Below are positions 1 through 42,303 of a DNA stretch of 42,303 nucleotides, in pieces. Below the pieces are notes generated by a model. It made no database searches and had not been told where the DNA came from. It saw nothing but the letters and a program-made list of their open reading frames with translations. A program made the translations under genes and the position numbers. The stretch spans positions 1 to 42,303 of the forward strand of contig JAQTSA010000003.1 of assembly GCA_028711575.1 (NCBI GenBank), written 5' to 3'. Source of the stretch: Candidatus Omnitrophota bacterium (lineage in GTDB: Bacteria; Omnitrophota; Gorgyraeia; Duberdicusellales; 4484-171). Position 1 is the stretch's first letter. Each line of letters begins with the position of its first letter.

Positions 1-4
1 CCAT

Positions 5-1105
5 TTGTCTTTATCCCATAATATGTGGCGGCATTTGACTATGTTTATTGGCGGACAAGGCATAATTTTAGCCAGCCTTTCTATTTTAACAAAAGCCCGT
101 TCAGTAGCCGTTGGATTTTATATCGGCGAAGCCCGTCAAGAAAAAATATTACCAAACGTTATTGGCACCGCCCGGTTTATCTGGAAAGTTAGTTTTATTT
201 ATCTTATTATGGGCGTTCTTACTTACGGAACATTGTTGTATCTGCGCGGCGTTCCCTTAATCCGTTCTTTTTATCACGGACTATGGTTGTTTTTTGCCAG
301 TTTCGATACTGGCGGCTTTGCCCCGCAGTCGCAAAATGTTGCTTATTACCATTCGCTTTCCCTGGAGATAGCGACTTTAGTTTTTATGACTTTAGGAGCG
401 ATAAACTTTAATTTTCATTTTTGGGTCTGGACCAAAGATAGAAAAGAAATTTTTAAAAATTTTGAAATTAGGACATTTATGATATCAATGTTTATCTTAA
501 CGGTAATGCTTTATGTTCCGATTAAAGCTGTCGGTTCTTTAACGCTGTTTCGTCAGGGGTTTTATCAGCTTTTATCGGCTCATACCGGTTGCGGTTTTGC
601 CAGTATTTCAGCGACGGCTTTAAGCCGTTACCCCTCTTTGTCTTTGCTGGCTGTTATTTTCGCGATGATGATTGGCGGGGCGGTATGCTCTACTACCGGA
701 GCAATAAAACTGATGAGAGTAGGGATTATCTTTAAATCTTTTTTTACTGAGATTAAACGGTGGATGATGCCTTTTAAATCAGTTTATCGAGACCGGTTTC
801 ATCATTTGCAGGATCTTATCCTTTCTGACAAAAGAGTTAAGGACGCTTATTTTTATTGTGCTCTTTTTCTTTGTGTCTACATGATCGGTGCAATAATCGG
901 TATGTTTTATGGCTATAGTCCAATGCACTCTTTATTTGAATCTGTATCTGCAACGGCAAACGTCGGGTTGTCGGTTGGAATAACTAACGCGGCAATGCCT
1001 TTAGGGTTAAAGCTGGTTTATTTGTTCCAAATGTGGGCCGGCCGGCTTGAATTTTTATCTGTTTTCGTGACTATCGGGTTTTTAGTAACGATGTTTAAAA
1101 AATGA
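5..1105 (+). CDS. trkH: TrkH-family potassium uptake protein (5' end truncated by window edge)
   Basis: Multi-TM protein with TrkH-like motifs MWRHLTMFIGGQGIIL, FDTGGFAPQSQNVAYYHS, AHTGCGFASIS; ORF runs to the window start. Confidence 0.85.
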   Translation: MSLSHNMWRHLTMFIGGQGIILASLSILTKARSVAVGFYIGEARQEKILPNVIGTARFIWKVSFIYLIMGVLTYGTLLYLRGVPLIRSFYHGLWLFFASFDTGGFAPQSQNVAYYHSLSLEIATLVFMTLGAINFNFHFWVWTKDRKEIFKNFEIRTFMISMFILTVMLYVPIKAVGSLTLFRQGFYQLLSAHTGCGFASISATALSRYPSLSLLAVIFAMMIGGAVCSTTGAIKLMRVGIIFKSFFTEIKRWMMPFKSVYRDRFHHLQDLILSDKRVKDAYFYCALFLCVYMIGAIIGMFYGYSPMHSLFESVSATANVGLSVGITNAAMPLGLKLVYLFQMWAGRLEFLSVFVTIGFLVTMFKK

Positions 1106-1620
1106 AAAAATCATTAAAAATATTTAAAGTATCGGTATTCCTGCTGGGAAGTTTTTTGTGTTTTCAGAGTAGTTTTTCTGAGCCGGCAACTGTAAATGCC
1201 CTTATTGAGCGCAGTGCTGAATTCGACGGCAAAAAAGTCTCTTTAACCGGGGAAGTTATCGGAGATTGTCTCAAGAGTTCAGACGGCATGTGGATTAATC
1301 TTTTATCGGGCGCAGATGCTATCGGAGTTTTCGTAAAGTCAAAGGATAAAGCAATTTTAGACAAAGTAAAAAATTTCGGGTCTTATAAAACAAAAGGAGA
1401 TATCCTTGAGGTTGAGGGAACTTTTTATCGCTATAGTCCGTCTCATGCCAATTTGGCTTTGTATGCCGAAACCATAAAACTGGTTTCTTCGGGCTATGTT
1501 TTGAAAGAATACATATCACCAATTAAAATAAGGTTGATTATTATCTTTTTCATAATTTATTTGACATTGTACCTTATTTATCTTATAAAAGTAAAATACA
1601 ACAAAAATCAAGAAAAGTGA
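1102..1620 (+). CDS. Membrane protein with signal peptide, OB-fold-like domain and C-terminal TM helix
   Basis: N-terminal signal sequence; VNALIERSAEFDGKKVSLTGEVIGD...VEGTFYR pattern typical of OB-like domains; 4-nt overlap with trkH. Confidence 0.6.
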   Translation: MKKSLKIFKVSVFLLGSFLCFQSSFSEPATVNALIERSAEFDGKKVSLTGEVIGDCLKSSDGMWINLLSGADAIGVFVKSKDKAILDKVKNFGSYKTKGDILEVEGTFYRYSPSHANLALYAETIKLVSSGYVLKEYISPIKIRLIIIFFIIYLTLYLIYLIKVKYNKNQEK

Positions 1621-1621
1621 A

Positions 1622-2665
1622 ATGGAAGAAAAACTACGAATTTTAGAGGAAGAATTTAAAGCTGACTTAAGCCAGTCTAAAACCCAAGAAGAACTTGACG
1701 CTCTTAAGGTTAAATATTTAGGCCGAAAATCCAAGCTCAATGATTTGTTTTCATTAATCCCTGCTCTAAGCCGGGAAGAAAAATCGATTTTTGGTAAAAA
1801 TTTAAATATCCTAAAAAATAAGATATCCCAAAAATTGGATCAAAGTTCTAATTCAGAGGAAAGACAAGAAGAACTCATCGACTTAACTTATCCGGCTAAA
1901 CCGATGGCTAACGGGTATCAGCATATCTTAAGCCATGTCACTGAGCAGATCTGTTCAGTTTTTGAAGGCCTCGGTTTTTCGGTAGTTGAGGGCGGCGAAA
2001 TTGAAGACGAATGGCACAATTTTTCGGCTCTTAATATTCCCGCCGAACATCCTTCACGCGATGTTTTTGATACTTTTTATATGGAATTGAAGGAGAAGGA
2101 TAAAGGGAAATATCTTTTACGAAGTCATACTTCGCCGACTCAAATTAGGGTTATGAGTTCCTTGACGCCTCCGGTCGCAGTTATTTCTCCCGGACGGGTT
2201 TATCGTCCGGATGAAGTCGATGCTACTCATTCCTTTATGTTTAATCAGGTTGAAGGATTCGCGGTAGATGAAGATATAAATTTTTCGCATTTAAAAGGCG
2301 CGTTACTTCATTTTGCCCGGTCTTTTTTCGCTTCTAGCGTTAATTTGCGGTTTAGGCCTCATTTTTTCCCTTTTACCGAACCTTCAGCTGAAGTTGATGT
2401 TTCTTGCGTTATTTGTGGAGGCAAAAAAAATAATTCAGTCAATCAAAGGTGCAGCGTTTGTAAGGGTAAAGGTTGGGTTGAAGTTCTCGGCTGCGGTATG
2501 ATTCATCCTAATGTCCTGGAAGCTTGTGGAATAAATTCCCGTAAATATAAAGGGTTTGCTTTTGGCATGGGAATCGAACGGTTGACTATGCTTAAATATG
2601 GAATAAATGATATCCGTTTGTTTTATGATAATGACCAACGGTTTTTGAAACAGTTTCAGGTGTAA
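1622..2665 (+). CDS. pheS: Phenylalanine--tRNA ligase alpha subunit
   Basis: Class II aaRS motifs (LLRSHTSPTQIRVM, GRVYRPDEVDATHSFMFNQVEG, GCGMIHPNVLEACG, GFAFGMGIERLTMLKYGI); adjacent to pheT. Confidence 0.97.
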   Translation: MEEKLRILEEEFKADLSQSKTQEELDALKVKYLGRKSKLNDLFSLIPALSREEKSIFGKNLNILKNKISQKLDQSSNSEERQEELIDLTYPAKPMANGYQHILSHVTEQICSVFEGLGFSVVEGGEIEDEWHNFSALNIPAEHPSRDVFDTFYMELKEKDKGKYLLRSHTSPTQIRVMSSLTPPVAVISPGRVYRPDEVDATHSFMFNQVEGFAVDEDINFSHLKGALLHFARSFFASSVNLRFRPHFFPFTEPSAEVDVSCVICGGKKNNSVNQRCSVCKGKGWVEVLGCGMIHPNVLEACGINSRKYKGFAFGMGIERLTMLKYGINDIRLFYDNDQRFLKQFQV

Positions 2666-2672
2666 ATAAATC

Positions 2673-4658
2673 ATGAAATTCAGTCTAAATTTTATCAAAG
2701 AATTTTTGGAAGTAAAAATGCCGGCCCAGGATTTAGTTGAGGCTCTTACTATGTCGGGGATGGAGGTAGAGAATCTGGAAAAGTCTGGTAATGACTGGGT
2801 TTTTGATATTGAGGTTACCTCTAATCGTTATGATTGGCTTTCTCTTTTGGGTATTGCTCGTGAAGTTGCGGTTTGTTTGGGAAAGAAACTGGACATTAAA
2901 TATCCCAAAGTTGTCAAAGAGCCGGTCCTGCTTGGCCGCAAAATTGTAATCGAAGACTCTAATGACTGCATATTTTATGTCGGCCGGGTAATTCGCGGTT
3001 TGAATATTTCGGCTTCTCCGCTTTGGCTTAAACAAAGAGTTATTAATTGCGGCATAAATTCCATCAACAGTGTTGTTGATGTTACAAATTATTGTATGTT
3101 AAAATGGGGGAATCCGCTTCATGCTTTTGATTATGATAAACTAAAAGGTGATATCTTTGTCCGTCGAGCAAAAAAGAATGAAGAATTTATTGGAATTGAC
3201 GGAAAAGAAAGGATCCTTTCAAAAGACAATCTTGTTATCGCCGATGCTGAAAAGGTAATCGCTTTAGCCGGAGTAATCGGCGCGAAAAATAGTGAAGTTG
3301 ACGAGACTACAAAAAATATATTTTTAGAGGCCGCCTTGTTTTTGCCGCTTTCGATACGCCGATCCCGGCGTTCAGTTGGTCTTGATACTGAATCGTCTTA
3401 TCGTTTTGAAAGAATGGTTAATCCTCAATATTTAGAGTTCGCGTCGGAACAGGCCGCAAACTTAATAAAAGAACTTTCCGGCGGTGTTTTTTTTGGCTAT
3501 AAAGAGGCCGGAAAAAACCCGACGATTAAGCCAAAGCGGATTATGATAAATTTTTCAAGTCTATCGGATTATTTAGGCCTTGCTTGTTCTGCCAGCGCGG
3601 TTCGTCAGATTTTAGAACGTTTAGGATTCAAGACCGAAAGTATTTCGAAGGAAACAGCAGTTTTTCTCGCGCCGCTATTTCGTTTTGATATTCAAAGAGA
3701 AGTTGACATCTATGAAGAGTTTTCCCGAATTTATGGTTTTGATAAAATTCCTTCATCTTTACCGGCGATAAAGCCTAAGGTGAAGGAGCCAAATAGCTAT
3801 GAATTCAAAAAAGAGGTTCGCCGATTGCTTGTTTCTATGGGCTTAAATGAGGCTGTTACTTTTAGTATCGAATCGGAAGAGGAATTGACCGGCTTGGGTT
3901 ATGAAAATTTGATAAAGATAGCCAACCCTCTGCGGAAAAAAGAAAATGTTATGCGTCCCAGCCTTTGCCAAGGGTTGCTTAAAACTATTAAATATAATTT
4001 AAACCGGTCGCAAAGTAATGTTTCTTTTTTTGAGATAGCTAATATTTATACTAAGCTGAAATCAGGGTTTGAAGAAACTTCTCAAATTGGGATCGCTTAC
4101 TCTCAAGGATTTAACGATTTTTTCTTTCTTAAAGGTCTGGTCAACAGATTGCTTGATTATTTTGACATTGTTGAATATGAGTTCAAGCCGGAAAGCGCAA
4201 AGAATATGTCTAATTCTTTAAGTATTGTTGTTGGCGGACAATCGATAGGTTGTCTGGGCAAAATAGACCGGCAGGTTAAAAAAGATTTAGGCATTAAAGA
4301 AGATTTGTTTTTTTCTCAAATTAATCTGCAACTTCTGATGAAAGCCCGGGGAATTAAAAAATACCAGCCGTTTAGCAATTACCCGGCGGTTTGTCGAGAT
4401 ATTAGTATTGCTTTACGAAAAGACAAAAAATTTGCCGATGTTGAGAAAATTATTGTTAAGAAAAGTAAAGATTATTTTTCTTCTCTAGAGATACTTGACC
4501 GATACCAGGGCCAAGATCTGGAAAAAAATTATCAGGCCTTTACTCTGCGGATTTTTTATCAATTGCCGGAAAGGACTTTGACTAGTGATGAGATTGATTC
4601 CCTTCACCTAATGATTAGGGATCAGCTCAATGCTCAGGACGGTATCCAAATTCGATAA
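2673..4658 (+). CDS. pheT: Phenylalanine--tRNA ligase beta subunit lacking the N-terminal EMAP/tRNA-binding domain
   Basis: B3/B4, B5 and C-terminal FDX-ACB-like regions recognisable; 661 aa; N-terminus goes directly from MKFSLNFIKEFLEV to the VTSNRYDWLSLLGIAREVA segment. Confidence 0.95.
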   Translation: MKFSLNFIKEFLEVKMPAQDLVEALTMSGMEVENLEKSGNDWVFDIEVTSNRYDWLSLLGIAREVAVCLGKKLDIKYPKVVKEPVLLGRKIVIEDSNDCIFYVGRVIRGLNISASPLWLKQRVINCGINSINSVVDVTNYCMLKWGNPLHAFDYDKLKGDIFVRRAKKNEEFIGIDGKERILSKDNLVIADAEKVIALAGVIGAKNSEVDETTKNIFLEAALFLPLSIRRSRRSVGLDTESSYRFERMVNPQYLEFASEQAANLIKELSGGVFFGYKEAGKNPTIKPKRIMINFSSLSDYLGLACSASAVRQILERLGFKTESISKETAVFLAPLFRFDIQREVDIYEEFSRIYGFDKIPSSLPAIKPKVKEPNSYEFKKEVRRLLVSMGLNEAVTFSIESEEELTGLGYENLIKIANPLRKKENVMRPSLCQGLLKTIKYNLNRSQSNVSFFEIANIYTKLKSGFEETSQIGIAYSQGFNDFFFLKGLVNRLLDYFDIVEYEFKPESAKNMSNSLSIVVGGQSIGCLGKIDRQVKKDLGIKEDLFFSQINLQLLMKARGIKKYQPFSNYPAVCRDISIALRKDKKFADVEKIIVKKSKDYFSSLEILDRYQGQDLEKNYQAFTLRIFYQLPERTLTSDEIDSLHLMIRDQLNAQDGIQIR

Positions 4659-4742
4659 AGCTACTCTTTATTTTTAATCTTTAAAAAAAATGGTCATAAC
4701 TTGTTTGTTTTGAAAACGTTTCCACTAAGGCTTTAGTCAGTC

Positions 4743-4771
4743 TTGAAAATCGCGGTTGTTGATGTTATAAT
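4743..4771 (+). promoter_or_regulatory. Sigma70-type promoter TTGAAA-17 nt-TATAAT for the ncRNA at ~4779
   Basis: TTGAAA 4743-4748, TATAAT 4766-4771, 17-nt spacer; predicted TSS ~4778-4780. Confidence 0.7.
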
Positions 4772-4778
4772 AAAATTA

Positions 4779-4945
4779 GAAAAAACCCTGCCTGTCTCGA
4801 CGACGGGTAAGACTGCTAAAGCCAACACTTTTTTTATGGGGGTTTTGTTTATGGCCGTCTTGGCGGTTGTAACGGGGCACCCACCTGTAGGAGTACAGGA
4901 CTTATAGCGGTCATCCGAAGACGGACTCACGGTGGGGTTTTTTTC
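4779..4945 (+). ncRNA. Structured ncRNA, candidate 6S RNA (ssrS-like)
   Basis: ~165 nt with own promoter; termini pair over 13 bp (AAAAAACCCTGCC 4780-4792 with GGTGGGGTTTTTT); internal helix CCGTCTTGG 4855-4863 / CCGAAGACGG 4915-4924; inner hairpin CCTGT-AGGAGT-ACAGG; T-rich end; located between pheT and rarA. Confidence 0.5.
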
Positions 4946-4959
4946 TTTTTTTCTTTTTT
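4931..4959 (+). terminator. Intrinsic-terminator-like end of the ncRNA (GGTGGGGTTTTTTTCTTTTTTTCTTTTTT)
   Basis: 3' half of the closing stem followed by a long T-rich tract. Confidence 0.5.
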
Positions 4960-5066
4960 GATAAATTAAGCCCGCGTTATCTAATTCCACAAATAGGAGA
5001 CAACCTCGAATTCATCGGAGTAAAATTTATACTTCTTTTTTTATTCTTTAACGATACAATTTATAT

Positions 5067-6326
5067 ATGGAAAAGAATTCAGAACCGTTAGCGATAAGAA
5101 TGCGTCCTAAAGATTTGTCTGATTTTATTGGTCAAGACCATGTCTTAGGAGAGGGCAAACTTCTTAAGCGGGCTCTTGATTCAAAAAAAATAGTTTCGCT
5201 GATACTTTGGGGCCCTGCCGGATGCGGTAAGACATCTTTAGGGGCAATTGTCGCTAAAGAACTCAATGCTGAGTTCCAATATTTAAACGCGGCTTTTTCC
5301 TCAGTATCCGAAGTTAAAAAAGTCATTGCTCAAGCTCATATTCGTCTTAACAAAGAAAACAAAAAGACAGCTATTTTTATTGACGAGGTACACCGATTCA
5401 ACAAGCTGCAGCAGGAAGCTTTGGTTCCTGATACAGAAAACGGCACTATTATTTTTATTGGAGCAACGATATATATTCCCCATTATTACATTATTCCTTC
5501 TTTGATATCTCGATCAATAATGGCTCATTTTAATCCTTTGACCAAGGAAGATTTAATGATTCTTTTGAAACGTGCGGTTACCAATAAAGAAAAAGGGTTA
5601 GGTCATTTAAACTTAAAAATAACAAATAAAGCCTTAGAGCATTTGGCTATTCTTTCTTCCGGTGATGCCAGAAAAGCGCTTATGAGTTTAGAGATTGGAG
5701 CTTTGAGCATTACCGTTGATTCTTTAGGCGACCGTCTTTTTGATTTGGATGTAGCTAAGGCCAGCATTCAAAAGAATCTTTTTTACGATAAAGCCGACAG
5801 TTATCATTATGATACGATATCAGCGTTTATCAAATCTGTTCGGGGCAGTGACGTTGATAGTGCTTTATATTGGTTGGCTAGAATGATTAAGTCCGGTGAA
5901 GACCCGCGTTTCATTGCCCGGCGTCTTATTATCTTATCTTCTGAAGACGTTGGAAACGCTGATCCTTTTGGCCTTGTGTTAGCTACTAACTGTTTTAAGG
6001 CTGTAGAATGTGTAGGATATCCGGAAGCTCAGCTTATTTTAGCCCAGACAACTATTTATTTGGCCTGTTCTCCTAAATCAAATGCTGCTTATAAAGCTAT
6101 ATCTAAAGCCATATCTGACGTGGAAACGCAAGATTCGATAGAAGTTCCCGAGCACATTAAAACTAATTCCAAGAAATATGTATATCCTCATGATTTTCAG
6201 AAATCGGGTATCGGTGGGTACGTAAAACAGGATTATGGAATAAACAAGAAATATTATTTTCCCCATGATTGCGGTCAAGAAGCTAGACTGAAGGAGTTTA
6301 TTGACCGATTAAATGAAATTCAATAA
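5067..6326 (+). CDS. rarA: Replication-associated recombination protein A (MgsA/RarA AAA+ ATPase)
   Basis: RMRPKDLSDFIGQDHVLG, Walker A GPAGCGKTS, Walker B IFIDEVHRFNKLQQEAL, C-terminal SSEDVGNADPFGL...AYKAISKA. Confidence 0.93.
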   Translation: MEKNSEPLAIRMRPKDLSDFIGQDHVLGEGKLLKRALDSKKIVSLILWGPAGCGKTSLGAIVAKELNAEFQYLNAAFSSVSEVKKVIAQAHIRLNKENKKTAIFIDEVHRFNKLQQEALVPDTENGTIIFIGATIYIPHYYIIPSLISRSIMAHFNPLTKEDLMILLKRAVTNKEKGLGHLNLKITNKALEHLAILSSGDARKALMSLEIGALSITVDSLGDRLFDLDVAKASIQKNLFYDKADSYHYDTISAFIKSVRGSDVDSALYWLARMIKSGEDPRFIARRLIILSSEDVGNADPFGLVLATNCFKAVECVGYPEAQLILAQTTIYLACSPKSNAAYKAISKAISDVETQDSIEVPEHIKTNSKKYVYPHDFQKSGIGGYVKQDYGINKKYYFPHDCGQEARLKEFIDRLNEIQ

Positions 6327-6436
6327 AAGCAACTGCTTATTCAGTTTTTCCTTGTTTTTTAGTAGGGTTATGATAGAGTATAAAAAAAAGAGCCGGTTAA
6401 GGCTAAGCTGTGGTAAAAATTTGAGGGAGAAAATAG

Positions 6437-7399
6437 ATGATTAAAGAAGTTTCAACGCCAAAACTAAAAGACCCGGTGTTCATTGCTGCCTGGCCTGGTA
6501 TGGGAGAAGTGGCTTACCGTACAGCTCTTTTTTTAAAAGAAGTAATGGATTTTAAAATGTTTGCCAAGTTAGAAGCCTCAAAATTCTTTAAACCGGCGGC
6601 AGTAACGGTAGATAAAGGTGTTTTAGGGCTGCCAAGCCTGCCGGCAGGATTCTTTTATTATCTGAAAGGAAAAAATTCTCCGGATGTTATCCTGTTTCTT
6701 GGCGAAGCTCAACCGCCGCTAGAATATGCTGAAGATTTATCGAACGTTATAATAACTTTTGTGAAAAAATACAAAGCAAAGTTTATTTTTACTTTTGCGG
6801 CAAAACCGGAAGCTATTGACCATAAAGCTGAGCCTTTAGTTTGGATCGCGGCAACTCATGCCGATGTCTTAAAGCAATTTAAAAAGTTTAAGTTAAAATC
6901 TTTAAATGAAGGTCAGATAAGCGGGCTCAATGGAATTATTTTGGGCGCTGGCAAAAAGAAAAGATTAAAAGGGGTTTGCCTTTTAGGAGAGATACCGTTT
7001 TATACGGTTCAGATAGAGAATTGCAAGGCTTGTACAAGTATTTTACGGGTTGTCGGTGATTATTTAAGCTTAAATCTTAATCTTGAACCTTTAGTTGAAC
7101 GGGCAAAATTTATAGAAGAAGAGATTGATAAGCTGATAAGCTATATTAAAGGTGAAATGCCGATGCCCGGTCCTAATCCTTTAAACGATGCCGACATTGA
7201 AAAAATAAAGAACGATTTAGCTGCCTACACGAAACTGCCTCAGTCCGCTCATGAAAAGATAGATAAGCTTTTTATAGAAGCTCAGCGGGATATTACCAAA
7301 GCTAATATTTTAAAGGAAGAACTCGACCATTGGAATGTTTATAAAGAGTATGAGGACAAGTTCCTTGATCTGTTTAAGAAGCGGGATCAAGGACATTAA
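6437..7399 (+). CDS. PAC2-family (proteasome assembly chaperone-like) protein
   Basis: FIAAWPGMGEVAYRTALFLKE N-terminus; GLNGIILGAGKKKRLKGVCLLGEIPFY segment. Confidence 0.75.
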   Translation: MIKEVSTPKLKDPVFIAAWPGMGEVAYRTALFLKEVMDFKMFAKLEASKFFKPAAVTVDKGVLGLPSLPAGFFYYLKGKNSPDVILFLGEAQPPLEYAEDLSNVIITFVKKYKAKFIFTFAAKPEAIDHKAEPLVWIAATHADVLKQFKKFKLKSLNEGQISGLNGIILGAGKKKRLKGVCLLGEIPFYTVQIENCKACTSILRVVGDYLSLNLNLEPLVERAKFIEEEIDKLISYIKGEMPMPGPNPLNDADIEKIKNDLAAYTKLPQSAHEKIDKLFIEAQRDITKANILKEELDHWNVYKEYEDKFLDLFKKRDQGH

Positions 7400-7400
7400 G

Positions 7401-7606
7401 CTTATCCTAAAATAATAGTTTGAGATAAGTAGTCAGGTCTTTATTGATGAAGATTCCTTGGTTAGGCTAGTTTTGTTTTTATTAGGATAAGATATCGAAG
7501 TAAAGATTCTTATTGATTCCCATGCTTTTAGCAGTTGTGGCGGCAGCCTTTTCTGTCATCCGGTTTGAAACAAATCATTAAAATATTGGGATATTTACTT
7601 CGATAT
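7401..7606. other. Two abutting long-range inverted repeats in an intergenic region
   Basis: CTTATCCTAA 7401-7410 / TTAGGATAAG 7482-7491, directly followed by ATATCGAAGTAAA 7492-7504 / TTTACTTCGATAT 7594-7606. Confidence 0.6.
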
Positions 7607-7698
7607 TTGTTTTAAACTATCGCTGATGATCTTAGCCGGTTTTATTAATTTTTAGTTGCGCAGTATTAAATTTCAAAATTTAAAGTTATATATGCATA

Positions 7699-7782
7699 TG
7701 CGAAGGAGGGGATTTGAACCCCTACGATATTGCTACCGCTAGCCCCTCAAGCTAGTGCGTCTGCCAGTTCCGCCACCCTCGC
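7699..7782 (-). tRNA. tRNA-Leu, anticodon GAG
   Basis: Reverse complement GCGAGGGTGGCGGAACTGGCAGACGC-ACTAGC-TTGAGGG-GCTAG...GGGGTTCAAATCCCCTCCTTCGC-A; acceptor, anticodon, variable and T arms all fold. Confidence 0.97.
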
Positions 7783-7855
7783 AAAAGCTGATCGATAAGA
7801 GAATTATTTATACCACACAATAGTTGGGAAGGCAATATAAAATAGGCATACGAGA

Positions 7856-7892
7856 AGTTATTAAGTAATTGAGTAATTGAGTTATTTTTGAG
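7856..7892 (+). repeat. Repeat module A, short copy (TTAAGTAATTGAGTAATTGAGTTATT)
   Basis: Same degenerate unit; beside tRNA-Leu. Confidence 0.5.
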
Positions 7893-7914
7893 ATTGGGTG
7901 TAGGAGCAAATAAA

Positions 7915-8856
7915 TTAGGATCCGGCTCGGGGAGTGCGCCGGTTAAAGATATATTTGCTGCCTTCAAATTTTTTCGCCAAAGTTTTTACTTCGGCGCCGC
8001 AGGAACTTATTTGAGCCGTGTGAGTGAAGTTTTCATCTTTGCTGGTAAGTATTCCGATTGATATTGAAGAAAACCCGTACTTATGGATTTGCCCGTCACG
8101 GCCTTTTGTCTGGAGGTATCCTTTTTTTCGATCTTCTTCTTCAAAGAATTTAGGGGAAACTATATCAAACGATGAAATTATTTTTTTTGCTATTTGTTCG
8201 GCCTTTTCCGGTATAGTTACTATAACAAAATCATCGCCGCCAATATGGCCGATAAAGTCATTGACTGTACCGTTTTGTTGCGCTGAAGAAATAAGAATTC
8301 GCGCGGTTTCTTTTATTACATCGTCACCTTTTTCAAAGCCATAGTAATCGTTTAAGGCTTTAAAGTTGTCGATATCAATATATAAAACGGCGTATGTTGA
8401 GTTATTGTGGATCCGATCATCAAGTTCTTTATTTATTGACACGTTGCCGGGTAACCTGGTTAAAGGGTTGGCGTCTAATTTTATGTTTGAGCGTTTTATA
8501 AGCATCCTTATCCTGGCAATAAGTTCCTGGGGGAGAAACGGTTTAACCATGTAATCATCGGCTCCGGCTTCAAGGCCGCGGACTTTATCTTCAACCTCAC
8601 CTTTACCGGTGAGCATTAAAATTGGGATATGAAGAAATATCGGATCTTTTCTTAATATTTCACATATTTGTGGGCCTTGGAAGTCGGGCAAATTATAATC
8701 TAAAACCAGAAGGTCAGGCGAGGTTTTCTTTATTTTTGCTAAAGCCTCGTTTCCGCAGGCGGCAGTTATTACTTCAAATTCTCCGTCAAGGGTTACCTGC
8801 AGCAAGTCTAAAATGTCGGGGTCATCGTCGACGACTAATAAACGCAGCTTTAACAT
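7915..8856 (-). CDS. Response regulator receiver fused to a GGDEF-type domain (active-site motif GGDDF)
   Basis: REC: LLVVDDDPDILDLL...LLVLDYNLPD...PILMLTGKG...DDYMVKPF; GGDEF-like: YIDIDNFKALNDYYGFEKGDDVI...IGHIGGDDFVIV. Confidence 0.9.
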   Translation of the reverse strand: MLKLRLLVVDDDPDILDLLQVTLDGEFEVITAACGNEALAKIKKTSPDLLVLDYNLPDFQGPQICEILRKDPIFLHIPILMLTGKGEVEDKVRGLEAGADDYMVKPFLPQELIARIRMLIKRSNIKLDANPLTRLPGNVSINKELDDRIHNNSTYAVLYIDIDNFKALNDYYGFEKGDDVIKETARILISSAQQNGTVNDFIGHIGGDDFVIVTIPEKAEQIAKKIISSFDIVSPKFFEEEDRKKGYLQTKGRDGQIHKYGFSSISIGILTSKDENFTHTAQISSCGAEVKTLAKKFEGSKYIFNRRTPRAGS

Positions 8857-10379
8857 TCGTTACCTCGCTTTGAGTTTTTTTCTGGTTTTAAGGAAAAATA
8901 AAAACACGTTCCTTTATCCAATGCCGACTCAATCCAGATCTTTTCCCGGTGAGTATCAATTATTCTTTTAACCAGCGGCAGCCCAAGACCGGTACCTTTA
9001 ACATTTTGATTTATCGGGTTGGTTACGCGGAAAAATTCTTCGAATACTCGTTCAATGTTTGCCTTTTCAATTCCGCACCCGTTGTCAGCGACGGACATTA
9101 TAATTGAATTATCTTCTTCAGCAGCGCCTACAGTAATAATCCCTTCAACCGGAGTAAACTTGATTGCGTTGCTGATTAAATTAACTAAAACCCTTTCCAT
9201 TAGTCCTTTGTCGGCAGAGACCATTAAAGATTCCGGCACGTCTATTTTTAAATTTATTTTTTTATCAAGAATTTGAGGCGATAAAAGGTCAGTGACATCA
9301 TTTATTACTTTTCTTATATCACAAGGAGCCATTTTGACTTCCATTTTCCCTGATTCGATTCTTGATATATCAAGCAAGGTATTTACCATTTGCACAAGTT
9401 TGTCAACATTCTCGTCTATTTTACCTAACCTTTTTTTTGCTTCGGGAGGAAGTATACCGAATTTTTCTTCAACCAGCAAAGAAGAAAAACCTTTAACTGA
9501 AGTTAACGGGGTTCGAAGTTCGTGCGAAACGCTAGATATAAAATTAGATTTCATTTTACTTATGGTCTGGATTTCTCTTAAGCTTTTGACCAGATCATTG
9601 GTACGTTCTTTTACTTTCTTTTCCAGTTCATCTTTTGTGCGGTATAGTTCTTCAAAGGATTCGATGTTGTCGAGGCATTGGCCAAGGTACATGCAGACTA
9701 TTGAGAATATTTCTTTTTCGGCGCGTTTTAACTCCGTAGGCACAATTAATTCTGAGACGACGATAATTGAACGTATATTGTCACGGCTTTTAACCGGAGC
9801 GATTAAAAAGTTCTTATGCTGTAAAGAAAGACTTAAATCCTTGCAAACTTCTGAATCAAGAGACAAAACCGGGGTTGTTTTTAGAGCGGCTTTTTTGGCT
9901 ATCAAAAAATGTTTAAGTATCTCAATCTCATTTTGCGAGAAGTCGATATTAACTTCTACATCTAAATTCGCGAAATCCAGAATCAATCCTTTCTTGAAGC
10001 CCAAATCGTGCACAGTTTTTTTGTTAATTTGAAGTAAAAGTTGAGATTGGTCAAGAATGTGTAGCGAGGAGAGAATTAGGTTTTTCAGCAAAGTTAACTT
10101 GTTTAACTTATCTTCGACTTCTTCCTGATAAAGCTTAAGTTCCATATCGCTTTTAATGATCAGTTTAGCTTCATGGTCTAATTCCTGGACAGTTTGATTC
10201 AGCATTAGTATGTTTTTGTGTAAAATTGATATTTTTTGCAGTTTATTAAAGGCATAAAATGACAGAACAACGATTGCTATAAAAAGAAGTACGATGATTG
10301 TTAATGGTGAATCCAGGCCGGAAAAAGAATTTAAAGAATTTAGTCCCATAATGTCATCAATAGATTTGACCCTTCCCAA
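8850..10379 (-). CDS. Sensor histidine kinase (TM, GAF-like region, HisKA, HATPase_c)
   Basis: H-box SSVSHELRTPLTSVKGFSSLL, N-box NLISNAIKFTP, G boxes VADNGCGIE and GTGLGLPLVKRI; true start may be ATG ~10346. Confidence 0.93.
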   Translation of the reverse strand: MGRVKSIDDIMGLNSLNSFSGLDSPLTIIVLLFIAIVVLSFYAFNKLQKISILHKNILMLNQTVQELDHEAKLIIKSDMELKLYQEEVEDKLNKLTLLKNLILSSLHILDQSQLLLQINKKTVHDLGFKKGLILDFANLDVEVNIDFSQNEIEILKHFLIAKKAALKTTPVLSLDSEVCKDLSLSLQHKNFLIAPVKSRDNIRSIIVVSELIVPTELKRAEKEIFSIVCMYLGQCLDNIESFEELYRTKDELEKKVKERTNDLVKSLREIQTISKMKSNFISSVSHELRTPLTSVKGFSSLLVEEKFGILPPEAKKRLGKIDENVDKLVQMVNTLLDISRIESGKMEVKMAPCDIRKVINDVTDLLSPQILDKKINLKIDVPESLMVSADKGLMERVLVNLISNAIKFTPVEGIITVGAAEEDNSIIMSVADNGCGIEKANIERVFEEFFRVTNPINQNVKGTGLGLPLVKRIIDTHREKIWIESALDKGTCFYFSLKPEKNSKRGNEC

Positions 10380-11539
10380 TTAATAGTTTTTGTTTTTAGG
10401 TAGGGGGATAGGCAATAGTCAGCGTATAAACCGATAATCTTAAAATTATTTCCAAGTACGGATTTTATCATTTGAAGTTCTTCTTGAGCCTGAGTTTTTA
10501 ATATTTTTTTTCTCGATAATGAGTTTACCATAAATATCAGGCCACTGTTATATTTTTTAAAAACCGACAATTCTTTTTTTATTGACCCAAACAGGGTATC
10601 GGGATCAAGAAGCATAATCTGGCCGAGCAGGTTTTTTCTAACTTCACCTAAACAAACCAAAGAGCCGTCTTCAAGGTAACCCAAAATGTTTACTATGCGG
10701 AATGTTCTTCCTTCTTTTATGCCAAAGGGGTATAATGTGAAAAGGTGGTTTTTTTTAAATGTTTCAAAACTTTCTTCAAGGTAATGTTTATAAATATTTA
10801 TAGCTGGCTGGTTGTTTATTTCCATAATTATATTTCTTTCAGGCATAACACGGGTTATTTCGAATGGTTTGCCAAGGGGTAGAAAACCGGATAATTTAAC
10901 ATGATTAAATTTTAGGCCGCGGCCTAAAAAATTGACAGCGTTGTTAGTAGATGTGTTGCTGATCATTTGATAATTTTGTTCGCCAATTTTGTCGATATAC
11001 CCTGCTCCAAAGAAGGGGAAAAAATTACCAAGCGATAGTTTTAAGGCTTGAATGTAATTTGAAGGTGTAAACTTTGGCGGTAAAAAAGAAAAAAGAACTC
11101 GGTTTTCTCCGGGAAAAGTGCGTAAAGAGTAGCGTAACGCGGATTCTAAAGTTTGAGATTTGTTATCGCTTAAAGGCATTTCCTTGAGATCAATCGTTTC
11201 ATCATTTATGACGCAAGCTGAGATGCCTTTATCAAATATTTTGTCTTCAACGATTAAAAAGGGAGATTGTATCCCGATTATAGTTAGCGGTCGTAAAGTG
11301 AAATTAAGCGACTTTAAAACGTGGGAAAATTGGTAGCCAATGGTGGAAAAAACGAAAAGGTGCCGGATTGATTTCGGAAAAACAGATTTTATCTTGAGTG
11401 ATACTTCCCGTATAGCATCATCTTCATCGCGGTCACTAAAAACTATTGTAAATTGATTGGCCACTGTGCATAACTCGTTATAAGGGAAAATATTATGCTG
11501 ATTTGTCTTTAAATTACCATAAATTGGCCTAAAAAGCAA
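10340..11539 (-). CDS. FIST-domain sensory protein
   Basis: FIST N/C-like architecture (DDAIREVSLKIKSVFPKSIRHLFVFSTIG...; FFPFFGAGYIDKIG...; NIIMEINNQPAINIYKHYLEE); precedes and overlaps the kinase ORF. Confidence 0.7.
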   Translation of the reverse strand: MLFRPIYGNLKTNQHNIFPYNELCTVANQFTIVFSDRDEDDAIREVSLKIKSVFPKSIRHLFVFSTIGYQFSHVLKSLNFTLRPLTIIGIQSPFLIVEDKIFDKGISACVINDETIDLKEMPLSDNKSQTLESALRYSLRTFPGENRVLFSFLPPKFTPSNYIQALKLSLGNFFPFFGAGYIDKIGEQNYQMISNTSTNNAVNFLGRGLKFNHVKLSGFLPLGKPFEITRVMPERNIIMEINNQPAINIYKHYLEESFETFKKNHLFTLYPFGIKEGRTFRIVNILGYLEDGSLVCLGEVRKNLLGQIMLLDPDTLFGSIKKELSVFKKYNSGLIFMVNSLSRKKILKTQAQEELQMIKSVLGNNFKIIGLYADYCLSPYLKTKTINWEGSNLLMTLWD

Positions 11540-11620
11540 TAGATTTCATATTCAAGGGGATTTAGATCAACTTTAAAAATAAGGTTTTTTCCATGGTTTA
11601 AGGGGTTTGTAAACGTTTTC

Positions 11621-11651
11621 TTGACAATTATATTTTAATATGTTATATACT
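11621..11651 (+). promoter_or_regulatory. Sigma70-like promoter upstream of cvpA (TTGACA ... TATATA/TATACT)
   Basis: TTGACA 11621-11626; TATATA 11644-11649 (17-nt spacer) or TATACT 11646-11651. Confidence 0.6.
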
Positions 11652-11668
11652 AGTGTAATTTATAAATA

Positions 11669-12250
11669 ATGAGCGTTTTTCAGCGGTTGAGCTTTATTGA
11701 TACCCTGTTTGTAATTCTCTGGTTGGTAATCGTTTATATAGCTTTTCGCCGTGGGGTTATTGAAGAATACTTTCGAATAATCGGTATTCTTTTGGGTATG
11801 ATTTTAGGGTTTCACTTTTATCCGCAGCTACGGGATATTATCGCTAAAAAGGCTATAATTTTAAGCAAAACTTACCTCGATATCGGTTCATACGTGATAA
11901 TCGTTATTGGTTGTGCCGGAGCTTTTACGATGGCCGGGAAAATTGTCGCGATGTTTTTTAAAAGGCCGGTTTTGTCTTTAAAAGTTTTGCTTGTTTCTTT
12001 TTTCCTTGGTAGTTTAAGATTTTTTTTGCTTTCGTGCGTGATTGTTTTTGTTTTAAACGAGGTACCGGTTAACACAAAATATATTCAGGCAAGTGTAGTT
12101 TGTCGATTGCTCAAAAACAGTGCCATAAAGATATATAGTTTGTCGTTTAATGCTACGCGTGTTTTTTTCCCAAATGTTACCTTTAATGGAGAAATCATAA
12201 GGCATACCGTTTCCCAGAATCAGGAATCAAAAGAAAACATAAAAGATTGA
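11669..12250 (+). CDS. cvpA: CvpA-family membrane protein
   Basis: FIDTLFVILWLVIVYIAFRRGVIEEYFRIIGILLGMILGFHFYP; four predicted TM segments. Confidence 0.8.
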   Translation: MSVFQRLSFIDTLFVILWLVIVYIAFRRGVIEEYFRIIGILLGMILGFHFYPQLRDIIAKKAIILSKTYLDIGSYVIIVIGCAGAFTMAGKIVAMFFKRPVLSLKVLLVSFFLGSLRFFLLSCVIVFVLNEVPVNTKYIQASVVCRLLKNSAIKIYSLSFNATRVFFPNVTFNGEIIRHTVSQNQESKENIKD

Positions 12251-12263
12251 ACAGGGGTCGACT

Positions 12264-13223
12264 ATGGAATTAAAAAACTTTTATCAGGAAATTATAAACA
12301 AGGGGATAGAAGCTGACGTCCGAACAAAAAAGGAAATCGAGGAGGTCTTGCAGGCCGGGAAAGAATCTTTTTCTAAACTAACAGAAGAAGAGAAAAAGTT
12401 TTTTGACAGAGATCAGCTGATTAACCCTTATTCCGATACCCGAATCTTAAACGGTAGCGGTTCAGACAAGGTTAGTTCAATAATCGTTGGGATTGATGTT
12501 GATGTCGCTGAACTTTTGCTTGTAGATCGGCTTAACCAAAAGGGCAATTCAATCGATATCGTAGTCTCTCATCATCCGGCCGGCCGCGCCTATGCTCAAT
12601 TTTATGACGTTATGGATTTGCAGGTTGATATTTTTCGCAGCCAGGGGATTAATCTTAGCCTGGCGGAGAAATTATTGGAAACCAGACAGGCTGAAGTTTC
12701 CCGGCGAGTAAGTTCGGCGAATCATCAACGGCCAGTTGATGCCGCTAAGCTTTTAGGAATAAATTTTTTGTGTATGCATACACCTTGTGATAATTTAGCT
12801 TATAGGTTTATTATCGAGACAGTTATCAAAAAGAAACCCAAAACTCTGGCAGAGATAATGAATCATTTGATGGCAATCGATGAGTATCAAAACGCGGCTT
12901 TGAATAATAACCCTCCTAAGATTGTATCGGGTTCTCCGGCAAGCAGATGTTCGAATATTCATGTTGAGTTTACCGGAGGAACAGAAGGCCCGAAAGATAT
13001 TTATGAGCGGTTAAGCCTTTGCGGTGTGGATACTATTATCTCGATGCATCAGTCGGAAGAACATTTTAAACTTTGTCTAGAACGTAATCTTAACGTTATT
13101 TTTGCTTCGCATATCGCTTCTGATAATTTAGGCGTAAACCTTATGCTTGATCACTTGGAAAGCCAGGGCAAATTTGTAATTCAAGAGTTTTCAGGATTCT
13201 GGCGGCATAATCGTAACAAATAA
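12264..13223 (+). CDS. NIF3-like (NGG1p-interacting factor 3) family protein
   Basis: IVVSHHPAG, NFLCMHTPCDNLA, GVDTIISMHQSEEHF, VIFASHIASDNLGVNLMLD: conserved His/Asp metal-binding positions. Confidence 0.75.
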   Translation: MELKNFYQEIINKGIEADVRTKKEIEEVLQAGKESFSKLTEEEKKFFDRDQLINPYSDTRILNGSGSDKVSSIIVGIDVDVAELLLVDRLNQKGNSIDIVVSHHPAGRAYAQFYDVMDLQVDIFRSQGINLSLAEKLLETRQAEVSRRVSSANHQRPVDAAKLLGINFLCMHTPCDNLAYRFIIETVIKKKPKTLAEIMNHLMAIDEYQNAALNNNPPKIVSGSPASRCSNIHVEFTGGTEGPKDIYERLSLCGVDTIISMHQSEEHFKLCLERNLNVIFASHIASDNLGVNLMLDHLESQGKFVIQEFSGFWRHNRNK

Positions 13224-13228
13224 GGCAT

Positions 13229-14983
13229 ATGATTCCACAACAATTCATAGAAGAAGTCCAGTCGCGAACAGATATCGTTGAAATTATTTCCGGTTATATT
13301 CCTTTGAGGCGGTCAGGGCGTAATTTTAAAGCTACTTGTCCTTTTCATGGCGAAAAGACACCGTCCTTCATGGTTAGTCCGCAGAAACAAATTTATCACT
13401 GTTTTGGTTGTGGCGCCGGCGGTGGGGTTCTGCAGTTTATCATGAGTTATGAAAAGGTTTCTTTTGTCGAGGCGGTTGAAATGTTGGCTAACCGGGCAGG
13501 CCTTACTGTGCCTTCTCAGAATAGGAAAGCGGTAGAAATAAAAACTACTTTGTATGACCTTGTTGATTCCGCCGCTGATTTTTTTCACCAGAACTTAATG
13601 AATAATAAATCTTTTTTGCCGGTTTTGACATATCTGTCTAATCGAGGTATTGGAAAAGAAACAATAGCCCGCTTTAAAATTGGTTACGCCTTTGGGCAAA
13701 ACAGCTTGCTGAGTCAAATGAGAACAAAAGGTTACAAATTGGAAACTTTAGAAAAAGCTTCTTTAGCCGTTGCCCGAGACGGCAGATTTAAAGACCTTTT
13801 TCAGTCTAGAATAACATTTCCTATTTTTGATGTGAGAGGCCGGGCAGTTGGTTTTGGCGCCAGGATTTGGCAAGCGGCAAGTAGCGCGCCGAAATATATC
13901 AATTCTTTAGAGAATCCTCTTTATAGTAAGCGGGAACATCTTTACGGCCTTAACTTGGCTAAAGAGGCTATTCTTAAAGAGGATTTTGTTATTGTGGTCG
14001 AAGGTTATCTTGATATGATAATTCCTTTCAGCCAGGGAATATGTAATGTTGTTTCCTCAAGCGGAACAGCTCTTACCGAAGAACAGATCCGTCTTATTCG
14101 CCGTTACACGAAAAATATTGTTTTAATTTTCGATTCCGATACCGCCGGCCAAAACGCGACTTTACGCGCTTTAGATCTTTTAATTGAAAAAGATTTAAAT
14201 GTTAGCATTGTTGAACTTCCTGGCGGGCAAGATCCTGATTCGTTGATTCGCAAATTCGGTAAAGAAGCTTTTCTAAGTAAACTCAAAGAAGCGAAAGGAT
14301 TTTTTGAATATAAAATAAGAAAACTTTTCACTAAATACGACTGTGATACCATTAACGGTAAAACAAAAATCGCTCAGGATATGCTGGTGACAATTGATAA
14401 AATAAAAAGTGAAGTTGAGAAATTTGAATATATTAAAAAATTAGCAGAGCGGCTCAAAGTTCGGGAAGAAATAATGATTGCTGAATATAAAAAGGTTTTT
14501 GCCCAAGGTAAAACAGAAAAAAACAGTTATTTTCCCTCGATAGTTGAAGTGAAACAGGAACTTTTGCCGATTACCGAAAAAATACTGCTTAAATTTTTGA
14601 TCACCAATTCTAAGGCATTTGTGCTAATGAAAAAAAATCTTACAAGTGCAGATTTCATCCATCCGATTTCCAAAAAGGTTGTAGAATATTTTTTTAATCC
14701 CGGTTTTGCTGAAAAAAGTTTTTATTCTTCTAAGGGCATGGGGTTTATTGAAGATCCTTCTATTTCCAGTTTTGTGAGCTCGCTTATTATTGATGAGTCA
14801 ATTCCTTCAAGTAATGAAAGTTTTAAAGAGAGTATCGCTCAGGTAAGAAAGCGAAGGGCTCAAATTCAAAAAGAACAATTAAAAATAAAAATAACCAAAG
14901 CAGAAAAAGAAGGGAATATCGAAAGATTAAAAGAACTTATTGGAGAATACGGTCAGATAAATAATGCTTGCGGTAAAACTTAA
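13229..14983 (+). CDS. dnaG: DNA primase
   Basis: CHC2 zinc finger CPFHGEKTPSFMVSPQKQIYHCFGCGAGG; TOPRIM VVVEGYLDMI...LIFDSDTAGQNA. Confidence 0.97.
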   Translation: MIPQQFIEEVQSRTDIVEIISGYIPLRRSGRNFKATCPFHGEKTPSFMVSPQKQIYHCFGCGAGGGVLQFIMSYEKVSFVEAVEMLANRAGLTVPSQNRKAVEIKTTLYDLVDSAADFFHQNLMNNKSFLPVLTYLSNRGIGKETIARFKIGYAFGQNSLLSQMRTKGYKLETLEKASLAVARDGRFKDLFQSRITFPIFDVRGRAVGFGARIWQAASSAPKYINSLENPLYSKREHLYGLNLAKEAILKEDFVIVVEGYLDMIIPFSQGICNVVSSSGTALTEEQIRLIRRYTKNIVLIFDSDTAGQNATLRALDLLIEKDLNVSIVELPGGQDPDSLIRKFGKEAFLSKLKEAKGFFEYKIRKLFTKYDCDTINGKTKIAQDMLVTIDKIKSEVEKFEYIKKLAERLKVREEIMIAEYKKVFAQGKTEKNSYFPSIVEVKQELLPITEKILLKFLITNSKAFVLMKKNLTSADFIHPISKKVVEYFFNPGFAEKSFYSSKGMGFIEDPSISSFVSSLIIDESIPSSNESFKESIAQVRKRRAQIQKEQLKIKITKAEKEGNIERLKELIGEYGQINNACGKT

Positions 14984-15030
14984 ATAGGCTACTATTATTT
15001 AAATAGCATTGGGTAAAACCAGGAGACAAA

Positions 15031-16584
15031 ATGGGAAAAAAGAAAATTCTTGAAAGAAGCATTGAACAATTAGTGGCTTTAGGCAAAAAGAAAGGATACC
15101 TTACTTATGACGAGATAAATCACTTTCTTTCAGAAGATATAATTAGTGCCGGAGATTTGGATTCTATCTTGGATCAGTTGGATAGCCAAAAGATAAGTGT
15201 ACTTGAAACGAAAGAGGTTGAAGACTTCAACAAAGAAAAAGAAAAGAAGACGGTTGTCGAAACAACTATGCACATCGATGATCCGGTCAAAATGTATTTA
15301 AAGCAAATGGGCCAAATACCCCTGCTTACCCGGGAGGGTGAAGTTACCTTAGCAAAAAAAATAGAAGATAAAGAAGAATCTTTACGTGAAGAAGTCTTTT
15401 CTACGGTTTTATCTAAAGACGCGTTTATAGATATTTCTCAAAAAATAATGCAGGATGAACTTAATCCTGATGATTTTGTTAAGGGAGAGATAAAGGATAA
15501 AAATCAGGAAGTTGAGCGGATAAAAAAATTATATTCTAAATTAGTTAGAATCAAAAAAATTGACCGGCAAAAAGAAATCCTCAAAAGTTATAACTTTACG
15601 ATAGGAATTATCGAACAAATTATTCTCAAGATAGAGGAGCTTTGTCATGAGATAGACAAGCTTCAGCGAAGATTTAATAAATTAGACAAATTACGTAAAA
15701 GCAAAGTGAGAGAAACCGAAAAGCGCTCTTTAAAGCGTCAAATAAACAAAAGTGCCAAGCTTTTAGGGTTTGCCGAAGAAGAAGTTAAAATAAAGTTAAA
15801 AGGTATTCTTGATCGGCAGATTTTTTATAATCAGGCAAAAAAAACATTGGTAGAAGCTAATTTAAGGCTGGTCGTTAGTATCGCTAAAAAATATGTCAAT
15901 CGTGGTCTTTCTTTTCTTGACCTTATTCAGGAAGGGAACATCGGCTTGATAAAAGCAGTTGAGAAGTTCGAATATAAAAGAGGATATAAATTTTCCACTT
16001 ATGCTACCTGGTGGATACGTCAGGCGATTACTAGAGCTATTGCTGACCAAGCGAGAACAATTAGAATACCGGTGCATATGACCGAAACGATAAATAAAAT
16101 TATACGTATTTCCAGATTGTTTATTCAGGAAAAAGGACGAGAACCCACCCCGGATGAACTGGCTAAGGAGCTGCGGCTTCCGATATCTAAAGTTAAGGAT
16201 ATTCTTAAGGTATCGCAACAACCAATTTCTATACATACTCCGATTGGCGATGACGGCGATACTTATTTCGGTGATTTCCTCGAAGATAAAAAAGCGGTTT
16301 CTCCCGCTAATGCTACAGTGTTTTCGATGTTAAAAGAAGAACTCGAGCAGGCCATGGATAGTTTAACTGACAGAGAAAGGCGAATCCTTAATTTGCGTTT
16401 TGGTTTAGAAGATGGCGCGCCTAGAACGCTAGAAGAAGTTGGAACAATTTTTAAAGTAACGCGTGAGAGAATCCGGCAAATTGAGGCCAAAGCTCTTAAA
16501 AAATTGCGTCACCCCAGTCGTTCCCGTCGGCTGCAGGCCTTTCTAGAGCTTACTCTTTTCAGGTCAAAATATAAGATGTCTTAA
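15031..16584 (+). CDS. rpoD: RNA polymerase primary sigma factor
   Basis: Region 2 [64 protein letters not shown]; region 4 [18 protein letters not shown]...[33 protein letters not shown]. Confidence 0.98.
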
Positions 16585-16589
16585 CTTTG

Positions 16590-16699
16590 GCTGAGAGCAG
16601 TTATCCGGCTAGGATTACTTTTCTTGAAAACTGTTTAATCCCGCCTGAGTTATCGTGGACTAAAGCGAAAGACGCTGGTTGATAAAGCCTCTCTTTAGC
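16590..16699 (+). other. Intergenic segment predicted to fold as a multi-branched structured RNA (unassigned)
   Basis: P1 GCTGAGAG 16590-16597 / CTCTCTTTAGC 16689-16699; P2 GGATTA 16612-16617 / TAATCC 16636-16641 with inner TTTT-CTTG-AAAA; P3 TTATC 16650-16654 / GATAA 16681-16685, GACT/GGTT and AGCG-AAAGA-CGCT. Confidence 0.4.
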
Positions 16700-16723
16700 T
16701 ATGTTCTACGCTCTATATTTTAA

Positions 16724-16751
16724 TTGCATTAATGGTTTTTTCATTTATAAT
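16724..16751 (+). promoter_or_regulatory. Putative sigma70 promoter for gatC (TTGCAT-16-TATAAT), implying a very short or absent leader
   Basis: TTGCAT 16724-16729, TATAAT 16746-16751, ATG at 16760. Confidence 0.5.
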
Positions 16752-16759
16752 TAAGTTCT

Positions 16760-17041
16760 ATGGACAGAGAAAATATTGTTGATTATATTTCTAAATTAGC
16801 GCGAATAAATGTTTCGAATGAAGAGAAAAAACCTTTAGAAAGTCAGCTCAGCAGGATTTTAGAATATGTGAATAAACTGAAAGAAGCTGACGTTACATCG
16901 GTAGAACCATTACGAAATCTGCATACTAACAATAATGTTTATCGTCAGGATACAGTGATCTATCCTTTTCAGCAGGAAAACATTTTAAATAACGCTCCTT
17001 TGAAAGAAGACGGGTATTTTAAAACCCCAAAAGTCATCTGA
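16760..17041 (+). CDS. gatC: Asp-tRNA(Asn)/Glu-tRNA(Gln) amidotransferase subunit C
   Basis: ISKLARINVSNEEKKPLESQLSRILEYVNKLKEADVTSVEPL; next to gatA and gatB. Confidence 0.93.
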   Translation: MDRENIVDYISKLARINVSNEEKKPLESQLSRILEYVNKLKEADVTSVEPLRNLHTNNNVYRQDTVIYPFQQENILNNAPLKEDGYFKTPKVI

Positions 17042-17073
17042 ATATATATTTTCCTTATAACTGAACTGATAAA

Positions 17074-18513
17074 ATGAAAGATAACTTTTCTCTATTTGGC
17101 TATGAAATCGCCGAAAAAATAAAAACCGCTGAGGTTACAAAGTCTGAAGTTTTTTCTTGGTTTAAACAGCGAGTTGAAAAGCTTGATAAACCGCTGAATA
17201 GTTTCGTAAGTCTTTTTGATTCGGCGGATATTTCAGAGCAAAAATCCCTGTTTTCCGGCTTGCCGATTGCTATAAAAGATAATATTTGTATCAAAGGTAA
17301 AAAGATTACCTGCGCTTCAAAAATTCTTTCAAATCATATCGCGGCCTATGACGCGACAGTTATTTCTCGGCTTAAGACTGCCGGATTAGCTATTATTGGT
17401 ACTACTAATATGGATGAGTTCGCTTTCGGTTCATCTACTGAAAATTCCTGTTACGGATTGACAAAAAATCCTTGGAATATTAATTGTGTCGCTGGAGGTT
17501 CTTCCGGAGGCTCAACGGCAGCGGTTGCGGCTCGGCTGGTTCCTTTTGCTTTAGGCTCTGATACCGGAGGATCGATTCGCCAGCCGGCATCGTTTTGCGG
17601 GGTAGTTGGTTTTAAGCCGACTTATGGCCGGGTTTCCCGCTTTGGATTGGTCGCTTTTGGATCGAGCCTTGATCAAATTGGGCCAATTACCACTAACTTT
17701 ATTGATAGCGCCAACCTTCTTAATATTATTTGCGGATTTGACCCTTTTGACTCAACATCGGTTAAAACTATAGATGAAGATTTCACCGATTCCTTAATTG
17801 AGGACTGTAAAAACATAAAGATAGGTGTACCTAAAGAATATTTTCAAGAAGGCCTTTCGCCAGTTTGCCGGGAAGCGATAAGTGCGGTTATTGAGACTTT
17901 TAAAGCGAAAGGCGCGATTATCGTTGATATAAGTTTGCCCTATACGTCTTATGCTGTGGCTACATATTATATCGTCGCTTCTTCTGAAGCGAGTTCCAAT
18001 TTGCAAAGATTTGACGGCGTAAAATATGGTGCGCGTTGTGAAGCATCGACCGTTGAAGATATGTATTCTTTAACTCGAGGTAACAACTTCGGCAGTGAAG
18101 CAAAAAGAAGAATTTTTTTGGGTACCTACAGTCTGTCCAGCGGATATTATGACGCCTATTATGTTAGAGCTTTAAAAGTTCGTAGACTTATCAAAAATGA
18201 TTTTGATAAAGCTTTTAGAGAAGTTGATGTTATCTTAACGCCTACGGCTCCGAGTACGGCTTTCAGAGTCGGCGAGAAAATCTCTGACCCGTTAAGTATG
18301 TATCTGTCTGATGTTTATACTATTTCCGCTAATTTGGCCGGTTTACCGGCGGTATCTTTTCCCTGCGGTTTTGATAAAGATAATCTTCCTATTGGCGCGC
18401 AATTAATTGGTAAAGAATTTGATGAAAAAAGTCTAATACGTTTAGGATATAGTTATCAGCAAAATACCGATTTTCATAAAAAAATTCCTAAATTATTTGG
18501 GGCAAAAGTTTAA
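17074..18513 (+). CDS. gatA: Asp-tRNA(Asn)/Glu-tRNA(Gln) amidotransferase subunit A
   Basis: Amidase signature VAGGSSGGSTAAVAARLVPFALGSDTGGSIRQPASFCGVVGFKPTYGRVSRFG. Confidence 0.97.
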   Translation: MKDNFSLFGYEIAEKIKTAEVTKSEVFSWFKQRVEKLDKPLNSFVSLFDSADISEQKSLFSGLPIAIKDNICIKGKKITCASKILSNHIAAYDATVISRLKTAGLAIIGTTNMDEFAFGSSTENSCYGLTKNPWNINCVAGGSSGGSTAAVAARLVPFALGSDTGGSIRQPASFCGVVGFKPTYGRVSRFGLVAFGSSLDQIGPITTNFIDSANLLNIICGFDPFDSTSVKTIDEDFTDSLIEDCKNIKIGVPKEYFQEGLSPVCREAISAVIETFKAKGAIIVDISLPYTSYAVATYYIVASSEASSNLQRFDGVKYGARCEASTVEDMYSLTRGNNFGSEAKRRIFLGTYSLSSGYYDAYYVRALKVRRLIKNDFDKAFREVDVILTPTAPSTAFRVGEKISDPLSMYLSDVYTISANLAGLPAVSFPCGFDKDNLPIGAQLIGKEFDEKSLIRLGYSYQQNTDFHKKIPKLFGAKV

Positions 18514-18514
18514 A

Positions 18515-19939
18515 ATGAGTGATTTTGAAACTGTAATCGGCCTTGAAGTTCATGTTCAATTGAAAACGGATTCAAAAATATTTTGTTCCTGTTCAACTGC
18601 TTTTGAGAATCCGCCCAATTCCAATATTTGTCCGATATGCTGCGGTTATCCCGGGGTTTTGCCGGTCTTTAATAAGAAGGCTCTAGAATTAGCGGTTCGG
18701 GTTAGCTTGGCTTTAGATTGTGCTATAAATGAATATATCTATTTTGAGCGAAAAAATTATTTTTATCCCGATTTACCGAAAAACTATCAAATTTCTCAAT
18801 ACAAACAGCCGCTGGCAGAAAACGGATTTATTGAACTTATTAATGGTTCTAAAATAGGAGTTGAACGCGTTCATCTTGAAGAAGATGCTGGAAAATTGAT
18901 TCATGCTGCTACAGCTTCTTTGGTTGATTATAATCGTACCGGGATACCGCTGTTAGAAATAGTCAGCCGCCCGGATATCAGATCGGCTTTAGAAGCAGTT
19001 GAGTATTTAACTTCCTTGAAGCAGATCTTGCAGTATATTGGCGCTTCAGATTGCGATATGGAAAAAGGTTCTTTACGTTGTGACGCTAATATTTCTTTAC
19101 GGGAGAAAGGCGATAAGAATCTTGGAACGAAAGTAGAAATAAAAAACATGAATTCGTTTAAAGGGATAAGAGACGCTTTGCTGTTTGAGGAGAAACGGCA
19201 GAAAAAAAGTATTCTTGAAGGGAAAAAAATATTACAGGAAACAAGATTGTGGGATGTTGATAACTCAAAAACTATTGTGATGCGCTCTAAAGAAGAGGCC
19301 CATGATTATCGATATTTTCCTGAACCTGATCTTTTAGATTTTGCTGTAACTGAAGATCTTATTAATCTTGAAAGATCGGGTTTGCCCGAACTGCCAAAAG
19401 ATAAAAAGGAAAGATTTATCAAACAGTATTGTCTTGCTGATGGAGATATAAAGGTTTTATTGTCTGCGCTTTGGCTGGCTGATTTTTTTGAAGAAGCTGT
19501 GGCTAATTTTAATCAGCCCAAACAGATTTTTAATTGGTTAACCGGCCCTTTTTTAGAACAGGTTAATGGTTTAGATGGCGGTTTCAAGACGGTTGGCCTT
19601 TGTCCGGCGAAATTCGCGAAAATAGTTGAGTATTTTTGCAGTGATAAACTTAATAATTTAGCGGCAAAAAAAGTATTAGCTAAAGCTATCGTTTCTAACA
19701 GAGATATCGATGAAATTATAGCTGAGGAAGGTTTGGCCCAAATGTCTGATTCCGATGATTTAACTGAATTCATACACCTTGTGATAGAAGAGTTTCCCAA
19801 GCCGGTTGAGGAGTACATTTTGGGTAAAGAAACGACGATACAGTTTTTAGTCGGCCAGGTAATGAAAAGAACAAAAGGAAAAGCTAACCCTAAAATTGTT
19901 AAAAGTCTTTTAATTGATGCTTTGAGCAAATTGAAATAA
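18515..19939 (+). CDS. gatB: Asp-tRNA(Asn)/Glu-tRNA(Gln) amidotransferase subunit B
   Basis: MSDFETVIGLEVHVQLKTDSKIFC; FYPDLPKNYQISQYKQP; RCDANISL; start set to ATG 18515 rather than TTG 18497. Confidence 0.97.
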   Translation: MSDFETVIGLEVHVQLKTDSKIFCSCSTAFENPPNSNICPICCGYPGVLPVFNKKALELAVRVSLALDCAINEYIYFERKNYFYPDLPKNYQISQYKQPLAENGFIELINGSKIGVERVHLEEDAGKLIHAATASLVDYNRTGIPLLEIVSRPDIRSALEAVEYLTSLKQILQYIGASDCDMEKGSLRCDANISLREKGDKNLGTKVEIKNMNSFKGIRDALLFEEKRQKKSILEGKKILQETRLWDVDNSKTIVMRSKEEAHDYRYFPEPDLLDFAVTEDLINLERSGLPELPKDKKERFIKQYCLADGDIKVLLSALWLADFFEEAVANFNQPKQIFNWLTGPFLEQVNGLDGGFKTVGLCPAKFAKIVEYFCSDKLNNLAAKKVLAKAIVSNRDIDEIIAEEGLAQMSDSDDLTEFIHLVIEEFPKPVEEYILGKETTIQFLVGQVMKRTKGKANPKIVKSLLIDALSKLK

Positions 19940-19991
19940 ATTGTTAGCGAATTATGTTATCATATAGAATAAATAAATGGAGGAGGAAGGT

Positions 19992-21269
19992 ATGAAAAAA
20001 CGTATCATTGTTTTTATTGTTGTTTTAACTGTTACGATGGGTTCTTATTGGGCGGGATTTTCCGCTAATAAAGACCGGGACGATTTTTTAAAAGAACTTG
20101 ATATCTTTGCTGAAGGACTTGCCGTAATTGAAAAAAAATATGTCGAAGATAAAAAACCCCAAGATTTGATCTATGGGGCTATGCGCGGAGTGATGAGTTC
20201 GCTAGATGCTTATAGCCAATTTATGACACCGGAAGATTACAAGGAGCTTTTAGTCGAGACTGGAGGAAAATTCGGTGGGTTAGGAATCGAAATAACGATC
20301 AAAGAAGGTCTGTTAACTATCGTTTCTCCGATAGAAGATACACCGGCCTGGAACGCCGGGTTAGAAGCGGCCGATGTTATTGTGAAAATCGAAGGAGAAT
20401 TAACCAAAGACATAACCCTTCAAGAAGCGGTTAAGAAGTTGCGCGGTGATCCGGGGACGGAAGTTACGATTACAGTGTTGCGAAATGCCGACCGGAAGCT
20501 TGAAGATGTAACTATTGTCCGGGGTATAATAAAAATAAAAGATATTAAACGGCCGATGATTTTAGATGAAGGTATCGGTTATGTCAGAATCGCTGAGTTT
20601 AGAGAGAGTACCGATAAGGATTTAGCTGTTGCTTTGGAAAAACTTAAAAATCAAGGATTACGGGGGCTGGTTGTTGATGTTCGTTATAATCCCGGCGGTC
20701 TGCTTGATTCAGCGGTAAAAGTGTCTAGTTTGTTTTTGAAGGATAACGAAGTAATTGTATCTATCGATTCCAAAAACGAAGAGAAAAAAGTTTATCGGTC
20801 GATACCTCTAAACGGTAAAATTGTCGATGTTCCGATCGTTGTGCTGATCAATCAGGGAAGCGCTTCAGCTAGTGAAATTCTCGCCGCGGCTTTACGAGAC
20901 AACAATAAAGCAATCCTTCTCGGTCAAACAACTTTCGGTAAAGGGTCGGTTCAGACTATTATTCCTTTATCTGACGGATCAGCATTAAGGCTGACAACTT
21001 CTAAGTATTATACGCCCAAAGAAATCAGCATTCATGAAAAAGGAATCAAACCGGATATAGTGGTTGAGCCCAGAGATCTCAGCGAGGTAAAAGAAGACCT
21101 TTTTAAGAAAATTGAAAAAGAGGAAAAAGCGGCAAAATTAGAAAAAGGTAAAGAACAAGTTGACGGCGAAAATCAAGAAGAAGATGAATTTGATTATCGA
21201 AAAGATTATCAAATAGTTCGTGCTGTTGATTTGATTAAGGGGCTTCTTGTTCTTGAAAAAAACAAATAG
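19992..21269 (+). CDS. ctpA: S41-family C-terminal processing peptidase (PDZ + protease)
   Basis: Signal/TM anchor; PDZ FGGLGIEITIKEGLLTIVSPIEDTPAWNAGL; catalytic NQGSASASEILAAALRDNNKAILLGQTTFGKGSVQ; AGGAGGA SD just upstream of ATG 19992. Confidence 0.93.
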   Translation: MKKRIIVFIVVLTVTMGSYWAGFSANKDRDDFLKELDIFAEGLAVIEKKYVEDKKPQDLIYGAMRGVMSSLDAYSQFMTPEDYKELLVETGGKFGGLGIEITIKEGLLTIVSPIEDTPAWNAGLEAADVIVKIEGELTKDITLQEAVKKLRGDPGTEVTITVLRNADRKLEDVTIVRGIIKIKDIKRPMILDEGIGYVRIAEFRESTDKDLAVALEKLKNQGLRGLVVDVRYNPGGLLDSAVKVSSLFLKDNEVIVSIDSKNEEKKVYRSIPLNGKIVDVPIVVLINQGSASASEILAAALRDNNKAILLGQTTFGKGSVQTIIPLSDGSALRLTTSKYYTPKEISIHEKGIKPDIVVEPRDLSEVKEDLFKKIEKEEKAAKLEKGKEQVDGENQEEDEFDYRKDYQIVRAVDLIKGLLVLEKNK

Positions 21270-21292
21270 GTTGTTGCCGATTAAAAAGAGAT

Positions 21293-22243
21293 ATGTATAC
21301 TTTAGGGATTGAAACATCTTGTGATGAGACTTCCTGCGCTATCTTAAAAAAAAGAAAGGTTCTTTCTAATTCGACTATTTCATCTTTGAAGGAGCATGTT
21401 CCTTTTGGCGGAGTTATTCCTGAAATAGCAACCAGAGCGCATTTGAAAAACATCGATAAGGTTGTTACTTTCGCTTTGGCTGAATCGGGCGTTCCCTTGT
21501 CAAAAGTCGGTTTAATCGCTGCGACAAACGAGCCCGGCCTTATTGGCGCTTTGCTTGTTGGTTTAAACTTTGCTAAAGGATTATCCTTATCTTTGTCAAA
21601 ACCTTTTATCGCGGTTAATCATTTGCAGGCTCATTTGTTTGCTCCGTTTTTAAATGATTTTAAAGCGATTCCTTTTCCTTTCTTGGGAGTGGTGGTTTCC
21701 GGCGGTCATACTCAAATTTATCGGGTAAACAGCTTTTCGGACCTGAAGATTATTGGGACTACACGCGATGATGCTTGCGGTGAAGTTTATGATAAAATAG
21801 CCCGCAACTTAAATTTGGGATATCCCGGCGGGCCGGTTATTGATAGATTGTTTGATGAATCTTTATCGGAAAGTTATGCTTTTAAGTGTGGCCGAATTGG
21901 ACTTGACTTAAGTTTTAGCGGTATAAAAACCGCTGTGGTTTATAAGAAAATGGAGCTTCAAAAACAAGGTTTTATATCAAAAAGAACGAAGATAAAATTA
22001 ATTTCTTCTTTTCAGCGATCGGCGATAGGCGCTCTGGTTGATGCGGTTGAGGAGTCAACAGAAAGAACCGGAATAAAAACATTAGTTTTTGGTGGGGGAG
22101 TTGTTGCTAATAGCTATTTAAGGAAGCAGTTAAAGGTTCGGTTTCAAAATTTGAAAATTATATTGCCGGATCTTGAGTATGCCGGCGATAATGCGGCAAT
22201 GGTTGCAGGATTGGGGTTTTATTTGTATAATGAAGGCAGTTAA
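21293..22243 (+). CDS. tsaD: tRNA N6-threonylcarbamoyladenosine synthase subunit
   Basis: TLGIETSCDETSCAIL; ATRAHLKNIDKV; VNHLQAHL; VVSGGHTQIY; DDACGEVYDKIAR; GGGVVANSYLR. Confidence 0.96.
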   Translation: MYTLGIETSCDETSCAILKKRKVLSNSTISSLKEHVPFGGVIPEIATRAHLKNIDKVVTFALAESGVPLSKVGLIAATNEPGLIGALLVGLNFAKGLSLSLSKPFIAVNHLQAHLFAPFLNDFKAIPFPFLGVVVSGGHTQIYRVNSFSDLKIIGTTRDDACGEVYDKIARNLNLGYPGGPVIDRLFDESLSESYAFKCGRIGLDLSFSGIKTAVVYKKMELQKQGFISKRTKIKLISSFQRSAIGALVDAVEESTERTGIKTLVFGGGVVANSYLRKQLKVRFQNLKIILPDLEYAGDNAAMVAGLGFYLYNEGS

Positions 22244-22275
22244 ATTAATTGTTTAAGGAATCTAAGGGAGAAGTT

Positions 22276-22710
22276 ATGATAGAAATTAAAGAGATGATGC
22301 TTAGGCTGACGTTAGCTTTTGTTTTAGGGGGAATAATTGGGTTAGAACGCGAGAAAAAAGGCGGTTGGGCCGGGTTACGAACTCATATTTTGGTCTGCCT
22401 CGGCTCCTGTCTTATAATGGTTGTTTCGGTCCATATTTTTGATGTTTACCGTACTCTAGCTCCGATCGATCCCGGGCGTATCGCTGCCGGGGTGGTTACC
22501 GGCATAGGTTTTTTAGGCGCTGGTACAATAATCCGTAGTCGGGAAGGTGTTAAAGGCCTAACAACGGCGGCAAGCATTTGGATGAGTTCAGCCATTGGCC
22601 TTTCGGTTGGTTCGGGATTTATTGCCGCCGCAGTTTTTTCGACATTTTTAACTTATCTTTGTTTGTCTTTTTTAAAAAGAGCAGAAAATATCAATAAGCA
22701 TAAAAAGTAA
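22276..22710 (+). CDS. MgtC/SapB-family membrane protein
   Basis: LGGIIGLEREKKGGWAGLRTHILVCLGSCLIM; GFLGAGTIIRSREGVKGLTTAASIWMSSAIGLSVG. Confidence 0.9.
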   Translation: MIEIKEMMLRLTLAFVLGGIIGLEREKKGGWAGLRTHILVCLGSCLIMVVSVHIFDVYRTLAPIDPGRIAAGVVTGIGFLGAGTIIRSREGVKGLTTAASIWMSSAIGLSVGSGFIAAAVFSTFLTYLCLSFLKRAENINKHKK

Positions 22711-22719
22711 ATAGTTCGC

Positions 22720-22793
22720 CAAGTTAAAAAAATCAGGAATTAGTAAATTGAGGATATTTATTCGGCACTTGGTTCGATGGCCTTTTTAACTTG
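22720..22793 (+). promoter_or_regulatory. Leader inverted repeat upstream of the bactofilin-HTH gene
   Basis: CAAGTTAAAAA 22720-22730 / TTTTTAACTTG 22783-22793 (11 bp, perfect); competing pair CCAAGT 22719-22724 / ACTTGG 22767-22772. Confidence 0.4.
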
Positions 22794-22815
22794 TAGTATA
22801 AGGAGGTATAAAAGA

Positions 22816-23310
22816 ATGGCAAGACGAAAACCAGAAGAAGAAAAGATTCTTGATGTTAACGCGGCAATGCAGGGTAGTTTGGTTTTTTCCGATCCGGTTA
22901 ACTTGCGGATCAACGGTAAATTTGAAGGTACGTTAACAACTAAAGGTAATTTGATTGTCGGTGCTAGCGCTCAGGTAGTGGCTGATATTATCGGCGAGAG
23001 TATTGTTATTTCGGGAAAGGTTAAAGGAAAGGTTAAGGCCTCAAAAATGGTAGCCCTTACTTTGAGTTCCAATGTCATTGGGGATATTGAAACCCCCAAA
23101 GTTTCTATTGAATCAGGTGCTGTATTTAACGGAAAATTAAAAATGCCTCAAGGTAAGATGACTTTGGGTGAGCTTTCAGATTATCTTTCTGTAGAAGAAA
23201 GAAAAATTGAAGAGTGGGTGAACAATGGTCGTATTCCGGCGGAAAAAATGGGCGACGCTTTTGTCTTTGACCGGCAGGAAGTTGAAGTTTGGATAAGCCA
23301 GAATACCTAA
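22816..23310 (+). CDS. Bactofilin-family polymer protein with C-terminal excisionase/MerR-like HTH (HTH_17) domain
   Basis: Beta-helical repeats GSLVFSDPVNLRINGKFEGTLTTKGNLIVGASAQVVADIIGESIVISGKVKGKVKA...; C-terminus MTLGELSDYLSVEERKIEEWVNNGRIPAEKMGDAFVFDRQEVEVWI; AGGAGG SD upstream of ATG 22816. Confidence 0.85.
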   Translation: MARRKPEEEKILDVNAAMQGSLVFSDPVNLRINGKFEGTLTTKGNLIVGASAQVVADIIGESIVISGKVKGKVKASKMVALTLSSNVIGDIETPKVSIESGAVFNGKLKMPQGKMTLGELSDYLSVEERKIEEWVNNGRIPAEKMGDAFVFDRQEVEVWISQNT

Positions 23311-23344
23311 GGCCGATGTAGTTAACTTTAAAAGGAGAGATTAA

Positions 23345-23689
23345 GTGCCTAGACCATTTTCAAAGCGAGCTATTGTTTTTCGAGAGAAGTTCCTTACAAC
23401 CAGGGATGTTTCCAATTTGTTAGGGCTTTCGGAACAGGAAATTATAGATTTAGCAAAAACCGGCTTAATTCCTCACACCAAGATTGGCGGTGAATTCTTA
23501 AGGTTTAAACGCAGTAATATTCTTAAAATTCGTCAAGATATAAAAAAGCAATATAATGTCCCGCACCGAAAAGTTTATCATTTAGAAAGATTCAAAGAGT
23601 TTTTCTATTTCAATGACTTTTATATTATTTCGACTTTGATAATAATAATTTTACTTTGGATCATTTTTAAAGATTATTCGCTGACTTAG
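23345..23689 (+). CDS. Excisionase-like HTH protein with C-terminal transmembrane anchor
   Basis: FLTTRDVSNLLGLSEQEIIDLAKTGLIPHTKIGGEFLRFKRSNI followed by hydrophobic FYIISTLIIIILLWIIF; GTG start with GGAGAG SD. Confidence 0.75.
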   Translation: MPRPFSKRAIVFREKFLTTRDVSNLLGLSEQEIIDLAKTGLIPHTKIGGEFLRFKRSNILKIRQDIKKQYNVPHRKVYHLERFKEFFYFNDFYIISTLIIIILLWIIFKDYSLT

Positions 23690-23800
23690 TTATTGCTTTA
23701 AGCGATTTTTTTAAAAAATCTGGTCAGTTTATCTTTAATAAATTTCGGTAGATTTTTTTTTGCTCAATGATATAATCAAACTCCTAAAAAATTATATTTT

Positions 23801-23874
23801 GGCGGCGTAGCTCAGGCTGGTAGAGCAAACGGCTCATACCCGTTGCGTCGGTGGTTCAAGTCCACTCGCCGCCA
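23801..23874 (+). tRNA. tRNA-Met, anticodon CAT
   Basis: GGCGGCG...CGCCGCC acceptor; AACGG-CTCATAC-CCGTT anticodon arm; GTGGTTCAAGTCCAC T arm. Confidence 0.96.
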
Positions 23875-23906
23875 TGTCTTTTTTAATTAAACCGAATAAA
23901 AACAGA

Positions 23907-23979
23907 TTCGCGCCTTCGGCGCTGTTCGCGAATGATCACAGAAGCCGCGCCTTTGGCTCGGCAGCAGATGATCACAGAT
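23907..23979 (+). repeat. Repeat module D: paired TGATCA sites flanking a GC-rich hairpin (copy 1)
   Basis: CGGCGCTGTTCGCGAATGATCACAGAAGCCGCGCC...GGCAGCAGATGATCACAGAT; matches 42148-42212. Confidence 0.75.
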
Positions 23980-24018
23980 ATGTGTTATTTAGGAAATAGC
24001 CTTTTGGAGAAGAGAAGA

Positions 24019-24229
24019 GTCAAACGATGGTCAGAAAGTGATTGAGTGATTGAGTAAACGGTGATTAAGTGAAGAAGAAATAGAAATTGATAGAAACTTA
24101 TAGAGATTAATAGAAATGTGTTGTCTTTAAAAATAGCGCTGATTATTGCGCAATTGAATTTCAACCAATTTCTACAAATTTCAATCTATTTCAAATTCAA
24201 CCGGTTGACGCTCGCCTGGCGAGCATGCA
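24019..24229 (+). repeat. Composite non-coding repeat field (GTCAAAC; GTGATTGAGT tandem; TAGAAAT array; inverted GTCAAAC/hairpin unit)
   Basis: GTCAAAC 24019; GTGATTGAGTGATTGAGT 24038-24055; AGAAATAGAAATTGATAGAAA...TAGAAAT 24074-24117; opposite-polarity ATTTCAACCAATTTCTACAAATTTCAATCTATTTCA; GGTTGACGCTCGCCTGGCGAGCATGCAA. Confidence 0.7.
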
Positions 24230-24296
24230 ACTTAATCGATATTCTAAAACAATCCCACTTTACTTCTTGAATCTCTTGCTGTACACTGAAAAGCAT

Positions 24297-26312
24297 ATGT
24301 TTACTACCTTTAATCCTCATTCTTTTGCTCCATTAGCGGTGGCAATTGTCTTTTTCTTTGTTCCGCTTATCCCGTATCTTAAAAAACAAAAATCTTCACT
24401 GACTTTAAGCTTTCTTTTTTTTGGCCATTTATCTTTTGTCTGGCAGTTTTCTTATTTTATTGCTTATAACCTAAAAGAAGAAGCTTTGATAATGTTTTGG
24501 TTCAAGATGTCTTATTTAGGGGTTTTACTTATTCCTTCGGCAACCTATCATTTTATAGTTTCGATTCTTAACCTTAACCGAAAAAAAATGGTGGCTTTTT
24601 TTTACTGCATTTTTTTTCTAATATGGCTTTTACTTTTTAAAAGTAACCATGTAATTGAAGGAATACGTTTTTTTCCTTGGGGGCCGCGCCCGGTATTGGG
24701 TATAGTTTTTGGCTGGTTTCTTTTAGCTTGGGTTATTCCGGCGATTCTCGCCTTGAGCTATCTTTATCGTGAATATAAAAGCAACAAATCTCCTTACCAG
24801 CGCAAACGGGTAAAATATCTTTTGTTTAGCTTGCCGATAGCTTATTTCTCGATTATAGATTTTCTGCCGAATTATGGGGTAAACATTTATCCTTTAGGGT
24901 TTGTTCCTTTACTGATTTTTGGATTGTTAACGACTTACGCGATTTTTCGATACCGCTTATTGAATTTTGAGATGATAATTAAAAAAGGTACGCTTATGGC
25001 TTTAGGTGTGGTTATTGCCGTAAGCTCAATATATGTAGCTACTTTTTATTTTCAACCTTATTTATCTTTAGTTAGCCAGAAGAACTGGATATATTTTCCA
25101 ATAACAATTTCTTTTATTGGGGGAATTGGTCTATACCGGTTTATAAATTTTGTCCGATTTATTCAGGAAGATGAGCTCTCAAAAAGATTTGCTTATCGGC
25201 CGATTTTAAAACAGGAAGGTGAACGGATATCTTCAGCTAAGAATTCTCAGGAACTTATTACTTATCTTGTTCGCGATTTAAGCTGTTGGGTCAGGCTTGA
25301 TTATGTCGCGATTCTTCTTCTGGATTGGCAGAAAAAAGGGTATGTTTTAGAAAAAAAAGTTAACAGGTCCGGCCGGCTTTCCCGCTTACCTTTAAGGCTT
25401 AATATTGATAAAGAGAATCCTTTGGTAGTCGAACTGTTACGCAGCCGAAAACCGCTAGTTAGGGAGGAGATTGAATACTCGTTACGCGGGAGAACTCAAA
25501 TTTCAGAAAGTGACATTTTTTTATCTAATCTTTTAGTTGAGATGCGGCTGTTAGGCTCGGAAATAGCTATTCCAAGTTTTTGTGAAGGAAAGCTCTTAGC
25601 AATAATAATTATTGGCCACAAAATTAACAGAAACGATATTGTAACTTACCAGGATTTAGAGATTCTTGTTTCTTTATCTCACAATATCGGCCGGGCTTTG
25701 TACGGCTTTATGCTCAAAGAAGAAAAAGTCCGTCTTATCGTGGCCGCGCAAAATACTCTTATCAGTGCTATTGAAGCAAAAGATGGATATACCCGGGGCC
25801 ATACTGATCGAGTGGCCAAATACGCAACGCTTATGGGGGAAAAGATTCAGCGTCAGTTGAGGAGTTTTCCCTATGGGGTATATAATCTGAAATGGAGCGC
25901 TCAGCTTCATGATGTTGGCAAAATTGCTATTCCTGATGAGATTCTTCTTAAGCCCGGCGCTCTTACCTCTCAAGAGTGGGATAAAGTTAAAGCTCATCCT
26001 TTAGAGGGAATAAAGATCGTTAATTCGGTTAAAGAATGGCTGGGCGAAGACATTTGTGCCGGGATAATGCATCATCATGAAAATTATGACGGTTCAGGAT
26101 ATCCCTTTGGCCAAAAAGGTGAAGAAATTCATATATTTGCCAGGATTATTAGGGTTGCTGATGCGTATGACGCGATGACGACTGATCGTCCTTATAGGAA
26201 AGCTTTGATCCCTTCCCAGGCTTGTGAAGAGCTTGTTCGTTACAAAGGAATTCAGTTTGATCCTTTTGTTGTCGAGGTCTTTGAAGAGTTATATAATAAT
26301 GGAGAGATTTAA
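24297..26312 (+). CDS. Multi-TM sensor (histidine-kinase-type N-terminal TM region) with GAF-like and HD-GYP domains; putative c-di-GMP phosphodiesterase
   Basis: HD-GYP motifs GHTDRVAKYATLMG, QLHDVGKIAIPDEILLKPGALT, GIMHHHENYDGSGYPFG, RIIRVADAYDAMTTDRPYR; longest ORF start (24225) lies inside repeat sequence, so ATG 24297 preferred. Confidence 0.9.
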   Translation: MFTTFNPHSFAPLAVAIVFFFVPLIPYLKKQKSSLTLSFLFFGHLSFVWQFSYFIAYNLKEEALIMFWFKMSYLGVLLIPSATYHFIVSILNLNRKKMVAFFYCIFFLIWLLLFKSNHVIEGIRFFPWGPRPVLGIVFGWFLLAWVIPAILALSYLYREYKSNKSPYQRKRVKYLLFSLPIAYFSIIDFLPNYGVNIYPLGFVPLLIFGLLTTYAIFRYRLLNFEMIIKKGTLMALGVVIAVSSIYVATFYFQPYLSLVSQKNWIYFPITISFIGGIGLYRFINFVRFIQEDELSKRFAYRPILKQEGERISSAKNSQELITYLVRDLSCWVRLDYVAILLLDWQKKGYVLEKKVNRSGRLSRLPLRLNIDKENPLVVELLRSRKPLVREEIEYSLRGRTQISESDIFLSNLLVEMRLLGSEIAIPSFCEGKLLAIIIIGHKINRNDIVTYQDLEILVSLSHNIGRALYGFMLKEEKVRLIVAAQNTLISAIEAKDGYTRGHTDRVAKYATLMGEKIQRQLRSFPYGVYNLKWSAQLHDVGKIAIPDEILLKPGALTSQEWDKVKAHPLEGIKIVNSVKEWLGEDICAGIMHHHENYDGSGYPFGQKGEEIHIFARIIRVADAYDAMTTDRPYRKALIPSQACEELVRYKGIQFDPFVVEVFEELYNNGEI

Positions 26313-26415
26313 GATTTAATATCTAAGCTTTCGGCTTTAAGGTTTTAAATTTATTTGTTGCCGGTTATAAAGGCTGGGCTGAATTGATAATAATTTTGAT
26401 TTATAAAGGAGAAAG

Positions 26416-26838
26416 ATGACTTGGTTTGGCTGGGCGTTGCTTACGGCTTTTGTTTGGGGCGTTGTTCCGATATTTGAAAAAATCGGACTAAAAAATGTTG
26501 AACCTTTTGCCGCTTTGTTTTATCGTTGTCTAGGAGTCTTGTTGGGTGTTTTAGTCTTGTTGTCTTTTCGAGTCACGTCTCAACAATTAAAAGCTGTGAG
26601 TTTCCGTTCAATAATGTTTTTAGTATCTGCCGGATTTTTGGCAAGTTTTGTCGCTCAAGTATTTTTTTATCAGGGACTAAAAATCGCCGATGTTTCAAAA
26701 ATTGTTCCGATTGCCGGAAGTTTTCCTTTGTTCGCGTTTGTTTTTGGCGTTTGTTTTCTTGGGGAAACTTTGACTATAGCTAAAGTTATCGGAGCTTTGA
26801 TGATTGTTGGCGGAATTTGGGTTATAAAAGCCGGATAG
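26416..26838 (+). CDS. EamA/SMR-like half-size transporter (single EamA domain)
   Basis: MTWFGWALLTAFVWGVVPIFEKIGL...FYQGLKIADVSKIVPIAGSFPLFAFVFGVCFLGETLTIAKVIGALMIVGGIWVI. Confidence 0.85.
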   Translation: MTWFGWALLTAFVWGVVPIFEKIGLKNVEPFAALFYRCLGVLLGVLVLLSFRVTSQQLKAVSFRSIMFLVSAGFLASFVAQVFFYQGLKIADVSKIVPIAGSFPLFAFVFGVCFLGETLTIAKVIGALMIVGGIWVIKAG

Positions 26839-26915
26839 ACCAGGAAAAGTTATTGGCTGTTCAATTTTAACGGATATGTATATAATAGAATAAGATGAAA
26901 ACCTGAGGCAAGTTT

Positions 26916-27458
26916 ATGGATTTATTTGAAGCATTGATTAAGCGGCATAGCTATCGGCAAGGGTTTAAAAACCAATCTGTACCAAGTAGCGATTTGGAAA
27001 AAATTGTTCAGGCCGGGATTATGGCTCCTTCCGGGAAAAACGCTCAGACCACAGAGTTCATTATAGTCGACGATACTCGGTTGGTTTCGAAAATCGGCCA
27101 GATGCATTCCCAAGATATGTTTCGCCAGGCTAAGGCTTTTATCTGTTGTCTTATTGATAAAAATCCTCTTAAAATTTACGAGGGCCATTCTTTCGCCGTT
27201 GAGGATTGTTCGGCGGCAGTAGAGAATATGTTGCTTGCGATTACAGCTTTAGGATACGCTTCAGTTTGGGTTGACGGGTGGCTTCGTCTTGAGTCAAGAG
27301 CCGAAACGATTTCTAATTTGCTATCGGTCCCAAAGGGTAAAGTAATAAGGGTAATACTTCCGATAGGTGTGCCAATAGCTGTTCTCTGCCAGAAAGAAAA
27401 AAAATCGTTTGATCAAAGGGCATGGTTTAATAGTTATCGGCGGAAAGACAAGGTGTAA
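26916..27458 (+). CDS. Nitroreductase-family protein
   Basis: FEALIKRHSYRQGF; IMAPSGKNAQTTEFIIVDD; ENMLLAITALGYASVWVDGW. Confidence 0.88.
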   Translation: MDLFEALIKRHSYRQGFKNQSVPSSDLEKIVQAGIMAPSGKNAQTTEFIIVDDTRLVSKIGQMHSQDMFRQAKAFICCLIDKNPLKIYEGHSFAVEDCSAAVENMLLAITALGYASVWVDGWLRLESRAETISNLLSVPKGKVIRVILPIGVPIAVLCQKEKKSFDQRAWFNSYRRKDKV

Positions 27459-27462
27459 TATT

Positions 27463-28197
27463 ATGAAACGGCAATTTATAGCTTTAATGATTTTGTTATT
27501 GGTTGGTTCTAATTCTTTTGGAGAAACAATTGTTTTAAATTCCGGCAAAACTGTTGAAGGTAAAATAGTTCAAGATAATCCCGAAGAAATTAAGTTTGAT
27601 GTCGACGGAATCCTTATTACTTATTATAAGGATGACATTGCCAGTATCGACGGTATTGCCATGAACAAGGAAGAAGATTCTTCTCAAGAGAAAGATCCTT
27701 TTAAGATCGATGTTGATAAGATAATTTCTGAAGGACATCGCCCGGGTGAAAATATTTTTGCTAAGCGCGGCCCTAAAACTGAACGCTATATGGATTTAAT
27801 TGAAATCGGTAAAGCTTACGCTCAAAATGGAGAATATTTTAAAGCGCGTGATTATTTTAAACGGGCGATAGGTGTTGGTCCTTATCATTCCGCCGGATAT
27901 ATTGGGCTGGGTACAGCTTACCTTGTTTTAGGCCGTTACGGAGACGCAGAACGGGCATTCCAAATCGCTAAACAATTGAGCCAGCAAGAGGGTGACAAGA
28001 AGAAGATCGAAGATTTAGACGAGCTGCTTTTTCAATTAGGTACTATCAAAACTGATGGAGCTGAGCTTCATCCTAAAGCGAAAAAAAGGACTTTTTTCTT
28101 GAAGCGGCTGCTTGTTGTTTTAATCTGTGTTCTTTTGGGGTCTTTAGCGGTTCTTTTTAGGAAAAAGAAATATCCGGTATCTAAAATAGAAACGTAA
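27463..28197 (+). CDS. Secreted/membrane TPR-repeat protein with N-terminal beta-rich module
   Basis: Signal peptide MKRQFIALMILLLVGSNSFG; ETIVLNSGKTVEGKIVQDNPEEIKFDVDGILITYYKDDIASIDG; TPR repeats; C-terminal TM. Start moved to ATG 27463. Confidence 0.75.
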   Translation: MKRQFIALMILLLVGSNSFGETIVLNSGKTVEGKIVQDNPEEIKFDVDGILITYYKDDIASIDGIAMNKEEDSSQEKDPFKIDVDKIISEGHRPGENIFAKRGPKTERYMDLIEIGKAYAQNGEYFKARDYFKRAIGVGPYHSAGYIGLGTAYLVLGRYGDAERAFQIAKQLSQQEGDKKKIEDLDELLFQLGTIKTDGAELHPKAKKRTFFLKRLLVVLICVLLGSLAVLFRKKKYPVSKIET

Positions 28198-28201
28198 AAT
28201 T

Positions 28202-28771
28202 ATGGTTGTCAGACGGTTTAATAAATCCATTTTATTTTTTATTGTTTTATTTATTTTCCCTTTAGTTGGTTCAACTGAGCCGCGGGTAGAAAAGGATTAT
28301 TATCCTAAAGGAAACATAAGATTCATTATTCCTTATAACGGTGATAAAAAGGAAGGTCTCTGCCGATGGTATTATGAGAATGGAAATATCAAGCAAGAGA
28401 CTCCCTACAAAAATGGTTTGCGCGATGGTATTGACCAGTGGTATCATTCCAACGGAAAGAATCATAAGCAGATTCAATATTCCCAAGGGGTTCTTCACGG
28501 GTTTTATAGAGTATACTACAATGATGGATCTTTACAGGAAGAAACTCTTTATGCGCAAGGGAAGAAGCATGGAGATTATAGCAAGTATTCCCGCAAAGGG
28601 GACCTTCTGTTAAAAATAAGATATAAAAATGATCTTAAAGAAGTTTCTCTTCTTTTCGATAATAATGGCAAACCTTCTTATCGGATAATATATCGCCGGG
28701 GGAAATTCTGGCGTCAGGAGAGGCTGAAAGCCACTGGCAGTATGTTTGACGCTTTAACCGGGAAAAAATAA
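28202..28771 (+). CDS. Secreted MORN-variant / YwqK-like repeat protein
   Basis: Repeats: EGLCRWYYENGNIKQETPYKNGLRDGIDQWYHSNGKNHKQIQYSQGVLHGFYRVYYNDGSLQEETLYAQGKKHGDYSKY. Confidence 0.8.
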   Translation: MVVRRFNKSILFFIVLFIFPLVGSTEPRVEKDYYPKGNIRFIIPYNGDKKEGLCRWYYENGNIKQETPYKNGLRDGIDQWYHSNGKNHKQIQYSQGVLHGFYRVYYNDGSLQEETLYAQGKKHGDYSKYSRKGDLLLKIRYKNDLKEVSLLFDNNGKPSYRIIYRRGKFWRQERLKATGSMFDALTGKK

Positions 28772-28788
28772 TCGAAGAGGGTAATCTG

Positions 28789-29886
28789 GTGAAAAAGGTT
28801 TTAAGTCTTGTTGTTTTCTTTTCGGTTTTATTTTTTTATCAACTAACCTTTGGCTCGGTTATTGTTCTTAAAACCGGAGAAACCTTAGAAGGAAAAATAG
28901 TTGAAAGGTCAAAAGATTATATCGTCGTCAATTATTTAGGTGTACCTTTAACGTATTATTTTGAGGAGATAGCTGTTATTGATGGGAAAAAAATCAAGAC
29001 ATCTGTCCCGACAAGAGAAGCAGAGATTATTGAAGAAAAAAATAAAGTAAAAAAGGGCCGTTCATTACCTTCAAAAACAGCGAATCGAACGCTTGATTCC
29101 CAAGATGATAATCTCCGGAATTTTCCTTCTCAGCAAGAATTAACTGAAGTTTTGGTGCCTTTTTATCTTTTAAAAGGTGTCGATTATATCTATCAGGGTA
29201 ACTTGGACAAAGCTGAGGCTCTTTTTCGTCAAGCTTCGATGCTTGATAAGAAAAACAGTTTCTATAAGCGAGCTTTAAAAATTATTGATGACGCTAAAAA
29301 TAATGTTATTCCCAAAGAATCAGTTCCGCTGCTTTTTGAGTCTGAAAATCATCTTTTCAAACGAGAAGCGAAAGAATCTCTTTTGGTTTTAGCTCGGGCG
29401 CTGAAACTTACGGGAAAGTATGATATAAGTTATTACGGCCTCGGGGTAACTTACATGCTGCTTAATGATTTTCGACGAAGTGTTACTTATTTTCAGGAGG
29501 CAGTAGCATTGAACCCTGAGTTCGCGGAAGCGCATTTTAATTTAGGTTATTCTTTGGCAATGCTCTATGATTTTAACAAATCTATCGAATCTTTTTGGCG
29601 CGGGTTACAGCTTGACCCTGAGAATGCTATCGGTTGGTGCGGGCTTGGCACATCATTAAGTTATCTTGAGCATTATAAACAAGCTGTAATCTGTTTCAAT
29701 AAAGGTCTTGAGTTTGATCCCGAGTATCCAAATGGTTATTTCGGCCTTGCGGTCTTGTATTCTAAGGCTGGTGAGATAGTCCGGGCTAAAGCTAATTTTG
29801 AAAAAGCAAGCGCTCTATTTAAGCAACAAGGGAATAAAGAAGGGGTAAAACAGGTAAACATATATTTAAAAAAAATTAAAAAATAG
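28789..29886 (+). CDS. Secreted TPR-repeat protein with N-terminal beta-rich module (paralogous N-terminus to 27463..28197)
   Basis: GTG start; SVIVLKTGETLEGKIVERSKDYIVVNYLGVPLTYYFEEIAVIDGKKI; multiple TPRs (AEAHFNLGYSLAMLYDFNKSIESFWRGLQLDPENAIGWCGLGTSLSYL). Confidence 0.82.
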   Translation: MKKVLSLVVFFSVLFFYQLTFGSVIVLKTGETLEGKIVERSKDYIVVNYLGVPLTYYFEEIAVIDGKKIKTSVPTREAEIIEEKNKVKKGRSLPSKTANRTLDSQDDNLRNFPSQQELTEVLVPFYLLKGVDYIYQGNLDKAEALFRQASMLDKKNSFYKRALKIIDDAKNNVIPKESVPLLFESENHLFKREAKESLLVLARALKLTGKYDISYYGLGVTYMLLNDFRRSVTYFQEAVALNPEFAEAHFNLGYSLAMLYDFNKSIESFWRGLQLDPENAIGWCGLGTSLSYLEHYKQAVICFNKGLEFDPEYPNGYFGLAVLYSKAGEIVRAKANFEKASALFKQQGNKEGVKQVNIYLKKIKK

Positions 29887-29928
29887 AAATGTTAGTTTTG
29901 AAAAATATTATTAAATGATTTTAAAACA

Positions 29929-30759
29929 ATGAAAAAATTAAAAATATCGCGATTAATTAAACTTGGTTTTCTTATTTTTCTTATTTTTTCTTTTAGGCTA
30001 TTGGCCTTTTCTTCTGATTTTGATGAACTTGGTTTAGGCGGCCGCTCTTCTGATGGCCGGTTTTTAGTCTATGCTTCAGATTATGGTTTGGCAAAAAAAA
30101 TCAGCAGCCGAGTCCGGGATATTTATAATAAAGTGATATCTGATATTGGTTATTCCGGCGCCTTTAAGGGTAAATATCAAATATTTGTTTGGGATTCTAA
30201 ATCAGGGTTTATGAATTTCTTAAGGCCGCGTTCTTTTGGGGTAAACGCAGAAAATGTTGCCGCTGTCGCTATTGCTAAGTATAGCAATGGGGTCGCCACG
30301 ATTGCCGGCTACTCAAGCGACAGGTTCTTTAACAGCGATCTTCCCCATGAATTAACTCACCTGATCCTCAATGATATTTTTGGGTCGGCGCAGCTAATAC
30401 CGCTTTGGCTGAATGAAGGCCTTGCCACTTATGAAGGAGACGGGCCTTTGGGTAATGAACAACGTTTGTTTTTACGAGAAGCTCTATCAAATCAAACCCA
30501 TATACCTCTAGCTGAATTATTTTCTTTAAGGCAGTATCCTTTGTCGGGATACAAAATTAAACTTTTTTATTTGCAGTCGCAGTCTTTAGTCGATTATCTT
30601 TTGAGAACTAAACCTAAACAGGACAGCTTCGATTCTTTTCTCCGATGGTACGTGGTTAAAGGAAACTCTTTTCCTAAAGCTTATCTTTATTCTTATGGCG
30701 CTCAGGGTGGGCTAAAAAAACTTGAAGAGTCTTGGATAAACTATATAATGAACAATTGA
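29929..30759 (+). CDS. Secreted peptidase-MA-like gluzincin metallopeptidase
   Basis: Signal peptide; LPHELTHLILNDIFGSAQLIPLWLNEGLATYEG (HExxH + downstream Glu). Confidence 0.8.
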   Translation: MKKLKISRLIKLGFLIFLIFSFRLLAFSSDFDELGLGGRSSDGRFLVYASDYGLAKKISSRVRDIYNKVISDIGYSGAFKGKYQIFVWDSKSGFMNFLRPRSFGVNAENVAAVAIAKYSNGVATIAGYSSDRFFNSDLPHELTHLILNDIFGSAQLIPLWLNEGLATYEGDGPLGNEQRLFLREALSNQTHIPLAELFSLRQYPLSGYKIKLFYLQSQSLVDYLLRTKPKQDSFDSFLRWYVVKGNSFPKAYLYSYGAQGGLKKLEESWINYIMNN

Positions 30760-30771
30760 GGAGGATTCTTT

Positions 30772-31044
30772 ATGGAAATAGAGGTAGCGCGTCCCAGTCA
30801 AGATGAAATTAAAGATTTAGGAATTTTATCTTGGCCGATATGGCAAAAAGAGAAAAGCCGCTTTGAATGGTTTTATGCTGAAACCGAAATTTGTTATTTT
30901 CTTGAAGGCCGGGTGCTGGTTGAATTTGAAGACGGTAAAACGGTGTCTGTCGGCAAAGGAGATTTAGTTACTTTTCCTAAAGATTTAAGTTGTATTTGGC
31001 ACATAGAATCCGACGTAAAAAAACATTATAACTTCAAGGAATAG
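30772..31044 (+). CDS. Small cupin-domain protein
   Basis: FEWFYAETEICYFLEGRVLVEFEDGKTVSVGKGDLVTFPKDLSCIWHIESDVKKHYNF. Confidence 0.85.
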   Translation: MEIEVARPSQDEIKDLGILSWPIWQKEKSRFEWFYAETEICYFLEGRVLVEFEDGKTVSVGKGDLVTFPKDLSCIWHIESDVKKHYNFKE

Positions 31045-31076
31045 GCTCAGATTTCTGCTCATTTTCTTTGTTCAAT

Positions 31077-31895
31077 TTATCTTTCTAAAAAAGGGTATGC
31101 TTTAACCTCATTTTTGTCATTCTTGTATTTTCTCTGCCGAATTGTTTCTTTTATATAATCTAACCTTTTTTGAGGGTGAGGGTGACTGGAGAAAAAAGCC
31201 ATAAATTTTGGGGTTTTTGTTTTTTTTGTTAAAAGGTTCATAAATTCAAGCGAACCGTTTACGTTGCCGTTTACGCGATTTAGGAGGGTTAAGGCGAAGA
31301 TGTCAGCATTTTTTTCCTGACTTTGAGAAAATTTCATTTCTAAATTAGAAATCGAGTTTTGCATAAACCCGCTCGCCGGGTTTTTTTCTCCTAAAAGAAC
31401 GGTAGATATAGCAAAAAAAACTAAGCTTCGGCCAAAAGCTTTTAGATGGTCGTTATGATAAAAGTGTCCCAGCTCGTGAGCCAAAACGAAAGAAATTTCA
31501 TTTTCCGAAGATATTTCTTTAAGTAATTCGCTGAATATTATTATTCTGTTTCCTGGTATAGCCAGGGCGTTTACGTGCGAGTCTTCTACTATTTGGACAG
31601 TGTAAATATCGTCTCTGTCTTGTAAACCCTTAGCCAGGTTGTCTAAAATGGCTTGGAGATAACCTTCTTCTTTGGTGCGGGTTTTTTCTTTATATAATTT
31701 TGCGAAAACTTTTGATAAGCTGTTTTCCAGTTTATCCGGCATTTTGGCGACAATAACGTCTACGGCAAATCCCAGGCTTATATAAACAACAGAAACAATT
31801 AACAACAAAGCCGCTAATAGCGATAATAGTTCTTTTAAGGCTGATTTTTTTGAGATGTTATCGTTTGCTTCAATCAGCTTAGGTTTGTAATCCAT
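31077..31895 (-). CDS. M48-family membrane metallopeptidase
   Basis: N-terminal TM; FVLAHELGHFYHNDH zincin motif; SQSQEKNADIFALTLL; HPHPQKRLDYI. Confidence 0.9.
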   Translation of the reverse strand: MDYKPKLIEANDNISKKSALKELLSLLAALLLIVSVVYISLGFAVDVIVAKMPDKLENSLSKVFAKLYKEKTRTKEEGYLQAILDNLAKGLQDRDDIYTVQIVEDSHVNALAIPGNRIIIFSELLKEISSENEISFVLAHELGHFYHNDHLKAFGRSLVFFAISTVLLGEKNPASGFMQNSISNLEMKFSQSQEKNADIFALTLLNRVNGNVNGSLEFMNLLTKKTKTPKFMAFFSSHPHPQKRLDYIKETIRQRKYKNDKNEVKAYPFLER

Positions 31896-31901
31896 ACAAT
31901 A

Positions 31902-32534
31902 TTATTTTATTAGCAAAAGAGCCAATAAGCCGATTAGAATAATGACGCCAACAATAAGGCTGAGAGTGTCAATCGATAAAGATTTAGCGGTAACTTCCTT
32001 TTTATGACGTGCTGATTCATTTTGAGACAGAATTTCTTGCTGTTTGACTAAATTATTTTCTTTGGCGTAAGCCGGAGGATTCTTAAAGGTTATAGCTGTT
32101 CCATAAGCTAAGGCTTCACTACAGCGAATGCTGTTTTTATCATAAAGACTGCCAATATTGGACATTTCAATTCGGGCATTAATGATTATATGAGCGTTCG
32201 GGGCTGATTCTTTCATTCTGAGCAGAGCTTCGCGCCTTGACCGGTCAAGAATAGTTTCAAAGGAAGAAACTTCGCCGCCGAAGATATTGATAAACCAGGC
32301 CAAAAAACTTTTGAAATAATCAATTGAGATTACAACACTTCCTTTTACAAATTCAGCATTTTTTATTTCTTCGGTTTCGGTTATGTTTTTTGAAGTAATT
32401 ATCGGCAGGTTAAGTGAGTTTCTTTCTCTCTTTTTTAAAGAAAGGTAATGACCTTTTTCTATAACTTTTGTGCCTACGAAATAAGCTGTAATCAAGGTTA
32501 TAACCGAAACGATTAGATTTATAAATTCGCTCAT
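31902..32534 (-). CDS. Membrane-anchored YbjQ/UPF0145-like (heavy-metal-binding) domain protein
   Basis: TM at both ends; core GSVVISIDYFKSFLAWFINIFGGEVSSFETILDRSRREALLRMKESAPNAHIIINARIEMSNIG similar to the adjacent YbjQ. Confidence 0.75.
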   Translation of the reverse strand: MSEFINLIVSVITLITAYFVGTKVIEKGHYLSLKKRERNSLNLPIITSKNITETEEIKNAEFVKGSVVISIDYFKSFLAWFINIFGGEVSSFETILDRSRREALLRMKESAPNAHIIINARIEMSNIGSLYDKNSIRCSEALAYGTAITFKNPPAYAKENNLVKQQEILSQNESARHKKEVTAKSLSIDTLSLIVGVIILIGLLALLLIK

Positions 32535-32564
32535 AGTCTGGCTTTAGTTATTTAGAACAGCCGG

Positions 32565-32879
32565 TTACTCTACTTTCACGGCTGTGCCATAAACGTATAA
32601 CTCGGCGGCGCCAGCGGTGATAGCAGAAGTAGCAAACCGTAAATTTATTATAGCGTTTGCGCCTAGCTGTTGCGCTTGTTGTTTCATTCTTTCGATTGAT
32701 TGATTACGGGACTCTTCAAGCAATTGGGTGTAGCCGTGGAGTTCGCCGCCGACGATGTTTTTTAATCCGGCAAGGATATCTGTGCCGACATGTTTTGCTC
32801 TTACAGTTGAGCCGGTAACTAGCCCGTAATGTTCAATGATTTTTTTCCCAGGCACAGAGTCGATGTTTGTAAGAATCAT
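32565..32879 (-). CDS. YbjQ/UPF0145-family protein
   Basis: GLVTGSTVRAKHVGTDILAGLKNIVGGELHGYTQLLEESRNQSIERMKQQAQQLGANAIINLRFATSAI. Confidence 0.92.
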   Translation of the reverse strand: MILTNIDSVPGKKIIEHYGLVTGSTVRAKHVGTDILAGLKNIVGGELHGYTQLLEESRNQSIERMKQQAQQLGANAIINLRFATSAITAGAAELYVYGTAVKVE

Positions 32880-33454
32880 AGAATTACCTCCTTGAGTTCT
32901 TCGGCCGATAAGACTCTTATTCCGACTTTAGCAGCCCAATCTTTAAGCCCGTTATCGGCAGTTGCCAGAGCGGCCTTTAACTCTTTTGCGAGAAGAAGCA
33001 AGTCAAAATCTTCCTTGCTGTCAAGGACGCCTTCTCTCAAAGCTACCCGGAACTCTTCTCTCAGGCGCTTTATTATGTCAGTTTCTTTTTCTCGGTCCTG
33101 GGCGTCAGAGTGTAAGGCTTTACGGCAGTATTTTTCGCTTATTCGTAAGCCCTTATTAATGCGATTACGCATTTCTTCGATAAATTCGTACATAAATAAG
33201 GCCGGAACTTTTTCTTCATAGGACGATGGCGGCTTTTGAGTAAGGCTGACGGTTTGATCTACCGCAATCGGACCGTCAATGAACTTCATAAGTTCTTCAA
33301 ATATTGAAGGCGGCATAAAACAGTCTAATGACTTATGGTCTTTTATTAATCCAAGAAAATTGGTAAAAGCATCTTTTGGGGTTTTCCCAAAAAAATGTCG
33401 AGCATCAGGGTTAACGAAAATACTTGTATCAAGAACGACTTTTGTCTTGTTCAT
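32876..33454 (-). CDS. PIN-domain RNA ligase partner protein
   Basis: KVVLDTSIFVNPDARHFFGKTPKDAFTNFL; FDLLLLAKELKAALATADNGLKDWAAKVGIRVLSAEEL; resembles the RNA-ligase-partner PIN family. Confidence 0.75.
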   Translation of the reverse strand: MNKTKVVLDTSIFVNPDARHFFGKTPKDAFTNFLGLIKDHKSLDCFMPPSIFEELMKFIDGPIAVDQTVSLTQKPPSSYEEKVPALFMYEFIEEMRNRINKGLRISEKYCRKALHSDAQDREKETDIIKRLREEFRVALREGVLDSKEDFDLLLLAKELKAALATADNGLKDWAAKVGIRVLSAEELKEVIL

Positions 33455-33624
33455 TTAAACATTGTAAGTCACAATTCTCCTAAAAGCAATAACAGTTTAG
33501 GTTTTCATTCAGCCGTTGGAGGTTGGATAAAGCAGTAAAAGTTTAATATTATATAAAAAGTTTCAATTCGCGTTTTTTAGGTTATAATAACTATGTAAAT
33601 ATATCGTCTATCTACCAAATTATA

Positions 33625-33653
33625 TTGACACGACTTTGACTGTACGCTAAAAT
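33625..33653 (+). promoter_or_regulatory. Sigma70 promoter for the parvulin/Tad locus (TTGACA-17-TAAAAT)
   Basis: TTGACA 33625-33630, TAAAAT 33648-33653, 17-nt spacer, ATG 33674 with G-rich SD. Confidence 0.65.
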
Positions 33654-33673
33654 AAATAAAAAAGGGGGGAGTA

Positions 33674-34555
33674 ATGAAAAGATTAATATTAACAAGTCTT
33701 ACATTTTGTTTTTTTATTGTTGGTTGTGACGGTTTAGTTCCTGAGGATAAAAGCACAAGCTCGGTGAAAGTCCAGAAAGATATTAAGGGTGACCTTTTAG
33801 CGCAAGTTGGCGACTGGAAAATAGGAACCCGTGATTTTACTGATAAATTAGATGTTCTAATCAAACTTTATCCTGATTCTAAGCTGAACGAGTCTGACGC
33901 TAAAAAAGAAATTTTAAAAGTTATTGTTGATACTGAGGTTTTAGCAAGTGAGGCTAACGCTCGTGGGCTGGGTAAAGATCAGGAGGTCTTAGAAGCGGTA
34001 CGTTACTTTAAACAAAACCTTTTAGCACAGAAAATTCTTGAAAATATCGCTCAAGGGATAAATATCAGCGATTTGGAAGTTAAGAATTTTTATGACGCGA
34101 ACAAATTAAGTTTCACTCAGCCGGAAGAAAGAAAAATAAGAGAAATAGTTGTGCCAACTGAAACCGAAGCTAAGGATATACTTGTTCGAATTTACCAGGG
34201 CGATGATTTTGCCTCTTTAGCAAGAAGTTATTCGACATCTGATACGCGGGCTCAAGGCGGCGATTTAGGGTGGCTGAAAGTTGATTTAGAAACAAAGTTT
34301 CGGGATTTTTGGAAGGAAGCATTTTTACGGGATAAAGGTTCGGTTTCCGGTTATTTCCGTGATCCAAAAGGGCTTTATTACATTCTTAAAATTGAGGATA
34401 TAAAGGGCGGTGAGGCTAAACCGCTGGTTGAAGTAAGAGAGGATATTCGAAATTATTTAACAGAACAGGAATTACTGAAGAAAAAAGAAGAAATCATCAA
34501 CGAACGTAAACCGAAATTAAAGGCGTACACTCTTAACGATAATCTCCTTGAATAG
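33674..34555 (+). CDS. SurA/PpiC-type peptidyl-prolyl isomerase lipoprotein
   Basis: Lipobox FFIVGC; SurA-N-like region; parvulin REIVVPTETEAKDILVRIYQGDDFASLARSYSTSDTRAQGGDLGWL. Confidence 0.9.
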   Translation: MKRLILTSLTFCFFIVGCDGLVPEDKSTSSVKVQKDIKGDLLAQVGDWKIGTRDFTDKLDVLIKLYPDSKLNESDAKKEILKVIVDTEVLASEANARGLGKDQEVLEAVRYFKQNLLAQKILENIAQGINISDLEVKNFYDANKLSFTQPEERKIREIVVPTETEAKDILVRIYQGDDFASLARSYSTSDTRAQGGDLGWLKVDLETKFRDFWKEAFLRDKGSVSGYFRDPKGLYYILKIEDIKGGEAKPLVEVREDIRNYLTEQELLKKKEEIINERKPKLKAYTLNDNLLE

Positions 34556-34569
34556 GAAAAGGGGGCTTG

Positions 34570-35382
34570 ATGGACAAACGAATCATAAACATTATAATAG
34601 GTATAGTTTGTGCGGCCGGCGCTATTTTGCTAATTCATGGCCATATAATGAAGCAGGAAGGCCGAATTCAGCAGTTGATTGAAGAAGGCAAAGCTGTACG
34701 GGTTGTTGTCGCTCGCTACGATATCTCAAGAGAAACGACGATTACCGAAGAAATGGTAACTACCAAGGTTGTGAACCGAAACGCTTTACAGCCGGGAGAT
34801 TTAACAGCAATGGAGTCAGTTATCGGTAAGTTCGCGGAAGTTGATATTTTAAGCGGTCAGCATATCAATGGTAACATGATTCGGGCTTTTGGCTCTTTTG
34901 ATTTTTTGTCTCAAGCAGTTAAAAAGGGGTTAAGAGCTATAACTATTCCGGTGGATAAATTGTCGGCCGTTGAAGGCCTCTTAAAACCTCAGGACAAAAT
35001 TGATATTGTCGGTACATTCAATATTCCTACGGAAACCGGAGAAATCGCTCCGGTGGTACTGACGATATTCCAAAGTGTTGAAGTTCTCGCGACAAACACC
35101 AATATTTCAAGGTACAAAACATCAAAAGCGATTCAATCAGTTACCTTGGCTCTTGAACCGGAAGATGTTCGGACCCTTACTTTTGTTATGGAAATGGGTA
35201 GAATTAAACTGGTTTTAAGGGGTGAAGCTGATGTTGCTCAGGAAATAGGCTATACAGCTGTTACTTGGGATATCCTTATGCGTAAATTAGGCATGTATCA
35301 GGAACAGCCGGAAATTACGGAAAGCCCAACTATATCGGTTTATCGCGGCTCGGATATGGAGCAGGCGCCTGTGATGCAATAA
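34570..35382 (+). CDS. cpaB: Pilus assembly protein CpaB (SAF domain)
   Basis: N-terminal TM; VRVVVARYDISRETTITEEMVTTKVVNRNALQPGDL...ITIPVDKLSAVEGLLKPQDKIDIVGTF; ATG 34570 preferred. Confidence 0.88.
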   Translation: MDKRIINIIIGIVCAAGAILLIHGHIMKQEGRIQQLIEEGKAVRVVVARYDISRETTITEEMVTTKVVNRNALQPGDLTAMESVIGKFAEVDILSGQHINGNMIRAFGSFDFLSQAVKKGLRAITIPVDKLSAVEGLLKPQDKIDIVGTFNIPTETGEIAPVVLTIFQSVEVLATNTNISRYKTSKAIQSVTLALEPEDVRTLTFVMEMGRIKLVLRGEADVAQEIGYTAVTWDILMRKLGMYQEQPEITESPTISVYRGSDMEQAPVMQ

Positions 35383-35397
35383 TAAAGGAGGTGCGTC

Positions 35398-37047
35398 ATA
35401 AAGAAATTATCTTTTCTTATTAGCATATTTTTGTCTTTTTCATTTCTTTTTCCGCCTGCCTATTGCAGAGATCCTTTATCGTTTGAAGAAGAGTCTCAAG
35501 AGGATGTTACCCTGGTCATCGGAGAAGTCAGTGTCTTTTCGGTGTATTCTCCGGAACGGGTGTCGATCCGAAACCCGGAAATCGCCGATATCACCAATGT
35601 TGCTGAAAACGAAGTAGTTATCGTTGCTAAAGCTGCCGGCGACACCGCGCTGACAATTTGGGATAGGGAAGGTGAAAAGATCTTTTACATAACAGTATAT
35701 TCTCAGGATTTCAGCCGAGTAAAAAAACGAATGGAAAAACTGCTGCATAGCGATTTAAAAATCCCTGGCATCTACGTTAAAATTAACCCAACCAACGGCC
35801 GGTTGATGGTTATGGGTGAAGCGACCAAACAAAATAAAGAGCATATTGAGAGTTTGCTTGCTCCTTTTGAAGGAGACGAGTCAGATCCTGATAAGCCGGA
35901 TTTTGTTGATAACCTTGTCACAGAAAAAAAAGAATTTAAAGTTGTCGAGATTGAAGCTAGAATCCTGGAAATTAATAAGACCGACCTTGATAATTTAGGC
36001 GTTGAATGGCAGCAATATCTTCAAATTCGTCAAGAACCTTATGGCGCTCCGTCAAGCGGTACCGGTTCAGTTGAGACCACGTTAAGTCTTATTCGTCCTT
36101 GGACCGCGGTTTGGGGCATGGGGCAATGGTCTCGAGACGCGATTCACGCTAAACTTAATATGCTGATTAGCCGGGGTAGTGGTAAAGAACTGTCTCGTCC
36201 AAAATTGATGTGTTTAACCGGGGAAGAAGCCAAACTGGTTGTTGGCGGAGAAATGCCTTATTTGAGCGGTGCGACCTCCGGTGCCGCCGGAACGTCTATC
36301 AACGTTGAATATAAGGAGTACGGCATAGTTTTTAATGTCAAACCTACTGTTCTTTCGGACGGAAACATTTTTATGAATCTTAAAACCGAGGTCAGCGAGT
36401 TAGACTGGACTAACGCTTTAACTCTTACCGGAAACACCGGCGCAAGCCTGCCGGCTTTTACCACTCGTCAGGCCGAAACGGTGTTAAACATGCAGGATGG
36501 CGACACGGTATTTATTGCCGGATTGATCAAAAGCGACGTTTCTAACACTATTAAAAAGTTTCCTGCCTTAGCAAATGTTCCGGTTTTAGGCAGTTTGTTT
36601 CGTTCAAAAGACTTTCAGAATCGGCAAACTGAACTTGTGATTTCTCTTACGCCGCGGGTCATTGATGTTGAGCCAAAAATTAAAATTCCTGAAATCCAGG
36701 ATGTCCCTGCCGGCCGTTACCGGGCAAACCTTGAAAATTATCACGACATGATACCTGAAGATTTGCAGGGTTATGTCATGGGCGTACAACGTAAGATCTT
36801 AAATAATGTCGCTTATCCGGTACGATTGCTCAATACCGGTTGGGAAGGCATTGTCGTTATGAACATAAAAATAGACCATATCGGACAGTTGGTCGCTAAT
36901 AAGGTTGTTAAATCTTCCGGCTATAATATTTTTGATGAAGACGCGATAAGTATGGTCAGCGGACTGCAGTTTGATCCTTTTCCTCCGCACGTTGACATTG
37001 AGGAACTTGAGATAGAAGTTCCTATCGTGTATCGTGAAAAAAGATAG
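35398..37047 (+). CDS. cpaC: CpaC-type secretin with C-terminal TonB-like domain; apparent AUA start codon
   Basis: AGGAGGTG SD at 35386-35393, 6-nt spacer after GGAGG, then in-frame ATA giving (M)KKLSFLISIFLSFSFLFPPAYCRD; secretin core FKVVEIEARILEINKTDLDNLGVEW...LVISLTPRVID; C-terminus YPVRLLNTGWEGIVVMNIKIDHIGQLVANKVVKSSGYNIFDEDAISMVSGLQFDPFPPH. Confidence 0.88.
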   Translation: MKKLSFLISIFLSFSFLFPPAYCRDPLSFEEESQEDVTLVIGEVSVFSVYSPERVSIRNPEIADITNVAENEVVIVAKAAGDTALTIWDREGEKIFYITVYSQDFSRVKKRMEKLLHSDLKIPGIYVKINPTNGRLMVMGEATKQNKEHIESLLAPFEGDESDPDKPDFVDNLVTEKKEFKVVEIEARILEINKTDLDNLGVEWQQYLQIRQEPYGAPSSGTGSVETTLSLIRPWTAVWGMGQWSRDAIHAKLNMLISRGSGKELSRPKLMCLTGEEAKLVVGGEMPYLSGATSGAAGTSINVEYKEYGIVFNVKPTVLSDGNIFMNLKTEVSELDWTNALTLTGNTGASLPAFTTRQAETVLNMQDGDTVFIAGLIKSDVSNTIKKFPALANVPVLGSLFRSKDFQNRQTELVISLTPRVIDVEPKIKIPEIQDVPAGRYRANLENYHDMIPEDLQGYVMGVQRKILNNVAYPVRLLNTGWEGIVVMNIKIDHIGQLVANKVVKSSGYNIFDEDAISMVSGLQFDPFPPHVDIEELEIEVPIVYREKR

Positions 37048-37120
37048 CTGAAAAGTTATTCAGGCTGGGTTAAGAATTTTTCTTAATACTTTCCTTTGTA
37101 ATGTTTCTTGGTAAAACTTT

Positions 37121-39283
<2,163 letters not shown>

Positions 39284-39285
39284 TT

Positions 39286-40350
39286 ATGGCTGAAGGAATG
39301 CAAAAATTAAGAAAGCTTTTAGGTGACGAAAAAATTACCGAAATAATGGTAAACGGCCCAAACGCTACTTTTCTTGAAGTTCAAGGTCATAAATATAAGA
39401 TCGATACTCTTTTTACTGATGAAGACATGCAGGAAATAATCGATGAAGTTTTTAATAAAGTCGGCAAACCGATTTCATACTATAACCCGAGCGGTGACGT
39501 TTGTTTAGAAGACGGCTCACGCCTTAACTTGATTACTTACCCTTTAGCCCGTTGCGGAACGACTCTGACCATTAGAAAATTTGACCGTCAGCTTCATAGC
39601 ATTGATGACCTTATCGAAAAAGGTACTTTGAGCCGGAAAATGGCCGACTTTTTAATCGCTTGTATCAAAGGGCAGGTCAACATTCTTTTTTCCGGCGCGA
39701 CCGGTTCGGGAAAAACAACAACTATGGAAATGCTTTCTTACCATATACCGGAACAGGAACGTATTGTTACCATTGAAGATACTGCTGAGCTTATTCTTCA
39801 CCAGGAAAACCTTGTTCCGATGGAAACCCGATCGCCTGACGAGCACGGTAAAGGCGAGGTTACTTTACGGGACTTGATTCGTAACTCATTGCGTATGCGC
39901 CCGGACAGAATTATTGTTGGTGAGGTCAGAGGCCCGGAAGCTTTAGACATGATTCAAGCTATGTCAACCGGCCACCGGGGAACTTTAGCGGTTATTCATG
40001 GCAACTCTCCACAGGAAATAACCAGCCGGCTTGAAACTTTAATTCTTTCTTCCGGCATAAAGCTTCCGGTACATGAGATAAGAAGAATGATTGGAAACAC
40101 TTTGAACATTATTGTTCAGCAGGAACGTATGGCTGACGGGGTGCGCCGGATAACTCAGATCTCTGAAGCGCGTGGAGTTGAACGGGAAGAAGTCGCTTTA
40201 CAGGACATTTATGTTTTTCGTAGAGAAGGGAAAACTGCCGACGGGCGAATCAAGGGTAGTTTTCAGACAGTTATGCGTATGTATCCCCGCTTTTTTGCTG
40301 AGTTCCAGCGTTTAGGAATTTTAGACGAAAAAATCTTTTCTGACCACTAA
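39286..40350 (+). CDS. cpaF: CpaF/TadA-type secretion ATPase (second copy)
   Basis: [39 protein letters not shown]...[38 protein letters not shown]. Confidence 0.95.
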
Positions 40351-40421
40351 AAACACCAAAGACACCTTTCTATAACTTTAAAGCGGCGGTTGGCCGCAAT
40401 GGTTGTAAGAAATAATAAGTC

Positions 40422-41846
40422 ATGCCTAAAATTACGTCAGACACCAAACAACTTATTTTTCGTTTAGCAAAAAAAAATTATCTTGGCGTTCGTGAGATTT
40501 CGCTTTTGTTAGAGCAAAAATACGGAAAAAAAGTCTCGAAAAGCTCAGTTCAGCTGATTTTAAAGCCTAAACGATCCCGGCTTAAGATTAAAAAAGGCCC
40601 AAAACCGGCCCGCCTGCGTTACAGCAAATCGGCGTTAGATCAGGCCGGCCTTTTTATTCTTTTGGCAATGGATTATAAAGTTGATTTAATAGCTTATTTT
40701 TCCCGCGGCTTTAGCGGGTATTTTCCGAAAATCAGCGTTAGATCCATAGAAAAGATAATTAGTTTTTTAAGTTTATCGGCATATTGCGGCCGGGCAATAG
40801 AAACCTCTAAAAAAAACAAAACATTTTTGAAGTTGTCAGGCCAGTATTCTTTTCCTTCAAAAAAAGTTCAATCCTTTTTGGCGGGGATAACCAGTCATAT
40901 CCCAACGGTCGATATTAAAGATATAAAACAGCGGTTACAAACAGTTACGACCGTTAAACTGTACTTTAAAAACAACCTGGTCAGTTTTTTGGACGCTAAA
41001 CTTACCTGCTTTTGGGACGGCCCCTGTGAAAACCCGAAATTCTTTGAGACCTATCTTTACAGCGAAAAAATCGTTAAACAGCGTATCACAGAAAAGCATA
41101 TAATCATAGGGTATACTGAAGGGCAAAATTATTTGTCGGTTCGATTAACAAACTTTTTGTCCGGCCTGCGGTCCGGGCTAAAAAGAGTCGACCTTTTATT
41201 TTTAAACGGAAAAACCAAAGAAATTAAAGGAAACTTTGGGCCTAACCCTTCGTTTTTAATCGGTTATTTTCCCAGAAACTTTTCAAAATCAATTCAGTTT
41301 TTAGAAAAACCGCCTCGGTTTAAAAAACTTACCGTTTTTGACCGAGACTTTTATTACACGCCGGTTTTAACCCGGTTTATTAGAGAAAAAAGTTCAGAGG
41401 GAAATATCTTAAACAGCGTGTTAATAAAAACCAAACAACGTCAACTGCCGGTTTTGGGGATATTGACTGACCGAAGGAATTACGTGGACCATCTTACAAA
41501 ACAATATTTTTTTGTCTGGCCTTACCTTGACGAGACTTTTCTTAAACAACAAAATGTTTTGAGCCAAAAAAAGAGTGTATCAAAGGTAACGATTGACGAA
41601 ATAATTAATAAGTTACCGGACTTTTTTTCGTTTAAGGAATTATCTGATTTCAGCAAGTTAACTGACATATTATCATTCCTTTTAAAAAAAGAATTTTCTT
41701 TTCTAGAGTGCCGTAACCGTTGCGGCGGACTCGTCAAAGAAAAGGATGTTTTAAGGTTAACCATTCCTTCGATACCAAAAGAAACGAAATATCATTTTAA
41801 TAACAGTTGTCTTTATATAGAAGGTAAGCGAGTTGTTATGGTTTAA
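40422..41846 (+). CDS. Protein of unknown family; N-terminal transposase-like HTH, possible degenerate/domesticated DDE-type core
   Basis: TKQLIFRLAKKNYLGVREISLLLEQKYGKKVSKSSVQLILKPKR (HTH); acidic motifs SFLDAKLTCFWDG, KLTVFDRDFYYTPVLTRFI, VWPYLDETFL reminiscent of, but not proven to be, a DDE triad; intact 474-aa frame. Confidence 0.5.
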   Translation: MPKITSDTKQLIFRLAKKNYLGVREISLLLEQKYGKKVSKSSVQLILKPKRSRLKIKKGPKPARLRYSKSALDQAGLFILLAMDYKVDLIAYFSRGFSGYFPKISVRSIEKIISFLSLSAYCGRAIETSKKNKTFLKLSGQYSFPSKKVQSFLAGITSHIPTVDIKDIKQRLQTVTTVKLYFKNNLVSFLDAKLTCFWDGPCENPKFFETYLYSEKIVKQRITEKHIIIGYTEGQNYLSVRLTNFLSGLRSGLKRVDLLFLNGKTKEIKGNFGPNPSFLIGYFPRNFSKSIQFLEKPPRFKKLTVFDRDFYYTPVLTRFIREKSSEGNILNSVLIKTKQRQLPVLGILTDRRNYVDHLTKQYFFVWPYLDETFLKQQNVLSQKKSVSKVTIDEIINKLPDFFSFKELSDFSKLTDILSFLLKKEFSFLECRNRCGGLVKEKDVLRLTIPSIPKETKYHFNNSCLYIEGKRVVMV

Positions 41847-41880
41847 TAGTGATTAAGTGATTGAGTAATTAAGTTATTAA
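41847..41880 (+). repeat. Repeat module A: GTGATTAAGTGATTGAGTAATTAAGT tandem
   Basis: Same degenerate ~10-nt unit as at 24038-24072 and 7856-7892. Confidence 0.7.
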
Positions 41881-41908
41881 GGGGACGCAAGAGCGCAAGT
41901 TGGAGTAC

Positions 41909-42007
41909 GTCAAACGTTCACTACGTTCACGTCAAACTGGCTCGTCTACGACGAAGCCGTCAAACCGGCACTACGTGCCGTCAAACCGGCACTACGTGCC
42001 GTCAAAC
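41909..42007 (+). repeat. Repeat module C: GTCAAAC-spaced short hairpin array
   Basis: GTCAAAC at 41909, 41931, 41959, 41980, 42001, separated by CTACG-centred segments (GGCACTACGTGCC twice). Confidence 0.85.
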
Positions 42008-42015
42008 AATCGCTT

Positions 42016-42070
42016 TAGAAATAATTAGAAATAAATTGAAATTTATAGAAATGGATAGAAATTCGTTGTT
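42016..42070 (+). repeat. Repeat module B: TAGAAAT array followed by GTTGT
   Basis: AGAAATAATTAGAAATAAATTGAAATTTATAGAAATGGATAGAAATTCGTTGTTT; compare 24074-24126. Confidence 0.75.
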
Positions 42071-42093
42071 TGGGCCTCAGGATTGCCTATTCA

Positions 42094-42212
42094 ATGCTCG
42101 CTACGCTTGCGTCAAACACGCGAAGTACGTATGTCAAACTGCTCAGCCTCACGGCGCTGTTCACGGATGATCACAAAGTCCCGCTACCGCGGGAAGCAGA
42201 TGATCACTGATT
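42094..42212 (+). repeat. Module C (GTCAAAC at 42111 and 42133) followed by module D copy 2
   Basis: GCTCGCTACGCTTGCGTCAAAC; CACGGCGCTGTTCACGGATGATCACAAAGTCCCGCTACCGCGGGAAGCAGATGATCACTGAT. Confidence 0.75.
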
Positions 42213-42303
42213 ATACTTTTTCTTTGGTATAAACACCTGTTTGAACTCAAATACGATCATATATCAATCTTTTAATTCTTTCCCTATCAAGGCTATTTCC
42301 TGT

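Follow-up and report, generated by a model that had tools for sequence, protein, structure and literature searches.

Omnitrophota, a PVC-group phylum with essentially no cultured members, encode a bactofilin variant in which the beta-helical scaffold ends in a winged helix-turn-helix (P1) and is followed by a small membrane-anchored winged-helix protein (P2). This variant with its membrane partner is real, conserved and apparently undescribed, and the pair looks more like a scaffold with a membrane receptor than like a DNA-binding scaffold. We analyzed it in a 42,303-nucleotide stretch of DNA from a Candidatus Omnitrophota genome (hereafter the window) and followed it through related genomes. 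No paper combining bactofilin with excisionase was found in the open-access literature searched, and titles and abstracts in that literature that join bactofilin with helix-turn-helix, DNA-binding domain or Omnitrophota describe no such fusion.

A bactofilin fusion and a tail-anchored neighbor

A first-pass annotation of the window had read P1 as a fusion of a bactofilin with a helix-turn-helix (HTH), and P2, 34 nt downstream, as an HTH protein of the same family with a C-terminal transmembrane (TM) helix; Pfam profiles, hydropathy and the gene coordinates bear this out. P1 matched both Bactofilin (residues 11-108, E 2.5e-23, 82.6 bits against a curated cut-off of 27.9) and HTH_17 (residues 115-163, E 6.5e-8, above the curated cut-off), as did all 22 P1 relatives scanned. 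P2 matched HTH_17 (residues 16-61, E 9.2e-9, again above the curated cut-off), and so did 25 of 25 P2 relatives. The P1 stop and the GTG start of P2 are separated by the 34-nt gap, with a Shine-Dalgarno-like purine-rich stretch before each gene (Table 1), while matches to promoters and terminators around the pair were no more frequent than in shuffled sequence.

Table 1 Features of the P1-P2 locus (window coordinates)
Feature	Position	Strand	Basis
Shine-Dalgarno-like AAGGAGG of P1	22800..22806	+	9 nt before ATG, seen in sequence
P1, bactofilin with C-terminal winged helix-turn-helix, 164 aa	22816..23310	+	ORF, Pfam Bactofilin and HTH_17, AlphaFold2
Bactofilin beta-helix domain, P1 residues 11-108, including F104	22846..23139	+	Pfam, Foldseek, pairwise alignment
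P1 HTH_17 winged helix, residues 115-163, acidic, DNA-contact positions unconserved	23158..23304	+	
Shine-Dalgarno-like AGGAGAG of P2	23333..23339	+	Seen in sequence
P2, tail-anchored HTH_17 protein, 114 aa, GTG start	23345..23689	+	ORF, Pfam HTH_17, phylum-wide family
P2 HTH_17 winged helix, residues 16-61	23390..23527	+	Pfam; same fold in linked model of a relative
P2 juxtamembrane motif FFYFNDFY, residues 86-93	23600..23623	+	Kept across P2 relatives
P2 C-terminal transmembrane helix, about residues 94-108	23624..23668	+	Hydropathy maximum in relatives; helix in linked model

In an AlphaFold2 model built with 117 relatives (mean pLDDT 88.4), the P1 beta-helix leads into a winged helix of helix-helix-strand-strand-helix order, so that the HTH read from the letters is also a folded domain in prediction. 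The closest solved structures found by Foldseek were the bactofilins 2n3d, 6ria and 6rib (TM-score to target 0.73-0.87, E only 7e-3 to 2e-2), followed, for the tail, by the excisionase RdfS, RacA-DNA, BldC-DNA and the CbpM-CbpA complex (3ucs); as no match fell below E 1e-3, these structural likenesses rest on fold scores. The beta-helix probably forms polymers. F104 of P1 aligned pairwise with BacA F130 and TtBac F105, where mutations have been used to block polymerization, and the site is F, L, I or M in 143 of 145 P1 sequences. Window P1 starts MARRK and does not match the MFSKKKK-type N-terminal membrane-targeting sequence that is widespread, though not universal, among bactofilins; among 138 N-termini of P1 relatives, one starts MF and 26 have an aromatic residue at position 3. 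Some are basic and sometimes hydrophobic (MAFKKK, MLKKK), and such N-termini could still be weak membrane-targeting sequences.

All 36 P2 sequences of the initial alignment have a C-terminal hydrophobic stretch, with 19-residue Kyte-Doolittle maxima of 1.6-3.0, preceded by a motif like FFYFNDFYI, and the P2 chain ends just past its TM, with no periplasmic domain. In three P1-less genomes of a single genus (L317, L318, L319), YFNDFY of this motif is replaced by YFYDFY, P1-bearing siblings having YFNDFY or YYNDFY; the tyrosine also occurs at this site in some P1-bearing genomes, so a tie to P1 loss is unproven.

The pair is conserved across the phylum

The pairing, which the first-pass annotation knew from a single genome, is conserved phylum-wide, far beyond chance. 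Across the 285 Omnitrophota genomes that these counts cover, P1 occurred in 238 and P2 in 253; at thresholds of 1e-20 and 1e-12, on which the count of P1 genomes lying within P2 genomes depends, P2 was present in all 238 P1 genomes and alone in 15, with neither found in 32. Wherever P1 is intact and the sequence extends far enough downstream, P2 comes directly 3' of it, in 145 of 145 distinct loci and with a median gap of 31 nt. Four P1 loci had no adjacent P2: one at a contig edge (L230), one a truncated copy (L093) and the remaining two a single HTH-less copy counted twice (L047 and L090). The truncated and HTH-less copies among these four are second bactofilin copies that lack an intact HTH (L090, L093), with no P2 beside them in the flanking sequence covered.

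The pair recurs in 39 relatives, where the fusion is almost the sole bactofilin (second copies, with the HTH absent or truncated, occur in G002 and G018), and any bactofilin was found in only 1 of 35 P1-less genomes searched, as a weak match. Almost every Omnitrophota bactofilin that we found is therefore a winged-helix fusion, and it comes with a neighboring tail-anchored winged-helix protein, P1 never occurring without it. Among the best 80 loci from a genome-collection scan, which used a pattern specific to this subfamily, 78 are titled Candidatus Omnitrophota or Omnitrophica and the other two are untitled MAGs.

P2 outlasts P1

The gene order gatC-gatA-gatB-ctp-tsaD-mgtC-P1-P2 holds throughout the class, and the genes 3' of P2 vary by lineage. 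Because the entire neighborhood is conserved, adjacency by itself is weaker evidence of an interaction. As most of the genomes are metagenome assemblies, single absences may be artefacts, and we relied on repeated, syntenic ones. P1 has been lost and P2 kept in the tsaD-mgtC-P1-P2 slot in at least four lineages: G011 (of the window's own family), family f8, G036 (f10) and genus g41 (f13). In f13 the mgtC-P2 junction is clean, at 12-13 nt, and a sibling still has mgtC-P1-P2. The P2 HTH is 83% identical within this family where P1 is present and 80% where it is gone, so this domain cannot serve P1 exclusively. All genomes in which P1 was found also have P2, yet P2 survives the loss of P1, suggesting that P1 depends on P2 and P2 does not depend on P1. 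We accordingly ruled out that P2 is an anchor for P1 only.

The P1 winged helix has reversed its DNA-contact charge

For net charge, we set 145 winged helices of P1 and 145 of P2 against 20 stand-alone HTH_17 domains from the same or related genomes, controls that mostly represent one orthologous family and whose DNA binding is presumed. Mean net charge was -3.39 +/- 1.80 for P1, +0.40 +/- 1.92 for P2 and +3.35 +/- 1.69 for the controls; the cytosolic part of P2 as a whole averaged +2.4. In BldC, DNA is contacted by Lys26, Thr27, Thr29, Arg30, Trp31, Lys33, His46, Arg47 and Arg48; Arg30 reads bases, and R30A and H46E each abolish binding (PMC5859096). P1 has Glu or Asp at the Arg30 position in 90% of sequences and is acidic at the positions of Asp24 (97%) and Arg50 (83%), the only well-kept positions being the structural Trp31 (Trp in 98%) and Arg41 (Lys or Arg in 83%). 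The controls carry Asn at position 30, so this position alone is no proof, and the reversal of net charge as a whole weighs more heavily.

P2 is mixed. Its recognition helix is acidic, with Glu at the Pro25 position in 85% and Glu or Asp at the Thr27 position in 82%, and the Arg30 position is Asp or Glu in 55% and basic in only 24%. Its wing, by contrast, has Arg at the Arg48 position in 145 of 145 sequences and basic residues at the positions of Arg41 (91%) and Arg50 (93%), and its linker is basic. The first-pass annotation had let its DNA reading turn on such contact residues: in P1 they are largely lost, while in P2 the recognition helix argues against DNA contact and the wing, with its invariant arginine, argues for it. 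Judged from these alignments, direct DNA binding by the P1 winged helix is unlikely, and for P2 the case for DNA binding appears open but weak.

The P1 tail could in principle be a recent duplicate of the P2 HTH, an origin that we do not favor, as its mean identity is 34% to stand-alone HTH_17 domains and 25% to the P2 HTH. A near-identical stand-alone HTH_17 protein of about 60-75 residues (LMSVDELADYLGLQKQTIYNWLHQKKISGIKIGKVWRFDRKYIDEWLK), BldC-like in size, occurs in many Omnitrophota genomes (L236-L255).

Other genes in the window

P2 is followed by a tRNA-Met gene and then by a 695-aa protein (24225-26312) that combines a 7TM sensor region (HisKA_7TM) with a C-terminal HD_5 (HD-GYP-type) domain. 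Further along, two tetratricopeptide-type ORFs (27409-29886) flank a MORN-repeat protein (28202-28771); both begin with the same short region (SGKTVEGKIV and TGETLEGKIV), and they may be a duplication. A single 720-aa ORF (37121-39283) encodes both a ParA/MinD-type ATPase (residues 3-168, AAA_31) and a CpaF/TadA-type secretion ATPase (residues 365-646, T2SSE). It lies downstream of CpaB- and CpaC-like ORFs (34567-37047, named from their sequence only), a second T2SSE ATPase follows directly (39286-40350), and the ORF looks like a putative CpaE-CpaF fusion in a Flp/Tad pilus cluster.

A proposed docking domain and its membrane receptor

The best explanation, in which we place about even confidence, is that P1 docks onto protein through its winged helix and that tail-anchored P2 is the membrane receptor of the P1 polymer, with an additional role independent of P1. 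The P1 tail would be a former DNA-binding domain that became an acidic docking domain, with the filament presenting it many times over. At the inner membrane, this polymer would be recruited or organized by P2 through its winged helix in the cytoplasm, the basic wing of that domain and the aromatic motif next to the membrane, a route that may replace, or work alongside, the N-terminal peptide that targets typical bactofilins to the membrane. P2 would then be the more fundamental component of the pair and, being retained where P1 is lost, would have one or more other partners. That the P1 winged helix (-3.4) and the cytosolic part of P2 (+2.4) are oppositely charged fits docking without proving it. 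Typical bactofilins reach the membrane via an MFSKKKK-like N-terminal peptide, and the overproduced client PbpC replaces the membrane-targeting sequence of BacA in trans; the membrane route of bactofilins with non-canonical N-termini is stated there as an open question (PMC12448750). A MerR-type fold that has lost its DNA contacts and binds a protein is known in CbpM, whose target is the J-domain of CbpA (PMC4063869).

We also looked for the P1-P2 contact in models and in covariation. When P1 and P2 of a relative with both genes in frame were folded as one linked chain, the stop being read as Gly, both winged helices folded but pTM was 0.43, giving no confident interface. Mean-field DCA on 145 P1-P2 pairs placed inter-protein pairs among the top scores, but a control against the neighbor MgtC scored equally high, making the P1-P2 covariation uninformative. 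If true, the docking model would be a second case, after RodZ-MreB, of an HTH fold serving the cytoskeleton instead of DNA, and to our knowledge the first such case for bactofilins.

The first-pass annotation had instead proposed a DNA-cytoskeleton-membrane tether built on a polymer that binds DNA directly. The architecture and the conserved pairing behind that proposal hold, whereas direct DNA binding by the P1 polymer runs against the acidic charge of its winged helix and the Glu/Asp at the Arg30 position. We therefore regard it as distinctly improbable that both winged helices bind DNA and that bactofilin polymer and membrane-anchored protein jointly hold the chromosome at the membrane, even though both domains exceed the HTH_17 cut-off, the P1 tail is similar in fold to DNA-bound RacA, BldC and RdfS and retains the residues noted at Trp31 and Arg41, and membrane- or pole-tethered MerR-type winged-helix chromosome proteins exist in RacA and RocS (PMC11500499). 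In Myxococcus xanthus, moreover, bactofilins reach ParABS through the adapter PadC and not by DNA binding of their own (PMC5703909). The survival of P2 in several lineages without P1 indicates that it is not merely half of a two-part tether. A looser form, in which DNA would be engaged phylum-wide by P2 through its basic wing, by the P1 polymer through avidity along its length, or by both, anchoring the chromosome without an adapter like PadC, seems doubtful to us; were a DNA model true, it would describe a one-step chromosome tether.

RocS is a precedent for chromosome tethering by a membrane-anchored MerR-type winged helix (PMC11500499), and it keeps a DNA role for P2 alive. In a division of labor of this kind, only P2 would touch DNA, holding it weakly at the membrane by its basic wing in the manner of RocS or RacA, while the acidic P1 winged helix would dock onto and cluster P2. 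Its RocS-like layout, the basic residues of wing and linker and its retention without P1, as expected of a DNA role of its own, speak for such an arrangement, but the recognition helix is acidic and the HTH carries a net charge of about +0.4 against +3.4 in the controls; we consider it unlikely. Rather less credence goes to the idea that P1 and P2 do not bind each other at all and are independent housekeeping proteins of the conserved gatCAB-ctp-tsaD-mgtC cluster, P1 being an ordinary scaffold whose tail binds another client and P2 a membrane-bound regulator. The conservation of the whole neighborhood, the persistence of P2 with an unrelaxed HTH after P1 loss and the lack of a signal from the linked fold or covariation would all be expected in that case, but it leaves unaccounted for why P2 accompanies P1 in 238 of 238 genomes although the 3' genes differ between lineages, why both proteins carry an HTH of the same family and why HTH-less bactofilin copies have no neighboring P2.

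Comparison with known systems

P1 resembles the bactofilins Caulobacter crescentus BacA and Thermus thermophilus TtBac (PF04519) in its beta-helix domain, its fold match and the position of its polymerization Phe. It differs from them in the added C-terminal winged helix and the constant HTH membrane-protein neighbor, and window P1 has no MFSKKKK-type N-terminus. Its tail is like CbpM, likewise a MerR-type winged helix with DNA-contact residues lost and a Foldseek match of P1; CbpM, however, is a soluble coiled-coil dimer, whereas the P1 domain forms part of a polymer and has a partner that is unproven. The MerR-type winged-helix DNA binders RacA, RocS and BldC share the fold, but the DNA-contact residues are reversed in P1 and mostly lost in the P2 recognition helix. 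RocS also shares with P2 the combination of a winged helix and a C-terminal membrane anchor; the P2 anchor is a transmembrane helix, unlike the coiled coil and amphipathic helix of RacA/RocS-type binders.

RodZ, an HTH and TM protein that acts on a filament, MreB, and not on DNA (PMC6052060), is like P2 in having a cytoplasmic HTH and a single TM beside a cytoskeletal polymer. P2 has an HTH_17 domain and no periplasmic domain, whereas RodZ has HTH_25 and a periplasmic RodZ domain, and RodZ-type HTH_25 and MreB families were found separately in 39 of 39 relatives searched; on these grounds we ruled out that P2 is RodZ itself. As partners that connect a bactofilin to other machinery, PadC of M. 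xanthus and PbpC, the C. crescentus BacA client that can anchor BacA in trans, are comparable to P2 in its proposed role, but their sequences are unrelated to those of the P1-P2 pair, in which both partners carry winged helices.
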